Shown here: positions 1 to 64,000 of the stretch, piece after piece
Position numbering within the stretch: position 1 is the first letter of the stretch
How the letters are laid out: every line of letters begins with the position of its first letter
Assembly (NCBI RefSeq): GCF_001681715.1
Contig: NZ_LNWY01000016.1
Location: 186,001 to 250,000, forward strand
Direction: 5' to 3'
Length of the DNA stretch: 64,000 nt
DNA from: Tritonibacter mobilis
GTDB taxonomy: Bacteria; Pseudomonadota; Alphaproteobacteria; Rhodobacterales; Rhodobacteraceae
Notes under the pieces: model-generated
Databases searched by the model: none
What the model was told of the DNA's origin: nothing
Seen by the model: the letters and a program-made list of their open reading frames with translations, nothing else
Made by a program: the position numbers and the translations under genes

Positions 1-675
1 ATGGCGGTCGAGCAGGAGTGGGAAGGATACGATGCTGATGGCGAGCGCCGCATATGCAAAGGCGGCCCCAACCAGCGTGCCAACAATAATCATAGTCCAA
101 CCCGATGAAGTGTAGAACACATCGCGCACGAAGGCACTCAGCGTAGCAGGGCTCTCTGGTCCGAGCGTGGCGCCATAAATTGCTTCGGCAACCATGATCC
201 AGATCACGAAGAGTGCCGCGAGATAGAAGGCGAGCATCAGGACCGACGCAAAAGCGGGGGATCGTATCACCGCGAAGGCTGACGCCCAGCCCATGGGTTG
301 CCCTGCTTCGCGGCGGCGCGACATCTCATAGAGGCCAATGGCGGCGGCGGGGCCAACGAGTGCAAAGCCCATCACCATCGGAACCAGAAGCGGTAACACC
401 TCAAGGTGAAACCCGCTGACGACCATCGCAAGGCCGATCAGCGGGTAGATGAACACCAGAAACATTGCGTCAGAGCGCGCGGCTTTGAAATCGTCCCAAC
501 CTGCCCGAAGGGCATGCGTAAGATCCGCCATGTCGAGGCTTCGAACACGTGGGCGACTGTGCGATGCGCCGCGGATCTCGTCGATTGCATCGGCGGTGCC
601 ATGACTGGCGGATTGCATCGATTGCAGAACCCAACTGGCTGGGTTGCCGATGGTTTTGGGGGCGGTGTCTGACAT
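1..675 (-). CDS. DUF2189-type integral membrane protein (3' end beyond window)
   Basis: The frame is open from an ATG at 675 to the window edge, giving 225 residues without a stop, so the C-terminus is missing. A strong ribosome site (AGGAGGAG, plus-strand 680-690) lies just upstream and fixes the start. The N-terminal ~65 residues are soluble; after them come several long hydrophobic stretches, including FLVFIYPLIGLAMVVSG and the later segment LVGPAAAIGLYEMSRRRE. This pattern matches the DUF2189/COG5473 family of predicted polytopic inner-membrane proteins. Function is unknown. It is divergent from pyk across a long non-coding gap. Family assignment is by recall of the conserved GP-AAIGLYE-SRR pattern. 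Confidence 0.75.
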   Translation of the reverse strand, partial: MSDTAPKTIGNPASWVLQSMQSASHGTADAIDEIRGASHSRPRVRSLDMADLTHALRAGWDDFKAARSDAMFLVFIYPLIGLAMVVSGFHLEVLPLLVPMVMGFALVGPAAAIGLYEMSRRREAGQPMGWASAFAVIRSPAFASVLMLAFYLAALFVIWIMVAEAIYGATLGPESPATLSAFVRDVFYTSSGWTMIIVGTLVGAAFAYAALAISIVSFPLLLDRH

Positions 676-1156
676 GGCTTGGCTCCTCCTGTGGCGCGCT
701 GGGGCGTGCCGCGTGGACAGGCAGGATCTAAGCCGGGACCGGGCCAAGAAGGCGCGGACATGACGCGGCGGCTCTCGGTCGGTCCCGGTGGGAGGTTCCC
801 ACGATTGGGCCTGTGCGCGGCATGTCTGCGTTTCAGTGTAGCAGGATCGCTGCCGGGGCGGGATCAATTTCTGCTGAGGTCATCAGGTGCAGTCGTAGAC
901 TTCGCTCGGAAACGCGGTTGCTTGCTGCGTTGGCGATCAAATAGAATGGGTATGTCATATGCGCGTCATCGCGTTGTCATCAGCTGGTAGCCAAATCCAA
1001 GAAGAGTTGCGACGCAGGGCGAATTGAGCCATAAGACCAGCAAGAATGTTTGCGTTAACGGAAGATGCGGTCACGAACTGATGCCGTGCAAGTCCACGCA
1101 AATTCAAATTTAAGAATTGCCGTATTTAAAGGCGGCTGTCGAAGGATGGAGATCCC
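676..1156. other. Intergenic region between DUF2189 gene and pyk
   Basis: About 480 bp separates the two divergent starts. The open frames here are short and lack a good ribosome site or recognisable protein features, so I do not call a gene. The region must hold the promoters of both neighbours. The 60 bp before pyk are AT-rich (around 1095-1130), consistent with the pyk promoter. I see no clear operator or terminator. Confidence 0.5.
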
Positions 1157-2602
1157 ATGAAACGCACGCGCAATGTCAAAATCGTGGCCACGCTCGGTCC
1201 TGCGTCCGAGACCTACGAGACCATTCGCGCGCTGCATGAAGCGGGGGCGGATGTATTTCGCCTCAACATGTCGCACGGCAGCCACGAAGAAATCGCATCA
1301 AAGCACAAGATCATCCGTCAGGTTGAAGCTGATCTGGATTCCACCATCGCCATCCTTGCTGACTTGCAAGGGCCGAAACTGCGGGTTGGTGTCTTTACCA
1401 ATGGGTCCGAAGAATTGGAAGAGGGTGCGAAGTTTCGCCTCGATCTTGATCCGGCTGAGGGAAATCTTGATCGTGTGTGCCTGCCACACCCCGAGATTTT
1501 TCAAGCGTTGGAGCCGGGGGCGTCGCTACTGGTCAATGACGGCAAAATCCGCCTGAAGGTCGAAGATTGTGGTGAAGATTTCGCCAATTGCGTGGTGACC
1601 ACCGGTGGCACCATCTCCAATCGCAAGGGGGTGAATGTTCCTGACGTGATCCTGCCTCTGGCGGCGCTTTCGGAAAAAGACCGTGCCGATCTGGAATTTG
1701 TGTGTGAACTGGGTGTCGACTGGCTGGCGCTCTCTTTTGTGCAGCGCGCCAAGGATGTCTTTGAAGCACGCGCGCTGGCTGATGGGCGTGCCGCGATCCT
1801 GTCTAAAATCGAGAAACCCGCTGCGGTCGACAATTTTGCCGAAATCCTAGATGCCTCTGACGGGATCATGGTGGCACGTGGTGACCTTGGGGTGGAATTG
1901 CCAGTATCGCATGTGCCGCCAATTCAGAAACGTCTGGTGCGCAAGAGCCGGGCAGCGGCGAAGCCCGTCATTGTGGCGACTCAGATGCTGGAAAGCATGA
2001 TCGAGAGCCCAATGCCGACCCGCGCCGAAGTTTCAGACGTGGCCACTGCAATCTATGAAGGCACAGACGCCATCATGCTCAGCGCAGAATCTGCGGCCGG
2101 CCAGTACCCGATCGAGGCGGTCCAGACCATGGATAAGGTCGCGACCGAAGTGGAGCAGGACCCGACATATCGCGACATCATCGCGGCGTCCCGGTCCTCT
2201 AAGGGGGACACGATTGCAGACGGGATTGTGGCCGCTGCACGCGAAATTGCTGAGAAAACAGAGATTAAGGCGATCTGTTGTTTTACTCAATCGGGCACCA
2301 CTGCGCTGCTGACCGCGCGCGAACGCCCCTATGTGCCGATTCTGGCCCTGACACCGCTGGAGAAAACCGCGCGCCGTCTGTGTCTCAGCTGGGGCTGCAA
2401 TTGCGTGATCACCCTCAAGGTGGACCGTTTCAAGGGGGCCGTGGTCTCGGCGGCGCGTGCTGCGCGTTCGGGCGGTTTTGCTTCTGAAACAGATCAGGTT
2501 GTGGTGACTGCGGGTGTGCCATTTAATGTGCCCGGAACCACCAATATTTTGCGAATTGCACCTTGTGATGAACGCCTGATTTACAACACCGATCCAGAAT
2601 AA
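1157..2602 (+). CDS. pyk: Pyruvate kinase
   Basis: Pyruvate kinase transfers phosphate from phosphoenolpyruvate to ADP in the last step of glycolysis, in the cytoplasm. The 481-residue length is standard. The N-terminus KIVATLGPAS is the classic opening; the catalytic barrel shows LSKIEKP (about 215-221), ARGDLG (240-245) and VATQMLESM (273-281), followed by TRAEVSDVA. The start is preceded by AGGATGGAGA. Roseobacters mainly use the Entner-Doudoroff route, and pyk closes that pathway too. A small membrane-protein gene follows 37 bp downstream and may be cotranscribed. Confidence 0.97.
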   Translation: MKRTRNVKIVATLGPASETYETIRALHEAGADVFRLNMSHGSHEEIASKHKIIRQVEADLDSTIAILADLQGPKLRVGVFTNGSEELEEGAKFRLDLDPAEGNLDRVCLPHPEIFQALEPGASLLVNDGKIRLKVEDCGEDFANCVVTTGGTISNRKGVNVPDVILPLAALSEKDRADLEFVCELGVDWLALSFVQRAKDVFEARALADGRAAILSKIEKPAAVDNFAEILDASDGIMVARGDLGVELPVSHVPPIQKRLVRKSRAAAKPVIVATQMLESMIESPMPTRAEVSDVATAIYEGTDAIMLSAESAAGQYPIEAVQTMDKVATEVEQDPTYRDIIAASRSSKGDTIADGIVAAAREIAEKTEIKAICCFTQSGTTALLTARERPYVPILALTPLEKTARRLCLSWGCNCVITLKVDRFKGAVVSAARAARSGGFASETDQVVVTAGVPFNVPGTTNILRIAPCDERLIYNTDPE

Positions 2603-2639
2603 TACGCTTTCCCCTGTGTATTTAAGGGGTAAGGCAAAT

Positions 2640-2861
2640 ATGGATACGGACCTGTTGCTGGTGGCTGGGCTGGTATTGGCTTGGCTTGGTGTGCCGGCGT
2701 TCTTTTCGGCCTATGCCCACCGCCGCAGCCTGGTAATGGCTGCGGCACTGCTTGTGCTCGGGGGGGGCTGCATTGCATGGGCGGTGCTCACCAACCCCGG
2801 AGGGTATAGCCTCGCTGAGGTGCCGGATGTATTTTTCCGGGTTCTGGGACGCTTTCTCTGA
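2640..2861 (+). CDS. Small two-helix membrane protein
   Basis: A 73-residue protein starting MDTDLLLVAGLVLAWLGVP. It has two hydrophobic segments (about residues 5-25 and 34-52) separated by a basic loop (AYAHRRS), then a short amphipathic tail. I chose the internal ATG rather than an upstream TTG because the protein then begins directly at the first membrane segment. It lies between pyk and the ribosomal protein genes. I do not recognise a function. Confidence 0.7.
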   Translation: MDTDLLLVAGLVLAWLGVPAFFSAYAHRRSLVMAAALLVLGGGCIAWAVLTNPGGYSLAEVPDVFFRVLGRFL

Positions 2862-2977
2862 TCAAAATCTCTTGCCCTTTATAACTAGCTGACGTAAAGG
2901 GCACCCCTGTTCGCGCGACCGGCCAATGTGGCATGCCGAGTCGCGTGTGTAGCGAACCTACGAATAAGGAGACGGAA

Positions 2978-3178
2978 ATGCCCAAGATGAAGACAAAATC
3001 GAGCGCTAAGAAGCGCTTTAAAGTGACCGCGACCGGCAAGGTCATGGCTGGTCAGGCCGGCAAACGCCACGGCATGATCAAACGTCACAAGAAATTCATC
3101 CGTGATGCACGCGGAACCACCACCCTGTCCGCACCGGACGCAAAGATCGTCAAGGGCTTCATGCCCTACGACCGCTAA
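2978..3178 (+). CDS. rpmI: Large ribosomal subunit protein bL35
   Basis: A 66-residue, highly basic protein beginning [17 protein letters not shown], the signature of bL35. The start follows AAGGAGACGGAA. It is a structural part of the 50S subunit. It sits 15 bp upstream of rplT in the usual rpmI-rplT order; infC, which leads this operon in many bacteria, is not here. Confidence 0.97.
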
Positions 3179-3193
3179 GAGGAGATCTGAGAT

Positions 3194-3559
3194 ATGTCCC
3201 GCGTTAAAGGTGGTACCGTCACTCACGCCCGTCACAAGAAGGTCATCAAGGCAGCCAAAGGTTACTACGGCCGTCGCAAGAGCACCTTCAAAGTTGCCCG
3301 TCAGGCCGTTGATAAGGCCAACCAATATGCAACTCGTGACCGTAAGAACCGCAAGCGCAATTTCCGCGCGCTGTGGATTCAGCGTATCAACGCTGCTGTC
3401 CGTAGCCATGACGAAGCGCTGACCTACTCCCGCTTCATCAACGGCCTGAACCTGGCCGGTATCGAAGTGGACCGTAAGGTTCTCGCAGACCTCGCCGTAC
3501 ACGAGCCCGAAGCTTTCGGTGCAATCGTGCGTCAGGCACAGGATGCGCTGGCCGCCTGA
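3194..3559 (+). CDS. rplT: Large ribosomal subunit protein bL20
   Basis: A 121-residue basic protein starting [16 protein letters not shown], matching bL20, an early-assembly 23S rRNA binding protein. The length and internal motifs ([27 protein letters not shown]) are typical. The ribosome site is AAGAGGAGATC. It is the last gene of the rpmI-rplT unit and is followed by an intrinsic terminator. bL20 represses its own operon in E. coli; I did not find an obvious mimic of its binding site here. Confidence 0.97.
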
Positions 3560-3584
3560 ATTCAGGTGTAGCCGAACAAATTGG

Positions 3585-3614
3585 ACCCGTCGGAGCGATC
3601 CGGCGGGTTTTTTT
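3585..3614 (+). terminator. Intrinsic terminator after rplT
   Basis: A 10-bp stem (3585-3594 with 3599-3608, one G-T wobble) with loop GCGA is followed directly by a run of seven T. It ends the rpmI-rplT transcript. Confidence 0.9.
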
Positions 3615-3688
3615 ATGCCACGATTCACGAATGATCCTGCAGTCGACCGGTGCAATGGAACTGAGTGGCAGGTTGGTTGAGCGCAGGT

Positions 3689-4672
3689 CTATTCAGCCTG
3701 CGAGCGGCGTCGTTTGAAAAGGGAAAATACGGCGATTCCGCCAATCGGCCAGAGCGACCAGAGCGCGCCTTCCCAGCTGAACAGGTTCACCAGAAACAGG
3801 AAACCTGCGATCACGCAGAGTTTCACCGGGATGCCAAGGAACTCGGATCGACCCACAATGCGGTGGCCATCCCGAAGGCCGATCACCATCGCAAGCGCCA
3901 GCATCGGCCAATGAGCCCAGATACCGCGCCCCGATATAATATCTAACAGAAACAGTCCCGCCGCAACGACGGCGAGTTTCTTGCTGCCATCACTTAGGGG
4001 AAGGCGCCGCCCAAACAGCCGGTCTAAACCCTTAAGGGGGCGATCATCTGTGTCTTCGGGGGTATCCGGGAGCGCATAATCCCGTTTCGGCGCGCCAGAG
4101 AAAGGGTCGGGGTCTTCCCACACCTGCGCACTGCGGCCCGCATGATTGGTGCGGCTGGGACGTGGCGCACCAAGTGAGATGCGATAGACCGCGATATCCT
4201 CGGTCAGGTTGCGAGGGCGGCGGTCCCCCAGATATTCAAACCCGATGGTGAGCTTGTTTTTCACATGGTCATAGACCTGCTGCGAAATCAAAACCCCGCC
4301 GGGCTCTGCCATGGTTTGCAAACGGGCAGCGAGGTTCACACCTTCACCAATCAGATCGTCGCCATCGCAGATCACATCACCCAAATTGACGCCGATGCGA
4401 AAGGAAAGGGCGCTGTCCTTGGCAGCAAGCTCCTGCTGCACCTCTATGGCGCATTGCACCGCCTCGACGACGGAAGGGAAATCTGCGATCAGCCCATCAC
4501 CCGCGGTATTTGCCACCCGGCCACCGTGCCGCTCGATCAGTTTGAAAAACACATCACGGGCCGACTGCAGCTCGGCATAGGTGCCGACCTCATCCGCCGT
4601 CATGGCCGTGCTGAACTGTTCAGCATCGGCTGCGAGGATCGTAGTCAACTTGCGTGTGATGCGATCATGCAT
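3689..4672 (-). CDS. Class III adenylate/guanylate cyclase with C-terminal membrane segments
   Basis: A predicted nucleotide cyclase making cAMP (or cGMP). The cyclase domain is N-terminal: RKLTTILAADAEQFS carries the first metal-binding Asp (about D16) and ANTAGDGLIADF the second (about D59), followed by RIGVNLGDVI and EGVNLAARL. A linker and hydrophobic stretches near residues 233-320 suggest membrane anchoring at the C-terminus, the reverse of many family members. I start at the ATG at 4672 (MHDRITRKL), because family members begin a few residues before RKL-TTI-AAD; an upstream ATG at 4741 would add 23 residues. Substrate specificity is not settled by sequence reading alone. Confidence 0.88.
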   Translation of the reverse strand: MHDRITRKLTTILAADAEQFSTAMTADEVGTYAELQSARDVFFKLIERHGGRVANTAGDGLIADFPSVVEAVQCAIEVQQELAAKDSALSFRIGVNLGDVICDGDDLIGEGVNLAARLQTMAEPGGVLISQQVYDHVKNKLTIGFEYLGDRRPRNLTEDIAVYRISLGAPRPSRTNHAGRSAQVWEDPDPFSGAPKRDYALPDTPEDTDDRPLKGLDRLFGRRLPLSDGSKKLAVVAAGLFLLDIISGRGIWAHWPMLALAMVIGLRDGHRIVGRSEFLGIPVKLCVIAGFLFLVNLFSWEGALWSLWPIGGIAVFSLFKRRRSQAE

Positions 4673-4898
4673 GAAAGGCGCCCAAGTAAGTATGAGACCA
4701 AAGTGGGCCTTTGCGCCTGCGCATGCAAGGGGTTTGCGCATTCCTGGTGACAGGTGTTGGCATTAGCCGCGCCGCAAGAGCACGGGCGTGGATGGAGGGC
4801 GACAACATCCGTCTATGTGGCGGCTCATGACCCTCGGGTGCTTGCTTTCGACGCCTCGTGTGGTAGCAGGACAACAAAGCGAGACTTGAGGGGCCGTC

Positions 4899-5972
4899 AT
4901 GGACGATCTTAAAGCAAAATACCTCGGCCAGATCGCCGAAGCCACGGATGAAAACGCGCTGGAGGCCGTGCGCCTCGCTGCGGTAGGCAAGAAGGGCGAA
5001 GTGGCCCTGAAAATGCGCGAGCTGGGCAAAATGACGCCCGAAGAACGTCAGGTGGCCGGCCCCGCGCTTAATGCGTTGAAGGATGAAATCAACTCGGCAC
5101 TGGCCGCCAAGAAGGCAGCCTTGGGCGATGCCGCGCTGGATGAGCGTCTGCGCTCCGAGTGGCTTGATGCGACCTTGCCAACACGTCCGCGTCGGCAAGG
5201 GTCGATCCACCCCATTTCGCAGGCCTCAGAAGAGCTGACCGCGATCTTTGCCGAAATGGGATTCTCCGTTCAGGAAGGCCCCCGCGTCGATACCGATTGG
5301 TATAACTTTGACGCGCTGAATATCCCCGGCCATCACCCGGCCCGCGCCGAGATGGATACGTTTTACATGCACCGTGCCGAAGGCGACAATCGTCCGCCGC
5401 ATGTGCTGCGCACGCATACCAGCCCTGTGCAGATCCGCTCCATGGAGAAGCTGGGCGCGCCGCTGCGCATCATCTGCCCCGGCGGTGTATATCGTGCGGA
5501 TTACGACCAGACTCACACACCGATGTTCCATCAGGTCGAAGGGTTGGCGCTGGATGAGAACATCTCCATGGCGAACCTCAAATGGGTGCTTGAGGAGTTC
5601 GTGAAGAGCTTCTTCGAGGTGGACGAGGTGGAACTGCGTTTCCGCGCGTCGCACTTCCCCTTCACCGAGCCATCCGCAGAGGTCGACATCCGCTGTAGCT
5701 GGGACAATGGCCAGTTGAAAATCGGTGAAGGTGACGACTGGATGGAGATCCTCGGCTCCGGCATGGTGCACCCGAAGGTGATCGCTGCGGGCGGGATCGA
5801 CCCCGAAAAGTATCAGGGCTTTGCCTTTGGGATCGGGATCGACCGGCTGGCGATGCTGAAATACGGCATCCCCGACCTGCGCGCCTTCTTTGAAAGCGAC
5901 CTGCGCTGGCTGCGTCATTACGGGTTCAGCTGTCTGGACGTGCCGACACTTCATGGTGGCCTTAGCCGCTAA
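4899..5972 (+). CDS. pheS: Phenylalanine-tRNA ligase alpha subunit
   Basis: The catalytic alpha chain of the (alphabeta)2 class II synthetase that charges tRNA-Phe. At 357 residues it has the usual coiled-coil N-terminus (about 1-100), then the catalytic domain with [14 protein letters not shown] (motif 2 region), [13 protein letters not shown], and [16 protein letters not shown] (motif 3, about 307-322). Start preceded by GAGGGGCC. The beta-subunit gene pheT is not downstream; a bidirectional terminator and the convergent leuD follow. Confidence 0.97.
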
Positions 5973-6061
5973 GTGTTTCTGATTGGCGAATATTTGGCGC
6001 GGTACATCGACTGGTGTGCCGCGCTTTTTTTGACCTAGCGTTCGCCGGCGTATGACTTGTC

Positions 6062-6095
6062 AAAAAAGGCCGCCCCGAACAGGGCGGCCTTTTTG
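6062..6095. terminator. Bidirectional terminator between pheS and leuD
   Basis: A long GC-rich stem (GGCCGCCC with GGGCGGCC) is flanked by A6 on the left and T5 on the right, so it works in both directions for the convergent pheS and leuDC transcripts. Confidence 0.92.
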
Positions 6096-6116
6096 TATTC
6101 TTCAGATCACTTCGGA

Positions 6117-6722
6117 TCAGACCCAGGGGCGTTCCTGTGCCACGCGCTCCTCGTAGGACTTGATCGCATCCGCTTTCTCAAGCGTCAGGCCAATATCGTC
6201 GAGACCGTTAAGCAGGCAGTGCTTGCGGAAGGGGTCAACGTCAAACTTGATGACTTCGCCCTCCGAGGTTGTGATCTCCTGCGCCTCGAGATCCACGGTC
6301 ATGCGGGCATTTTCGCCCTTTTCCGCGTCTGACATCAGCAGGTCGACCTGTTCCTGAGGCAGGACAATCGGCAGCATGCCGTTCTTGAAGCAGTTGTTGA
6401 AGAAGATATCGGCAAAGGACGTTGAGACCACCACTTTGATGCCGAAATCCGCCAGCGCCCAAGGCGCATGCTCACGCGAGGAGCCACAGCCGAAATTGTC
6501 GCCTGCCACCAGAATGGAGCTCTCGCGATAGGCGGGCTTGTTCAGCACGAAGTCAGGCACTTCGTTGCCTTCGCGATCAAAGCGCATCTCGTCAAAGGCG
6601 TGCACGCCAAGGCCGGAGCGTTTGATGGTTTTCAGGAACTGCTTTGGGATGATCATATCGGTGTCGATATTGACCAGCGGCATTGGCGCCGCGATCCCGG
6701 TGAAGGTTTCGAACTTTTCCAT
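6117..6722 (-). CDS. leuD: 3-isopropylmalate dehydratase small subunit
   Basis: LeuD joins LeuC to form isopropylmalate isomerase, the second step of leucine biosynthesis. The 201-residue length and the motifs [16 protein letters not shown] and [17 protein letters not shown] are diagnostic of the aconitase-family swivel domain. It lies 12 bp downstream of leuC in the same operon and ends in a bidirectional terminator. leuA and leuB are elsewhere. Confidence 0.97.
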
Positions 6723-6734
6723 GGGTGTCTTCCT

Positions 6735-8138
6735 TCAGAGCTCGCGAACGTCGGTCAGTTTGCCGGTGACAGCAGCAGCAGCGGCCATGGCGGGCGACAC
6801 CAGGTGCGTGCGTCCCTTAAAGCCCTGACGGCCTTCAAAGTTACGGTTGGAGGTGGAGGCGCAGCGCTCGCCTTCGCTCAGCTGGTCGGGGTTCATCGCC
6901 AGACACATGGAGCAGCCGGCCAGTCGCCATTCAAAGCCTGCGTCCTTGAAGATATCAGCAAGGCCCTCTTCTTCGGCCTGAGCCCGCACGAGGCCGGAAC
7001 CCGGAACCACCATGGCGCGCATGCCGTCCTTGATCTTCTTGCCTTTGACGATCTCAGCGGCAGCGCGGAGGTCCTCAATCCGACCATTGGTGCAGGAGCC
7101 GATGAAGACGGTGTCGATCTCGATGTCCGAGAGCTTCATGCCCGGCGTCAGCCCCATGTAATCCAGCGAACGGCGCGCGGCTTCGACCTTGCCACCAGTG
7201 AAGTCCTCTGGTGCGGGGACGGTTGCGGTGATCGGCAGAGCGTCCTCCGGGCTGGTGCCCCATGTGACGGTCGGGGCAATGTCCTCGCCACGGATCGTGA
7301 CGACCTTGTCCCAATGGGCGTCGTCGTCGGAGTAGAGCGTCTTCCACCAGTTCACGGCTGCTTCCCACTGTGCGCCTTTCGGGGCGTGCGGGCGGCCTTT
7401 GACGTACTCAAAGGTGGTCTCATCCGGTGCGATCAGGCCTGCGCGTGCGCCGCCCTCGATGGCCATGTTACAGATGGTCATCCGACCTTCCATCGACAGA
7501 TTGCGGATCGCTTCACCGCAATACTCAATGACGTAGCCAGTGCCGCCACCGGTGCCGGTTTCGCCAATGATCGTAAGAACCACGTCTTTTGCAGTGACAC
7601 CGGGCGAGAGCTTGCCGGTAATCTCCACCTTCATGTTTTTGGATTTCTTCTGGATCAGCGTCTGCGTTGCCAGAACGTGTTCCACCTCGGAGGTGCCGAT
7701 ACCATGGGCAAGCGAGCCGAACGCGCCGTGGGTCGCGGTGTGGCTGTCGCCGCACACCACGGTCATGCCGGGCAGGGTCCAGCCGTTTTCAGGGCCGACG
7801 ATGTGCACGATGCCCTGACGGATGTCAGTGACCGGGTAGTAATGTACGCCGAACTCGCGGGCGTTGGTGTCCAGTGCGGCAACCTGAATACGGCTGTCTT
7901 CCGGCATCTGATCTGGGTTTTCGCGTCCCGCTGTGGTGGGGACGTTGTGATCTGGAACCGCGATGGTCTTGTCCGGGGCATGCACTTTGCGGCCGGACAT
8001 GCGCAGGCCTTCAAACGCCTGCGGGCTGGTCACTTCGTGAACCAGATGGCGGTCGATATAAAGCAGACAGGTGCCGTCTTCGGCCTCTTGCGCGACATGC
8101 GCGTCCCAGATCTTGTCGTAGAGTGTTTTGGGGGACAT
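6735..8138 (-). CDS. leuC: 3-isopropylmalate dehydratase large subunit
   Basis: The 467-residue catalytic subunit carries the [4Fe-4S] cluster, with three ligands in FIGSCTNGR (C349) and GCSMCLAMN (C409, C412). [12 protein letters not shown] and the N-terminal TLYDKIW are also family hallmarks. It converts 2-isopropylmalate to 3-isopropylmalate together with LeuD, encoded 12 bp downstream. The ~280 bp upstream separates it from a divergent mechanosensitive channel gene; no leucine-rich leader peptide was evident. Confidence 0.98.
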
Positions 8139-8422
8139 CGGTCCTCTCCCGTATGTGGGTAAATGTGCTGGCGTAACTGGTCTGGCGGCGCAGCTTATAG
8201 GCGCGCAAGAACCGTGCGGGCGGCACCAAAGAACCGCTCACGCAGTCGCGCGCGGTCCTGAAGGGCAATAGTCTGAGCCAATACGTGAGTCATGCCTTGT
8301 GGAATATATCCACACCTTCCGACAATCAAGATTCGTTCTCGGGCTTGTGAGCACTCAAGTTCCGGAGTTCCCCTTGCCTCAGGCCCACCGTGCGGGACAT
8401 GCTGGAGCGAAGGAGGACCGGA

Positions 8423-9814
8423 ATGGAGCAAGACATTCTGCCCGAGGCGGTGCAGGGCACATTGCAATATCTGATCACGCAGGCGCAAATCTATTGGGAT
8501 ATGGCGCTAACCCCCGGTTGGCGCCAGTATCAGGTGCTGATCGTCATTGCGTTGGTGCTGGCCTCCATCGTGATGCGCAAGGTCACGCATGGACGTTGGG
8601 AAGCATGGGCAAGATCGCGTGAGGGTTGGCCCAAATGGCGTCTGCGTTTGCTGGTGCAAGTGCTCAGGCGGTTGTCGCTGATCTACTTTACGGTGTTCTC
8701 TTGGGCCGTTTACGCGATCATGCGCGAGGTCACATGGCCGTCCCGCAGTTACCTGATCGGAGCGGTGGCAAAGCTCGCGGCAGCGTGGCTGGTGATCGCA
8801 CTGATCTCGCGGTTCATCGCCAATCCGACATTGCGAAAACTCGCATCATGGCTTTTGTGGATCTACGCGACACTGGCGGTGTTCAATCTGGTGGACGATA
8901 CCGCTCAGATCCTCGATTCCATCGCATTGAATTTCGGTTCTCTGCATCTGTCGCTGTTGGTCGTGCTAAAAGCCGTGGTGCTGGCAACGGCAATGCTGAC
9001 GCTGGCGCGGATGGGCTCCGGGCTTGCGGAACGTGGCCTGAAGGGGAACGAGGATCTCTCCCCATCTATGAAAGTGCTGGCAGGCAAGGCCGTTCAGGTT
9101 CTGCTCTATGGGGTTGCCTTTGTGATCGTCATTCGGTCGGTCGGCTTTGATCTCACAGGGCTGGCTGTTCTATCTGGTGCCGTCGGCGTTGGGATCGGTT
9201 TTGGCCTGCAAAAGGTGGTCTCCAACCTTGTGTCGGGCATTATCATTTTGATGGACCGATCTATCAAACCGGGCGATGTGATCTCCCTTGGCGAGACCTT
9301 TGGTTGGATCAATGCTCTGGGCGCGCGTTATGTGTCTGTGGTGACACGGGACGGCAAGGAATATCTGATCCCGAACGAGGACCTGATCACCTCGCAGGTG
9401 GTGAACTGGTCGCATTCCAACCGGTTTGTGCGGCTCGATATAAACTTCGGCACCAGCTATGACGATGACCCGCACTTGGTGCGTAAGGTGGCGATTGCGG
9501 CGACTATGACCGTCGACCGGGTGCTGGAGCGCGAAGGCATGAAACCCGTGTGCCATATCGTCGGGTTTGGTGACAGCAGCGTCGATTACATTCTGCGGTT
9601 CTGGATCACCGATCCGACAGGGGGCCTTACTAACATTCGCGGTAACGTCTTTCTGGCGCTTTGGGATGCATTCAAGGCTGAGGGGATCTCAATCCCGTTC
9701 CCGCAGCGGGAACTGCGCGTATTAAACGAAAAACTGGCGGTTCAGATGGCGGATGATCGCAGCGGTCCTGAGGGCGCTGATGGCACGGTGACACAGTCGC
9801 GCGGCGGTGCTTGA
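8423..9814 (+). CDS. MscS-family mechanosensitive ion channel, long form
   Basis: A predicted 463-residue inner-membrane channel that opens under membrane tension. I start at ATG 8423 because AAGGAGG (about 8409-8415) precedes it; an upstream ATG would add 11 residues. Several transmembrane segments precede the conserved pore helix and beta domain: AVGVGIGFGLQKVVSNLVSG, IILMDRSIKPGD and YLIPNEDLITSQVVNWSH. The C-terminal domain is ~150 residues plus a hydrophilic tail. The extra N-terminal helices make it larger than E. coli MscS and closer to the YbdG/MSCS-like group. A second, minimal MscS homologue occurs at 48.6 kb. Confidence 0.9.
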   Translation: MEQDILPEAVQGTLQYLITQAQIYWDMALTPGWRQYQVLIVIALVLASIVMRKVTHGRWEAWARSREGWPKWRLRLLVQVLRRLSLIYFTVFSWAVYAIMREVTWPSRSYLIGAVAKLAAAWLVIALISRFIANPTLRKLASWLLWIYATLAVFNLVDDTAQILDSIALNFGSLHLSLLVVLKAVVLATAMLTLARMGSGLAERGLKGNEDLSPSMKVLAGKAVQVLLYGVAFVIVIRSVGFDLTGLAVLSGAVGVGIGFGLQKVVSNLVSGIIILMDRSIKPGDVISLGETFGWINALGARYVSVVTRDGKEYLIPNEDLITSQVVNWSHSNRFVRLDINFGTSYDDDPHLVRKVAIAATMTVDRVLEREGMKPVCHIVGFGDSSVDYILRFWITDPTGGLTNIRGNVFLALWDAFKAEGISIPFPQRELRVLNEKLAVQMADDRSGPEGADGTVTQSRGGA

Positions 9815-9899
9815 AGCTTGATTGAAAAGGGGCCGCTCAGTTGCTACATTTAACAGGACCCCAGCGCCGGGGGTCCGTCGGCGCGCAGCAAGGAGGACA

Positions 9900-9956
9900 A
9901 TGTCCTGGCACCCCAACCTCAGGCGGCAGTTGCCGCCCCGTCCGGAGCAGCCGTGA
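9900..9956 (+). CDS. Putative 18-codon leader peptide coupled to rsfS
   Basis: An ATG at 9900 follows a near-perfect ribosome site AAGGAGG (9890-9896) and opens an 18-codon frame, MSWHPNLRRQLPPRPEQP, that ends in TGA at 9954-9956. The last A of that stop is the first base of the rsfS ATG (TGATG). rsfS itself has no good ribosome site, so the arrangement suggests that its translation depends on re-initiation after this peptide. The peptide has two proline-rich patches (PP and PRP) that could slow ribosomes. Alternative: rsfS starts further upstream at a rare codon in another frame. Confidence 0.5.
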   Translation: MSWHPNLRRQLPPRPEQP

Positions 9957-10315
9957 TGGCCGCTTCTGCACCTCAATTCTCCAGCGAGGATCTGCTGGAG
10001 CGCATTCTTTCCTCTCTCGATGAAGACAAGGCCGAGGACGTCACGCGGATTGACCTGCGCGGCAAGACCTCCATCGGCGACTATATGGTCGTGGCGTCGG
10101 GTCGTTCGACCCGTCAGGTCGCGGCGATGTCCGAGAAACTCACTGAGAAGCTGAAGCATGAATTCGGCGTCTCCTGTAAGGTCGAAGGTAAGGACGCAGG
10201 TGACTGGGTTCTGATCGATACCGGTGATGTGATCGTGCATATCTTCCGTCCCGAAGTGCGCGAGTTCTACCAGATCGAAAAGATGTGGCTGCCCGCAGGC
10301 GCAGTCGCCAGCTAA
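9956..10315 (+). CDS. rsfS: Ribosome silencing factor
   Basis: RsfS binds uL14 of the 50S subunit and blocks subunit joining when nutrients run low. The protein (119 residues from the ATG; a GTG lies one codon earlier) shows the family core DVTRIDLRGKTSIGDYMVVA, SGRSTRQVAA, KDAGDWVLIDTGDVIVHIF and REFYQIEKMW. It precedes rlmH by 140 bp, the usual rsfS-rlmH pairing in bacteria. Start choice depends on the TGATG junction with the leader frame. Confidence 0.95.
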   Translation: MAASAPQFSSEDLLERILSSLDEDKAEDVTRIDLRGKTSIGDYMVVASGRSTRQVAAMSEKLTEKLKHEFGVSCKVEGKDAGDWVLIDTGDVIVHIFRPEVREFYQIEKMWLPAGAVAS

Positions 10316-10455
10316 GACGGTTGTAATCGAGACCCGTTGCGGGTCGGGCGCTGCCTGACCCGAAGTGGTCTTGTTCATTCCCGGCATGGCAAGCGTGCTC
10401 TCAGCAATGACACATGCGACCGCCGCGCGCTCTCTTTTGATATCAGGAATCCCTC

Positions 10456-10926
10456 ATGCGCGTGCATATCTGCGCGGTCGGGCGGTTGCGCGCCGGGCCG
10501 GAAAAGACATTGATCGATGACTATTTGCAGCGATTTGATCGCAGCGGTCGGGCACTCGGTCTTGGCCCGGCCAAGGTGATCGAGGTCGAAGACAAGAAAA
10601 ACGCTGGTATGGGCGCGGAGGCGGATCTGTTGCGCAAGGCGCTGCCCAAGGGAGCCTTGATCTGCACGCTGGATGAACGTGGTAAGGTAATCTCTTCGCC
10701 GGATTTTGCGGATCGGCTTGCGGGGTGGCGCGATATGGGGCGACAGGATCTGGCGCTGATTATCGGCGGAGCAGACGGGATTGACCCCTCACTGCGGGCC
10801 GAGGCGGATTTTTCGATTTCATTTGGGAAAATGGTCTGGCCGCATATGATGGTGCGCCTGATGCTGGCAGAGCAGATCTATCGGGCCGCGACCATCCTGT
10901 CCGGCAGCCCTTATCACCGGGTCTGA
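10456..10926 (+). CDS. rlmH: 23S rRNA pseudouridine-1915 N3-methyltransferase
   Basis: A 156-residue SPOUT methyltransferase that methylates pseudouridine 1915 in helix 69 of 23S rRNA. The SAM-binding knot appears as ALIIGGADGI, and the C-terminus ends in the conserved WPHMMVRLMLAEQIYRA and SGSPYHR. Length is normal. It sits downstream of rsfS and ends 6 bp from a convergent gene. Confidence 0.97.
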   Translation: MRVHICAVGRLRAGPEKTLIDDYLQRFDRSGRALGLGPAKVIEVEDKKNAGMGAEADLLRKALPKGALICTLDERGKVISSPDFADRLAGWRDMGRQDLALIIGGADGIDPSLRAEADFSISFGKMVWPHMMVRLMLAEQIYRAATILSGSPYHRV

Positions 10927-10932
10927 AGGGCG

Positions 10933-11292
10933 TCAGGGCAGGTCGATCACTGTGGTATCCTGCGCCCAGCCGTCGACACTGCACCGCGCCTGTATTTGCA
11001 CTTTCCCGATCCCCTCTGGCACCTGAACGCCACTGAGCGAACGTGTGAAGGGCTGTTCATTCACATGCGGATGCGCCAATACGCGCAGACCGAGTTCGTT
11101 GCCCTCCATATCCAGAACTCGCCATCCGTCGGCATAGTGATCCCAGCCCGTGTCCGGGTGGGATAGCGTGACGGAAAAGCTCCAGCTGTCGCCACGTTTC
11201 ACTGCGGTCGCGTTTTCGACAACGGGATCAGCCGCAAGGGCCATCTGTGGTGCGACGAGGAACAGCAGCGATATGAGGACATGTTTCAACAT
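10933..11292 (-). CDS. Small secreted protein of unknown function
   Basis: A 119-residue protein with a clear Sec signal peptide, MLKHVLISLLFLVAPQMALA, likely cleaved after ALA. The mature part looks beta-rich, with a motif GWDHYADGWRVLD and LAHPHVNEQPFTRSLSG, and one cysteine. I do not recognise a named family beyond a conserved alphaproteobacterial hypothetical. It is convergent with rlmH and probably downstream of, and possibly cotranscribed with, the DUF599 gene. Confidence 0.75.
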   Translation of the reverse strand: MLKHVLISLLFLVAPQMALAADPVVENATAVKRGDSWSFSVTLSHPDTGWDHYADGWRVLDMEGNELGLRVLAHPHVNEQPFTRSLSGVQVPEGIGKVQIQARCSVDGWAQDTTVIDLP

Positions 11293-11327
11293 GCGCTCAG
11301 GCTAGCCAATTCCCGGGGGGAGTGCGG

Positions 11328-12050
11328 TCACATTTTGGTGGGGGCGGTGATTTTGGGTTCTGATTGCATCAGGATGCGGCGGGACCGTGAGATGAACTCG
11401 CGACGATAAAGCACCGCAAGGGTGATCACGGTGGCGAGGATGAGCGCCTCGGCGCCCACCAGCCACGCCAGCCCGGCAAGCGAGAAATAGGTGGCCCGCA
11501 GGCCGCGATTGAAACTGCGTGCCGCCGTGATGTTGATTTCAGCGGCTTGTTGCGCCCGCGGATAGGCGCGGGGGTCGCTGGGCTCATTCGGGACCGCAGC
11601 CATCAGAACCGAGCAGTAACCAAACAGCCGGTGCGACCAGACAAAGGCAAGAAACGCGTTGGTGAGCGCGGCCAACACCAACAGGATCTTGATCTCCCAG
11701 ACAAAATCCGGGGTTTGCCCCAGTGCCAGATCCTGCGCCACGCCAGCGAGTTGTTCTGTGTTGCCGATCAGTGCCAGCCCGGCGCCAAGCGCCAGCATGG
11801 TGGCCGATGCAAAAAAGGCGGTGGCCTGCCGCAATGAGGAAATCACCTGCGAATCAAAGATGCGTGGAGACCGGGTCACCATCTCTTTCATCCATTCGCG
11901 CCGGAAATCCGCCATCAGAAGCGAGACTGAGGGCCGTGATTTGCTGGGGTTCTCAATGCGCCAGCCGATCCATGCCCAGCCCAGTATATAACAGGCCAGG
12001 CTTATGAAATCCCCCGCAGAAAACAGTGACAGTCGCTCGATCCAGATCAT
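11328..12050 (-). CDS. DUF599 family membrane protein
   Basis: A 240-residue protein with about four membrane helices (near residues 10-30, 75-97, 120-142 and 188-215). The pattern NPSKSRPSVSLLMADFRREW and SARSFNRGLRATYFSLAGL-type segment (AARSFNRGLRATYFSLA) is typical of COG3821/DUF599. Function is unknown. It is divergent from glcD, with the glc operator/promoter in the short gap. Confidence 0.85.
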   Translation of the reverse strand: MIWIERLSLFSAGDFISLACYILGWAWIGWRIENPSKSRPSVSLLMADFRREWMKEMVTRSPRIFDSQVISSLRQATAFFASATMLALGAGLALIGNTEQLAGVAQDLALGQTPDFVWEIKILLVLAALTNAFLAFVWSHRLFGYCSVLMAAVPNEPSDPRAYPRAQQAAEINITAARSFNRGLRATYFSLAGLAWLVGAEALILATVITLAVLYRREFISRSRRILMQSEPKITAPTKM

Positions 12051-12079
12051 GGCCCGACCCTAGCTCAGTCAGTTCGCCC

Positions 12080-12117
12080 TTGCCAGTAGAGATGAATTGG
12101 TAATATTATTTTACCAA
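12080..12117 (+). promoter_or_regulatory. glcD promoter with palindromic operator
   Basis: A perfect palindrome with 7-bp arms, TTGGTAA (12097-12103) and TTACCAA (12111-12117), surrounds a TATTAT box. TTGCCA at 12080-12085 can serve as -35 with an 18-bp spacer to TATTAT at 12104. The half-site TTGGT/ACCAA resembles targets of FadR-type GntR regulators such as GlcC and LldR. The operator would cover the -10 box and leave a very short leader before the GAGGAG ribosome site. Confidence 0.55.
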
Positions 12118-12131
12118 AGAGGAGAGCCCGC

Positions 12132-13580
12132 ATGGAGATGCCCACCCCCAATGCCGCCATCCTGGCCCGAAAGGCCGAGTTGCTGAAACGATTGCAGCAG
12201 GTGCTGCCCGATGATGCGCTGATCTCGGATGAGGCGGAGACGCGCGCCTATGAGTGTGATGCGCTGACGGCCTACAAATGCCCGCCGATGCTGGCTGTTT
12301 TGCCACGCTCGACCCAAGAGGTGTCGGATGTTCTGCGGATCTGTCTCGACATGAATGTGCCGGTGGTGCCGCGCGGGGCAGGGACGTCTCTCGCCGGTGG
12401 GGCACTGCCAACCGCCGATTGTGTGATCCTTGGTGTGGCACGAATGAACGAGGTTCTCGAAACCGATTACGCCAATCGCATCATCCGGGTGCAGACCGGA
12501 CGCACAAACCTTTCGGTCTCTGGCGCGGTGGAAGAAGAGGATTTCTTCTATGCGCCTGATCCATCCTCGCAGTTGGCTTGTGCGATCGCGGGCAATATCG
12601 CCATGAATTCTGGCGGGGCGCATTGTCTTAAGTACGGTGTGACCACCAACAACCTCCTTGGGGTGACGATGGTGATGATGGATGGCACCGTGGTCGAGAT
12701 TGGTGGCGCGCATCTGGACGCAGGTGGGCTGGATCTGCTGGGGGTGATCTGTGGCAGCGAGGGCCAGTTGGGCGTGGTGACTGAGGCAACCTTGCGTATC
12801 CTGCGCAAACCCGAAGGCGCGCGCCCCGTGCTCATCGCCTTTGACAGCAACGAGGTGGCGGGCGCTTGTGTGTCGGACATCATTAAGGCCGGCGTTTTGC
12901 CGGTTGCGATCGAGTTCATGGACCGCCCCTGTATCGAGGCCTGCGAAGCTTTTGCCAAAGCAGGGTATCCGATGTGCGAGGCGCTGCTCATCATCGAGGT
13001 CGAGGGGGCGGAGGCGGAAATCGCGCATCAGTTGGGGCTGATCGTGGAGATCGCGCAACAGCATAACCCGGTGGAACTGCGCGAAGCGGACGATGCTGAT
13101 GAGGCCGCGCGGATCTGGCTGGGGCGAAAATCGGCCTTTGGGGCCATGGGGCAAATCAACGACTACATGTGTCTGGACGGAACTATCCCGGTGTCTGCCC
13201 TGCCGCAGGTCTTGCGCCGTATCGAGGAAATGAGCGCAGAATTTGGCCTGAAAGTTGCGAACGTCTTTCATGCGGGGGATGGCAATATGCATCCGCTCAT
13301 CCTGTTTGACGCCAACAAACCCGGCGATTTGGAACGGTGCGAGGCCTTTGGGGCCGAAATTCTGAAGCTGTGTGTCGAGGTGGGAGGCTGCCTGACTGGA
13401 GAGCACGGTGTGGGAATCGAGAAACGCGATCTGATGCTGCACCAGTATGAGGCTGCGGACATCGAGGCGCAGTTGCGTGTGAAGGATGTGTTTGATCCGA
13501 AGTGGCTGCTCAACCCGGCGAAGGTTTTTCCGCTGTCAAGCACAGAGAACCGCCGCACCGTTTGTCTTGCCGCAGAGTGA
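12132..13580 (+). CDS. glcD: Glycolate oxidase subunit GlcD (FAD-linked)
   Basis: The catalytic flavin subunit of the membrane-associated glycolate oxidase that turns glycolate into glyoxylate. The 482 residues show the VAO/PCMH FAD domain (VVPRGAGTSLAGGALP about 78-93, IAGNIAMNSGGAHCLKYG) and the C-terminal domain with VFHAGDGNMHPLILFD and GGCLTGEHGVGIEKRDLM. Glycolate is a common phytoplankton exudate, so this operon fits a marine heterotroph. The operon order is glcD-glcE-membrane protein-glcF. Confidence 0.96.
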   Translation: MEMPTPNAAILARKAELLKRLQQVLPDDALISDEAETRAYECDALTAYKCPPMLAVLPRSTQEVSDVLRICLDMNVPVVPRGAGTSLAGGALPTADCVILGVARMNEVLETDYANRIIRVQTGRTNLSVSGAVEEEDFFYAPDPSSQLACAIAGNIAMNSGGAHCLKYGVTTNNLLGVTMVMMDGTVVEIGGAHLDAGGLDLLGVICGSEGQLGVVTEATLRILRKPEGARPVLIAFDSNEVAGACVSDIIKAGVLPVAIEFMDRPCIEACEAFAKAGYPMCEALLIIEVEGAEAEIAHQLGLIVEIAQQHNPVELREADDADEAARIWLGRKSAFGAMGQINDYMCLDGTIPVSALPQVLRRIEEMSAEFGLKVANVFHAGDGNMHPLILFDANKPGDLERCEAFGAEILKLCVEVGGCLTGEHGVGIEKRDLMLHQYEAADIEAQLRVKDVFDPKWLLNPAKVFPLSSTENRRTVCLAAE

Positions 13581-13588
13581 CACGCCAT

Positions 13589-13634
13589 GGGGGCTTTGCC
13601 CCCAGACCCCCAAGGATATTTGGAAGAAGATGAA
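13589..13634 (+). repeat. Short intergenic hairpin element before glcE
   Basis: GGGGGC (13589-13594) and GCCCCC (13598-13603) form a hairpin with loop TTT, followed by AGACCCCCAAGGATATTT and an AAGAAGATGAA tail that supplies the ribosome site of glcE. I recall this GGGGGC-loop-GCCCCC-CCCC-ATATTT-AAGATGA format as frequent between Rhodobacteraceae genes. Confidence 0.6.
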
Positions 13635-14729
13635 ATGATGACACCGCAAAGTGAGGCTGAACTGGCCGACATCATTGCCGGGGCAAACGGGCCTCTTTGC
13701 ATCGAGGGCGGCGGTACACGGGGTATTGAGGTGCCCGGTGAGCGGCTGAGTACAGGTGGTCTGTCGGGCGTGACCCTTTATGAGCCAGGGGCGCTGACGC
13801 TGGTGGTACAGGCGGGCACGCCGGTGGCCGAGATCGAGGCGCTGCTGGCGACGGAAAACCAGCGTCTGGCGTTCGAGCCCGTGGATTTCCGGAGCTCGCT
13901 GGGGACTGAAGGAGAGCCGACAATCGGTGGCGTTGTTGCCACCAATGCCTCCGGGCCGCGGCGCATTCAGGGGGGCGCGGCGCGGGACTTTCTGCTTGGC
14001 GTGCGGTTTGTCGATGGGCGCGGCGAGGTGCTGCGCAATGGTGGCCGGGTGATGAAAAATGTCACCGGCTATGATCTGGTCAAGCTGATGGCGGGATCAC
14101 ATGGCACGCTTGGGGTTTTGACGGAGGTCGCTCTCAAGGTGCTGCCACGTTCTGAGACCGAGGCCACTCTGGCGGTTGAAGAGATTGATCTTGCCGCCGG
14201 GATTGCCTGTTTATCGGCGGCTCTGGGCTCGCCGTTTGATGTGACCGGGGCCGCATATGACCCGGATGCGCAACGGGCCTATGTGCGGCTTGAGGGGTTT
14301 GAGGCTTCTGTGGCCTATCGCGCCAAGGCATTGCGAGAGCAACTTGGGCGCTATGGTGCGGTGACAGAGGTGTCTGGCTCAGGTGAGCTGTGGCGCGGTC
14401 TTCGCGATCTGCATGATTTTGCGGGGCTGGAGGGCGACATCTGGCGGGTGTCTGTCAAACCGACGGACGCGGTTGAGTTGATCCCGACATTGGGGGCAAC
14501 GAGATGTCTCTGTGATTGGGGCGGTGGTCTGGTCTGGGCCTTGATGCCCGAAGGCGTGGACTTGCGGCAGCGCATGACGGTGCCCGGTCATGCAACATTG
14601 ATCCGATCCGGCGCGGGCACATCGGTGCCGCGCCACCATCCGGAGCCTGCCTCGCTGGCGGCAATTTCCGCGGGATTGCGTCGGCAATTTGATCCGCGAC
14701 ACATTTTGAATGCAGGATTGATGGGGTAG
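13635..14729 (+). CDS. glcE: Glycolate oxidase subunit GlcE (FAD-binding)
   Basis: The second flavin-domain subunit of glycolate oxidase. The ~364-residue protein opens with MMTPQSEAELADIIAGA and carries LCIEGGGTRG, the PCMH-type motif TIGGVVATNASGPRRI, and NGGRVMKNVTGYDLVKL, which are diagnostic of GlcE. I start at the tandem ATGs at 13635/13638, after AAGAAGATGAA, rather than at an ATG at 13587 inside the hairpin repeat. Stop is 2 bp before the next ATG, so coupling is likely. Confidence 0.95.
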   Translation: MMTPQSEAELADIIAGANGPLCIEGGGTRGIEVPGERLSTGGLSGVTLYEPGALTLVVQAGTPVAEIEALLATENQRLAFEPVDFRSSLGTEGEPTIGGVVATNASGPRRIQGGAARDFLLGVRFVDGRGEVLRNGGRVMKNVTGYDLVKLMAGSHGTLGVLTEVALKVLPRSETEATLAVEEIDLAAGIACLSAALGSPFDVTGAAYDPDAQRAYVRLEGFEASVAYRAKALREQLGRYGAVTEVSGSGELWRGLRDLHDFAGLEGDIWRVSVKPTDAVELIPTLGATRCLCDWGGGLVWALMPEGVDLRQRMTVPGHATLIRSGAGTSVPRHHPEPASLAAISAGLRRQFDPRHILNAGLMG

Positions 14730-14731
14730 CG

Positions 14732-15100
14732 ATGGATGTGATCTTTATCTTTGTGGCGGGCGTTCCTGTCTTTGTGGTGCTGTCGGTGATCCCGGCGGCG
14801 CGACTGGGCCTCGCCGCCAGCCTCATCGTCGGGGCCGGGATCATTGCCTATAGCTTTGGTCTGGCGCCGATCACGGGCAGCGATCCGGCGGGGAACGCGA
14901 TGTCCAATGGCTACCGGGGGATATTGCATATCTCGGCAGCCGGTGGGGCAGGGGTTGCCGCGCTCTATCATCTGACCCGCATATATATCCCGAGCTTTCC
15001 TGAGCCCGCGCTCAATATCCTCCGGTACATTGTGTTCCTACTGCTGAGCTTGCCCGGTGGGATGATGGGAGCTTGGATCGTGGCAGAGGCGTTGGTGTAG
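14732..15100 (+). CDS. Small membrane protein inside the glycolate oxidase operon
   Basis: A 122-residue, strongly hydrophobic protein with about four helices (near 3-20, 27-46, 66-84 and 97-118). It starts 2 bp after glcE and ends 4 bp before glcF, so it is cotranscribed and probably translationally coupled. Its position suggests a role linked to glycolate oxidase, for example a membrane anchor for electron transfer to quinone or a glycolate-related membrane component. That role is inference from context; I do not recognise a family. Confidence 0.75.
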   Translation: MDVIFIFVAGVPVFVVLSVIPAARLGLAASLIVGAGIIAYSFGLAPITGSDPAGNAMSNGYRGILHISAAGGAGVAALYHLTRIYIPSFPEPALNILRYIVFLLLSLPGGMMGAWIVAEALV

Positions 15101-15104
15101 GACG

Positions 15105-16424
15105 ATGCAGACCAGTTTTACCGATGAACAACTTCAGAACCCCGGAACGCAACGCGCGAATGAGATCCTGCGTACTTGCGTGCATTGCGGTTTCTGCACC
15201 GCCACCTGTCCGACCTATCAGGTGCTGGGCGATGAGCTCGACAGCCCGCGCGGGCGGATCTACCTGATCAAGGACATGCTGGAAAACGAGCGCGTTCCGG
15301 ATGAGAAAACCGTCAAACATATCGACCGCTGCCTGTCTTGTCTGGCCTGCATGACCACTTGCCCGTCTGCTGTGCATTACATGCATCTGGTGGATCATGC
15401 GCGCGCCTATATCGACAAGCACTACAAACGGCCCTTTGGCGACCGCGCACTGCGCTGGATCCTGGCGCGTGTGTTGCCCTATCCAACCCGTTTCCGGCTA
15501 GCGCTTCTTGGAGCAAAGATTGCGCGTCCCTTCCGGGGATTGATGCCGGATGCGAGGCTGCGGGCGATGCTGGAGATGGCACCCAAAGTGATCCCTCCGG
15601 TGAGCCGAAATGACGACCCGCAAAGCTTTGCGCCGGAAGCTACGCAGGTAAAGCGCGTCGCGTTGATGACGGGGTGTGCGCAAAAGGCGCTGAACACCGA
15701 TATCAATGACGCCACCATTCGCCTGCTGCGGCGTTTGGGTTGCGAGGTCGTTGTGGCCGAAGGCGCAGGCTGCTGCGGTGCGCTTACGCACCACATGGGA
15801 CGCGAGGATGAGAGCCACGGGGCGGCGGCAAAGAATATCCGCGCCTGGATGGCCGAGAAAAATGGCAAAGGTCTGGACGCGATTGTCATCAACACATCCG
15901 GCTGCGGCACCACCGTCAAGGACTACGGTCACATGTTCCGCAACGATGCCTTGGCGGAGGATGCGGCAACGGTCTCTGGCCTTGCGATGGATGTCTCTGA
16001 ATTGCTGATTCAGCTTGATCTGCCTGAGGGCGCGGACAAGGGGCTGACCATCGCCTATCATGCCGCCTGTTCCTTGCAGCACGGACAACAGATCAAGACC
16101 CACCCGAAGACCTTGCTGAAACGTGCCGGGTTCAAAGTGGTGGAGCCAGCGGACAGCCATTTGTGTTGCGGCTCTGCCGGGACTTATAATCTGTTGCAGC
16201 CGGAAATTTCGGCGCAACTGAAAGCGCGAAAACTACGCACGCTTGAGGCAAAGAATCCGGATATTATTGCGGCTGGCAACATTGGGTGCATGATGCAGAT
16301 CGGGTCTGGCACCAACATCCCTATCGTGCATACGGTTGAGCTGTTGGACTGGGCAACCGGGGGACCCAAACCGCCTGCGCTGGAAGCGAAATGCAGCCGA
16401 TCCGATGTTCCCATCTTGCGTTGA
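15105..16424 (+). CDS. glcF: Glycolate oxidase iron-sulfur subunit GlcF
   Basis: A 439-residue protein with two N-terminal [4Fe-4S] ferredoxin motifs, CVHCGFCTATCP (C25, C28, C31, C35) and CLSCLACMTTCP (C76, C79, C82, C86), and two C-terminal cysteine-rich CCG domains (GCCGALTHHMG and CCGSAGTYNLLQP). It passes electrons from the GlcD/GlcE flavins towards the quinone pool at the membrane. It closes the glc operon; no terminator is obvious after it. Confidence 0.97.
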   Translation: MQTSFTDEQLQNPGTQRANEILRTCVHCGFCTATCPTYQVLGDELDSPRGRIYLIKDMLENERVPDEKTVKHIDRCLSCLACMTTCPSAVHYMHLVDHARAYIDKHYKRPFGDRALRWILARVLPYPTRFRLALLGAKIARPFRGLMPDARLRAMLEMAPKVIPPVSRNDDPQSFAPEATQVKRVALMTGCAQKALNTDINDATIRLLRRLGCEVVVAEGAGCCGALTHHMGREDESHGAAAKNIRAWMAEKNGKGLDAIVINTSGCGTTVKDYGHMFRNDALAEDAATVSGLAMDVSELLIQLDLPEGADKGLTIAYHAACSLQHGQQIKTHPKTLLKRAGFKVVEPADSHLCCGSAGTYNLLQPEISAQLKARKLRTLEAKNPDIIAAGNIGCMMQIGSGTNIPIVHTVELLDWATGGPKPPALEAKCSRSDVPILR

Positions 16425-16540
16425 ACCTGCGCAAACGGCATCACCAAGGGATGCGCGGAATCGCCCACGCGCGCCCAATTTTTGCCCGAAGCATTGGCTA
16501 GACTGCCGCATGAGGGATGTGGAGAGTGTCTGTGCTGCCG

Positions 16541-17371
16541 ATGAAGCGTTTGATTTTGAGCGGGGTGTTTTGCGCCTTGTCTGCTGCCGCGATGGCGGGC
16601 ACGACCCTGAGCGGGGAGAATACCCGGCTCAAGAGCTTGGAGACCACCGACGCCGGGCGCGATTGGGAGGCGGTTGGGCGTCTGGATCGTAAGGGCGAGG
16701 GGTTTTGCACAGGTGCGTTGATTGCGCCCGACATTGTTTTGACGGCCGCGCATTGCCTTTATGATCGTGACACGATGGAGCAGATCGACCCGACCTCCAT
16801 CGAGTTTCTGGCGGGGTGGCGCAATGGGCGTGCCTCGGCCTATCGCGCGGTAAAACGTGCGGTGCTGCATCCATCTTATGTTTATGATGGCACGTTGTCG
16901 GCAAAACGGGTGCGCAACGACATTGCGTTGCTGCAATTGCAACGCCCCATTCGCAATACCACCGTCACACCGTTTGAAACGGACGCCCGCCCGCGTAAGG
17001 GCGCACGGGTCGGTGTGGTGTCCTACGCGCAGGATCGGTCCGAGGCCCCGTCGCTGCAGGAAGTCTGCATGGTAATCGCCCGTCAGGATGGCGTGCTGGT
17101 GATGTCCTGCGATGTGGATTTCGGCGCGTCCGGCGCACCGGTGTTTTCCTTCGAGGGGGAGCGTCCCCGGATTGTTTCCGTGGTTTCCGCCAAGGCGCGG
17201 GTGGAGGGATCTGCAGTTTCGCTTGGCGCATCACTGGCGGATGAGCTGGCGCTACTGGAGGCACAACTGACAGGTGCCCATGTCGGGAGCCGTATGCCGC
17301 AAGGTGTTGGCCGGGTGCAGGTCGGCGAGCCGCGGCGCAATGATCTCGGCGCAAAATTCATCTCCAATTGA
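16541..17371 (+). CDS. Secreted trypsin-like serine protease
   Basis: A 276-residue exported S1-family protease. I start at MKRLILSGVF because a signal peptide then follows directly (cleavage likely after AMA, about residue 19); an upstream ATG would add eight residues. The catalytic triad is visible: H71 in VLTAAHCL, D127 in RNDIALLQL, and S197 in DFGASGAPVFS. Four cysteines (C56, C72, C176, C190) could form two disulfides. The usual GDSGGP around serine is GASGAP, as in Glu-specific or V8-like relatives. Substrate unknown. Confidence 0.88.
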   Translation: MKRLILSGVFCALSAAAMAGTTLSGENTRLKSLETTDAGRDWEAVGRLDRKGEGFCTGALIAPDIVLTAAHCLYDRDTMEQIDPTSIEFLAGWRNGRASAYRAVKRAVLHPSYVYDGTLSAKRVRNDIALLQLQRPIRNTTVTPFETDARPRKGARVGVVSYAQDRSEAPSLQEVCMVIARQDGVLVMSCDVDFGASGAPVFSFEGERPRIVSVVSAKARVEGSAVSLGASLADELALLEAQLTGAHVGSRMPQGVGRVQVGEPRRNDLGAKFISN

Positions 17372-17381
17372 GCATGAACCT

Positions 17382-17409
17382 CTTGAAACTGCGATGACCC
17401 TTCATAAAT
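17382..17409 (+). promoter_or_regulatory. Predicted RpoH (sigma-32) promoter of the hsp20 gene
   Basis: CTTGAA at 17382-17387 matches the sigma-32 -35 consensus exactly. CTTCATAAAT at 17400-17409 fits the heat-shock -10 region at suitable spacing. A perfect inverted repeat ACCCTTC/GAAGGGT (17397-17403, 17411-17417) overlaps the -10. Confidence 0.65.
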
Positions 17410-17420
17410 CGAAGGGTGTT

Positions 17421-17512
17421 CAGGGCGCCAATGATTGGGCTCTGAGAAAGAACCGCCCGTCCCGTGTTGGGAGGGCTTCATAGCAGTTATCGCTCAAAAA
17501 TGAGGATGAACC
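17421..17512 (+). promoter_or_regulatory. ROSE-type RNA thermometer in the hsp20 leader
   Basis: Three consecutive hairpins fill the leader. 17421-17444 is a 10-bp stem with one bulged G. 17455-17476 pairs GCCC/GGGC and TCCC/GGGA around one bulged G. 17486-17511 pairs the ribosome site TGAGGAT with an upstream anti-site around an AAAA loop. The anti-site contains TCGCT (17490-17494), matching the conserved ROSE motif UYGCU, whose G (17492) is bulged opposite AGGA. ROSE elements hide the ribosome site at low temperature and melt on heat shock, chiefly before small heat-shock genes, exactly as here. Confidence 0.8.
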
Positions 17513-17980
17513 ATGCGTACGTTTGATTTTGCTCCGCTTCACCGCGCAACGGTTGGATTCGACCAGATTGCAGACCTGATGGATCGGGTCATGAGTTCTG
17601 ATATCCAGCAGCCCAGCTACCCCCCTTACAACATCGAGAAGACCTCAGAAGATGCCTATCGCATCTCGATCGCCGTCGCCGGGTTTTCCGAAGACGAGCT
17701 GAACGTCGAGGTGAAGGAACACGCCTTGGTCGTGTCGGCGCGCAAAACCGAAGAGGCTGGCGAGCGCACCTATCTGCATCGCGGTATTGCCACCCGCGCG
17801 TTTGAGCGCCGCTTTACGCTGGCAGATCACGTGCGGGTCGAAGGTGCAAGCCACGCCGACGGTATGCTCCATATCGATCTGGTGCGCGAAGTTCCCGAAG
17901 CGTTGAAACCGCGCCGGATTGAAATCGCATCCGCCGCAGGATCGAAGCCCAAGGAAATCGCGGGCTCGACCGTGAACTGA
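17513..17980 (+). CDS. Small heat shock protein, Hsp20/IbpA family
   Basis: An ATP-independent holdase chaperone of 155 residues. The alpha-crystallin domain runs from about residue 38 to 140 (YNIEKTSEDAYRISIAVAGF, ELNVEVKEHALVVSARK, RTYLHRGIATRAFERRFTL). FERRFTLADHV is typical of the IbpA class. The gene is monocistronic, behind a predicted RpoH promoter and a ROSE-like thermometer, and ends in an intrinsic terminator. Confidence 0.95.
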   Translation: MRTFDFAPLHRATVGFDQIADLMDRVMSSDIQQPSYPPYNIEKTSEDAYRISIAVAGFSEDELNVEVKEHALVVSARKTEEAGERTYLHRGIATRAFERRFTLADHVRVEGASHADGMLHIDLVREVPEALKPRRIEIASAAGSKPKEIAGSTVN

Positions 17981-18015
17981 TCCCTCCCCGGGATGCATCC
18001 GCATCCTGTTTGCAG

Positions 18016-18050
18016 CGCCCCCGGTCTTACGGCTGGGGGCGATTTTATTT
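18016..18050 (+). terminator. Terminator after hsp20
   Basis: CGCCCCC (18016-18022) pairs with GGGGGCG (18035-18041), followed by ATTTTATTT. Confidence 0.85.
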
Positions 18051-18065
18051 GTGGATTTGCGCATC

Positions 18066-18081
18066 CCTACCAATCGGTAGG
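18066..18081. promoter_or_regulatory. Candidate TetR operator
   Basis: A perfect palindrome, CCTACC-AATC-GGTAGG, sits 35 bp upstream of the TetR-family start. Position and size suggest an autoregulatory operator. It is not a terminator, having no T-run. Confidence 0.5.
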
Positions 18082-18116
18082 TTGCCGGCCAAGTGATCAC
18101 CTGCGCTAATGGCGCA

Positions 18117-18719
18117 ATGACATTACGTGATGCGCCATCCAATACCCGCACCCAACTCATTGAAAGCGCGTGCCGCCTGTTTGCGGCGCATGGCTATGCC
18201 GGGGCTTCGATCTCAAGCATCGCCAAAGAGCTGGGCCTGAGCAAGCAGGCGCTGTTGCACCATTTTGGCAGCAAAAACGCGCTCTATTCATTGGCGGTCG
18301 AGCAGGCGGCGGCAGCGGTGCTGCAATTGCTGTTTGATGCCATGGAAGATGATCATCCGCCCGAAGATCAGTTGGCGGCTTTCTTTGCATCCTATCAGCG
18401 GCTCTTGAGCGTAAAGCCCGCCGCCGGGCAGCTCGTGTTGCGTGAACTGCTGGATAATGCGCTGACCACGCAGGAGGGGGGCGCATTTGCCACCTTGCTG
18501 GAAAGCCTGGTCGCAACAGTGCAGGCAACCGAGCGCTGGCAGGGTGCGGGTGCTGCCGGGGCGCTGGCAGTCGTGACGCAGCTGTTGGGGGCTGCGTCAC
18601 TCATGTCATCGGCAGAGAGCTCGCTGAGCGCAAAATTTGGCAGTGCTACTGTGACGAAAGCTCAATCGCACACGGCAGAAATTTCTGCAGAACTGGTCTC
18701 AGGCATTTTGCGCGGGTGA
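18117..18719 (+). CDS. TetR family transcriptional regulator
   Basis: A 200-residue repressor-type protein. The N-terminal helix-turn-helix reads RTQLIESACRLFAAHGYAG and ISSIAKELGLSKQALLHHFG, clear TetR_N. The C-terminal ligand domain is helical and not recognisable by eye. I start at ATG 18117; a GTG at 18093 would add eight residues. No strong ribosome site is seen for either. Its 3' end overlaps the convergent ribN by 21 bp. Target is unknown; the palindrome at 18066 suggests self-control. Confidence 0.9.
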   Translation: MTLRDAPSNTRTQLIESACRLFAAHGYAGASISSIAKELGLSKQALLHHFGSKNALYSLAVEQAAAAVLQLLFDAMEDDHPPEDQLAAFFASYQRLLSVKPAAGQLVLRELLDNALTTQEGGAFATLLESLVATVQATERWQGAGAAGALAVVTQLLGAASLMSSAESSLSAKFGSATVTKAQSHTAEISAELVSGILRG

Positions 18720-19592
18720 TGTTGGGCGGGCGCGGGCCTCCCGGTTCAACAGATAGATGCTGGCCACAAGGATTAGCATGGTGCCGAGCCACATATTCCC
18801 ATCGGGCATAAATCCAAAGACCAGTGCGCCAAGACCGACGTTGAACACCAGTTTCAGGTGGTCAAAGGGCTGCAAAAACGCCGCATCCGCAAGCGTATAG
18901 GCACGCACCAACGTGTGCTGCGCCAATGCGGTCAAAAGCCCGGCCCCGATCACCAACCAAAGCGTGGTTTGTGGCAGGGCAAAGCCGGTGCTGACCGTGA
19001 GCAACGCATTGGCTGGGCTCAGCAATAGCAGTAGGTAAATGGTGACGGTCTCGGTGTTGTCGCGGCGCGTGAGCTGTTTGGTCACTACGGAACTTGCTGC
19101 CCAGAAGGCAGCAGCAGCCACCGGGAGCAGTGCCGCCAGTTGAAACCGGTCCGACCACGGCGCAAGGATCACCATGCCACCGATAATGCCCACGACAACT
19201 GCGCCCCAGCGATGCAGGGAGACCTCTTCGCGCAGGAACAGCCCCGCCCCGATGGTGACAAAGAAGGGCGACAACAGGATCAGCGCAATCGCCTGCCAGA
19301 TCGGCACATGGGCAAGCCCCAGCGTCCAGAGCTGTACGCCGCCCACGGCCAGCGCGACACGCAGCACATGGGAGAGGATCTGTCGGGTCGACAGCACAGC
19401 CGACCGGTTGCGCCAGATCCATGGAATATAAAACAAAAGCGCGATCAGATACTGCCAGAAGGTCACCGTCGGAGCAAAAGCCCCGTGAAGCATGGTGGCC
19501 GATTGCAGTGCGGTGTTGACCAGCGCGAAACAGGCTCCGGCGATGACCATGAGGCCAGCCGCCTTGAGCGGGGTGGGGCGCGTTTGAGCCAT
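18699..19592 (-). CDS. ribN: Riboflavin transporter RibN (DMT/EamA family)
   Basis: A 297-residue protein with ten hydrophobic helices in two EamA repeats (for example GLMVIAGACFALVNTALQS and AAAFWAASSVVTKQLTR). By itself it is a generic drug/metabolite transporter. The FMN riboswitch in its leader points to riboflavin uptake, as in the RibN group known from rhizobia and other proteobacteria. I start at ATG 19592 (MAQTRPTPLK) after AAAGGACGA; the same frame stays open upstream only through the riboswitch and is not coding. Substrate is inferred from regulation, strongly. Confidence 0.88.
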   Translation of the reverse strand: MAQTRPTPLKAAGLMVIAGACFALVNTALQSATMLHGAFAPTVTFWQYLIALLFYIPWIWRNRSAVLSTRQILSHVLRVALAVGGVQLWTLGLAHVPIWQAIALILLSPFFVTIGAGLFLREEVSLHRWGAVVVGIIGGMVILAPWSDRFQLAALLPVAAAAFWAASSVVTKQLTRRDNTETVTIYLLLLLSPANALLTVSTGFALPQTTLWLVIGAGLLTALAQHTLVRAYTLADAAFLQPFDHLKLVFNVGLGALVFGFMPDGNMWLGTMLILVASIYLLNREARARPTSPAQNA

Positions 19593-19685
19593 CTGCGTGT
19601 CGTCCTTTCCTCGGTACGCATGTGACCCAAGGCAGACGAACAGACCCGGTGCCGCCTCCTGATTGGGGGCGGTGCGGGGCTCTCC

Positions 19686-19812
19686 ATTCTCTTCCATCCG
19701 GACTATGACCGTCGGCCCCGGAATTGCGCCGGGTCTGCTGACACCTTTGCAAAAGCAAAGGCCGCTCGTGGGCTGTGACCACCGGTAGGGAATTTCACCC
19801 TGCCCTGAGAAT
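19686..19812 (-). promoter_or_regulatory. FMN riboswitch (RFN element) controlling ribN
   Basis: On the minus strand the conserved blocks run in order: CAGGGCAGGGTGAAATTCCC, TACCGGTGGT, GCCCACGAGC, a variable hairpin CCTTTGC/GCAAAGG, GTCAGCAGACCCGG, GGGGCCGACGGTCATAGTC and CGGATGGAAGAGAAT. The closing helix P1 pairs ATTCTC (plus 19807-19812) with GAGAAT (plus 19686-19691). About 90 nt separate it from the ribN start. I see no T-run terminator there, so control of translation is more likely than attenuation. Confidence 0.96.
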
Positions 19813-19887
19813 ATCACCTCACTTTCATGAGGTGCCAAAGACATAGCTAAGCTGACCGGCAAAGAAAAGCATCCCGTGCATAACGTG

Positions 19888-19915
19888 AAAGAGGCCCCCG
19901 TTTGGAGGCCTCTTT
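19888..19915 (-). terminator. Terminator after the phytase-like gene
   Basis: AAAGAGGCC and GGCCTCTTT pair across a 10-nt loop. With A and T runs at the ends it can act in both directions; it lies just beyond the stop at 19951 and ahead of the riboswitch. Confidence 0.85.
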
Positions 19916-19950
19916 GCGTGGTCGGAATGTCGGCTGAATGGGCGAGCGGG

Positions 19951-22122
19951 TTACTCGACCTTGAAGGACCAGAACATGGTCTCGCCAGAGCTGTCATCGA
20001 CGCCGTCGTTGTCGGTGGCAACCCATGCGGTGCCATCTGCCATGATAGCCAGCCCCTCGACCTTATCGAGGACATAACCGCCGGTGGATTTCAGATCGGG
20101 CAGCAGGTCGCGGACCTCTTCCTTGGTCACGACAGGCAACTCGCCACCGAGCGGAGCAGGGGTCATTTCAGACAGGGCAACGCGGTAGATCTTCTTGGTG
20201 ACTGCGCGATCATCGTGCTGGTTGTCACGCTCGACGATGTAGACATAGTCGCCATGTGCCACGATCTCGGACAGACCGACCCAACCGGTTGCTGGCTCAG
20301 TCTTGGGATAATGAACCGCTCCCCACTCTTTGGTTTCCAGGTTGTAGGACACCAGTTTTACAAGGTTTTTGGGGTCGTCTTTCCACTCACGCTGCACCGG
20401 CATCCAAAGCGTGTTGCCAACCTTGGTGATGCCTTCGAACCCAAAGCGTTTTTCCACCGCTTGCAGTTTTGCCGGGATGGTGATTTCGCCTTTGTTGGTC
20501 TTGATCAGACCATCAGCGCTGACGTGATAGATCGCATGTGGAATGGCACGCTCCGTGCGGCCTTCGGACGCCACGTAAAAGCCGCCCTTGCCGTCCAATG
20601 TGATGCCTTCGAGGTCGAGCTTTTGAGCGGCATCGCCATTGGCGCGGTGGATGCGGATCACATCGGTGATGCGCGCCGGGGTCTGCGACGGGTCGATTTT
20701 AAAGATGGAGGGCTGGAAGCCATAGAAGCTGTCGTTGACAGCCCAGATCATGCCGTCTTCATCGGCGACCATGCCCGAGATTGCACCCCAGCCGATCAAT
20801 TCATCAGCGCCCGCAGAGGTCAGATGCGGATAGACCGGCGCGCCATCCTGACGTTCGAACAGCATCACATGCGCCCGCGCGCCGCCATCCTCAATGAGGT
20901 CTTTTTCATTAGCGGAGACCAGCAGGCCGCGCTCTGGAATAGTGACATAGCCCTCGGGGCCGGTGCCCGACGGGAGCAGCTGGGTCAGAACCGGGTTGGC
21001 CGGGTCGGTCACGTCATAGACCCCCACGACCGAGGCGCGCTCGGCTCCGACAAAGACATAGGGCGTGCCGTCGAATTCGGCGAAGGTCACGGATTCAGGT
21101 TCCACGCCTTTGGCATCGGAACGTTTGTCCGGATAGTGGCCGATCTGAATGATGGCATGTTCGAAATCGACGCCGGAATCGTACACGAGCGTGCCATCTT
21201 TGTTGAAGATGCTCCAGCCACGCGAGCCGCCGTTGTAATCGCCTTCGTTGGCGATGGCGAAATGCTCATCATCAATCCATGTCACCGCATCGGGTTCGCG
21301 CAGGCGGCCCTGCTGGCTCTCGGTGAAGATCAGCGCGCCGCGCTCATCCGTGGCGTCGATCCCGTCGAGATCAACAGACCCGGCGGAGAAATGGTTCAGG
21401 ATCTCTCCCTCTTTGGAGACAACGACCAGATGGTTGTTTTCCTGCAAGGTCACCACGGTTTCGCCAAGGCCGTTGATCGAAACATACTCGGGCTCGGGGT
21501 CGGACCCGGCGATGTCAGCAAGCCCGGTCAGGTCGACCATCTTCATGCTGGAGCAATCAAGGCCACCTTCGGTGGTGTTGACCATCACCAGATTGCCCGC
21601 TGGCATCTGCGGGATGACGCCGTCGTTCAGGTCCTCGTCGCGTTCATTTTCGATCGCGATAGACAGGAAGGAACCGTCTTTGGCCTTGGCAACAGAGTCC
21701 GGCTGACCGCCGAGATCGCAGGAGGCAAGTTCCTTGCCGGTGGTCGTGTCAAAGGCCATGAACTGGCCGGAGGGCTGGGTGTAGCTCTCGGAGGTGTTGA
21801 CGCCCACATAGGCGATGGTGCCGATGACCGCGACAGAGGTCGGCTCACCCGGCAGAGCGATGTTGCCCTTAGGGATCGGGCTGGCGGCGTCGGTAATGTC
21901 GATCATGCCGAGTACCCCGAGCGGGCTGTCGGTATAAACCAGTGTCATGCCATCTGCAGTGACGTCGATGATCTCTGGCGAGCTTTCACGGGTTTGGTCG
22001 TCGCCTTCGGCCATGTTCTTGATGACGGGGAAGGACGCGATCCGGTTAAAGGATTTTTCAGCCTGCGCCAAACCAGCGGTCAGCGCGAGGGCAGAAGTCA
22101 GGCACACAAGGCGCAGGGACAT
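19951..22122 (-). CDS. Secreted phytase-like/esterase-like beta-propeller protein
   Basis: A 723-residue exported protein. I start at ATG 22122 (MSLRLVCLTSALALTAGLAQA), which gives a perfect signal peptide and follows ACAGGAGCTG; a longer frame to 22305 lacks both. The C-terminal ~350 residues fit the esterase-like activity of phytase family (GISGMVADEDGMIWAVNDSF-type text, DLEGITLDGKGGFYVASEG, RFGFEGITKVGNTLW). The N-terminal half looks like a second propeller (SPEIIDVTADGMTLVYTDS). Likely periplasmic; substrate unknown, possibly organophosphate. Confidence 0.85.
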   Translation of the reverse strand: MSLRLVCLTSALALTAGLAQAEKSFNRIASFPVIKNMAEGDDQTRESSPEIIDVTADGMTLVYTDSPLGVLGMIDITDAASPIPKGNIALPGEPTSVAVIGTIAYVGVNTSESYTQPSGQFMAFDTTTGKELASCDLGGQPDSVAKAKDGSFLSIAIENERDEDLNDGVIPQMPAGNLVMVNTTEGGLDCSSMKMVDLTGLADIAGSDPEPEYVSINGLGETVVTLQENNHLVVVSKEGEILNHFSAGSVDLDGIDATDERGALIFTESQQGRLREPDAVTWIDDEHFAIANEGDYNGGSRGWSIFNKDGTLVYDSGVDFEHAIIQIGHYPDKRSDAKGVEPESVTFAEFDGTPYVFVGAERASVVGVYDVTDPANPVLTQLLPSGTGPEGYVTIPERGLLVSANEKDLIEDGGARAHVMLFERQDGAPVYPHLTSAGADELIGWGAISGMVADEDGMIWAVNDSFYGFQPSIFKIDPSQTPARITDVIRIHRANGDAAQKLDLEGITLDGKGGFYVASEGRTERAIPHAIYHVSADGLIKTNKGEITIPAKLQAVEKRFGFEGITKVGNTLWMPVQREWKDDPKNLVKLVSYNLETKEWGAVHYPKTEPATGWVGLSEIVAHGDYVYIVERDNQHDDRAVTKKIYRVALSEMTPAPLGGELPVVTKEEVRDLLPDLKSTGGYVLDKVEGLAIMADGTAWVATDNDGVDDSSGETMFWSFKVE

Positions 22123-22291
22123 CGGCAGCTCCTGTTGGAATTGTTGCAATGCCTTGGCCATGCCGATCCTGTGCAAAGTATTTGCGACGGTTTTCTGTAA
22201 ATTTAATGACGCATGCATAAGTCCGCATTTACGAAGTTTCGGTACTGTTCCTGACAATACGCTGCAAAAACCAACTCTGCCGGGGTGTGCG

Positions 22292-22723
22292 ATGGGGATA
22301 GCCATACTGCATCAAATTGATGCTCAACTGGTCAAAGGAAGCTTCAGGCAGGTTTTTGCGCACAAGGCTGCGCTCACGGATAAATTCTACGAGTACCTGT
22401 TTCTGGAAATGCCTGACACCAAGGCCATGTTCACCGGTGACTTCTCTCATCAGAAAGAGATGTTTGCCAGCGTGCTGGCAGCGGGTGTGCGCAGTCTTGG
22501 TCAAGACGCGGAATTGTTAGCGCTGATTGAACGCTTGCTGTTGCGCCACAGGCATCTGGGCCTGACCTCTGGGCATATGTATATGGCGCAAAGGGCGCTG
22601 CTGTTGGCGTTCCGCGAGGTGATGGGGCCGCATTTAACCGCAGCCGAGGTGTCTGCATGGGGGGCGGCGATCCGCCGTCTCTGTCAGACCTTGGCGGCGG
22701 GGATCGACACCCCCGCCACTTGA
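22292..22723 (+). CDS. Single-domain globin
   Basis: A 143-residue haem protein resembling the globin domain of flavohaemoglobin (KFYEYLFLEMPDTKAMF, then LLLRHRHLG with the proximal histidine H86, four residues before G90). No FAD/NAD reductase domain follows, so it is a single-domain globin, likely involved in oxygen or nitric oxide handling or in redox sensing. The start at MGIAILHQID is the best ATG, with only a weak GGGGTG site. It is convergent with the gabD-type gene, which ends 10 bp away. Confidence 0.8.
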   Translation: MGIAILHQIDAQLVKGSFRQVFAHKAALTDKFYEYLFLEMPDTKAMFTGDFSHQKEMFASVLAAGVRSLGQDAELLALIERLLLRHRHLGLTSGHMYMAQRALLLAFREVMGPHLTAAEVSAWGAAIRRLCQTLAAGIDTPAT

Positions 22724-22733
22724 ATACCTGTCC

Positions 22734-24206
22734 TCAGACGGACATGCAGAGGTATTTCATCTCGAGATAATCCTCAATGCCGTGGTGGCTGCCCTCACGT
22801 CCCAAGCCGGATTGTTTAACGCCACCGAAGGGCGCCATCTCAGTTGAGATGATCCCGGTGTTGATACCGACGATGCCATATTCCAGCGCCTCTGCGACCT
22901 TGTACACACGGCTCAGATCCTTGGCGTAGAAATAGGATGCGAGGCCAAAGATGGTGTCATTTGCCATCTCAATCACCTCGTCTTCGGTCTCAAACTTAAA
23001 GAGCGGTGCAAGCGGGCCAAATGTCTCGTCCTGAGCGAAGGCCATTTCAGGTGTTGCTCCGGTTACGATGGTTGGCTCAAAGAAAGTTCCGCCGAGTTCG
23101 GATGGATTGCCGCCAAGGATCACCTCCGCGCCCTTGTCCTTGGCATCCGCAATATGATCCTCGACTTTTTTGACCGCCGCGTCAGAGATCAGTGGGCCGA
23201 ATTGGATGCCATCTTCAAGACCGTCACCGACCTTCATGGCGGCAACTTTTTCTTTCAGCTTGGCGGCAAAGGCATCATAGATCCCCGCCTGCACGTAGAT
23301 CCGGTTGGCGCAGACGCAGGTTTGGCCATTGTTGCGGAATTTGCACATAATCGCGCCTTCGACTGCCGCGTCGAGGTCGGCGTCATCAAAGACGATAAAG
23401 GGTGCGTTGCCACCCAATTCCATCGAACATTTCATCACCTGATCTGCAGCTTGTCGCAGCAGAATACGGCCGACATTGGTGGAGCCAGTGAACGTCAGCT
23501 TGCGCACAATCGGGTTTTCGCAGAATTCCTTGCCAATGCCCGATGCATCGGATGCGGGAATGACATTGAACACACCTGCGGGGATGCCGGCACGCTCTGC
23601 CAAGACAGCCAGTGCTGTTGCTGAGAGCGGTGTCTCCGACGCCGGACGCGCCACAAAGGCACACCCTGCGGCGAGCGCTGGGCCAGCCTTGCGGGTGATC
23701 ATGGCATTGGGAAAATTCCATGGTGTGATAGAGGCCGCAACGCCAATCGGCTGCTTGATGACCGTGATGCGTTTGTCACGTTGGTGACCGGGAATGGTCT
23801 CGCCGTAGACGCGCTTGGCTTCTTCGGCAAAGAACTCGATGAAGGATGCGCCATAAGCGATCTCACCGCGTGCCTCGGCCAGAGGTTTTCCCATCTCCGC
23901 AGTCAGGATTACGGCGAGGTCTTCTTGGTTCTCCATCATCAGATCAAACCATTTGCGCAGAACGCCAGCACGCTCTTTGCCGGTCCATTTCGCCCACTCT
24001 TTCTGAGCCGTATTGGCGGCTGCAATCGCCTCGCGGGCCTGCATGCGGCTCACGTCCGCCACCTGCGCGATCACGTCACCACGCGCCGGGTTTGCCACTG
24101 CGAAAGTGCCCTCGCCAGCCACGAACGCGCCGTTGATATAGGCACGCTCTTCCAGAAGGCTTGGATCCTTTAGAAGGGATTTCAGATCAGTTGTTGCGTC
24201 GAGCAT
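22734..24206 (-). CDS. gabD: NAD(P)-dependent succinate-semialdehyde dehydrogenase
   Basis: A 490-residue aldehyde dehydrogenase. Catalytic features are present: the oxyanion asparagine in TPWNFPNAM, the general base in MELGGNAPFIVF, and the nucleophile in NNGQTCVCANRIYVQ. The CVCANR sequence, with paired cysteines, and the overall text are typical of GabD, which oxidises succinate semialdehyde to succinate in GABA breakdown. No GABA transaminase is adjacent. Other semialdehyde substrates such as glutarate semialdehyde are possible. Confidence 0.9.
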   Translation of the reverse strand: MLDATTDLKSLLKDPSLLEERAYINGAFVAGEGTFAVANPARGDVIAQVADVSRMQAREAIAAANTAQKEWAKWTGKERAGVLRKWFDLMMENQEDLAVILTAEMGKPLAEARGEIAYGASFIEFFAEEAKRVYGETIPGHQRDKRITVIKQPIGVAASITPWNFPNAMITRKAGPALAAGCAFVARPASETPLSATALAVLAERAGIPAGVFNVIPASDASGIGKEFCENPIVRKLTFTGSTNVGRILLRQAADQVMKCSMELGGNAPFIVFDDADLDAAVEGAIMCKFRNNGQTCVCANRIYVQAGIYDAFAAKLKEKVAAMKVGDGLEDGIQFGPLISDAAVKKVEDHIADAKDKGAEVILGGNPSELGGTFFEPTIVTGATPEMAFAQDETFGPLAPLFKFETEDEVIEMANDTIFGLASYFYAKDLSRVYKVAEALEYGIVGINTGIISTEMAPFGGVKQSGLGREGSHHGIEDYLEMKYLCMSV

Positions 24207-24309
24207 GGGTTCCTCCGCAGATTCAGGTCTCGCAAATCAAAAGCAGTTGCGCCTAATGTTGTCCAGTGACAGCGATAAGTCTAGAAAATTAACACGTTAA
24301 GGGAATGTG

Positions 24310-25095
24310 ATGGAACTCGACGACGCCTATGCAAACGGAGCCTATATCGAAGGAGCCGCAGACTACCCCCCGCGCTGGGCGGCCTCAGCCGAAGATTTCC
24401 GCAATAGCCTGCAAGAGCGGGCGCGACTGGACATCGCTTACGGTACAGGGGCGCGTCATAAATTCGATTTATTCCTGCCAGAAGGCGAGCCTGTAGGGGT
24501 GTTCGTTTTTGTGCATGGCGGCTATTGGCTTGCCTTTGATAAATCCAGTTGGTCGCATCTTGCTGTCGGTGCGCTCGAAAAGGGCTGGGCGGTGGCGATG
24601 CCGTCTTATGATCTTTGCCCGGATGTGCGCATTCCTGAGATCACGCAACAGATCGCGCAGGCGGTTCAGGCAGCGGCCAAAGAAATCGATGGCCCGATTG
24701 TACTGGCAGGGCATTCGGCGGGCGGACATCTGGTTGCACGGATGCTCGATAAGTCAGTCCTGCCTGAGGCGGTCGGGAGCCGGATTCGAACCGTCGTGCC
24801 CATTTCGCCATTGTCGGATTTACGACCTTTGCTGCGCACCTCAATGAACGAGAAGTTCAAGATGGATGCGGAGGAAGCCGCAGCTGAGAGCCCGGTAGAG
24901 ATGCAAGACCGCTATGAGGCGAATGTGACGGTCTGGGTTGGTGGGGCGGAACGGCCTGCCTTCCTTGATCAGGCGATCTGGCTGGTGGAGGCATGGGAAG
25001 CGGATCACGTCATTGCCTTTGAAAAACACCATTTCAACGTGATCGAACCGCTCGCAGATCCTGAGAGCGATCTCGTCGCGGTGATTACGGGCTAA
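24310..25095 (+). CDS. Alpha/beta hydrolase, arylformamidase-like
   Basis: A 261-residue hydrolase of the alpha/beta fold. HGGYW (about 75-79) forms the oxyanion loop; GHSAGGH carries the nucleophilic serine, and a late histidine lies in EKHHFNVIEP. HGGYW and GHSAGGHL are shared with kynurenine formamidases of the animal type and related carboxylesterases. I start at ATG 24310; a GTG lies one codon earlier. Divergent from gabD. Exact substrate is not determinable. Confidence 0.8.
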   Translation: MELDDAYANGAYIEGAADYPPRWAASAEDFRNSLQERARLDIAYGTGARHKFDLFLPEGEPVGVFVFVHGGYWLAFDKSSWSHLAVGALEKGWAVAMPSYDLCPDVRIPEITQQIAQAVQAAAKEIDGPIVLAGHSAGGHLVARMLDKSVLPEAVGSRIRTVVPISPLSDLRPLLRTSMNEKFKMDAEEAAAESPVEMQDRYEANVTVWVGGAERPAFLDQAIWLVEAWEADHVIAFEKHHFNVIEPLADPESDLVAVITG

Positions 25096-25101
25096 TCATA
25101 T

Positions 25102-25131
25102 GCCCTGCCCGGACCGTCGTTCGGGCAGGGC
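25102..25131. repeat. Perfect 10-bp inverted repeat
   Basis: GCCCTGCCCG and CGGGCAGGGC with a 10-nt loop follow the hydrolase gene. The stem is followed by A7, not T, on the plus strand, so it is not a standard intrinsic terminator in either direction. It may stabilise mRNA ends or be a protein site. Confidence 0.5.
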
Positions 25132-25273
25132 AAAAAAACCTTGCCGCATCGGTGATTTCATCCCATCATCAGTGCGGAACCAGCGATGGCGTCGCGCGTG
25201 GGGTGACCACGGGTTTCACATTCCAAACAACATCCTGAACGCCGGGATCTTCTTGTCAAAAGGAGGGTCCAGC

Positions 25274-26482
25274 ATGACTGCTCGTCCTGAAATGTATCGC
25301 TTTCACAATGGTGAGAAAGCGCCGTTGCAATTTGCCGTGGCGGAGTATGAAGCGCGCATCGCGCATCTGCGCAGTATCATGTCTGAACTGGGAGTAGAGG
25401 CTGCGGTTTTTACGTCCATGCATAATATTTCCTACTACTCGGGCTTTACCTATTGTTCCTTTGGGCGGCCCTATGGGCTGGTTGTGACGGCGGATCAGGC
25501 GGTAACCATCAGTGCCGGGATTGACGCGGGCCAACCCTGGCGGCGGTCGTTTTGCGACAACATCACCTATACTGACTGGCAGCGAGACAACTTCTGGCGC
25601 GCGATCCTGTCGGTGACGGGTGCCGCGCAAGTGGTGGGATATGAAAGTGACCATCTCACACTGCTTCAACGTGGTAAGCTGGAGCACTTCCTTTCTCCGA
25701 AGCAGACTGTCGATCTCTATGAAGCCACTATGCAGCAGCGGATGCATAAGTCTTTGGCCGAGCTGGAAATCATCCGGGCCGGGGCGGCTGTTGCCGATGT
25801 GGGCGGGTTTGCCATTCGCGATGCGGTCAAAGCGGGCGTGCGCGAGATTGACGTGGCCATGGCGGGCCGGGACGCGATGGAGATGGAAATCGCCAAACGG
25901 TTTCCAGACGCCGAGTATCGCGACACATGGGTGTGGTTCCAGTCTGGTTTGAACACTGACGGTGCACATAATCCGGTGACAGCACGTCAGTTGCTGCGCG
26001 GCGATATCCTGTCGCTGAACACCTTCCCCATGATCTCTGGGTACTACACCGCGTTGGAGCGGACGATGTTTGTCCAGGAAGTCGACGCTGACAGCCTGAA
26101 GATCTGGGAAGCCAATGTTGCGGCCCATGAATACGGCATGTCGCTGCTGAAGCCAGGGGCGAGCTGCGCTGAGATCACCAATTCGATCAACGGTTTCTTC
26201 GAGGAACGCGACCTCTTGCAACACCGCACCTTCGGCTATGGGCATTCTTTTGGTGTTCTGTCGCATTACTACGGTCGCGAAGCTGGGCTGGAACTGCGTG
26301 AAGATATCGACACGGTACTGGAGCCCGGCATGGTGATCTCGATGGAGCCGATGCTGACAATTGCCGCTGATCAGCCCGGTGCAGGTGGCTACCGTGAGCA
26401 CGACATTCTCATCATCACCGAAGATGGCAATGAGAACATCACGAAATACCCCTATGGCCCTGAATTTAACGTTGTCGGCTGA
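25274..26482 (+). CDS. Creatinase
   Basis: Creatine amidinohydrolase, splitting creatine into sarcosine and urea. The protein (402 residues) follows Pseudomonas creatinase closely: FTSMHNISYYSGF, CSFGRPYGLVVT, YTDWQRDN, GLNTDGAHNPVT with the catalytic histidine at H232 (same number as in P. putida), and HSFGVLSHYYGREAGLELR. It has the pita-bread fold of methionine aminopeptidase relatives but no metal site. The ATG follows AAAAGGAGGG; the longer upstream frame is not coding. No creatininase or sarcosine oxidase gene is in the window. Confidence 0.93.
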   Translation: MTARPEMYRFHNGEKAPLQFAVAEYEARIAHLRSIMSELGVEAAVFTSMHNISYYSGFTYCSFGRPYGLVVTADQAVTISAGIDAGQPWRRSFCDNITYTDWQRDNFWRAILSVTGAAQVVGYESDHLTLLQRGKLEHFLSPKQTVDLYEATMQQRMHKSLAELEIIRAGAAVADVGGFAIRDAVKAGVREIDVAMAGRDAMEMEIAKRFPDAEYRDTWVWFQSGLNTDGAHNPVTARQLLRGDILSLNTFPMISGYYTALERTMFVQEVDADSLKIWEANVAAHEYGMSLLKPGASCAEITNSINGFFEERDLLQHRTFGYGHSFGVLSHYYGREAGLELREDIDTVLEPGMVISMEPMLTIAADQPGAGGYREHDILIITEDGNENITKYPYGPEFNVVG

Positions 26483-26500
26483 CCTGCGATAAAACCCTTG

Positions 26501-26538
26501 ACCGGCCCGCGTATGACTTGCATCCAGCGCGGGCCGGT
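26501..26538 (+). repeat. Strong hairpin after creatinase
   Basis: ACCGGCCCGCG (26501-26511) pairs perfectly with CGCGGGCCGGT (26528-26538); AAACCC and GGGTTT outside can extend it. It may end the creatinase transcript, but the T-run is poor. Confidence 0.5.
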
Positions 26539-26650
26539 GCGCAACTGGGGTTTCACCCACGGCACCGCGAATAATTCGCCCTAAATCATTGTTTCGGGAG
26601 GCCGGATGCCCGACATTGGATAGAGTGGCTCAGCGTGTGAAGGGGGCGAA

Positions 26651-27292
26651 ATGGCCTATGTGAAGTGGATTTTCATTCTGATCTTCTGGCTCTTTGTCGG
26701 AGGCTTCCTGCACTACACGTTGCCGCAGTATGACGTGGTCCGCATCGTTAACACCTATGAAGAGCGCAAAGAGCTTGGTGATTGGACGCGGATGTTCTGG
26801 TCGACCCCGGACACTCAGAGCAGTGGTCTGTCCAATCGGGATGTTCAGTTCATTCAGGCCGTGCGCCCCAATGGCAAAGCGATCGTGTACCGCAATGAAG
26901 ACACCGGCTGGAACTGGCCGCCTTATTTCAAGTTCGACACTGCGAACCTCTATACAGAGGCCAATGATGCGATCTCTACCAAGGATGACCCGGAATGGGT
27001 GCGTATCATGCATTATGGCTGGCGCAGCGAGTTGCTCTCGTCCTTTCCGAACGCGATATCCATCTCTGCTGCGGCAGGGCCGGATGACAAGCCGATCAAC
27101 TGGATCTCCATCACCATACTTGTGTTGCTGGCAGCAATCTTCTGGGCCATTTTCGTGCGCCTGCGCCGTTTCAAACGCAACCGTCTGGACCCGATGTTTG
27201 AGAATGTTGAGGATGGGTTCTATGCAGCCGGAGACGCCATTGACGACCGCACGCGCGGCGTGCGGCGCTGGTTTGGGCGTAAATCCAAATAG
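26651..27292 (+). CDS. DUF1523 family membrane protein
   Basis: A 213-residue protein with an N-terminal membrane helix (about 4-26), a ~120-residue soluble part (HYTLPQYDVVRIVNTYEER, DVQFIQAVRPNGK, VYRNEDTGWNWPPYFKFD) and a second helix at about 155-175 followed by a basic tail. This text is characteristic of DUF1523, a family I know mainly from Rhodobacterales. Function unknown. The start follows AAGGGGGCG. It is convergent with the glycosyltransferase gene 32 bp away. Confidence 0.85.
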   Translation: MAYVKWIFILIFWLFVGGFLHYTLPQYDVVRIVNTYEERKELGDWTRMFWSTPDTQSSGLSNRDVQFIQAVRPNGKAIVYRNEDTGWNWPPYFKFDTANLYTEANDAISTKDDPEWVRIMHYGWRSELLSSFPNAISISAAAGPDDKPINWISITILVLLAAIFWAIFVRLRRFKRNRLDPMFENVEDGFYAAGDAIDDRTRGVRRWFGRKSK

Positions 27293-27324
27293 CCCCTTGG
27301 CGCTCTGCCTTATGTGGTGAGTGC

Positions 27325-28902
27325 TCAATCAGCAAATAGATGTGGCGTGCGCACGACCTCGAAAGCGGTGTCCATCGGCACGTCGAGAAACTGCGCAACC
27401 GCACTTGCGTTGTCTTTTTCAAAGGCGCGCTCGGCCACCGCCCAGTGACGCTCAAACCCGGCATCACGGATCTGGTCGACCTCATTGCTGATATCGTTGC
27501 GGATCGCGGGCAGCAGCCGCTCCAGCGTGGCTTTGGCCGCATGTTCCCCCGCGAGTCCGACCCGATGCGCGTGTCCGATCAGATAGTCATCGGCGAACTC
27601 ACAATCGATCCGCAACAGGCGCGTGTGTGAGCGATCGGAGAAAAAGTCATGCATCAGATCCAGTGCGGATGGATCCAGACAGATGATCATGCGATCTGTT
27701 TCAAAGTAGTCAAACAACATGCGCACCAAAGCGCGCCGATGCCGGGTGCGTTTGGCCAACGTGCGTTGGATGCCACCAAGATCAGGAAGCGGCGTGCTCT
27801 CCTCGTGAAAGAGGTACTCAATCGCTGGGGTGTTGGTAAGTTTTCGGATTTGCTCAAGCATGCGTTTGGCGACGTGCCATTTCTTGCAAGTGAGGATCAG
27901 CAATTCCCGCTCGCGTCCCAAACTGCTCTCTGTTTCCCAGAACCGCGAGGCAAAGCGCTGCCCCGTGCGGCCGCGTTCTGACAGGAATTTATAAAGGTTG
28001 CGCCCCTCATTGGAGATCTTGAACTCTACATCGCGCGCGGCATAAAGGCGCCCGAGGCGGGTTTTGAGTTCTTTTGCATCCGGGCTGATCTTACGCGCGA
28101 ACAGGAAATCCTGCCCCAAGAGTAGATCGTAGTGATCATTGTAGAAGGTCACCGGCATGCCGTAGTCGCTGAACATCAAAAACGTCAGCGTCCGGCATTC
28201 TATTTCGTTCTCTGGGATCAGGTGACGGACAAGGGTTTGAAAAAAAGTCTCGTCGGGGATCCACGTGGTGGAGAAAAACCGCATCACATCCCGGCGCTTA
28301 CGCGTCATGGACAGAACCGCCTCAACGGTGCGACGACGCAGGCACCACCATTGACTGCCGATCTGAACCTGAATGTCATTGGGAACATCGCGAGTCAGGT
28401 TCAGCTTCTTCTGCAGCTCATAGGATGCATAGAACAGTTGTTTTTGCGTGCGTTCGTTGAAGTAATGGCGATAGATCAGCCGGTCGTCCTTCATACCGGT
28501 CTTGATCCAGTCGCTTTCAAAGAAATCAAAGCTCTCGATGAAGTCTTTGTCATGTTGGTCAAGAAACGCACGCGCATATTCGGCGGTCTTGATGGCCATA
28601 CAGTCACCGGACAACATGTAAAAATGTGTCGCACGCGGGAATTCGTCCACTGCCGCCTGCAATGCGTTGAGCGTGGCGCGTACCAGTGACCACTCCCCCC
28701 ACCCACATTTCACCCGACGCTTTGCGAAGGTCACATTGGGATTGTCACAAAGCGCAGCACGTATGGTGCGGAAATCGCGTGCTCTGGCGCGGGCATCAAA
28801 GTGGATTGCCATGAAATCGCCAGTCGCAGTCAGCCGGTTGGCCTGCTGAATGATGGCCTCCGGATCCTTGTGGCAGAGCAGAATATAGGCGATTTTTGCC
28901 AT
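27325..28902 (-). CDS. GT14 (Core-2/I-branching type) glycosyltransferase with C-terminal extension
   Basis: A 525-residue protein. The N-terminal half resembles Core-2/I-branching N-acetylglucosaminyltransferases: MAKIAYILLCHKDPEAI, FMAIHFDARA, THFYMLSGDCMAI, GSQWWCLRR and WIPDETFFQTLV. The C-terminal ~220 residues match the DUF5928-type domain seen in Rhodobacteraceae. I start at ATG 28902; the frame upstream to 29004 has no matching sequence. It is divergent from a sulfotransferase, and the pair probably builds and sulfates a surface glycan. Confidence 0.82.
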   Translation of the reverse strand: MAKIAYILLCHKDPEAIIQQANRLTATGDFMAIHFDARARARDFRTIRAALCDNPNVTFAKRRVKCGWGEWSLVRATLNALQAAVDEFPRATHFYMLSGDCMAIKTAEYARAFLDQHDKDFIESFDFFESDWIKTGMKDDRLIYRHYFNERTQKQLFYASYELQKKLNLTRDVPNDIQVQIGSQWWCLRRRTVEAVLSMTRKRRDVMRFFSTTWIPDETFFQTLVRHLIPENEIECRTLTFLMFSDYGMPVTFYNDHYDLLLGQDFLFARKISPDAKELKTRLGRLYAARDVEFKISNEGRNLYKFLSERGRTGQRFASRFWETESSLGRERELLILTCKKWHVAKRMLEQIRKLTNTPAIEYLFHEESTPLPDLGGIQRTLAKRTRHRRALVRMLFDYFETDRMIICLDPSALDLMHDFFSDRSHTRLLRIDCEFADDYLIGHAHRVGLAGEHAAKATLERLLPAIRNDISNEVDQIRDAGFERHWAVAERAFEKDNASAVAQFLDVPMDTAFEVVRTPHLFAD

Positions 28903-29040
28903 AGTTGGGATGCAATAGCCTGTTTTATCGAACTGTTTCCTTGATAAAGTGGAACTAGGACTGAATAAACCAGATTGTTCTGCATTTACGAACAGATCGG
29001 GCATTCTTGCCCCAAGAGAGACGCAGGGGACGTTTAAGAG

Positions 29041-29859
29041 ATGGGATTTCCGGGCACTTGGATGACCGAGAGCGAGAGCGTGGTGTACCGCGTGGTGCCA
29101 AAATGCGCGTGCTCCACCATCGGCCAGATCATGTTCTATTCAGACCACGGGCGCTTTTTTGATGGCGATATCCACGACTCGACTGCCGGGTTGCACAAGT
29201 GGGCGCAAGAGGAAAGCAAGCCTCTGATCCAGTCGAATGTGACATCTCACAGCGCCTATGCCTTCACCTGCGTGCGAAACCCCTACACGCGGATACTCAG
29301 TTCGTTTTTCGACAAGATTTGCGGCATCCAACGCAATGGGCGGCGCTATCGCGGTAATTTGGTGCCCCAGCTGGTCTATGAATACGGGATCGAGGTGGGT
29401 GGCGAAGACGGCAAGCAAGAGTTTGACCAAATCAAGAGTTTTCGGCGTTTCCTGCTTTTTGCACGCGATACCATCCGCTGGCGCCGACCGATGGATCCGG
29501 ACATCCACTGGTCCGCGGCGTCGGGTCACGTGTCGACTTTCATTGTGAACGGCGGGCGCTACGACAAGGTGGTGTGGACAGAGAACTTCAACGACGGCAT
29601 GCAGGATGTGCTCGATGCGATTGAGACGCCGCATAAGGTAGATCTGGCGTCGATTCCGCGGTTCAATGAGAGTGAGGGTCACGGTCCCAAACGGGCGCAT
29701 CCGGTCGAGGATTACTTCGACGATCTGTCGATGCATCTGGTTTATGAGATCTACAAGCGTGACTTTGAGGTTTTCAAATATGATTTTGAGAACCCAGCCA
29801 ACAAAATGCCCATCGGTGAGATCGACCTCGAAGAGCTGCACGCCAAATTGGGCGATTGA
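29041..29859 (+). CDS. Sulfotransferase family protein
   Basis: A 272-residue predicted PAPS-dependent carbohydrate sulfotransferase. RVVPKCACSTIGQIMFY (about 17-33) is the 5'-phosphosulfate-binding loop, and CVRNPYTRILSSFFDK (77-92) holds the arginine and serine that bind the 3'-phosphate. It has no signal peptide or membrane anchor, so it acts in the cytoplasm. It faces the GT14 enzyme from a shared intergenic region, suggesting joint modification of an exopolysaccharide or capsule sugar. Confidence 0.85.
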   Translation: MGFPGTWMTESESVVYRVVPKCACSTIGQIMFYSDHGRFFDGDIHDSTAGLHKWAQEESKPLIQSNVTSHSAYAFTCVRNPYTRILSSFFDKICGIQRNGRRYRGNLVPQLVYEYGIEVGGEDGKQEFDQIKSFRRFLLFARDTIRWRRPMDPDIHWSAASGHVSTFIVNGGRYDKVVWTENFNDGMQDVLDAIETPHKVDLASIPRFNESEGHGPKRAHPVEDYFDDLSMHLVYEIYKRDFEVFKYDFENPANKMPIGEIDLEELHAKLGD

Positions 29860-30036
29860 TTAAAGTCTCAGAGGCGGGTGTGCTCCCGCCTGTCCGGCGA
29901 TCATTGAAATGATCTGGTCCAGTTGGGCCCAGCGCCGGGCTGACGCCCGGCGTGCGCTTTGTGGCCACTCGACGCTTTCGCAGATCAAGCGGGGTGCTGG
30001 TCTCGCACCGGCAGCGCAGGGGAGGCAGCCCAAATC
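29860..30036. other. Hairpin-rich non-coding stretch
   Basis: No convincing gene. It holds two perfect hairpins: AGGCGGG/CCCGCCT (29872-29891, loop TGTGCT) and CGCCGGGC/GCCCGGCG (29933-29952, loop TGAC). Neither has a T-run. Together with the terminator at 30040 the segment could encode a small RNA or simply be trailer sequence. Confidence 0.4.
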
Positions 30037-30039
30037 AAT

Positions 30040-30073
30040 AAGGCCCCTACGCGGAGATCGCGAGGGGCCTTTT
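30040..30073. terminator. Terminator between the sulfotransferase gene and ilvD
   Basis: AAGGCCCCT (30040-30048) pairs with AGGGGCCTT (30063-30071), followed by TTTT on the plus strand and a T-rich run on the minus strand. It serves the two convergent genes. Confidence 0.85.
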
Positions 30074-30095
30074 GTGTAGCATCAAAGGGGCGCGC

Positions 30096-31940
30096 TTACT
30101 CGTCTTCGGGCACCTGGCGTACCGCACCTTTGGCGGCCGAGGTGGCAAGCATCGCATAGGCTTTGAGCGCCGTGGACACCTTGCGCTTGCGCTTCGCTGC
30201 GGGCTTCCAGCCTTTTTCATCCTGCGCGGCACGACGCGCGGCCAAAGTGGCCTCATCCACCGCCAGATGGATCGAACGGTTGGGGATGTCGATTTCAATG
30301 GTGTCGCCATGCTCGACCAGACCGATGGTGCCGCCTTCGGCAGCTTCTGGCGAGACATGCCCGATCGAGAGGCCGGAGGTGCCGCCGGAGAAGCGCCCAT
30401 CCGTGAGCAAGGCGCATTCTTTGCCGAGTCCTTTGGATTTCAAATAGGACGTCGGGTAGAGCATCTCCTGCATGCCCGGTCCACCGCGCGGCCCCTCGTA
30501 GCGGATCACCACCACGTCGCCCGCGCTGACCTTGCCGGTCAGGATGTCATTGACCGCCTGATCCTGGCTTTCGCAAACATAGGCGGTGCCGGTGAATTTC
30601 AGGATTGAGGCATCCACACCGGCGGTTTTCACGATGCAGCCATCCAGCGCGATGTTGCCGAACAGCACGGCAAGACCACCGTCCTGACTGAAGGCATGTT
30701 CTTTAGCGCGGATGACGCCGCCCTTACGGTCGGTGTCGAGGTCCTTGAACCGATTGGCCTGACTGAAGGCTTGCGTGGTGCGCACACCACCGGGAGCGGC
30801 CTTGAACAGCTCTTCGGCCTCCGGGTTGTTGGCGACGGCAATATCCCATTTGGCGATGGCACTGCCCATGGTCGGGCTGTGCACGGTCGAGACGTCGTTA
30901 TGCAGCAGATCGGCGCGGCTCAATTCGCCAAGGATCGAGAAGATCCCACCGGCGCGGTGAACGTCCTCCATATGGACGTTCTCAATATTGGGCGCGACCT
31001 TGCACAGGCACGGCACCTTGCGGCTGAGGCGGTCGATGTCCTGCATTGTGAAGTCCACCTTGCCCTCGTGTGCAATCGCGAGGAGGTGCAGTACGGTGTT
31101 GGTGGAACCACCCATGGCGATATCGAGGCTCATGGCGTTCTCGAAGGCTTCAAAGGTGGCGATTTCGCGTGGCAGCAAGCCCTTTTCGTCCTGCTCATAG
31201 TGGCGCTTGGTGATCTCGACGATCTTGCGCCCAGCCTCAAGGAACAGATTTTTCCGGTCCGCGTGAGTTGCCAGTGTGGAGCCATTGCCCGGCAGCGCCA
31301 GACCCAGAGCCTCAGCTAGGCAGTTCATCGAGTTCGCGGTGAACATGCCCGAGCAGGAGCCGCAGGTGGGGCAGGCGTTTTCCTCGATATGCAGCACCTC
31401 TTCGTCGGTGAGCTTGTCACTGGCGGCGGCCACCATCGCATCGACGAGGTCAACCTTTTTCGCATCGAGGGATTCGATGTCGATCTTGCCCGCTTCCATC
31501 GGGCCACCGGAGACGAAGATCACCGGAATGTTGAGGCGCATAGCCGCCATCATCATGCCCGGCGTGATCTTATCGCAGTTGGAGATGCAGACCATGGCGT
31601 CGGCGCAATGGGCGTTGACCATGTATTCGACGGAGTCGGCAATCACCTCGCGAGAGGGCAGCGAGTAGAGCATCCCATCGTGGCCCATGGCGATGCCGTC
31701 ATCGACCGCGATGGTGTTGAATTCCTTAGCCACACCGCCTGCGGCTTCGACCTCGCGGGCGACCATCTGGCCGAGATCCTTGAGGTGGACGTGGCCGGGC
31801 ACAAACTGGGTGAAGGAGTTCACGATCGCGATGATCGGCTTGCCAAAGTCGCTCTCGGTCATGCCGGTGGCGCGCCAGAGGCCGCGTGCGCCCGCCATAT
31901 TGCGACCGTGGGTGGAGGTTCTTGATCGGTACATCGGCAT
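30096..31940 (-). CDS. ilvD: Dihydroxy-acid dehydratase
   Basis: IlvD removes water from dihydroxy acids in valine, leucine and isoleucine synthesis and uses an iron-sulfur cluster. The 614-residue length and motifs fit: [66 protein letters not shown] and [20 protein letters not shown]. Monocistronic. It complements leuCD in the same window. A small gap then precedes the benE gene on the same strand. Confidence 0.98.
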
Positions 31941-32065
31941 AATGCTGGTTCCCTATATTTTTGCCCACAGGGACACTATTCGCGCAGTAAAGGCAACATG
32001 TCGGGGCGGGTTGTGGTCACGAAATTGCTCTTGAGGCTGGGATTTCGTGGATTTGCGAAAGATGA

Positions 32066-33256
32066 TCAGGGTGCGGGGCGGGCGCGTACGGTTTGAGGTT
32101 CCGATGGATTGAACAGGTGATTCACCGCAAGTCCCATCAGCAAGGCCCAGAACGGAGCACCAATTCCAAAGAAACTGACACCCGAGACGGTCATCATGAA
32201 GGTGATCAGAGCCGCCTCGCGCCCCCGGCTGTCTGACAGCGCAGCGGAGAGGCTGTTGCCAATGGTAGACAAGAGCGCAAGTCCGGCCACCGTGGCGATC
32301 AACGCTTTGGGCGCAATCAGGAACAGGCTGATGACCGTTGCGCCGCCGAGACCCACGAGGCAGTATAGCACACCCGCAACCACGCTGGAGAGATAGCGGC
32401 TCTTGGGGTCGTCATCCGCCTCCGGTCCAGCACAGATCGCGGCGGTGATGGCGGCGAGATTGAAAGCAAAGCCGCCAAAGGGGGCAAGGAGCAGCGATGC
32501 CAGTCCGGTCACGGTCAGACTGGCGGACACCGGCGGCGTGTAGCCTGCACCGCGCAAGGTCACCACGCCGGGCATGTTCTGCGAGCACATAGTGACAATA
32601 TAGAGGGGCAGCCCCACGCCGATAAGAACAGGGAGCGAGAACGCGGGTGCGACAAATTCCGGCATGCTGATGCTGAGATCAAGGGCCTCCAGATCGCCAA
32701 ACGACCCCGCAAAACCGGCCCACAAGCAGCCAGCCACCAGCACGGCGGGAATGGTGTAGCGGGGAAACATGACCCGGCCAGCGAGGAAGGTGGCCCCCAT
32801 GATGCCCACCAGAGCTGCATCCTCGCCAAGCGCTGCAAAGGCCGAAAGCCCAAATTGGAACAGGATCCCGGCCAGAAGGGCATTGGCCAGCGCGTCCGGG
32901 ATCAGCCGAGCCAAACGCTCGAACCAACCGGTGAGGCCAGTGAGTGTCAGCAACGCGCCGCAAAACAGAAACGCTCCCACCGCTTCGGAGATCGGAACGC
33001 CGTTTAAGCCAGTGGCCAAGAGGGCGGCACCGGGTGTCGACCAGGCGGTGAGGATCGGCATCCGAAACCACAGCGACAGGATCAGACTGGTCAGCCCCAT
33101 TCCGAGCCCCAGAACCACCAGCCAGCTATTGGCCTGTGCCTGTGTCGCGCCCACTGCCTCGATGGCCTGAAAGATGATCGCGACGGAACTCGTATAGCCC
33201 ACCAGCACCACGATTGCTCCCGCAGCAAGATGGGAGAGTTTTAATCTGCTCAGCAT
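32066..33256 (-). CDS. benE: BenE family transporter
   Basis: A 396-residue membrane protein with about twelve helices of the benzoate/proton symporter family. Hallmarks include VGYTSSVAIIFQAIEAVGA, LSLWFRMPILTAWSTPGAAL, TMCSQNMPGV and AAICAGPEADDDP. I start at ATG 33256 (MLSRLKLSHL), matching the family N-terminus; upstream codons overlap the operators. It is divergent from an XRE-cupin regulator across a duplicated palindrome, so its ligand probably controls it. Benzoate as substrate is a family guess. Confidence 0.88.
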   Translation of the reverse strand: MLSRLKLSHLAAGAIVVLVGYTSSVAIIFQAIEAVGATQAQANSWLVVLGLGMGLTSLILSLWFRMPILTAWSTPGAALLATGLNGVPISEAVGAFLFCGALLTLTGLTGWFERLARLIPDALANALLAGILFQFGLSAFAALGEDAALVGIMGATFLAGRVMFPRYTIPAVLVAGCLWAGFAGSFGDLEALDLSISMPEFVAPAFSLPVLIGVGLPLYIVTMCSQNMPGVVTLRGAGYTPPVSASLTVTGLASLLLAPFGGFAFNLAAITAAICAGPEADDDPKSRYLSSVVAGVLYCLVGLGGATVISLFLIAPKALIATVAGLALLSTIGNSLSAALSDSRGREAALITFMMTVSGVSFFGIGAPFWALLMGLAVNHLFNPSEPQTVRARPAP

Positions 33257-33292
33257 GCGGGTTTTCCTCGGGCGGTGGCTGGGGTAGGTGTT

Positions 33293-33334
33293 GTGCGTTA
33301 TAGCGCACACTACAATCCGTGCGCTATAACGCAC
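33293..33334. promoter_or_regulatory. Duplicated palindromic operator between benE and its regulator
   Basis: Two 16-bp sites, 33293-33308 (GTGCGTTATAGCGCAC) and 33319-33334 (GTGCGCTATAACGCAC), are exact reverse complements of each other; each is also a palindrome with GTGCG/CGCAC arms. Their centres lie 26 bp apart. They sit 37 bp from the benE start and 64 bp from the regulator start, so both genes can be controlled. Confidence 0.8.
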
Positions 33335-33397
33335 AAGTCTTTTTTGGAGTAGCTTTCGAGCGGTGGAATCTTGGCCACTCGAACCAGAGGGAGTGGC

Positions 33398-33961
33398 ATG
33401 AGCGACGAAAGCATCACGTTGAACTTGCGGGACATTCGCGCATCTGCGGGGTTGAGCCTGTCACGTGCCGCCGAGATCACCGGCGTCAGCAAGGCCATGC
33501 TGGGGCAGATCGAGCGTGGCGAATCAAGCCCGACGATCGCCACGCTCTGGAAGATCGCCAAAGGGTTTCACTTACCGCTGACGGCCCTGATCGAAGAGAG
33601 TACGCGCCCCTCGGGGATGAGCGGCGAGGTCTATCGCACGGTGCAGTTTCCCGGCAGTATCTCGGTCAAGATCGTCTTTCCCTTTGATCCACAGCTTGGG
33701 GCGGAGACGTTTCATGTCAGCCTGAAACCCGGCCAAAGCCATGAATCGCAGCCTCACGACAGCGGCGTGACCGAAGAGGTCTTTGTGCTGGAGGGCAGAA
33801 TGGAAGTGCTGCGGGGCGGCGATTGGGTTGCGTTGGAGCCGGGGCAGGGGCTGAGGTTTGCAGCTGACCAGCCGCATGGATACCGAAGCCTTGAAACCGG
33901 TGCGGCCTTCCTGAACATGCATCACTATCGAAACGCGGGCCTGTTCCGCGCGGCAGATTGA
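33398..33961 (+). CDS. XRE-cupin transcriptional regulator
   Basis: A 187-residue regulator. The N-terminal helix-turn-helix is LSRAAEITGVSKAMLGQIER followed by GESSPTIATLWKIAKG. The C-terminal cupin barrel contains EEVFVLEGRMEVLRGGD and LRFAADQPHGYRS. Proteins of this layout bind a small ligand in the cupin domain and control an adjacent transporter or catabolic gene, here benE. I start at ATG 33398 after GAGGGAGTGG. The paired palindromes upstream are its likely operators. Confidence 0.92.
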   Translation: MSDESITLNLRDIRASAGLSLSRAAEITGVSKAMLGQIERGESSPTIATLWKIAKGFHLPLTALIEESTRPSGMSGEVYRTVQFPGSISVKIVFPFDPQLGAETFHVSLKPGQSHESQPHDSGVTEEVFVLEGRMEVLRGGDWVALEPGQGLRFAADQPHGYRSLETGAAFLNMHHYRNAGLFRAAD

Positions 33962-34035
33962 CGCCGCGGGCTTGTTCTTTGCCCACTCACACGGCTACCA
34001 CTGGCGATAAGATCATTCATTTTCGGGATTTTTTT

Positions 34036-34899
34036 ATGGATCGGGACACCCTGCGTGGCAGCCTTTTGATGGCGCTGGCGATGGCTGCTTTTGCGGTTGA
34101 GGATATGATCATCAAATCGGTAGCGGGCGCGATGCCAACGGGGCAGGTGCTGATCTTCTTTGGTCTGGGCGGCATGGCGATCTTTGCCGTGGTGGCGCGT
34201 GCGCAAGGTTCCACCCTCTGGCATCCGGGGTTTTGCACGCGCCCGCTGTTGTGGCGCTGTGTGGCCGAGGTTTCGGGACGGCTGTTTTTCACGCTGGCGA
34301 TCGTGCTCGCACCGTTGTCTTTAGCCTCGGCCATATTGCAGGCCACGCCACTTGTGGTCACCGCCGGGGCGGTTGTCTTTTTTGGCGAGACGGTGGGGTG
34401 GCGGCGCTGGCTTGCGATCTGTCTTGGATTCGTCGGTGTATTGATGATTTTGCGTCCGGGAATGAGCGGCTTTGAAGCGACGTCGCTTTTGGCCGTTGCG
34501 GGTATGCTTGGGTTTGCGGGGCGTGATTTGGCGACACGTGCAGCGCCCAAGACCATGAGCAACGCACAACTGGGCATTTTTGGCTTTGCGATGCTGGTGA
34601 TTGCAGGGGCAATCCTGTTGATCTGGACCGGTGGCGCGGTCTGGCCCTCTGCGGGGCAGAGCGGCGCGCTTGCTGCGGCGGTGATTGTGGGCGTGTTGGC
34701 CTATATGGCGCTCACTGGCGCGATGCGGACGGGGGAAATTTCCGTCGTTGCGCCGTTTCGCTACACACGTCTGGTGTTTGCCATGGCGCTGGGCGTCATG
34801 GTGTTTGGCGAACGCCCGGATCTGATGACAATCCTCGGGTCTGTCGTTGTGGTCGCCAGTGGTATTTTCACGCTGCTAAGAAGCCAGAAGAGCGCATGA
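34036..34899 (+). CDS. EamA/DMT family transporter
   Basis: A 287-residue protein with ten predicted helices in two repeats (LLMALAMAAFAVEDMIIKS, SLASAILQATPLVVTAGAVVF, and a second repeat ending SVVVVASGIFTLL). The motif PFRYTRLVFA is typical of this exporter subgroup. It starts at ATG 34036 after a T-rich segment. It follows the XRE-cupin gene by 74 bp and could be cotranscribed with it. Substrate unknown. Confidence 0.88.
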   Translation: MDRDTLRGSLLMALAMAAFAVEDMIIKSVAGAMPTGQVLIFFGLGGMAIFAVVARAQGSTLWHPGFCTRPLLWRCVAEVSGRLFFTLAIVLAPLSLASAILQATPLVVTAGAVVFFGETVGWRRWLAICLGFVGVLMILRPGMSGFEATSLLAVAGMLGFAGRDLATRAAPKTMSNAQLGIFGFAMLVIAGAILLIWTGGAVWPSAGQSGALAAAVIVGVLAYMALTGAMRTGEISVVAPFRYTRLVFAMALGVMVFGERPDLMTILGSVVVVASGIFTLLRSQKSA

Positions 34900-34996
34900 G
34901 AACGGCGATTAATTCTGGCGTTTGCAGCACAGGTTGTCTGCTTTGTGCATCAGGTGATCTTGCACGTGGATGCAGGGCGACTTACATCTGCGCCCC

Positions 34997-35473
34997 ATGG
35001 CTCAACAAAAGACAGACCCGAACTACAAAGTCATAGCTGAAAATCGCCGTGCGCGGTTCGACTATGCTATCGAGCAGGATCTCGAATGCGGCATCGTGCT
35101 CGAAGGGTCCGAGGTCAAATCCCTGCGTGCGGGGGGCTCCAATATCGCGGAGTCCTATGCTGCGGTAGAGGAGGGAGAGCTTTGGCTCGTGAACTCCTAC
35201 ATTGCGCCCTACGAACAGGCTAAAGTCTTTAAACATGACGAACGCCGCCGCCGTAAGCTATTGGTGTCGCGCAAGGAAATGGCCAACCTGTGGAATGCGA
35301 CGCAGCGCAAAGGCATGACGCTTGTGCCGCTGGTTCTGTATTTCAACCATCGCGGCATGGCGAAAATTAAGATCGGCATCGCCAAAGGTAAGAAGAACCA
35401 CGACAAACGCGAGGCGCAAGCCAAGCGAGATTGGTCACGGCAAAAGCAGCGTTTGCTCAAAGACCACGGCTGA
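34997..35473 (+). CDS. smpB: SsrA-binding protein SmpB
   Basis: A 158-residue tmRNA partner needed for trans-translation and rescue of stalled ribosomes. Diagnostic text: [39 protein letters not shown] and the basic tail [18 protein letters not shown]. Start at ATG 34997, giving the normal length. The tmRNA gene ssrA is not in this window. An intrinsic terminator follows. Confidence 0.97.
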
Positions 35474-35493
35474 CCCCCATAAGCCCGCTTCGC

Positions 35494-35524
35494 AACGCTC
35501 GCCATATCGGCGGGCGTTTTGTTT
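35494..35524 (+). terminator. Terminator after smpB
   Basis: AACGCTCGCC and GGCGGGCGTT pair (one T-G wobble) around ATATC, followed by TTTTGTTT. Confidence 0.88.
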
Positions 35525-35546
35525 GGTGATGGTATGTACAGGGTGC

Positions 35547-35599
35547 TTGACATTGCTTGGCGCCTCACCTCATGTAAAGGGTGTTTTACATGAGGTGAG
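35547..35599 (+). promoter_or_regulatory. Promoter covered by a 15-bp inverted repeat operator
   Basis: TTGACA at 35547-35552 is a perfect -35 box; the matching -10 falls inside the left arm of a perfect inverted repeat, CTCACCTCATGTAAA (35564-35578) and TTTACATGAGGTGAG (35585-35599), spacer 6 bp. The right arm also contains the ribosome site of the next gene. The ATGTAAA/TTTACAT core is a plausible target of the XRE protein encoded in this operon. Confidence 0.75.
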
Positions 35600-35601
35600 A
35601 T

Positions 35602-35973
35602 ATGCTCAAATATGTTTCTCTGCTTTGTCTAGGTTTGATCGCCTATGCAGGGGTTTTGGTGGCAGCCCAGCTGCGTCTGGCGCAGGTCATTGATGACGGC
35701 GCGATCGAGGTTCTGCTGTCTGTGCTTCCAATGCTGCCTGCGCTCTTTATTTGTTGGGTGGTGGTGACAGGTATCCGCGACATGGATGAGCTGCAGCGCA
35801 AAGTGCAGTTTGAGGCTCTGGCTCTCGCATTTGCGGGCACCGCGCTGATCACGTTTACCTATGGTTTTCTTGAGGGCGCCGGGTTTCCAAAGCTCTCAAT
35901 GTTCGTAGTCTGGCCGCTGATGGCCGGGCTTTGGGTGATCGGCGTCATGATGGGGCGATTGCGGTACGGATGA
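35602..35973 (+). CDS. Small four-helix membrane protein paired with XRE regulator
   Basis: A 123-residue hydrophobic protein with about four helices (near 3-24, 38-58, 72-90 and 98-117). A central charged segment reads RDMDELQRKVQFEALA. It overlaps the downstream XRE regulator by 4 bp (ATGA), so the two are translated together. Such membrane-protein/XRE pairs are widespread, but their role is not known to me. Its ribosome site lies in the right arm of the operator repeat, so the mRNA could also hide it in a stem. Confidence 0.8.
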   Translation: MLKYVSLLCLGLIAYAGVLVAAQLRLAQVIDDGAIEVLLSVLPMLPALFICWVVVTGIRDMDELQRKVQFEALALAFAGTALITFTYGFLEGAGFPKLSMFVVWPLMAGLWVIGVMMGRLRYG

Positions 35974-36164
35974 AAAACAACATCCAAGAGTTGCGCCAAA
36001 TAGCGGGTTGGTCGCAAGCGGAGCTGGCCAAGCGGCTGAATGTGTCGCGCCAGACCGTGAATGCGTTAGAGCGCGGGCGCTATGACCCCAGCCTGCCGCT
36101 TGCCTTTGCCATTGCGCAGTTGTTTGAGCGCCAAATTGAGCAAGTTTTTCAGCCAGATACATAA
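35970..36164 (+). CDS. Small XRE family regulator
   Basis: A 64-residue DNA-binding protein consisting of one helix-turn-helix (MKNNIQELRQIAGWSQAELA, KRLNVSRQTVNALERGRYDP, SLPLAFAIAQLF). It is the compact Cro/C1 type with no ligand domain. It overlaps the membrane protein gene and probably represses its own promoter through the inverted repeat at 35564-35599. Confidence 0.9.
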   Translation: MKNNIQELRQIAGWSQAELAKRLNVSRQTVNALERGRYDPSLPLAFAIAQLFERQIEQVFQPDT

Positions 36165-36173
36165 CTCACAATA

Positions 36174-36213
36174 AAAAACGCCCCGGAGAAGATGTCTTTC
36201 TTCCGGGGCGTTT
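36174..36213. terminator. Bidirectional terminator between the XRE gene and mlaC
   Basis: AAAAACGCCCCGGA pairs with TCCGGGGCGTTT across a 14-nt loop; A and T runs flank both sides. Confidence 0.9.
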
Positions 36214-36230
36214 CCAATGCTTGGTAATGA

Positions 36231-36821
36231 TCAGCTGAGCTTTTTCAGGTCCGCGATCATCTTGTCGATGTCGCCACCGTTGCGGTCGATCATCGCGCCA
36301 ATTTCGGTGCGTTCGGTCAACAGAAGGTTCACGCCTTCGATGAACATGTTGAAGAACAGATCCTTGCCGGAGCGGTCCGAGACGTGGAATGTGACCTCGA
36401 ACGGGGATTGCCCACGCAGGTAGGCTACGCAGGAGACCTCGTACCACTTTTTGACTTTCTTGACGCCAGTGACCTCAAGGCGGCCACCGATGAACTCCCG
36501 AAAGCGGCTGCCGTACTTGCGAGCCATGTACCCCTGAAATGCATCGGAGAAGGCACGTTTTTGCGCGCTAGAGGCACGCCGTGCGTCTACTCCCATCGCG
36601 TAGGCCGCGATATAGGAGGTATCGCTGTAGCGCTGGAAGATGCGCTCAAAATCGCCATACATGGAGCGCTCCGACTTGCCGGAGGCGATCACTTTGTTGA
36701 TGTCGGCAACGAGATTGTTGATCAGAGCCGATGCAGAGCTTTCGTTCAGAGCGAAGGCAGGCAAAGCAGCGACGGATGCGCCAATCGCACCAAGCGAAGC
36801 GAGGAATTTACGGCGAATCAT
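36231..36821 (-). CDS. mlaC: Phospholipid-binding periplasmic protein MlaC
   Basis: A 196-residue periplasmic carrier moving phospholipid between the outer-membrane MlaA and the inner-membrane MlaFEDB complex. The N-terminus MIRRKFLASLGAIGASVAAL is a signal peptide with an RRKFL that could be a Tat signal. The Ttg2D/MlaC core includes DFERIFQRYSDTSYIAAYAM and DLFFNMFIEGVNLLLTER. It lies 3 bp after mlaA. Confidence 0.9.
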   Translation of the reverse strand: MIRRKFLASLGAIGASVAALPAFALNESSASALINNLVADINKVIASGKSERSMYGDFERIFQRYSDTSYIAAYAMGVDARRASSAQKRAFSDAFQGYMARKYGSRFREFIGGRLEVTGVKKVKKWYEVSCVAYLRGQSPFEVTFHVSDRSGKDLFFNMFIEGVNLLLTERTEIGAMIDRNGGDIDKMIADLKKLS

Positions 36822-36824
36822 GGT

Positions 36825-37586
36825 TTAGAACCCTCCGGTGTCTAGTTCGAACGGATCGATCTCGGAATTGACATCTTCCTGCCCCAGCTCGAACCGGCGG
36901 TTTTGCAGATAGATCTGTCGGCCCTGCGCGTAGCTGTCTGCGCTCTCGTAGAGAATCGAATCGATCGTGTCGGAATATGTACCGCGATTGCCAAGCTGAT
37001 CCACGATCTCGGCTGGGATCTGCAGGTCTTCGGCGGGATTGTTCTCAAACTGGCTAAGCGGGTTGGTGAAAAAGTCCACAACGATGCCAACCGCGTCGCG
37101 CGTGGTGGAGGGGCCGTAGGCAGGCAGTTCTACATAGGCCCCTTCACCGGCACCCCAAATATGCAAGGTCTCGCCAAAGTCAGTGCGTGCTTCTGGCATT
37201 TTGAAATCTGACGCTGGATCACCAAGGCCACCGATCCCGAGCACGGTGTTTATCGCAAAACGTCCCAAGGCCTGCCCTGCGCCCTTTATATTGCCTTGCA
37301 GCAAGTAGTTGACGGCATCACCTGGTTTGGAGAGGTTCTCGGCAAAATTGCCAAATGCAGTGACCATATCGGGCGGAACGACAGCTACATACCCTTTGGA
37401 TGCGGGGCGGAACGCATAGCGGTCCAGCCCTTTGTTGAACTGATGAATGGATCGGTTGGTTTTCTCATAGGGATCGAAGATCTCTCCGGCAGCCTTTGCT
37501 GCAGGGTCCTGTGTTGCACAGGCCGAGGTCAGGACCGCCACAGAGAGGGTCATCGCGATCACGGGTTTTTTCAACAGGGCAATCAT
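36825..37586 (-). CDS. mlaA: Outer-membrane lipoprotein MlaA (VacJ)
   Basis: A 253-residue lipoprotein that removes phospholipids from the outer leaflet. The lipobox LTSAC (C23) follows a hydrophobic signal. Family motifs include DPYEKTNRSIHQFNKGLDRY, INTVLGIGGLGDPAS, DFGETLHIWG and GAYVELPAYGPSTTRD. I start at ATG 37586; a TTG three codons earlier is possible. It forms an operon with mlaC; the mlaFEDB transporter genes are elsewhere. Confidence 0.95.
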   Translation of the reverse strand: MIALLKKPVIAMTLSVAVLTSACATQDPAAKAAGEIFDPYEKTNRSIHQFNKGLDRYAFRPASKGYVAVVPPDMVTAFGNFAENLSKPGDAVNYLLQGNIKGAGQALGRFAINTVLGIGGLGDPASDFKMPEARTDFGETLHIWGAGEGAYVELPAYGPSTTRDAVGIVVDFFTNPLSQFENNPAEDLQIPAEIVDQLGNRGTYSDTIDSILYESADSYAQGRQIYLQNRRFELGQEDVNSEIDPFELDTGGF

Positions 37587-37717
37587 GTCTACCAATTCAG
37601 TTCTAACTGGCGCCGGGGGTCACGCTTCCTAGGGTCACTTAACAATCTCTGTGACACTTCCCAGCCCGCATCACAGCAAAGCCAGATAATGTGACAGATA
37701 TAGAACAGATTCCAGAC

Positions 37718-37733
37718 ACTCTTTGAAAAGAGT
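37718..37733. repeat. Inverted repeat upstream of the secretion operon
   Basis: ACTCTTT-GA-AAAGAGT is a 7-bp-arm palindrome flanked on both sides by TCCAGAC, about 45 bp before the ABC gene. It may be an operator. Confidence 0.4.
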
Positions 37734-37778
37734 TTCCAGACTTTATAAGGGAGCACAGGCGCGTTCTACTGGGACGAT

Positions 37779-39542
37779 ATGAACAATAAATTTACAAACG
37801 CGGGACGAGAAGAGCTTTTGGCAGTACGTCGCCAGAGCCGCAGTCTCTACTGGACGGTCGCGCTGTTTAGCGCATTTGTGAACATACTGATGCTCACCGG
37901 GCCGCTCTACATGATGCAGGTCTATGACCGGGTGCTGGGCAGTCGGTCAGAGGCCACATTGCTGGCGCTCTCGCTCCTGGTGATTTTTCTCTACGGGATG
38001 ATGGGGCTTTTGGATGCGGTGCGCGGGCGTATCATGCGCCGGGTCGCTGCGCGCTTTCAGTCTGCCTTGGATCGACGGGTTTTTGACGCCATGATCCGCC
38101 GTTCTGCAGCTGCGAATGATCCAGAGGCGCAAACCGGGCTGAACGATTTGGAGAGCATCCAGAAACTGATTGCGTCTCCGGGTGTAATGGCTGCGTTTGA
38201 CTTGCCGTGGACACCGATCTTTCTTGCCGGGATTGCCCTCTTCCACCCTTGGCTCGGGTGGCTCGCGATTGGTGGCGGAAGCGTATTGATCGCGATTGCA
38301 CTTCTCAACCAGTTGCTGAGCACTGCACCCAGCAAGGAGGCCATGATGAGCAGTCATCAGGCGATGTTGCAATCCGAGGAAATCCGCACCGAGGCCGAGA
38401 TGATCCAAGCCATGGGAATGCGCGAAGCTGCGTTTCAGCGCTGGCGGCAGGCACGGGGCAAGGCGCTTGCAGACAATATGGTTGCCTCAGATGTCACCGG
38501 AACCTTTAGTACGGTCACCAAGACTTTGCGTCTGTTTCTGCAATCGGCCATGCTGGGCCTAGGGGCCTACCTGACGCTTGAGGGCGAAGTAAGTGCTGGC
38601 GCTATGATTGCAGGTTCAATTCTCTTAGGGCGCGCGCTTTCACCGATTGAAGTCGGTTTGGGCCAATGGCCGTTGGTTCAACGCGCGCGCAAGGGCTGGC
38701 AGAACCTTGAAACGCTATTGACCAAAACCCCGCCAGAGCCAGAGCGCACCTCCTTGCCGAAACCACGTGCAATACTGGATGTCGAAGCCATCGCAGCCAC
38801 TGCACCGGGTGAAAACCGTCCTTTGCTGCGCAATGTGACATTTCGGGTTGAGCCGGGCGAGGCCGTTGGCGTGATTGGCCCGTCGGGTTCAGGAAAGTCG
38901 ACCCTTGCGCGTGTTCTGACAGGTGCGTGGCGGGCTGCGGCAGGCACTGTGCGCCTTGATGGGGCGTCTTTGTCGCAATATGACCCGGCAGTGCTTGGGC
39001 ATCATATCGGTTACCTGCCTCAACGGGTTGAGCTGTTTGACGGCACCATCGCACAGAACATCGCGCGCTTGGCCTCCGCACCGGATGCCGATGCGGTCGT
39101 GGAAGCTGCCAAAGCGGCTGCGGCGCATGATATGATCGTTAAACTACCCGAGGGATACGACACGCCTGTGCGTTCTGGGGGCGGGCGGCTCTCGGGGGGG
39201 CAGATGCAGCGTATCGGGCTTGCCCGCGCTCTTTATGGTGACCCGGTCATCCTGATCCTTGACGAGCCGAATTCCAATCTCGATAACGACGGCTCCGTGG
39301 CGCTAAACAATGCGATCAAGCGCCTAAAATCGCAGGGAAAATCCGTGCTGATTATGGCCCACCGCCCGGCTGCCATTCAGGAATGCGATAAGATCTTAGT
39401 TATCGAACAGGGAAAAATGGCGGCCTTTGGACCCAAGGATGAGGTGCTTCGCAAAATGGTGGCCAATCACCGCGACATCCAGCAGGCGGGCGGCCCACGT
39501 ACTGCGCGAGGCGCACCGGCGGTGAAGGGAAACACGCCATGA
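37779..39542 (+). CDS. Type I secretion ABC transporter (PrtD-like)
   Basis: A 587-residue inner-membrane ATPase for one-step protein export. The N-terminal half has membrane helices (GPLYMMQVYDRVLGSRSEAT is the type I secretion hallmark). The nucleotide-binding domain has Walker A GPSGSGKST (367-375), signature LSGGQMQRIGLARAL (from 471) and Walker B ILILDEP (491-497). There is no N-terminal peptidase domain, as in PrtD/HlyB-type exporters of RTX proteases. It overlaps the HlyD-type gene by 4 bp. No outer-membrane channel or substrate gene is nearby. Confidence 0.94.
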   Translation: MNNKFTNAGREELLAVRRQSRSLYWTVALFSAFVNILMLTGPLYMMQVYDRVLGSRSEATLLALSLLVIFLYGMMGLLDAVRGRIMRRVAARFQSALDRRVFDAMIRRSAAANDPEAQTGLNDLESIQKLIASPGVMAAFDLPWTPIFLAGIALFHPWLGWLAIGGGSVLIAIALLNQLLSTAPSKEAMMSSHQAMLQSEEIRTEAEMIQAMGMREAAFQRWRQARGKALADNMVASDVTGTFSTVTKTLRLFLQSAMLGLGAYLTLEGEVSAGAMIAGSILLGRALSPIEVGLGQWPLVQRARKGWQNLETLLTKTPPEPERTSLPKPRAILDVEAIAATAPGENRPLLRNVTFRVEPGEAVGVIGPSGSGKSTLARVLTGAWRAAAGTVRLDGASLSQYDPAVLGHHIGYLPQRVELFDGTIAQNIARLASAPDADAVVEAAKAAAAHDMIVKLPEGYDTPVRSGGGRLSGGQMQRIGLARALYGDPVILILDEPNSNLDNDGSVALNNAIKRLKSQGKSVLIMAHRPAAIQECDKILVIEQGKMAAFGPKDEVLRKMVANHRDIQQAGGPRTARGAPAVKGNTP

Positions 39543-40849
39543 GCCAGCCGCAAAACAACACGTGGTCCGTACGCGGCACGCTTATCGTCGGCGTGCTCGG
39601 CATTCTCGTTCTGCTCGGTGGATTTGGGTCATGGGCCGTTCTTTCCAATATTGCAGGTGCGGTCGTTGCCTCTGGTCAGATTGAGGTCGATCGCAACCGA
39701 CAAGTGGTTCAACACATCGATGGCGGTGTGGTTGAGGAAATCCTTGTGGATGAAGGTGATCTGGTCACCGCCGGTCAAACCCTGTTGCGGCTGGATGCGG
39801 TGGATTTGCGTTCACAGCTGACGATCACCGAGGGGCAGCTTTTTGAAATGATGGCCCGGCGCGGCAGGCTCGAAGCGGAGCGCGATGAGGTCGATACCAT
39901 CAGTTTTGACACCGAGTTGCTGGACCTCGCCAGCCAACGCCCTGAGGTCGCCGAGTTGGTGGAGGGTCAGGACCGCCTGTTTCGTGCCCGCGGCGAGTCG
40001 GTACGCCGCGAAGTGGAGCAGCTGGAAAAGCGCGCGGTTCAGATCGAAGATCAGATCAAAGGTGTCCTGGCGCAACAAGAAGCGACGCGCGAACAGTTGC
40101 TTTTGATCGATGAAGAATTGACCAATCAGCAATCCTTGTTGGACCGCGGTCTGGCACAGGCCTCTGTGGTTTTGAATCTGCGGCGCAATCAGGCCAACCT
40201 GCAAGGCACGCTTGGCGAGTTGATCGCAACAGAAGCGCAGGCCCGAGGACGGATTACCGAACTGGAGATTGAGACACTCAAACTCAGCACGCAACGCCGC
40301 GAAGAGGCGATCACGCGTCTGCGGGATTTGCGGTACAAAGAGCTGGAGTTGATCGAAAAACGCCGGTCACTGATTGACCGCTTGGGGCGTCTGGACATCA
40401 CGGCACCTGTCTCTGGCGTCGTCTATGGCATGAGTGTCCGAACACCGCGCTCGGTGATCCGGCCCGCCGATCCGGTGCTTTATCTGGTCCCACAGGATCG
40501 ACCATTGGTTATTGCTGCGCGGGTTGCCCCGACAGATATCGATCAGATTCATGTGGGGCAGGCGGTTTCAATCCGACTACCCGCTTTGGATCAGCGCCAG
40601 ACGCCTGAGCTTTTTGGGACGGTCACGTTATTTTCTGCGGACGCCTTTCGCGATGAGGGGACAGGCGTATCCTACTATCGTGCGGAGATTGAGCTGAACG
40701 AGGGCCAAATGGAACGACTGCCGCAGGGCACGGTCCTTATACCGGGCATGCCGGTGGACAGTTTCATTCGTACGGCTGATCGCTCGCCACTCGCCTATCT
40801 GGTGAAGCCGCTCGCTGACTACTTTGTGAAGGCATTCCGTGAAAGTTGA
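39539..40849 (+). CDS. Type I secretion periplasmic adaptor (HlyD/PrtE family)
   Basis: A 436-residue membrane fusion protein linking the ABC exporter to an outer-membrane channel. One N-terminal helix (about 13-38) is followed by a lipoyl-like half (VVASGQIEVDRNRQVVQHID), a long coiled coil (about 120-280) and the beta-barrel part (RLDITAPVSGVVYGMSV, GMPVDSFIRTADRSPL). PRQ-type HlyD proteins of this length accompany PrtD-like ATPases. It starts at ATGA overlapping the ABC stop. Confidence 0.94.
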   Translation: MSQPQNNTWSVRGTLIVGVLGILVLLGGFGSWAVLSNIAGAVVASGQIEVDRNRQVVQHIDGGVVEEILVDEGDLVTAGQTLLRLDAVDLRSQLTITEGQLFEMMARRGRLEAERDEVDTISFDTELLDLASQRPEVAELVEGQDRLFRARGESVRREVEQLEKRAVQIEDQIKGVLAQQEATREQLLLIDEELTNQQSLLDRGLAQASVVLNLRRNQANLQGTLGELIATEAQARGRITELEIETLKLSTQRREEAITRLRDLRYKELELIEKRRSLIDRLGRLDITAPVSGVVYGMSVRTPRSVIRPADPVLYLVPQDRPLVIAARVAPTDIDQIHVGQAVSIRLPALDQRQTPELFGTVTLFSADAFRDEGTGVSYYRAEIELNEGQMERLPQGTVLIPGMPVDSFIRTADRSPLAYLVKPLADYFVKAFRES

Positions 40850-40961
40850 CCAGGGGTGATCAAAGGCACCCAAAGGGGTCGCATTTGCCTCTTTTCCGGC
40901 GGGGGCTTCCCCTGTAGCGTCCGCCACAACAAAAGACGGACACTCACACAGGAGCCCTCCC

Positions 40962-41423
40962 ATGAGCATTGATGCGAAACTGCAGTCCCTTGGCCTCACC
41001 TTGCCTGATGCCCCGGCTCCGGCGGCGAACTACGTGCCCTTCGTGGTGTCTGGCAATATGGTCTATGTGTCCGGTCAAATTTCGGCTGATGAGAACGGCC
41101 TGATCACTGGCTGTCTTGGCGACGATCTTGATGTGGAAGCGGGGCAGGCGGCTGCAAAACGCTGTGCCTTGTCGCTGTTGGCGCAGGTTAAAGCCGCCTG
41201 TGGTGGTGATCTCAGCAAGCTCAAACGTGTGGTCAAACTGGGGGCCTTTGTGAACTCCACCGCCGACTTCACCCAGCAGCCGCAGGTGGTGAATGGCGCT
41301 TCTGATCTTCTCGTCAAAATTCTGGGTGACGCGGGTCGCCATGCTCGCTCCGCCGTGAGTTCACCGTCACTGCCGCTTGGTGTTGCGGTCGAGATTGACG
41401 GCGTCTTTGAGATCGAAGGCTAA
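40962..41423 (+). CDS. RidA family protein
   Basis: A 153-residue Rid/YjgF/YER057c fold protein, related to enamine/imine deaminases that clear reactive 2-aminoacrylate. The text YVPFVVSGNMVYVSGQIS, AAKRCALSLLAQVKAA and GRHARSAVSSPSLPLGVAVE matches the longer RidA subgroup with an N-terminal extension. It opens a tight group RidA-GDPD remnant-GNAT-pterin dehydratase. Ribosome site CAGGAGCC. Confidence 0.9.
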   Translation: MSIDAKLQSLGLTLPDAPAPAANYVPFVVSGNMVYVSGQISADENGLITGCLGDDLDVEAGQAAAKRCALSLLAQVKAACGGDLSKLKRVVKLGAFVNSTADFTQQPQVVNGASDLLVKILGDAGRHARSAVSSPSLPLGVAVEIDGVFEIEG

Positions 41424-41431
41424 TTTTCGTC

Positions 41432-41833
41432 ATGTCAGGCCCGCGCCTGCCCGCGGCTTTCTTGCAGCGCCCGATCACGCATCGCGCGCTGCATGGTTTG
41501 CGCGAAAAATGTCCCGAGAACAGCCGCGCGGCCGTTCGCGCAGCCATCAAGGTGGAGTACGGGATTGAAATCGATCTGCAAGTGTCTGCGGACTGGCGGG
41601 CGATGGTCTTTCACGATGACGAGTTGCGCGACCTCCCAGATTTTGAACGTGTAGGCGCCAGCTTCATCGATCACGAGGCCAGTGGCGTGACGCGAGGCCG
41701 CGTTCAGTCTGTTTGGCACCATGGGGTGCCGGTTCGCAGCTGGACCTCGCGCTCGCCTGAGCAAGAAGCTGAGGTTGCAGCTCTGGTTGATAACGTGACC
41801 TTTGAAAATTATCTTTCTGCCTTCGGTGCTTGA
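41432..41833 (+). pseudogene. Glycerophosphodiester phosphodiesterase remnant with in-frame internal deletion
   Basis: Only 133 codons. Residues ~1-65 match the start of a GDPD (PITHRALHG with the catalytic His-Arg, PENSRAAVRAAI, GIEIDLQVSADWRAMVFHDD with Glu, Asp and His). The next residues jump straight to what is normally the far C-terminus (FERVGASFIDHE, GVPVRSWTSRSPEQEAE, DNVTFENYLS). About 120 residues of the middle of the barrel are missing, but the frame is kept. A full-length GDPD is ~250 residues. The shortened product cannot make a complete TIM barrel and is very probably inactive. Confidence 0.8.
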
Positions 41834-41880
41834 TCAGATGAAACCTGCGCCCAAATAGAACTTAGGCGACGAGGGGTGGC

Positions 41881-43068
41881 ATGGATCAGGCGCAAATCGA
41901 AATCCAAGTGTTCAGCAGCTTGTCGCAAATCGCGGCATCTGATTGGGACGCCTGCGCCTGCCCCGAGGCATCAGACGGCGCGCGACCGCTTGATCCTTTT
42001 ACGACGCATCGCTTCCTGCATGCTCTTGAGGCAAGCGGGTCTGTGGGGCGCGGCACTGGCTGGCAGCCTCAATATTTGACCTGCCATCTGGACGGGCAGT
42101 TGATTGCCTGCGCACCGCTTTATGTCAAAGGGCACAGTCAGGGCGAATATATCTTCGACCATAGCTGGGCCCATGCCTACGAGCAGGCGGGAGGGCGCTA
42201 TTACCCGAAATTGCAGATCGCGGTGCCCTTTACACCTGCAACCGGGCGGCGGTTTCTTGTGCGCCCCGGCTATGAGGAAATCGGTGTCTCGGGATTAATT
42301 CAGGGCGCGGTGCAACTGGCGTCTGACAACCAGATCTCTTCTCTACATGTCACCTTCTGTACCAAAGCTGAGGCAGAGATCGGGAAACAGATCGGGTTGA
42401 TGCCGCGTTACACCCAGCAGTTTCATTGGCTGAACGATGGCTATGAAGGATTTGAAGATTTTTTGTCAGCGCTCTCATCGCGCAAGCGAAAGAATATCCG
42501 CAAGGAACGAAAGAAGGCTCAAGAGTTTGGTGGTACAATCGAAACTTACACTGGTGCGGATTTGCGCCCGGAACATTGGGATGCGTTCTGGACGTTCTAT
42601 CAGGACACCGGCAGCCGCAAATGGGGCTCACCCTATCTGACGCGAGCATTTTTCGACATCGCGCATGACACCATGGCGGATGATATAGCGTTGGTTCTGG
42701 CAGAACGTGATGGCGTACCGGTTGCGGGTGCATTGAACTTTATCGGCGCAAAGACACTGTATGGCCGCTACTGGGGCTGCACAGAGCATCACCCCTGCCT
42801 GCATTTCGAACTGTGCTACTATCAGGCAATCGACCTTGCTATCGAGATGGGGCTTGAGCGCGTGGAGGCCGGGGCGCAGGGTGAGCACAAATTGGCGCGC
42901 GGCTATTTGCCAACAGAAACGTATAGTTTGCATTGGGTGGCTGATCCCGGCTTTCGCGCCGCTATCGAACAATATCTGGATGCGGAACGTGCAGCAGTGG
43001 ATGAGGAGATCGAAATCCTCACCAGTTACGGCCCGTTCAAAAAGACTGAAGTGGAGGAACAGGAATGA
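41881..43068 (+). CDS. COG3146 GNAT/FemAB-like acyltransferase
   Basis: A 395-residue protein of the peptidogalycan biosynthesis/recognition-like group. Typical text: [75 protein letters not shown] and [19 protein letters not shown]. The fold is a double GNAT as in FemAB proteins. Substrate is not established. It overlaps the pterin dehydratase gene by 4 bp and follows the GDPD remnant. Confidence 0.88.
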
Positions 43069-43358
43069 CCGAAAAACTCTCCGAGGAAACCCGCGGGCCT
43101 TTGTTGAAACCTTTGTTCGACACCGGGTGGGAACTGGTCGAGGGCCGAGATGCAATCCGCAAGACTTTCAAGTTTGGGGATTTTGTCGAAGCCTTCGCTT
43201 TTATGACAAAAGCGGCAATCTGGGCAGAGAAATGGAACCATCATCCTGAGTGGAGCAATATCTACAATAAGGTGACGGTCCTGCTTACGACCCATGATGT
43301 CGAGGGTCTAAGCGCGCTGGATGCGAAGCTCGCCCGAAAAATGGACGGATTGATCTAA
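43065..43358 (+). CDS. 4a-hydroxytetrahydrobiopterin dehydratase
   Basis: A 97-residue PCD/DCoH-type enzyme regenerating pterin cofactor. The signature EKWNHHPEW (H59, H60, P61) and later H77 are the active-site residues. It starts at ATGA overlapping the upstream stop. No phenylalanine hydroxylase gene is nearby, so the pterin may serve another enzyme. Confidence 0.93.
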
Positions 43359-43404
43359 GCGGAATTGGAATGAGGTTTTGCGCTGCGCATGGCGCATCGC
43401 GAGG

Positions 43405-43493
43405 GGGCGGGGGCCGCGCCAAAGGCGCGGCCCCCGCCCGGCCCAACGCTTTTGGAGCAGCCTTTGGCTGTTCCTGAAAAGGGGCGGGAGCGC
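43405..43493. repeat. Intergenic two-hairpin repeat, copy A
   Basis: A perfect 16-bp stem (43405-43420 with 43424-43439, loop AAA) is followed by GGCCCAACG, a second hairpin GGAGCAGCC/GGCTGTTCC (43454-43474) and GGGCGGGAGCGC (43482-43493). The same architecture occurs at 54307-54385. It lies between convergent genes and may also end their transcripts. Confidence 0.75.
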
Positions 43494-43544
43494 AGCCGTT
43501 CTGGCCGCAACAACGGCATGCGCGCGGTGCTGGGGAGTTAGCTG

Positions 43545-44414
43545 TTAATGCAGTGGCAAGCCGACCGTGGCGCGCCACAACTTTTGCAAACGCTTGTGAT
43601 CGAGCCCTACTGCGGCTTCCTTGGCTTTGATCAGTTCTTGCGCGATATGACGCTCGGCAGAGCCTTCTTCCATATCATGCATCAGGTCTTCGAGCCGATC
43701 CCGCACCGCACTTGCGTCCCGTGCTGCGACCATAGAATCCAGAAGCTTTTTCAATTGCTTGAGAAAAGCTTTGGTCTTTTTAGACGCAAACATCGACTGG
43801 GTGAATTCGGCTGTTGCGCGCAGTTTGCGCAGGCTTTTGCGGAAGCTGTCGCGCGCTTGGCTATCCAGCCGCTTCAGTGTCTCGCCATGTTTAAGCGCCT
43901 GATTGAGCCTGAGTTCCAGCGTCTCAATGCACAGGCTTTCCAGCTTTTCACGGCTCTGTGCAGCCGGCCGCCAGAAATCCGGATCGCTCATCTCACGTCC
44001 GCGCGCCATCAGGTCACGGACCCGTTCACCGTCGAGCAGCGCCCGCAACTGGGTACGTTCGCTCTTGATGCGGGCAAGCACGCGTTCCTCAAGCGCCCGC
44101 AGCGCATCATTTTCAGGCAAGGCTACCCGGGCGGGCGTAAGAGTGTCCTGCCAAAGCAGATAGAAATCCCGCAGTCGCGTGACCTCAACGGCCAGCCAGC
44201 GTGCCTCGTCCAACAGTGCCTTGTTGTGATCTGGCGGCAGCATTGGTCGAAACAATGTCAACCCGCTGCGCAGCCGCCTGAGCGCCACGCGCAACGCCTG
44301 CGCACTATCAAAGGAATCATCCCGCGCCACAAAGGCGCGAGCGGCATCGATTTCGTCCATGACCTCCGCCATGATGAGGGCGGGGTGGTTCGCAGAGTGG
44401 TGCGCGTCAGTCAT
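43545..44414 (-). CDS. CHAD domain protein
   Basis: A 289-residue, all-helical, charged protein. The CHAD signature appears as SAQALRVALRRLRSGLTLFR and again as SFRKSLRKLRATAEF. CHAD domains bind polyphosphate and often accompany CYTH triphosphatases; this one has no CYTH domain. Cytoplasmic. It is followed by the repeat at 43405 and lies downstream of the peroxiredoxin-facing region. Confidence 0.88.
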   Translation of the reverse strand: MTDAHHSANHPALIMAEVMDEIDAARAFVARDDSFDSAQALRVALRRLRSGLTLFRPMLPPDHNKALLDEARWLAVEVTRLRDFYLLWQDTLTPARVALPENDALRALEERVLARIKSERTQLRALLDGERVRDLMARGREMSDPDFWRPAAQSREKLESLCIETLELRLNQALKHGETLKRLDSQARDSFRKSLRKLRATAEFTQSMFASKKTKAFLKQLKKLLDSMVAARDASAVRDRLEDLMHDMEEGSAERHIAQELIKAKEAAVGLDHKRLQKLWRATVGLPLH

Positions 44415-44466
44415 TCGTCTTCGTTCAAGGCCTTAGCTAAGCTGGCGTGTCCGGGATCTGAAGCAA

Positions 44467-44952
44467 TTACAACGCATCAAGCAACGCTTCGCCAGCAGAC
44501 ACTTCGCAAGTGCCCGGACTTTCCTCGAGGTGCAGGATTTTTACCTCACCATCCTCTACGATCATCGCATAGCGCTTGGAGCGGCCAATCAAGCCAGCTG
44601 GAGGGGCATCGAACCGCATTCCGATCGCGTGGGTAAAGGCGCATTCTGCATCGGCGAGCATTGAAATACCGGCCTCTGCCGCCCCGGTCGCCTCACCCCA
44701 GGCTTTCATAACGAAGGGGTCATTGCCAGAAACGCAGATGATTTCATCGACGCCCTTGGCTGCGAATTGATCCTTGGTGCGAATGAAACTTGGCACATGT
44801 GCAGAGTGACACGTGGGTGTGAACGCCCCCGGGACTGCAAAGATCGCCAGTTTTCGTCCTTGAGCGAGGTCCGAAATTTCGACCTGTTCTGGGCCATTTT
44901 CGCCGATCCGGGTCAGGGTGGCAGCGGGCAACTTGTCTCCAACAGAAATCAT
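44467..44952 (-). CDS. Peroxiredoxin, Prx5/hybrid type
   Basis: A 161-residue thiol peroxidase. PGAFTPTCHSAHVP carries the peroxidatic cysteine C48; a second cysteine, C149 in SPGTCEV, may resolve it. Start at ATG 44952 (MISVGDKLPAATL) after AAAGGAT; the upstream extension is not family-like. It is divergent from a ferredoxin-reductase-like flavoprotein and reduces hydrogen peroxide or alkyl hydroperoxides, probably with glutathione or thioredoxin. Confidence 0.93.
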   Translation of the reverse strand: MISVGDKLPAATLTRIGENGPEQVEISDLAQGRKLAIFAVPGAFTPTCHSAHVPSFIRTKDQFAAKGVDEIICVSGNDPFVMKAWGEATGAAEAGISMLADAECAFTHAIGMRFDAPPAGLIGRSKRYAMIVEDGEVKILHLEESPGTCEVSAGEALLDAL

Positions 44953-45076
44953 CTGGTCGATCCTTTGTGGTTTTCTCAGGCCCCACCACGGGTTTGGGCA
45001 ATTGCATCGCGGTGGGCCCTGCATGTAGGGTTCTGCGCAAACGGTATATGAACTGCATCAGGAGACAAGAGCGCAC

Positions 45077-46288
45077 ATGACTCATATCGCGGTGATTGGC
45101 GCAGGTCAGGCAGGGGCGTCGCTCGTGGCCAAATTGCGCAAGAGCGGATTTGACGGTGATATCACCCTGATCGGTGCTGAAGACGTGCTCCCCTACCAGC
45201 GTCCTCCTTTGTCCAAGGCCTATCTCTTGGGAGAGATGGAACTGGAGCGCCTGTTCCTGCGACCTCAGAGCTTTTATGCGGAAAATAATATCACCTTGCG
45301 ACTGGGCACCAAGGTGGATTCGATTGATGCGGATGCCAAGACCATCCACATCGGGGATGAGGCGATCTCTTATGATCAGTTGGCCCTGACCACCGGTTCG
45401 CACCCGCGTCGTCTGCCGGCCTCAATTGGGGGTGACCTTGATGGCGTACATGTGGTGCGTGATCTTGGAGATGTGAATGCGATGGCCCCTTCGGTATCTG
45501 AGGGCGCGCGCACGCTTATTGTTGGTGGCGGCTATATCGGCCTCGAAGCGGCAGCGGTTTGCGCCAAGCGGGGCGTCTCAGTCACTTTGGTCGAGATGGC
45601 AGACCGCATTTTGCAACGGGTCGCCGCCCCTGAAACCTCAGACTATTTCCGGACTCTCCACCGCTCGCACGGTGTCGATATCCGCGAAGGCGTTGGTCTC
45701 AACCACCTCGAGGGGGAGGATGGGAAGGTCACGCGCGCTGTGCTGAGCGATGGCAGTATGATCGAGGTGGATTTCGTGGTTGTTGGTGTCGGGATCGCGC
45801 CAGCATCGGAATTGGCCGACGCCGCAGGGCTTGAGATTGAGAACGGCATCCGTACGGACGCGCATGGCCGCACCTCCAACGCGTCGATCTGGGCCGCGGG
45901 AGATTGCGCATCCTTCCCATTCAACGGCCAGCGTATCCGTTTGGAAAGTGTCCCCAACGCCATCGATCAGGCCGAAGTGGTGGCTGAAAACATGCTGGGC
46001 GCACAAAAAACCTATGTGGCGACACCTTGGTTCTGGTCTGATCAGTATGATGTGAAGCTACAAATCGCAGGTCTCAATTCGGGTTATGATAATGTGGTAA
46101 CCCGGCAGGGTGCAGAGGGGATCGTCTCCTTCTGGTACTACACGGGCGATCAGCTCGTTGCCGTGGATGCAATGAACGACCCGCGCGCCTATATGGTGGC
46201 CAAACGCCTGATTGAGGCAGGAAAAACGGCTGATAAAACGGTTGTGGCCAATCCTGACGCGGATCTGAAGCCGCTTTTGAAGGCGTGA
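45077..46288 (+). CDS. FAD-dependent ferredoxin reductase-like oxidoreductase
   Basis: A 403-residue pyridine nucleotide-disulfide oxidoreductase of the putidaredoxin/rhodocoxin reductase group. AVIGAGQAGASLVAKLR binds FAD; LIVGGGYIGLEAAAVCAKRG binds NAD; SIWAAGDCASF is the second FAD motif; and a C-terminal domain with TPWFWSDQYDVKLQIAG follows. It normally reduces a 2Fe-2S ferredoxin that feeds a P450 or oxygenase; neither is nearby. It overlaps rsmD by 4 bp. Confidence 0.9.
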   Translation: MTHIAVIGAGQAGASLVAKLRKSGFDGDITLIGAEDVLPYQRPPLSKAYLLGEMELERLFLRPQSFYAENNITLRLGTKVDSIDADAKTIHIGDEAISYDQLALTTGSHPRRLPASIGGDLDGVHVVRDLGDVNAMAPSVSEGARTLIVGGGYIGLEAAAVCAKRGVSVTLVEMADRILQRVAAPETSDYFRTLHRSHGVDIREGVGLNHLEGEDGKVTRAVLSDGSMIEVDFVVVGVGIAPASELADAAGLEIENGIRTDAHGRTSNASIWAAGDCASFPFNGQRIRLESVPNAIDQAEVVAENMLGAQKTYVATPWFWSDQYDVKLQIAGLNSGYDNVVTRQGAEGIVSFWYYTGDQLVAVDAMNDPRAYMVAKRLIEAGKTADKTVVANPDADLKPLLKA

Positions 46289-46851
46289 GGATTATCGCAG
46301 GAGATTTCCGCGGACGTGCCCTTGCGTCCGTGGGTAAGGGCGATGCAGGTGCGCATCTGCGTCCTACCACGGATCGTGTGCGCGAAAGCCTCTTTAACGT
46401 CCTCAATCACAAGATAGAGTTTCAGGGCAAGCGCGTCCTTGATGTGTTTGCAGGTACGGGCGCGCTTGGGCTCGAGGCCCTGTCACGCGGCGCAGAGAGG
46501 GTCACCTTTGTGGATGACGGTCGAGTCGCGCAGGGATTGATCCGCAAAAACATCGATATTTGTCGCGCCGGGACGAGTGGCCAGTTGCTGCGCCGTTCCG
46601 CTCTCAAACTCGGCAATAATCCTGATCTGGCATATGATCTGATTTTCCTGGATCCGCCTTACGGGAAATCCTTGGGGCAAAAGGCGCTTCAGGCGTTGCT
46701 TGATGGTGCGTGGATCGCCCCAAACGCGCTTGTGGTCTGGGAGGAGAATGCTCCAATGGAGGCCATTCCGGGTTTCATATTGGAGGATGTGCGCAAATAT
46801 GGCGATACACACGTGACACTGCTCTGGTCCCAAAGTGATGACACAGACTGA
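46285..46851 (+). CDS. rsmD: 16S rRNA guanine-966 N2-methyltransferase
   Basis: A 188-residue SAM-dependent methyltransferase. It opens MRIIAGDFRGRALAS, then RPTTDRVRESLFNVL, DVFAGTGALGLEALSRGA (SAM site) and DLIFLDPPYGK (catalytic N6/N2-type NPPY equivalent). The start is GTG, overlapping the previous stop (GTGA). Confidence 0.95.
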   Translation: MRIIAGDFRGRALASVGKGDAGAHLRPTTDRVRESLFNVLNHKIEFQGKRVLDVFAGTGALGLEALSRGAERVTFVDDGRVAQGLIRKNIDICRAGTSGQLLRRSALKLGNNPDLAYDLIFLDPPYGKSLGQKALQALLDGAWIAPNALVVWEENAPMEAIPGFILEDVRKYGDTHVTLLWSQSDDTD

Positions 46852-46912
46852 CCTGTCGTAAGGGGCGGCAGAGAATTCATTCAGCCTTACCGCCTGACCG
46901 GAGCAGTTGTTC

Positions 46913-47578
46913 ATGCCCAAAACCTACCCAAGACCGAAGCTGGTGATCTTTGATTGTGACGGAGTGCTGATCGATAGTGAGCCGATCTTCAACGCTGTGC
47001 TTGTTCAAAACCTTGCTCGCCACGGCTTGCGTCTTATGCCAGAGCAAAGCCAACTCACTTTCACAGGCCTTGCGATGACCGAACTTGCCAGAATGGCATC
47101 GCAGATGGGGGCCGTGCTGCCGTAGGACTGGATCACAGAGGTTTACGACGAGGCATATGCTCTCCTGCGTAAGGGTGTGCCACTCATTCCCGGTGTAATG
47201 ACGGTGATCCGACGACTGGACGTGGAAAACATTCCTTGCTGCATTGTTTCCAACGGGAGTGAAGAAAAGATGCAGATTACCTTGGGACCCCATGGCTTAT
47301 GGGATCGGTTTCATCCGAACGCCATGTTCTCGGCCCATACGCTGAAGGTCGCGAAACCTGATCCGGAGATCTTCCTCGCAGCCGCCGCTCATTTTGACGT
47401 GCAGGCGCGCGACTGTGTGGTGATCGAGGATAGTGCAACAGGGGCCCGAGGCGCTGCGCGGGCCGGTATGCAGTGTTTCGGCTATGCTGCCAACACTCAA
47501 GAAACGGCGCTCTTAGCCGAAGGAGCCGAGATCTTTCACCACATGAAAGACCTGCCGCGACTCCTCGGTCTACGCTGA
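46913..47578 (+). pseudogene. HAD-family hydrolase interrupted by one amber codon
   Basis: One continuous frame of 222 codons encodes a complete phosphatase of the HAD (phosphoglycolate-phosphatase-like) family, except for a TAG at 47123-47125 (codon 71). Motif I is IFDCDGVLIDSE, motif II CIVSNGSEEK, motif III KVAKPDPEIF and motif IV VVIEDSATGARGAA. The reading frame does not shift across the stop, and the sequence after it (DWITEVYDEAYALL) continues the cap domain. A single substitution from a sense codon explains it. It could be a sequencing error, a recent null allele or a suppressed stop. Confidence 0.85.
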
Positions 47579-47617
47579 CGCTCTGTCCTCTTCTAACCCT
47601 GAATATCCCGGGGTGAA

Positions 47618-47650
47618 TGGCCCATCAGGGCCAGAGGGGCAGCGCCCCTC
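47618..47650. repeat. Tandem hairpins between the HAD pseudogene and map
   Basis: TGGCCC-ATCA-GGGCCA (47618-47633) is followed at once by GAGGGGC-AGC-GCCCCTC (47634-47650). There is no T-run. It lies between convergent genes and resembles the short GC hairpins elsewhere in the window. Confidence 0.55.
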
Positions 47651-47663
47651 CATGCGGGGAAGG

Positions 47664-48479
47664 TCAGTCTTGGTCGTAGGTCGGATGAAAACGGCCTGCA
47701 GGGGACAGGGTGAAAATATCCACGCCATCTGCAGTTACCCCGACGGAGTGTTCAAATTGTGCCGACAGCGACTTGTCACGGGTGACTGCAGTCCAGTCAT
47801 CTGCCAGCACCTTGGTTTCCGCGCGGCCCAGATTAAGCATCGGCTCAATTGTGAAAAACATGCCTTCTTCAAGCACAGGCCCGGTGCCAGGGCGGCCATA
47901 GTGCAGAACGTTTGGCGGGGCGTGGAACACTTGACCCAGACCATGACCACAGAAATCGCGCACCACGCTCACCCGTTGGCTTTCGGCATATGACTGGATC
48001 GCGTGGCCGATGTCGCCAAATGTATTGCCGGGTTTGACCACCTCAATGCCCTTCATCAAGGCATCATGGGTGATTTGAATGAGGCGTTCTGCCTTACGTG
48101 GCAGCTTGCCTGCGACATACATGCGGCTGGTGTCGCCGAACCAGCCATCAACGATCACGGTGACGTCGATATTGAGGATATCGCCGTCCTTTAGTTTCTT
48201 GTCACCGGGGATACCGTGGCAGACCACATGGTTGATCGAGATACAGCTGGCGTGCTGATACCCTTTGTAGCCAATGGTCGCCGAGGTCGCGCCAGCCTCT
48301 TCCACCATTTGGGTGATGATCCGGTCAATCTCGCCGGTCGTTTGGCCGACAAAAACATGCGCAGCGATATCGTCCAGAATTTTAGCCGCCAGAGCACCGG
48401 CTGCGTGCATACCGACAAAATCGGCCTGCTCGTAGATTCGGATACCGTCCTTGGTGGTGCGGCCGTTTTTGGATCTCAT
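47664..48479 (-). CDS. map: Methionine aminopeptidase type I
   Basis: Removes the N-terminal methionine from new proteins using two metal ions. Residues for catalysis appear in HASCISINHVVCHGIPGD, LNIDVTVIVDGWFGDTSRMY, FCGHGLGQVFH, FFTIEPML and FEHSVGV. I start at ATG 48479 (MRSKNGRTTKDGIRIYE) because GGAG lies 9 nt upstream; an ATG at 48494 would add five residues. The pita-bread fold is shared with creatinase at 25.3 kb. Confidence 0.95.
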   Translation of the reverse strand: MRSKNGRTTKDGIRIYEQADFVGMHAAGALAAKILDDIAAHVFVGQTTGEIDRIITQMVEEAGATSATIGYKGYQHASCISINHVVCHGIPGDKKLKDGDILNIDVTVIVDGWFGDTSRMYVAGKLPRKAERLIQITHDALMKGIEVVKPGNTFGDIGHAIQSYAESQRVSVVRDFCGHGLGQVFHAPPNVLHYGRPGTGPVLEEGMFFTIEPMLNLGRAETKVLADDWTAVTRDKSLSAQFEHSVGVTADGVDIFTLSPAGRFHPTYDQD

Positions 48480-48628
48480 CGGGGCGTGCTCCATCGCGTG
48501 TGTTTGGACTGCTATTTAAGGGGTTCAACTCAAAAGGGCCAGAGGGGCGCGCCTTTCTTTGCGGAACCTTCCTTGGGATCGGGCGTTTTGTCGTAAGAAA
48601 TACGCCAAAAAACAGGGAACAGATCGAG

Positions 48629-49510
48629 ATGGAGCGCCTAGACAGCATCATGCAAACCGAAATTTACGACGGCAAGGCTCTCGCTGACCTTGTAACACTG
48701 GAGTTCCTCGCACAGGTACTCGGCAGTGTCGTGGCGGCGGCCCTTATTCTGATCGTCGGCTTTCTTGTGGCAGGCTGGGCCAAGCGACGTGTCGTTGCGA
48801 TCAGCGACAACCACACACGGCTCGATGCTACGTTGTTTCACTTCCTAGGTAACCTGGTGCGCTACGCAATTTTGGGTTTTGCGGTTCTGTTTGTTCTCAA
48901 CACCTTCGGGGTGAAGACAACATCTATCGTTGCGGCCATCGGTGCGGCGGGTCTGGCCATCGGTCTGGCCATGCAGGGCGCGCTTTCGAATGTCGCTGCA
49001 GGCGTGATGATCATTCTCTTTCGTCCGTTTAAGCTCGGTGACTTCATCGACGTGGATGGAGAAATGGGCACGGTGAAGGAAATCACGCTCAATAATACGG
49101 TGGTTGCAAGCCTTTCGAATGTGAAAGTGATCATTCCCAATGCCGAGGTCTGGGGCAATACGATTTCCAACTACTCGGAATACCCGACGCGCCGTGCAGA
49201 ATGGAGTTTCGGTGTGGGATATGGTGCCAACCTTGCCCTCGCTGAACGCACAATCCATGACACGATCATGGCCGATGAGCGGTCAATGACGACTCCGGAA
49301 CCCTTTATTCAGGTTAACAATCTGAACGACAGCTCTGTTGATTTTCTGGTGCGTGTCTGGGTCAGTTCGGCCGACTACTTTCAGTATCAGGCTGACATGA
49401 AGCGCAAGGTAAAAGAGGCGCTGGATGCGGCCGGAGTGGATATTCCGTTCCCAACCCGGACCTTGGTACAGCCTCGCAACTCTCAGGATGAAGATCTCGA
49501 CGCAGCCTGA
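48629..49510 (+). CDS. mscS: MscS-family mechanosensitive channel, minimal form
   Basis: A 293-residue protein close in size to E. coli MscS. Three N-terminal helices lead to the pore helix AAGLAIGLAMQGALSNVAAG, then IILFRPFKLGDFIDVDGEMG and KVIIPNAEVWGNTISNYSEY. I start at ATG 48629 (MERLDSIM), which follows GATCGAGA; the frame open to 48500 lacks family-like sequence. Divergent from map. Confidence 0.92.
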   Translation: MERLDSIMQTEIYDGKALADLVTLEFLAQVLGSVVAAALILIVGFLVAGWAKRRVVAISDNHTRLDATLFHFLGNLVRYAILGFAVLFVLNTFGVKTTSIVAAIGAAGLAIGLAMQGALSNVAAGVMIILFRPFKLGDFIDVDGEMGTVKEITLNNTVVASLSNVKVIIPNAEVWGNTISNYSEYPTRRAEWSFGVGYGANLALAERTIHDTIMADERSMTTPEPFIQVNNLNDSSVDFLVRVWVSSADYFQYQADMKRKVKEALDAAGVDIPFPTRTLVQPRNSQDEDLDAA

Positions 49511-49520
49511 TTGTCAAAGG

Positions 49521-50219
49521 TCAGTCCGCGAAGGGCTGACCTATCTCCACCCCTTCGGGCGTGATGGAAGTGCCGACAACCAGCCGTTCGACGCCACGCG
49601 CACGGGCCGCATCAAATTCAGCGGCGTATGTCGGGTCAATGTCCGCGGCCAGCGCAAAACGCTGACAATCTGTTCGCTGCACCAAGTAAAGCATCACCGC
49701 CCGATGACCGGCCTCGGCCATATCGCCAAGCTCTCGCAGGTGCTTGGCGCCGCGTGCGGTGACGCTGTCGGGAAATTCCGCAAGGCCCTGCTGGCGTGAG
49801 AGCGTGACGCTTTTCACCTCGACGTAACAATCGGGTAATACGTCGCCTGTCAGCAGAAAATCAATGCGGCTGTTTTGGCCATACTTCACCTCTGCGCGAA
49901 TGGTGGAATAGGCGGCGAGTTCTTTGATCTGACCTGACGCCAAGGCGCTTTTCAGGGCACGGTTCGGGACTGATGTATCGACCCCTGTGAAATGGCCATT
50001 TGCATGTTCGACCAGCCGCCAGCCGTATTTCAGCTTCTTCTTCGGGTCGTCATTCGGTTCGAGCCAGATCCGCATGCCGGGTTTCGCCAATCCCATCATG
50101 GAGCCGGGGTTGGCACAATGGGCGGTCACCTCGCGCCCATCCTCCAGCCGACAATCGGCGAGAAAGCGTTTGTAGCGTTTGATCAGAGTCGCGGGGATCA
50201 GGGGCGTGGGAAATCTCAT
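49521..50219 (-). CDS. sfsA: DNA/RNA nuclease SfsA
   Basis: A 232-residue protein of the sugar fermentation stimulation family. It opens MRFPTPLIPATLIKRYKRFL, followed by VTAHCANPGSMMGL, GVDTSVPNRALKSAL, SRIDFLLTG and CYVEVKSVTL, where the D-E-K residues fit a PD-(D/E)xK nuclease site. Start at ATG 50219; upstream codons are not conserved-looking. Convergent with the mscS gene. Confidence 0.94.
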   Translation of the reverse strand: MRFPTPLIPATLIKRYKRFLADCRLEDGREVTAHCANPGSMMGLAKPGMRIWLEPNDDPKKKLKYGWRLVEHANGHFTGVDTSVPNRALKSALASGQIKELAAYSTIRAEVKYGQNSRIDFLLTGDVLPDCYVEVKSVTLSRQQGLAEFPDSVTARGAKHLRELGDMAEAGHRAVMLYLVQRTDCQRFALAADIDPTYAAEFDAARARGVERLVVGTSITPEGVEIGQPFAD

Positions 50220-50342
50220 GGAACCGGGTGATGGGCCATATTCTGCCACCTGTCAAAGCCTGATCCGCCCCTATCCGCTTGCACCGGCGGCGGGGCTGGC
50301 TATCCTCTTGCCAAGAACCGGAAATCCCACAGGAGACGTGCT

Positions 50343-51065
50343 ATGCCCAATCCCACCGCTGCCATGCTTGTGATCGGGGATGAAATCCTGTCGGGGCGCA
50401 CCCGTGATGCCAATATGTATTACCTCGCAGGTGAGCTGTCGAAACATGGCGTTGACCTCAAAGAGGTGCGGGTGGTCAGCGATGACGCGCCAGCAATTGT
50501 TGCCGCTGTGCGGGCACTTTCTGATGCCTACGACCATGTTTTCACATCTGGCGGAATAGGCCCCACCCATGACGACATCACCGCCGATTGCATCGCCGAA
50601 GCATTTGGTGCTGCCATTGATGTACGTGCTGACGCCCGCGCGATCCTAGCGGAGCATTATGCCAAGACCGGGGCAGAACTGAATGATGCCCGTCTGCGCA
50701 TGGCTCGCATCCCGGACGGAGCAGAGCTGATCGACAATCCGGTGTCACGTGCGCCGGGATTCACGATGGGAAATGTGCATGTGATGGCGGGCGTGCCCGT
50801 AGTGTTTCAGGCTATGGTTGAAACCGTATTGGCGACACTTGTTGGGGGCAAACCTCTGCTTAGTCAGACCCTGAGGGTGGATCGTGGCGAAGGTGAGATC
50901 GCGGCAACCTTATCGGCACTGGCCGAGAAATATGGCGATCTGTCGATCGGTTGCTACCCGTTCCAGATCAACGGCGCGTTTGGTGCGAATGTGGTGGTGC
51001 GCGGCACAGATGGCGCGCAGGTGGACGCGGCAATCACTGAACTTGCACGGGATCTTGGCCTGTGA
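50343..51065 (+). CDS. Molybdopterin-binding domain protein (CinA N-terminal type)
   Basis: A 240-residue protein with the MoaB/MogA fold: MLVIGDEILSGRTRDANMYY, HVFTSGGIGPTHDDITADCI, and LRMARIPDGAELIDNP. It lacks the C-terminal nicotinamide-nucleotide amidase domain of full CinA. Similar proteins act as pyrophosphatases or in unknown pterin-related roles. Ribosome site CAGGAGACG. It overlaps the GNAT gene by 4 bp (GTGA). Confidence 0.9.
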   Translation: MPNPTAAMLVIGDEILSGRTRDANMYYLAGELSKHGVDLKEVRVVSDDAPAIVAAVRALSDAYDHVFTSGGIGPTHDDITADCIAEAFGAAIDVRADARAILAEHYAKTGAELNDARLRMARIPDGAELIDNPVSRAPGFTMGNVHVMAGVPVVFQAMVETVLATLVGGKPLLSQTLRVDRGEGEIAATLSALAEKYGDLSIGCYPFQINGAFGANVVVRGTDGAQVDAAITELARDLGL

Positions 51066-51787
51066 CGCTGCCGCTGACCGATCCCAAATACTACGACGTC
51101 GTCGAGGCGACATGGCCTTGCCTTCGTAAAGACACCTTGGGTGAGATCACGCTTCGTATCGGTGCAGGAGGTGGCAGCCGCGTCTCAGCGGCCACCGCAG
51201 AAGCATCTATAAGCGATGAACAGATCGCCGAGGCCGAAGCCGCCATGCAGGCGCTGGGACAGTCGCGCCTGTTTATGATCCGCGACGGTCAGGATGAGTT
51301 GGATCAACAACTCGACCGGCTAGGCTATGAGGTGATGGACCCGGTGGTGCTGTGGACCTGTGCGCCATCGCTATTGACGGATGTCACAATTCCCCGCGTC
51401 ACGACGTTTTGCCTGTGGGAGCCACTGGCGATTCAACGTGAGATCTGGGCGACCGGTGGGATCGGACCTGAGCGGCTTTCGGTGATGCACCGTGCGTGCG
51501 GGCCTAAAACCTCACTGCTTGGGCGATGGAACGATAAACCCGCGGGGACGGCTTATGTGGGTATGTATGGCGACACCGCCATGCTGCATGCGCTTGAGAT
51601 TTTGCCTCACCAGCGGCGCAAGGGTGTGGGCGTTTGGATGATGCGGCAGGCAGCCTATTGGGCGGCAGAGCAGGGCGCAACTGAGCTGGCGGTGCTGTGC
51701 ACCCGCGCCAACAAGGGCGCGAATGTGCTTTATGGCGGCCTCAGGATGACCCAGGCGGGCGGCTATCACTACCGTATCAAACGCTGA
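51062..51787 (+). CDS. GNAT family N-acetyltransferase
   Basis: A 241-residue protein starting at a GTG that overlaps the previous stop. The acetyl-CoA site is seen in MLHALEILPHQRRKGVGVWM followed by MRQAAYWAAEQGATELAVLC. The N-terminal half is less conserved. Substrate unknown. It is the second gene of a four-gene cluster with the CinA-like, peroxidase-related and OmpA-like genes. Confidence 0.87.
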   Translation: MTLPLTDPKYYDVVEATWPCLRKDTLGEITLRIGAGGGSRVSAATAEASISDEQIAEAEAAMQALGQSRLFMIRDGQDELDQQLDRLGYEVMDPVVLWTCAPSLLTDVTIPRVTTFCLWEPLAIQREIWATGGIGPERLSVMHRACGPKTSLLGRWNDKPAGTAYVGMYGDTAMLHALEILPHQRRKGVGVWMMRQAAYWAAEQGATELAVLCTRANKGANVLYGGLRMTQAGGYHYRIKR

Positions 51788-51816
51788 CAACCACACGCCG
51801 GAGGAGGGCGTACGTT

Positions 51817-52389
51817 ATGACCAATCCTAAGGAGCCGACCGCGCTCGACCTGCCAATGATGGACCCGCTTCCGCAGGAGACACAGAAGTATTTCGACATC
51901 TGCCAAGAAAAGCTCGGCATGGTGCCCAATGTTCTGAAGGCCTACGCCTTTGATGTTGAAAAACTCAATGCATTTACAGCGATGTATAATGATCTGATGC
52001 TCGGTGAGAGCAAGCTCTCCAAATTGGAGCGCGAGATGATTGCAGTGGTGGTTTCTTCCATCAACAAGTGTTTTTACTGTCTGGTCGCACATGGCGCAGC
52101 GGTGCGGCAATTGTCAGGTGATCCCCAATTGGGCGAGATGCTGGTGATGAACTACCGCGTTGCCCCATTGGAGGCACGCCAGCGCGCGATGCTGGATTTT
52201 GCGGCCAAAATGACCCGCGCAAGCGCGGAAATCGAAGAGGCCGATCGAGAAGGGCTGCGCGCTCACGGATTTGATGATCGTGACATCTGGGACATCGCCA
52301 ATGTCGCGGCCTTTTTCAACATGACCAACCGTGTTGCCAGTGCCTCTGCCATGGTGCCCAACGCTGAATATCACGGGCAGTTTCGGTAA
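51817..52389 (+). CDS. Peroxidase-related enzyme (carboxymuconolactone decarboxylase fold)
   Basis: A 190-residue AhpD-like protein. The redox motif is SINKCFYCLVAHGAAVR (CxxC then H). LMLGESKLSKLEREMIAVVV precedes it, and IWDIANVAAFFNMTNRVAS follows. Such proteins reduce peroxides or act in unknown detoxification. Start at ATG 51817 after GGAGGAGGG. Its stop overlaps the OmpA-like start (TAATG). Confidence 0.92.
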   Translation: MTNPKEPTALDLPMMDPLPQETQKYFDICQEKLGMVPNVLKAYAFDVEKLNAFTAMYNDLMLGESKLSKLEREMIAVVVSSINKCFYCLVAHGAAVRQLSGDPQLGEMLVMNYRVAPLEARQRAMLDFAAKMTRASAEIEEADREGLRAHGFDDRDIWDIANVAAFFNMTNRVASASAMVPNAEYHGQFR

Positions 52390-53426
52390 TGTTTCAGCAG
52401 AGGCTCACAGCGAGGCTTTGGCGTCTGGTATGCGCTGCATTGATCTGTGTGGGGATTGCCGTACAGGCCAATGCAGCGACCATCTCTGTCCCGCTGCCTG
52501 CAGGAAGTGAGCTTCTGCGCGAACAGGAAACGCCGCTCGACACACTATTGTTGCCGACTGGTCCGGTCTCTGGAGATGATGTCCCGACACGCGCTGTGGA
52601 AGGGCGCATTCATCGGCGCAGCTGGCGGATTGGTGATGGCCTTAGTCCGCTGGAAGTCCTCGCCCCGATCCGTACAGCATTGGAAAAACGCGGGTTTCAA
52701 GAGGTTTACGCCTGTACAGCGCAGGCCTGCGGTGGCTTTGGGTTTCGCTTTGGCATTGAGGTAATCCCGGCCCCGGATATGGCGGTCAACCTCTCCAATT
52801 ACGAATTCTTGGCGGCTGAACAGCCTGAAACCGGCACCGCCGTATCCTTGCTGGTATCGCGGTTCGGCGGATCAATCTATGTGCAGATGTTAGAGCGCCA
52901 TGACCCCAGTCAATCGTTGCGCCCTTCTGGTGGGCCATCCAATGGCGGGCGCGACACCTCTGACGGTGCAGAATTAGGCTCTGATATTACCGATGCGGCT
53001 GAACAGGCGTTGCTTGTGGATGCGATCAAGAAAGGTGGCAGCCTCACCACAGGGGCCATTCGGGATTTGCTGCTGTTGCAGGGCCGCGTTCCCCTGCTGG
53101 ATCTGGAATTTGACACCGCCTCGACGCAGATGGGCGAGGGCCCATTTGATAGTCTGCGCCAACTTGCCGAGTTTCTCGATCAAAACAAAAGCGCCACCAT
53201 TCTATTGGTGGGTCACACCGATACTGTGGGGGGGCTTGAGGGCAATATCGCCTTGTCTCGGCGCCGTGCCATTAGTGTTCGCGAACGGTTGACCACACGC
53301 TATGGCATTGATGGTGGGCGTATTCAGGTGGCGGGCGCGGGCTACATGGCTCCATTGGCCCCGAATACGACCGAAACAGGGCGTGAAACCAACCGCCGCG
53401 TCGAGGCAGTCTTGGTAATGCCCTGA
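52389..53426 (+). CDS. OmpA family protein
   Basis: A 345-residue exported protein. The signal peptide (about 1-29, ending ANA) is followed by ~200 residues without recognised domain, including a probable disulfide pair in YACTAQACGG, then a C-terminal OmpA peptidoglycan-binding domain (about 240-345): ATILLVGHTDTVGGLEGNIA, LSRRRAISVRERL and ETNRRVEAVLVMP. Likely periplasmic or outer-membrane associated, tied to the wall. Confidence 0.9.
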   Translation: MFQQRLTARLWRLVCAALICVGIAVQANAATISVPLPAGSELLREQETPLDTLLLPTGPVSGDDVPTRAVEGRIHRRSWRIGDGLSPLEVLAPIRTALEKRGFQEVYACTAQACGGFGFRFGIEVIPAPDMAVNLSNYEFLAAEQPETGTAVSLLVSRFGGSIYVQMLERHDPSQSLRPSGGPSNGGRDTSDGAELGSDITDAAEQALLVDAIKKGGSLTTGAIRDLLLLQGRVPLLDLEFDTASTQMGEGPFDSLRQLAEFLDQNKSATILLVGHTDTVGGLEGNIALSRRRAISVRERLTTRYGIDGGRIQVAGAGYMAPLAPNTTETGRETNRRVEAVLVMP

Positions 53427-53436
53427 GCGGTAGCCG

Positions 53437-54024
53437 TCAGGTCACCAGCATCCAGACCGCCACGGCAAACAGCGCAAAGGCAAAGATCATGTTCAGAATG
53501 CGAGACTGTTCAGGGCTGTTGAACACCCGTGCCAATCGCGCACCCGCCAAGGTCCATATCGTAAAGGCCAAAAGGTTGTTCAGTGTAAAGATCGTGGTGA
53601 TGAGCAACACCTGCTCCCATGCGTTTTGCCCCGAAGCGGACAGAAACTGCGTAAACATCAGCGCAATGATTACATAGGCCTTGGGGTTAAAAAGCAGCAG
53701 CACGACCCCATCTGTGAACCGCGCAGAGGTGGCACTTGCACGACTGTCATCGGGGGGCGCTTGCAGAAAACGCCACGCGATCCACATGACATAGAGCGCG
53801 CCCAGGACTTTCAGGATATCGAACACAGCGGGCATGCGGGATAGTGCTGCAAACCCGCCGAACCCGATCGCCAGCGTGACGAGCCAAGTGGCGATATGAT
53901 ACCCCGCAGATGCCGCGATTGTGGCGCGCGCACCGAAACGCGCACCAGCCGCTGCAAAGAACAGATTGCCGGGGCCGGGGCTATAGGCCAGCGGAAACAG
54001 AAAAACGAGCAGAGCAGGGATCAT
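53437..54024 (-). CDS. LysE family translocator
   Basis: A 195-residue exporter with about six helices. PLAYSPGPGNLFFAAAGARF at the N-terminus is the LysE/RhtB signature, and LLLFNPKAYVIIALMFTQFL is the second hallmark. Start at ATG 54024, giving the family length. Exports an amino acid or derivative; which one is unknown. Confidence 0.92.
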   Translation of the reverse strand: MIPALLVFLFPLAYSPGPGNLFFAAAGARFGARATIAASAGYHIATWLVTLAIGFGGFAALSRMPAVFDILKVLGALYVMWIAWRFLQAPPDDSRASATSARFTDGVVLLLFNPKAYVIIALMFTQFLSASGQNAWEQVLLITTIFTLNNLLAFTIWTLAGARLARVFNSPEQSRILNMIFAFALFAVAVWMLVT

Positions 54025-54402
54025 GGTGAATCTCTCCGAGAGCAGACTGATGTGTCGTGCTTGCCTGAAATGCACAGACCACCGCGACCCGAAGCTTGCG
54101 CATTTCTCCTGATCCTGCGTCATACTGTAGATAGGGATTTCTTTGCCGGAGAGCTCCGGCCCCCGCAGGTGCTCCGGCTTGCGCCGCAACCCCTTGGCGG
54201 CGTTGGGCGTGGCACCGGTGTGCGGTGCGGGGGGCGCGCGCCGGGTAGTCGCCCCTTTCGCAATGGGGGGCTATGAAAACGCGGCGCATCAGCTTCTGGC
54301 GAAACCGCAGCGTGCCGCTAAGGCACGCTGCCGGGCCCAACGGGAAGGTGGTGCATCTTCATGCATCCCTGACGGGCGGGAGCGCGCCGTCAGAACAGGG
54401 TG
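54025..54402. other. GC-rich intergenic region
   Basis: No coding region is supported. It holds the LysE promoter side, short GC inverted repeats around 54140-54235 (for example GCCGGAG/CTCCGGC), and the two-hairpin repeat copy B described separately. Confidence 0.5.
54307..54385. repeat. Intergenic two-hairpin repeat, copy B
   Basis: GCAGCGTGCC/GGCACGCTGC (54307-54316, 54322-54331, loop GCTAA) is followed by GGGCCCAACG, a second weaker hairpin around GGTGCAT/ATGCATC, and GGGCGGGAGCGC (54374-54385). GGCCCAACG and GGGCGGGAGCGC are shared exactly with copy A at 43405, at nearly the same spacing (40 versus 42 bp); the stem sequences differ. Confidence 0.75.
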
Positions 54403-54750
54403 CTACTGGTCATGTAGCGCACGGCTATCCGCTGGGGCTTCATCACGTTCTGTCATGCCGTAATCTCGGATGACACCAGCGACCCGCAACCGGTAGTCCG
54501 CAAAATAGCCTCCCCGGCCTTTTGACTGCGCTGCCCGGTGTTTTTCCAGATTGCGCCAACGCGCCAGCGCCTCTTCATCCTCCCAGAATGAGAGGGACAG
54601 CAACTTGCCCGGAGTGGTCAGGCTCTGGAATCTTTCAACTGATATGAAGCCCTCCATATCCTCGAACAAAGGCTTAAGCGACGCGGCATGGTCGAGATAG
54701 GCTTCGGTCATACCGTCAGCTGGGGTGACTTCAAAAATAACTGCGATCAC
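54403..54750 (-). CDS. Antibiotic biosynthesis monooxygenase (ABM) domain protein
   Basis: A 115-residue dimeric alpha/beta-barrel protein. The core is IAVIFEVTPADGMTEAYLDH, FEDMEGFISVERFQSL and KLLSLSFWEDEEALARWRN. The start is a GTG at 54750 after AGGAGAC, overlapping the upstream stop by 4 bp (GTGA). Possible roles include a small monooxygenase or haem-degrading relative; substrate unknown. Confidence 0.85.
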   Translation of the reverse strand: MIAVIFEVTPADGMTEAYLDHAASLKPLFEDMEGFISVERFQSLTTPGKLLSLSFWEDEEALARWRNLEKHRAAQSKGRGGYFADYRLRVAGVIRDYGMTERDEAPADSRALHDQ

Positions 54751-55079
54751 GTTGCGTCTCCTGAGGTGCCATGCGGTGCCGAGGCCAGTTTGAGCCAAGT
54801 GCGGTCTTCACGCAAAATGAACTTCTCTCGCTGCGCAAAGTCGTAGTTTCGCTGCCCCAGCGGATCGGCCGCGAGGCGTATGCGATAGGCTTCGTACTCT
54901 GCCAGTGACGGGATGTTGTAAATACCATAGGCGCAAGTCGAAGACCCTTCATGCGGGGCAAAATAACCAATGAGATCTGCGCCGTTGCGCGGGATGGCCT
55001 GGCCCCAGGTTTGTGCATACTGGCGAAACTGTGCCTGTTTTGTTGGGTCAATTTGATAGCGAATAATGCAAGTCAGCAT
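54747..55079 (-). CDS. NIPSNAP family protein
   Basis: A 110-residue dimeric alpha/beta-barrel protein, starting MLTCIIRYQIDPTKQAQFRQ with YAQTWGQAIPRNGADLIGYF, then ADPLGQRNYDFAQ. This is NIPSNAP/DUF1330-like text. It overlaps the ABM gene by 4 bp and faces a LysR regulator, which may control both. Confidence 0.85.
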   Translation of the reverse strand: MLTCIIRYQIDPTKQAQFRQYAQTWGQAIPRNGADLIGYFAPHEGSSTCAYGIYNIPSLAEYEAYRIRLAADPLGQRNYDFAQREKFILREDRTWLKLASAPHGTSGDAT

Positions 55080-55288
55080 GGCAGCCCTCTCGTGTTTACA
55101 GTGTCTTAAATCCAATATCCCACGCCATGAGCGGAAGGGTTCGCTCTGGGTCGAACTGTTCTCAGAGCCTGTTTCCGGAACTCGAACGATCCGGCGAAAA
55201 CCCTGCAATTATCCCAAGCGCGCCCCGATCTTGCCTGATTTGCCCTGCAAGAAGGGCAGAAGACAGAACGTGCGACGAGGAAACCGAA

Positions 55289-56194
55289 ATGGACCGACTG
55301 ACCGAGATGGAAGCCTTCGCCAATGTGGTGGATCAGGGTGGCTTCACCGATGCTGCGAAGAAGATGGGCATCTCCAAATCCGCTGTGTCCAAACATGTTT
55401 CCAGTCTGGAGGCTCGCCTTGGTGCGCGCCTGTTGAACCGCACGACACGCCGCGTCTCGCCAACAGAGATCGGCCTGGCCTACTATGATCGCGCCCGCCG
55501 GGTGTTGAACGACGCGGGTGAAGCGGACGCGCTAGTCACCTCCATGCAGACTGCGCCATCTGGCCTGTTGCGAATTTCGGTGGCGACGGATTTCGGCGTT
55601 AATCACCTGTCGCCCGTGTTGTCGGAATTCCTGCGCGATTTCCCGGACATCACTGTCAACATGGTCCTCAACAACCGCTTTGTAGAGCTGATCTCCGAAG
55701 GTTTTGACATGGCCTTGCGTATCGGTGAGCTGGAAGACAGCTCTCTGCGGGCACGCAAGTTGACGGAAACCACAAAGCGCATGGTGGCCTCTCCGGAATA
55801 TCTTGAGAAATATGGCCGCCCGCAGAAGATTGACGATCTGAACGAACACAAGCTCCTGCATTACTCCAACCAATCCAGCGGCAACGTGTGGAAACTGACC
55901 GCACCATCCGGTGAAAAACGCCAAGTGCGCTCCTCCGGTTGGCTTTCGGTCAATGATGGTCAGTCGCTGTTGAATGCCGCGATCTCAGGTCTCGGGATCG
56001 CCTATCTGCCGAGCTATCTTTACGCCGAAGCGAAGGCCGAAGGGCTGGTTGAGGATGTCATGCCGCAGTTGCCGGTCGAGACGCTCGGTATCTACGCGGT
56101 TTACCCGCCCGGTCGCTTCACTCAGCCGAAGGTGCGTGCCTTTATCGATTTCCTCGTTCATGCCTTTGCAGAGAAGGGCATGGAAACCTGGTAG
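55289..56194 (+). CDS. LysR family transcriptional regulator
   Basis: A 301-residue regulator. The winged helix is TEMEAFANVVDQGGFTDAAK, KMGISKSAVSKHVSSLEARL and RLLNRTTRRVSPTEIG. The effector domain follows from about residue 90. It belongs to the group similar to AaeR/DsdC-type aromatic regulators by its TTRRVS-TE-G text. Start at ATG 55289 after GAGGAAACCG. Divergent from the NIPSNAP-ABM pair, about 210 bp away, which is the classical LysR layout. Confidence 0.93.
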   Translation: MDRLTEMEAFANVVDQGGFTDAAKKMGISKSAVSKHVSSLEARLGARLLNRTTRRVSPTEIGLAYYDRARRVLNDAGEADALVTSMQTAPSGLLRISVATDFGVNHLSPVLSEFLRDFPDITVNMVLNNRFVELISEGFDMALRIGELEDSSLRARKLTETTKRMVASPEYLEKYGRPQKIDDLNEHKLLHYSNQSSGNVWKLTAPSGEKRQVRSSGWLSVNDGQSLLNAAISGLGIAYLPSYLYAEAKAEGLVEDVMPQLPVETLGIYAVYPPGRFTQPKVRAFIDFLVHAFAEKGMETW

Positions 56195-56274
56195 ATTGCG
56201 TGGCGCCTTTTGTGTGCCTCTCAATCCACCTCCTCCCGGCCGCAAGGCCATTTCAAGACTCCCTCGAAAGACTC

Positions 56275-56304
56275 GCCCCTCGCGTCATCCGCGGGGGCTT
56301 TTTT
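56275..56304 (+). terminator. Terminator after the LysR gene
   Basis: GCCCC-T-CGCG pairs with CGCG-GGGGC around TCATC (one bulged T), followed by six T. Confidence 0.88.
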
Positions 56305-56402
56305 GTTGCGTATCCTTTCGCGTGTCGGAGTGGTCTTCTGCCACACATTGGGTCACAGTGCAGGTATCTCACACAAGAGCACTCGCCGAAGGACCATCTC
56401 TC

Positions 56403-57464
56403 ATGACCGATACACAGGCCTTTCTGGATTGTCTCGGAATCACGTTGCCACTCATACAGGCACCGATGGCCGGCGTGTCGCCCCCCCAACTGGCGGCTGC
56501 GGTGTCAAATTGCGGCGCGCTCGGCTCTATTGGGGTCGGAGCGTCGCGACCCGATGCGGTGCGCGCGCAAATCCAAGAGGTGCAGGGCCTGACCACCTCT
56601 GCGTTCAATGTGAATTTCTTTTGTCACCAAACGCCGGTGCGGGATGAAACCAAAGAACAACAATGGATAGATCGCAGCCAGCCTCTGTTTGAGCGGATGG
56701 ATGCAAACCCTCCTGCCGAACTCTCTGAGATTTATACAAGTTTCCGGGACACCGATGCATTCCTTGAGGTGATCTTGGATCTGCGCCCTTCGGTTGTGAG
56801 CTTTCATTTCGGCCTCCCCAAGCCCCACCAGATGGAGGCGATGAGAGCTGCTGGGCTCACGCTTCTCGCAAGCGCGACCTCGCTGGATGAGGCGCGCCGG
56901 ATCGAAGCATCGGGGTGTCACGGTATCATCGCACAAGGGTGGGAGGCAGGCGGACATCGCGGCATATTTGACCCGCAGGCAGCGGATGCGCGCACGCCCG
57001 CGATGGATTTGGTTGCCGATCTTGCGAGCCGCACATCACTGCCGGTGATCGCTGCCGGAGGTCTGATGACCGGAGGCGATATTGCCAGTGCATTGGCTGC
57101 GGGTGCGGCGGCAGCACAGCTCGGTACCGCTTTTATTGGCTGCCCGGAGAGCGTCGCTGACACTGCCTATCGCGAGCGGTTGGCGCTGGGTGGAGAGACG
57201 GTTATGACGGCTGCGATTTCCGGTCGACCCGCGCGCTGCCTCAGCAATGCTTTCACGGAATGGGCAGGAGATATCCCAGCGGGCGAAATTCCCGCCTATC
57301 CCTGTGCTTATGACCTAGGCAAAGCACTGAACGCTGCGGCTAAGGCGCAGGGCGTCACCACGTTTGGGGCACAATGGGCAGGTGCTGGCGCTGATCAGGC
57401 GCGCACCTTACCTGCCCAAGAGTTGATCCACGCCCTGATGACGGAGTTGGAAGCCGCGATTTGA
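56403..57464 (+). CDS. Nitronate monooxygenase (NMO) family protein
   Basis: A 353-residue FMN-dependent TIM-barrel enzyme. Motifs: PLIQAPMAGVSPPQLAAAVS, NVNFFCHQTP, GIIAQGWEAGGHRG (flavin and active-site loop), VIAAGGLMTGGDIASALAAG and AQLGTAFIGCPES. Oxidises nitronates such as propionate 3-nitronate to a keto acid. Start at ATG 56403, the natural family N-terminus; the long upstream open frame overlaps lysR and a terminator. Confidence 0.93.
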   Translation: MTDTQAFLDCLGITLPLIQAPMAGVSPPQLAAAVSNCGALGSIGVGASRPDAVRAQIQEVQGLTTSAFNVNFFCHQTPVRDETKEQQWIDRSQPLFERMDANPPAELSEIYTSFRDTDAFLEVILDLRPSVVSFHFGLPKPHQMEAMRAAGLTLLASATSLDEARRIEASGCHGIIAQGWEAGGHRGIFDPQAADARTPAMDLVADLASRTSLPVIAAGGLMTGGDIASALAAGAAAAQLGTAFIGCPESVADTAYRERLALGGETVMTAAISGRPARCLSNAFTEWAGDIPAGEIPAYPCAYDLGKALNAAAKAQGVTTFGAQWAGAGADQARTLPAQELIHALMTELEAAI

Positions 57465-57546
57465 GGCCGCGTGCAAAGCGCCGAAGCGTCTGTTGCCCAT
57501 GCCAAAGTTTCCGGCGGCATCGGTCAGCTCGACACGCGGCGTCAGG

Positions 57547-59592
<2,046 letters not shown>

Positions 59593-59746
59593 TCATTTGG
59601 CGGCTCGTGAAAACGCACCGCATGTTGGGCGCAGGATCGCCCGACGGGCTGCCGATGTCACCTCCATACGCGGCGTCACCCCCTTGCGTGCCCCGGCGGC
59701 ACACGGTCTAACAGGGAGCGAAACAACCGTTGCCGGAGGCTGAGGC

Positions 59747-60253
59747 ATGAGCAAAACATCCCCAAAAGAGATGACCCCGGAGCAGATCGCCGCACTGCCG
59801 TATCGTCCAAATGTGGGCGTCATGATGATTAACGGAGAGGGGGCTGTGTGGGTCGGCCAGCGGATGGACCGCTATAAGGACGCTTGGCAAATGCCCCAAG
59901 GCGGTATCGATAAAGGCGAGGATGCACGTCTCGCGGCGTTGCGAGAATTAGAAGAAGAAACCGGCGTCACCCCTGATCTGGTCGAGGTGATCGCTGAAAG
60001 CAACGGCTGGCTGCCCTACGATCTGCCGCATGAGGTGGTGCCGCACTTCTGGGGCGGTAAATATCGCGGGCAGGAACAGAAATGGTTCTTGCTGCGATTT
60101 ACCGGGCGTGATGAACAGATCAACATTGCAACCGATGACCCGGAGTTTTCCGCGTGGTGCTGGCTGCCGGTGGATCAACTGGTCGATAAAGTCGTCCCCT
60201 TTAAAAAGGAGGTCTACGCCCGTGTTGTCGAAGAATTCCAAGCCCATCTGTAA
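59747..60253 (+). CDS. rppH: RNA pyrophosphohydrolase
   Basis: A 168-residue Nudix hydrolase that removes pyrophosphate from mRNA 5' ends and triggers decay. The Nudix box is [20 protein letters not shown] (with TGV after it), and [30 protein letters not shown] and [11 protein letters not shown] match RppH. Start preceded by GGAGGCTGAGGC. The last 32 bp overlap the start of the next gene. Confidence 0.95.
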
Positions 60254-60776
60254 AGCTGCCCTTGTGGCAGGATTGACCATAGCGACAGCCACGCAGGCTT
60301 TGGCGTTGAGTTGCGTGCCGATGGGGCCGGGCGATGTCTATCGGATCGTCTCCGACAGTGAGGATCCATTTCTGGTGATCGAAGGCCGCGTCAGTTTTGA
60401 CGAAACGCTTTTGCCGCAATACTTGGATGCCAATCCACGTGCGACAGAGAAACCCACGGAAATCCCGGCGCAAGTCACGGGTCTTTTGTTGGGCGAACGC
60501 ATGTTTGATCAGCCAGTGGAGGGAGAAATCACCCTCGAAGCCCATTGTCTGGGACCCTGGTGCGGCAGCCTGGTTTCGGGTGCGCGCTACCTGTTTTTTG
60601 CACGCCAGACCGAGGATCGTGTGGTTGCGGTGGTGGAACCCTGTGGTGGCTTTTTCTTCTCAGCAGAAGATGGCAGCGCCGGAGATACGGTGCTGCAGTG
60701 TCATTTGGGCGGAATATGCCCCTCGCAATTGCCCGAAAGTTTGGAAGGCGCAGTGACACCGCTGGCCGAGGATTGA
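60222..60776 (+). CDS. Secreted cysteine-containing protein, start nested in rppH
   Basis: A 184-residue exported protein of unknown function. I start at GTG 60222 because AAAAAGGAGG (60203-60212) lies 9 nt upstream and the reading then begins with a good signal peptide ([20 protein letters not shown], cleavage near ALA). Mature cysteines occur as [28 protein letters not shown] and [10 protein letters not shown], suggesting disulfides and a periplasmic location. The start and its ribosome site both lie within rppH, so expression is coupled. Confidence 0.8.
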
Positions 60777-60811
60777 CCGGCCAGCAATCAGGTTTGGCGC
60801 AGGCTGCATTT

Positions 60812-61693
60812 TTATTCAGCGGCTACGGGTGCTGTCATTGCAACCGCTGGTTTGGGGGCCTGCTGGCCGAGCCAGACTGAGAATAATGCTACGATTGCCC
60901 CAAGCGCCTGCAGTGTGGAAAAGTGCTCGCCCGCAAACAGCGCACCGAGGATCACGGCCGTCAGCGGGCTGAAAACACCCAGAAGCGAAATCTGAGCAGG
61001 CGCGATGCGGCTTATGCCGCGAAACCATAGAATATAGGTGAACGCGCCGCCAATCAGGCTCATATAGCCGAGGCCAATCAGGTTTGCCGTCGAAAGGGTC
61101 GGCCATTCGGGCAGTGCAAATAAGGCGACCGGTATCAACAAGATCCCGCCGGCTGAGAGTTGCCACGCCGTGAACGTCAGCGCAGGTACACCCGGTTGCC
61201 ATCTCCGGGTGAGCACCACGCCCGCAGCCATCGACAGCGCACCGCCAAGTCCGGCCAGCACACCTGTGGGGTCTAGGCTGGCCTCTGGCCCAAGCACCAG
61301 TAATCCAACCCCAATGATGCCCAGAAAGGCGGCCGCGATGCCTTTGCGATGGATCTGTGTGCCAAGCAGCGCACCGGAGAGGGCCATTACGAACAAAGGC
61401 TGTACGGCTCCTAATGTGGCTGCGACTCCGCCCGGCAAGCGATAGGCCGACAGGAACAAAAACGCCCAAAACACCGAGAAATTCAGCGCGCCAAGCACAA
61501 AGATCTTTGGCAATAACGCCACGGGTGGAAGCTGCCGCACGAGTAAAAGGAGTAACAAGCCAGCGGGCAAGGCGCGCAGCAGCGCAACCAGATAGGGCGA
61601 CTCTCCGGGTAGAAAGGTTGTGGTCACAATATAGCTGCTGCCCCATATCGCGGGCGCAAGTGCAGTGAGGGCGAGGTCTCTTGTGTCTGTCAT
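60812..61693 (-). CDS. EamA/DMT family transporter under MarR control
   Basis: A 293-residue protein with ten helices in two EamA repeats (LALTALAPAIWGSSYIVTTT, PGGVAATLGAVQPLFVMALS and IGGAFTYILWFRGISRI). Such proteins export amino acids, purines or drugs. Start at ATG 61693 after TAGGAGG; this frame continues upstream only through the operators. It is divergent from a MarR regulator with two operator copies between them, which suggests induction by an exported compound. Confidence 0.9.
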   Translation of the reverse strand: MTDTRDLALTALAPAIWGSSYIVTTTFLPGESPYLVALLRALPAGLLLLLLVRQLPPVALLPKIFVLGALNFSVFWAFLFLSAYRLPGGVAATLGAVQPLFVMALSGALLGTQIHRKGIAAAFLGIIGVGLLVLGPEASLDPTGVLAGLGGALSMAAGVVLTRRWQPGVPALTFTAWQLSAGGILLIPVALFALPEWPTLSTANLIGLGYMSLIGGAFTYILWFRGISRIAPAQISLLGVFSPLTAVILGALFAGEHFSTLQALGAIVALFSVWLGQQAPKPAVAMTAPVAAE

Positions 61694-61709
61694 GGCGTTG
61701 CCTCCTAGG

Positions 61710-61754
61710 TATCTTGACATCGAGATAGTACCCAGAAGTCTCGACGTCAAGATA
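61710..61754. promoter_or_regulatory. Two inverted copies of a MarR operator
   Basis: TATCTTGACATCGAGATA (61710-61727) and TCTCGACGTCAAGATA (61739-61754) are inverted copies of the element TATCTTGACRTCGAGA, about 28 bp centre to centre. The form fits MarR-family operators. They cover the promoter region of both genes. Confidence 0.8.
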
Positions 61755-61799
61755 TGTGCTTGCATTGACCTTCCCTGCACGGCGGCACATTACTGTCGC

Positions 61800-62288
61800 A
61801 TGGATCATGTGGACTTCATTTTAGAACAATGGCGCAAAGAACGGCCTGACCTTGATGTCACCGCGATGGGCGTTGTTGGTCGCGTTGGTCGGCTTCATCT
61901 CGCGTATATGAAACCGATGGAGAAAACCTTCGCTCGCTTCGGCCTGAATGGGGCAAAGTTTGATGTATTGGCGACGTTGCGCCGCGCCGGAGCACCACAT
62001 TGCCTTTCTGCTGGTGACCTGATGAAGGCGACAATGGTTGCCTCTGGCACCATGACAAACCGGATTGACCGGCTTGAGGTGGATGGGCTGGTTAGCCGCA
62101 CCACCAACCCCGAAGACAGCCGCAGTTTTTTGATTGGGCTGACGGAGAAGGGGTTTGACTTGATAGATCGAGTCGTCGAAGTCCATGTCGAGACACAGGC
62201 ATCGCTCCTTGAGGGATTGTCAGATGAAGAAATCGCGCAACTTGCGACGTTGCTGTCAAAGGCCTTGAATGCCGCAGGCCGCATCTGA
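61800..62288 (+). CDS. MarR family transcriptional regulator
   Basis: A 162-residue winged-helix regulator. The DNA-binding part reads FGLNGAKFDVLATLRRAG, CLSAGDLMKATMVASGTMTN and RIDRLEVDGLVSRTTNPEDS, with RSFLIGLTEKGFDLID as the wing. Start at ATG 61800. It faces the EamA exporter and probably represses it through the duplicated operator until a ligand binds. Confidence 0.93.
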   Translation: MDHVDFILEQWRKERPDLDVTAMGVVGRVGRLHLAYMKPMEKTFARFGLNGAKFDVLATLRRAGAPHCLSAGDLMKATMVASGTMTNRIDRLEVDGLVSRTTNPEDSRSFLIGLTEKGFDLIDRVVEVHVETQASLLEGLSDEEIAQLATLLSKALNAAGRI

Positions 62289-62382
62289 CATCAGATGCGA
62301 CCCGTTGGTTTGTCCGTCACCTGAGGCCGCAGGGCGAGCGGTCAAGATGTGGACAAAGTCTGATCAGCTGGTTTGGTCTTAA

Positions 62383-64000
62383 TCAGAAATCTTCGTAGTA
62401 GTTGAAAGCGGCGCTGCCATCACTCGCGAATGTCCCATGGGCCGTCGGGGCGAGAGGGGTCTCCTCATCCGTTTCGGCATCCAAATCCCAACTATCCACC
62501 GCCGGTTTGGGGCTGGCGGATACCATTTGCCCGGACAATTTGAATTTCGCCACTACACTACCCAGTTCAGCGGCGTCATTGTCTAGCATCTGACAAGCGG
62601 CAGACGCTTCCTCAACCATCGCAGCGTTTTGTTGTGTGACTTGATCCAGTTGCACCACGCCGGTGTTGATCTCGCCGATGCCATTGGATTGCTCCGAGGC
62701 ACCTTCAGCGATACCCGACACCAGTTGCGAGATATTGTTCACACGCTCCACGATCATCTGCAGCGCGTCACCGGCTTTGCCGACGAGATCGACGCCAGCT
62801 TCGACCTGTTTGGAACTCTCACCGATCAGCGATTTGATCTCCATCGCCGCATCTGATGAGCGCTGGGCGAGCGCTCGGACTTCGCTTGCGACGACGGCAA
62901 AACCACGTCCGGCCTCGCCTGCGCGCGCAGCTTCAACGCCAGCATTGAGCGCCAGCAGGTTGGTTTGGAACGCGATATCGTCAATCACGGAAATGATCTG
63001 TTCGATCTTCTTCGAGGATTGCTCAATTTCCGTCATCGCGGTCACAGCATTCTGTACAACCCCGCCGCTGACTTCGGCCTCCTGTTTCGCCTCGCCAGTG
63101 ATCTGTTCGACGCTGCGAGCACTGTCTGCAGCGGACTTAACGCTCACCGTCATCTCTTCTAGCGCGGCGGCTGTTTCTTCCAGTGTCGCGGCCTGACTTT
63201 CAGTCCGGTGGGAGAGGTCATTTGATGATTGGTTGATTTCCGCCGCACCATTGCGGATGCGGTTCACCGCGCTCACCACATGCCCGAGTGTTTCATTGAG
63301 CGTGGTCACGGTTTTGTTGAAATCCTCGCGCAGTTTTTCGTGTTCACCCGCGAAAGGCGTCTCAATCTTTGTGGAGAAGTCTCCTTGCGACAGACGCAAC
63401 AGCCCGGTGCTGAGGTTTTCGACGACAATGGCCTGTTCACGCTGTTGCTCAGCACGTTCTTCGTCTGCGCTGCGGGCGATTTTCAGGTCGTCCTGAAAAG
63501 AGAGCAGCGCTTTGCCGATGTCGCCGATTTCATCGCCACGCTCGGCCTCTTCGACGCTGGTGTCCAGATTTCCGGAGGCAACTTGGGCCATACCGTTCGC
63601 AATTTTATGCAGCGGACGGGTAATCGACGCAGCAACCCGCCAGCCGAGAAAAGACATCATCGCACAGATCGCAAATCCGATGAGAGCCAGTATCAATGCT
63701 TGGCGGCGCAGTGGAGCCATGACGTCTGCGACATCCTGTTCGACAACCAGCGCCCAATTGGCAAGATCAAGTCCGACTGGACGGGATGCCGCCATGACTG
63801 GGTGGCCGTCCAACCCCGTTTCACCCTTGGAGAAATGGATCTCTCCCTTCAGGGCCGTTGCAAGATGATCTGCCTCTGGGAGCGTGTCGAGCACGCTGTA
63901 CCCGTCGTCAAAACGGGAGGTTGTACGTGCTTTATAATCTGCGCCAACGATATAGACCTGTGCGGTCTCACCAAGACCGTCATCATTGTTTGTAATGACA
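62383..64000 (-). CDS. Methyl-accepting chemotaxis protein (N-terminus beyond window)
   Basis: The frame is open to the right edge, so only the last ~539 residues are here. Upstream of the GTG at 63894 the frame continues with NNDDGLGETAQVYIVGADYK, typical of a periplasmic ligand-sensing (Cache-like) domain. One membrane helix (LILALIGFAICAMMSFLGW), a HAMP region and the signalling domain follow, with the hairpin tip IAFQTNLLALNAGVEAARAG and GFAVVASEVRALAQRS. It reports ligand binding to CheA/CheW. No C-terminal NWETF-like pentapeptide for CheR binding is seen. Confidence 0.95.
   Translation of the reverse strand, partial: VITNNDDGLGETAQVYIVGADYKARTTSRFDDGYSVLDTLPEADHLATALKGEIHFSKGETGLDGHPVMAASRPVGLDLANWALVVEQDVADVMAPLRRQALILALIGFAICAMMSFLGWRVAASITRPLHKIANGMAQVASGNLDTSVEEAERGDEIGDIGKALLSFQDDLKIARSADEERAEQQREQAIVVENLSTGLLRLSQGDFSTKIETPFAGEHEKLREDFNKTVTTLNETLGHVVSAVNRIRNGAAEINQSSNDLSHRTESQAATLEETAAALEEMTVSVKSAADSARSVEQITGEAKQEAEVSGGVVQNAVTAMTEIEQSSKKIEQIISVIDDIAFQTNLLALNAGVEAARAGEAGRGFAVVASEVRALAQRSSDAAMEIKSLIGESSKQVEAGVDLVGKAGDALQMIVERVNNISQLVSGIAEGASEQSNGIGEINTGVVQLDQVTQQNAAMVEEASAACQMLDNDAAELGSVVAKFKLSGQMVSASPKPAVDSWDLDAETDEETPLAPTAHGTFASDGSAAFNYYEDF

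Follow-up and report, generated by a model that had tools for sequence, protein, structure and literature searches.

The DNA upstream of the small heat-shock gene hsp20 in Tritonibacter mobilis raises the question of whether the gene is under heat control only when it is transcribed, or also when its message is translated. From sequence comparison and computed folds, we consider it very likely that positions 17382–17512 of the stretch analysed here (64,000 nucleotides, referred to throughout as the window) comprise a promoter dependent on RpoH and, 3' of it, a ROSE-like RNA thermometer of hsp20 with three hairpins. The number of ROSE elements reported from alpha- and gammaproteobacteria exceeds 40, a figure that the available text of PMC4166951 takes from Waldminghaus et al. 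(2005). Elements that have been tested show a U[C/U]GCU pairing with a bulged G (portions of PMC3669281 and PMC11342760), and one such element responds less strongly to heat once its bulged G is deleted, as an excerpt of PMC11342760 describes.

The hsp20 locus and its relatives

The hsp20 product was identified by its PF00011 match (E 2.4e-19 in a profile search), and its closest named relative is found in Tritonibacter horizontis (89%, in a search of named genomes), within the Roseobacter group. The gene and the feature that follows it are located as given below.

17513–17980, + strand: hsp20, the controlled gene, a small heat-shock protein of 155 aa (ATG at 17513; PF00011)
18016–18041, + strand: terminator-like hairpin with a T-rich tail, 3' of hsp20 (one found against 0.7 expected in shuffles, which is weak)

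The terminator-like hairpin sits between hsp20 and a TetR-type regulator frame at 18093, and is weakly consistent with a single-gene hsp20 transcript. On the other side, a trypsin-like protease gene (16517–17371, + strand) stops 11 bases 5' of the hsp20 −35 box. In 100 of the 117 leaders described below, a loosely defined GAKF-like pattern was seen in a frame upstream of hsp20, counted without a chance control, and the protease-gene neighbourhood of hsp20 may be conserved. Further along the window, an FMN riboswitch (RF00050, 114.2 bits) lies at 19682–19816 on the minus strand, within a mechanically called open reading frame (18699–20075, minus strand) that encodes an EamA transporter in its later part. 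The true start of that frame is probably downstream of the riboswitch, and control by an FMN riboswitch suggests that the EamA carrier is a riboflavin importer of the RibN type.

Relatives were used to assess conservation. A match to the Hsp20 protein is present in 292 of 295 genomes of the family, and leaders were gathered from a minority of these, starting from the best-scoring protein matches, so that the sample leans to close relatives. In total 125 hsp20 leaders were collected (the window's own, 16 from the genus, and a further 28 and 80 from relatives); removal of eight duplicates left 117 distinct leaders.

An RpoH-type promoter precedes the leader

The RpoH1 promoter of Sinorhizobium meliloti is given in the consulted part of PMC4843759 as CTTGAA-N15–16-CCTATAT. 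The corresponding features in the window are as follows.

17382–17387, + strand: −35 box CTTGAA of RpoH type, an exact match equal to the S. meliloti RpoH1 −35 (PMC4843759)
17403–17409, + strand: −10 element CATAAAT after a spacer of 15, with five of the seven letters of CCTATAT
17415–17418, + strand: predicted transcript start, deduced from the −10 element
17397–17417, + strand: predicted hairpin that overlaps the −10 element, assigned to the promoter region and placed outside the thermometer

The first-pass annotation, which was made from the sequence alone, had proposed an RpoH promoter with an exact sigma-32 −35 box. The box and the spacer stand, but the −10 element agrees at only five of seven letters with the S. 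meliloti form; taken alone it is weak and scores like shuffled DNA. RpoH would be expected to drive this promoter. A [CGT]TTGA[ACT] box is found 117–155 nucleotides 5' of the start codon in all 117 leaders, with CTTGAA itself in 94, and by chance in 183 of 2,340 shuffled segments when 60 bases were searched. An initial promoter scan had picked TTCATAA (spacer 13, four of seven letters) as the −10 of the window, and a later scan narrowed the spacer to 14–17. The −10 sequences have the shape C-C-Y-A-n-n-T, with C at the first base in 113 of the 117 leaders, A at the fourth in 116 and T at the seventh in 116, although these counts lean toward the imposed CCCATNT because of the narrowed spacer range. 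Scored against CCCATNT (N always counted), 87 of the 117 leaders reach 6 or 7 of 7, with shuffles at about 3.6.

The pattern CTTGAAN13–17CMYATNT has no match within the 64-kb window, as the window's own −10 differs from it at one fixed letter, and no sigma-70-type promoter was found in 17200–18100. One protein of the genome exceeds the cut-off of the RpoH model TIGR02392 (368.6 bits against 323.1); two others fall below it, at 274.6 and 143.6 bits, and the former is perhaps a second RpoH.

The leader is predicted to fold into three hairpins

Three leader hairpins, with the last one pairing the ribosome site to TCGCT around a bulged G, had been claimed in the first-pass annotation, and the folds computed here recover this arrangement.

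17419–17446, + strand: hairpin A, with bulged G17427 on the 5' arm (folds; covariation)
17455–17476, + strand: hairpin B, GCCYGUCC..GGARGGC, with bulged G17459 (folds; covariation)
17489–17507, + strand: sensor hairpin, UCGCU (17490–17494) against AGGA (17503–17506), with bulged G17492 (folds; conserved motif)
17503–17506, + strand: ribosome site AGGA, within the sensor hairpin (sequence and computed accessibility)

All three hairpins begin 3' of the predicted transcript start, and in each of the three folds computed for the leader UCGCU is paired with AGGA and G17492 is unpaired. In fact, each of the three hairpins has an unpaired G in its 5' arm, which is kept in 117 (A), 110 (B) and 117 (sensor) of the 117 leaders. 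The hairpin at 17397–17417 would not be transcribed whole, because the −10 element overlaps it. This has a consequence for folding energy, for which a z of −2.97 was obtained over 134 nucleotides that include this hairpin. Restricting the fold to the stretch between the predicted start of transcription and +23 leaves a value of only −1.37, with 18 of 200 shuffles doing as well; given this drop, and a z of −0.04 for the leader of the second hsp20 copy, folding energy was discarded as evidence for a thermometer.

Both fourU and ROSE-G thermometers place a terminal hairpin over the ribosome site, as is seen here, and AGGA is likewise paired in the terminal hairpin. A fourU-type thermometer in place of a ROSE element would therefore fit the position of the hairpin, but the strand facing AGGA reads UC[G]CU, without a four-U run, and UCGCU or UUGCU occupies this place in every one of the 117 leaders. 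We regard the fourU assignment as refuted by sequence and give it next to no credence. ROSE-G elements carry an opposing bulged G in the ribosome site, according to the available text of PMC12857270, and this is absent here. The leader instead has the features by which ROSE-like elements are described in the consulted portions of PMC3669281, PMC4166951 and PMC11342760: U(U/C)GCU imperfectly paired to the ribosome site in the 3'-most hairpin with one G bulged, a leader of two to four hairpins (three, counted from the predicted transcript start), and a position before a small heat-shock gene, in this case hsp20.

Conservation and covariation among relatives

A motif U[C/U]GCU..AGGA is present 5' of the start codon in all 117 leaders, as UCGCU in 111 and UUGCU in six. 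When the last 45 bases were shuffled it appeared in 2 of 5,850 sequences, using gap limits of 4–10 and 4–12, which cover the observed gaps. On a plain MAFFT alignment of the 117 leaders (A1), the proposed structure has 91.2% of cells paired, compared to 81.7% for column shuffles and 39.8–56.7% when the arms are slid, although it is favoured over the slid versions because it was drawn from one of the aligned sequences. Changes on both sides of a pair are seen in 18 of 27 pairs and in 342 cells, where shuffles give 12.3 pairs and 120.5 cells. The column shuffles, in which the 3' letters are dealt anew, keep the kinship among leaders, so these pairing figures should not be read as probabilities.

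Compensatory changes in the leaders of relatives had been suggested as a check, and they are found in the two upstream hairpins but hardly in the sensor. Hairpin A has both-side changes in 10 of its 12 pairs and 82.9% of its cells paired, its innermost two pairs being formed in fewer than half of the 117 leaders. Hairpin B shows such changes in six of eight pairs, one of which is divided between C-G (57 leaders) and U-A (52), with 96.9% of cells paired. The sensor hairpin is paired in 98.4% of cells and has both-side changes in only two of seven pairs; it is nearly invariant because its sequence must match the ribosome site, and the sensor pairing therefore rests on conservation and analogy. 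Read from the alignment, covariation speaks much more strongly for hairpins A and B than for the putative thermometer step, and the invariant anti-Shine–Dalgarno strand could be kept for some other reason.

These data also bear on whether the conserved signal lies in the DNA. An inverted-repeat operator for a heat-shock repressor, covering about 17397–17447 and producing the RNA fold as a by-product, would account for the inverted repeat at 17397–17417 that overlaps the −10 element, and ROSE was originally taken for a transcription-factor binding site (as recounted in an excerpt of PMC4166951). Hairpins A and B nonetheless stay paired despite changes in their letters, unlike an operator, and in a rough test no more than 4 of 117 leaders had a 6-bp inverted repeat at the position corresponding to 17397–17417. 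We consider an operator very improbable, and favour an RNA element.

Beside the sensor, a lower stem (GGU/ACC, GUU/AAC) with one bulged base is paired in 25 of 110 leaders, where shuffles give 11.9 and at most 20. The same stem without a bulge gave 20 against 16.6, and with two bulges 3 against 6.5; seven of the 117 leaders did not fit the pattern and were left out of the count. This lower stem is at best a feature of a clade.

Relation to catalogued ROSE elements

A search with the Rfam ROSE models RF00435 and RF01832 had been put forward as the way to check the element, and it came back negative. At gathering score neither model finds a ROSE element in the 64-kb window, and there is no match at E<=10 in 17200–17700. 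A varied selection of 20 loci, 17 from this gene and three from the second copy, likewise gave no Rfam ROSE match at E<=1. The match of a plant-virus pseudoknot family in 17200–17700 (13 bases, E 1.8) was taken as chance. Across 149 genomes of the family, RF00435 passes its cut-off in one, at positions 1501–1592 of a locus (L139, genome G118) where the match precedes a frame (1568–2155) whose Hsp20 match is weak (E 5.9e-4); this RF00435-type element perhaps came from outside the family.

A covariance model, R1, was made from A1 alone. In the whole genome it gives 78.7 bits for the window's leader (E 9.4e-16, R1 E-values being rough), and its next match has an E of 1.3 and lies at a locus without hsp20 (L149). 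R1 recovers nine of the nine loci found by RF00435 in two genome samples, with rough E-values of 3e-11 to 0.0012 in 134,466 bases. One of these loci is from the family sample and eight are from the class sample; two are over the Rfam cut-off and seven are below it. This recovery indicates homology between the hsp20 leader and catalogued ROSE elements. The original proposal of a ROSE-type element is thus well supported at the level of sequence comparison, by the pairing, the bulged G, the conserved upstream hairpins and the reach of R1.

Of the 289 class genomes searched, 64 have an R1 match at E<=0.01 (four of them in the window's family) and 58 at E<=0.001; with RF00435 there are eight at E<=0.001, and one over the cut-off. 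We inspected 29 R1 loci from the stronger matches besides the window's own, three of them in the family, and at all 29 an Hsp20 match starts between −10 and +60 bases from the end of the R1 match, on the same strand. At one class locus (L176), Hsp20 matches lie on both sides of the ROSE-like leader (about 1122–1229 and 1596–2024), perhaps as two hsp20 copies in tandem.

The consensus of RF00435 resembles the hsp20 leader in its first hairpin, which like hairpin A ends in CC/GG preceded by one bulged G, in the presence of a middle hairpin, and in a terminal U[U/C]GCU set against the ribosome site 5' of hsp20. It differs in two respects. The middle hairpin of the hsp20 leader is GCCYGUCC..GGARGGC with a bulged G, and the sensor core has about seven pairs with UCGCU; in the RF00435 consensus the sensor extends to 16 pairs, running through CCAUGUUGCUC..GGAGGAUAUGG and beyond.

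Computed accessibility of the ribosome site

We also see that the ribosome site is closed in the calculation. For the window's leader, the probability that AGGA is fully open rises 31-fold, from 1.3e-5 at 20 °C to 3.9e-4 at 42 °C, and is still small; the energy model gives only slight opening of AGGA at 42–50 °C. Such energy calculations understate the melting of ROSE elements that have been tested. Three of 22 control starts in the window were computed to be more closed than the AGGA of hsp20, these controls being mechanical open reading frames unconfirmed as genes. Among relatives, AGGA is more closed than the median of the leader's own shuffles in 110 of 117 leaders, with a median 42/25 °C ratio of 20, and the closure of the median real leader is matched by 10% of the shuffled ones. 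Closure of the start codon was considered as a possible ROSE feature, and the AUG was computed to be half open (median 0.42).

The small computed opening at 42 °C, together with the nearly invariant sensor stem, would suit a plain inhibitory leader, in which the ribosome site is hidden at every relevant temperature until a ribosome, a small RNA or Hfq opens it, and RpoH alone exerts heat control. That reading sits poorly with the bulged-G U[C/U]GCU pairing, which is characteristic of tested ROSE elements (consulted portions of PMC3669281 and PMC11342760), is present in 117 of 117 leaders, and precedes hsp20 at 29 of the 29 class loci inspected. We judge a purely inhibitory leader to be improbable, and retain the ROSE-like thermometer as the preferred reading.

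A second hsp20 copy has a two-hairpin leader

The genome carries a second hsp20 (G000:C56:319080-319487, minus strand, GTG start), with a leader match at 319490–319553. Its leader has hairpin A and the sensor, without hairpin B, and so appears as a two-hairpin version of the ROSE-like element; its folding energy is ordinary. Forty-three leaders of this copy were gathered, and 42 remained after removal of one duplicate; in A2, two of these 42 references (L020 and L024) were lengthened by hand. U[C/U]GCU..AGG[A/G] is present in all 42, and the bulged Gs of the two hairpins in 41 and 42. In the proposed structure 87.6% of cells are paired (shuffles, 83.5%), and 7 of 15 pairs show both-side changes (shuffles, 3.6).

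A promoter of the form CTTGNN-N15–17-CCCAT (or CCATAT) precedes 41 of the 42 leaders. In these 41 promoters the −35 box is CTTGTG (16), CTTGCG (13), CTTGCA (9) or CTTGTT (3), and never CTTGAA. The model R2 finds the second hsp20 leader in its own genome with an E of 2.1e-13, followed by 19 matches with an E of 0.06 or more; the top two among the 19 (L213 and L214) mainly cover a part like hairpin A, and were taken as chance.

Discussion

Overall, the data are consistent with heat control of hsp20 at both transcription and translation, the latter by analogy with tested ROSE elements. On heat shock, RpoH would transcribe the hsp20 leader. At normal temperature UCGCU would hold AGGA in the last hairpin, with the bulged G weakening the helix, and warming would melt this sensor and allow translation to start, as in the tested elements. 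The two upstream hairpins, in which shape is better conserved than sequence, probably aid the folding of the leader.

A layout of this kind has been described for Pseudomonas ibpA, where short ROSE-like thermometers combine a U(U/C)GCU sensor with a sigma-32 promoter, as here (consulted part of PMC3669281). Compared by hairpin number, those leaders have two, like that of the second hsp20 copy, and the element in the window has three.

The first-pass annotation regarded a ROSE element in a Roseobacter-type genome as worth recording. A Roseobacter case is not new: in 2011, ROSE-like motifs were stated to be recognisable 5' of ibpA and hspD in Nautella sp. R11 (PMC3230580), likewise a Roseobacter and likewise with two small heat-shock genes, so that the hsp20 element is a further case of a known kind. 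The Nautella elements are probably the same two as those of this genome. In the available text of PMC3230580 the report is a single sentence, without sequence, structure or comparison, and a sequence-level description of Roseobacter ROSE elements was not found in the literature searched, which covered few subscription papers. In short, ROSE-like elements before the small heat-shock genes of a Roseobacter had already been reported, and what is new is the family-wide alignment, the covariation, a working model and a measured gap in Rfam coverage.

A broader scheme can be drawn from these data, which we offer as speculative and, taken as a whole, unlikely. It would have a class-wide ROSE lineage, mostly missed by Rfam, with a bulged G on the 5' arm of each hairpin and with 5' hairpins that join in the temperature response and are no mere scaffold, in which the three-hairpin and two-hairpin copies behind different RpoH-type −35 boxes provide two heat-shock set points.

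The present findings indicate that a ROSE element before hsp20 is a general feature of the family, backed by covariation, that also occurs in many other Alphaproteobacteria. As the public ROSE model recovers few of these elements, a better model would annotate many genes that are likely to be controlled by heat. The occurrence of a three-hairpin and a two-hairpin form within one genome offers a ready comparison for the role of the upstream hairpins.
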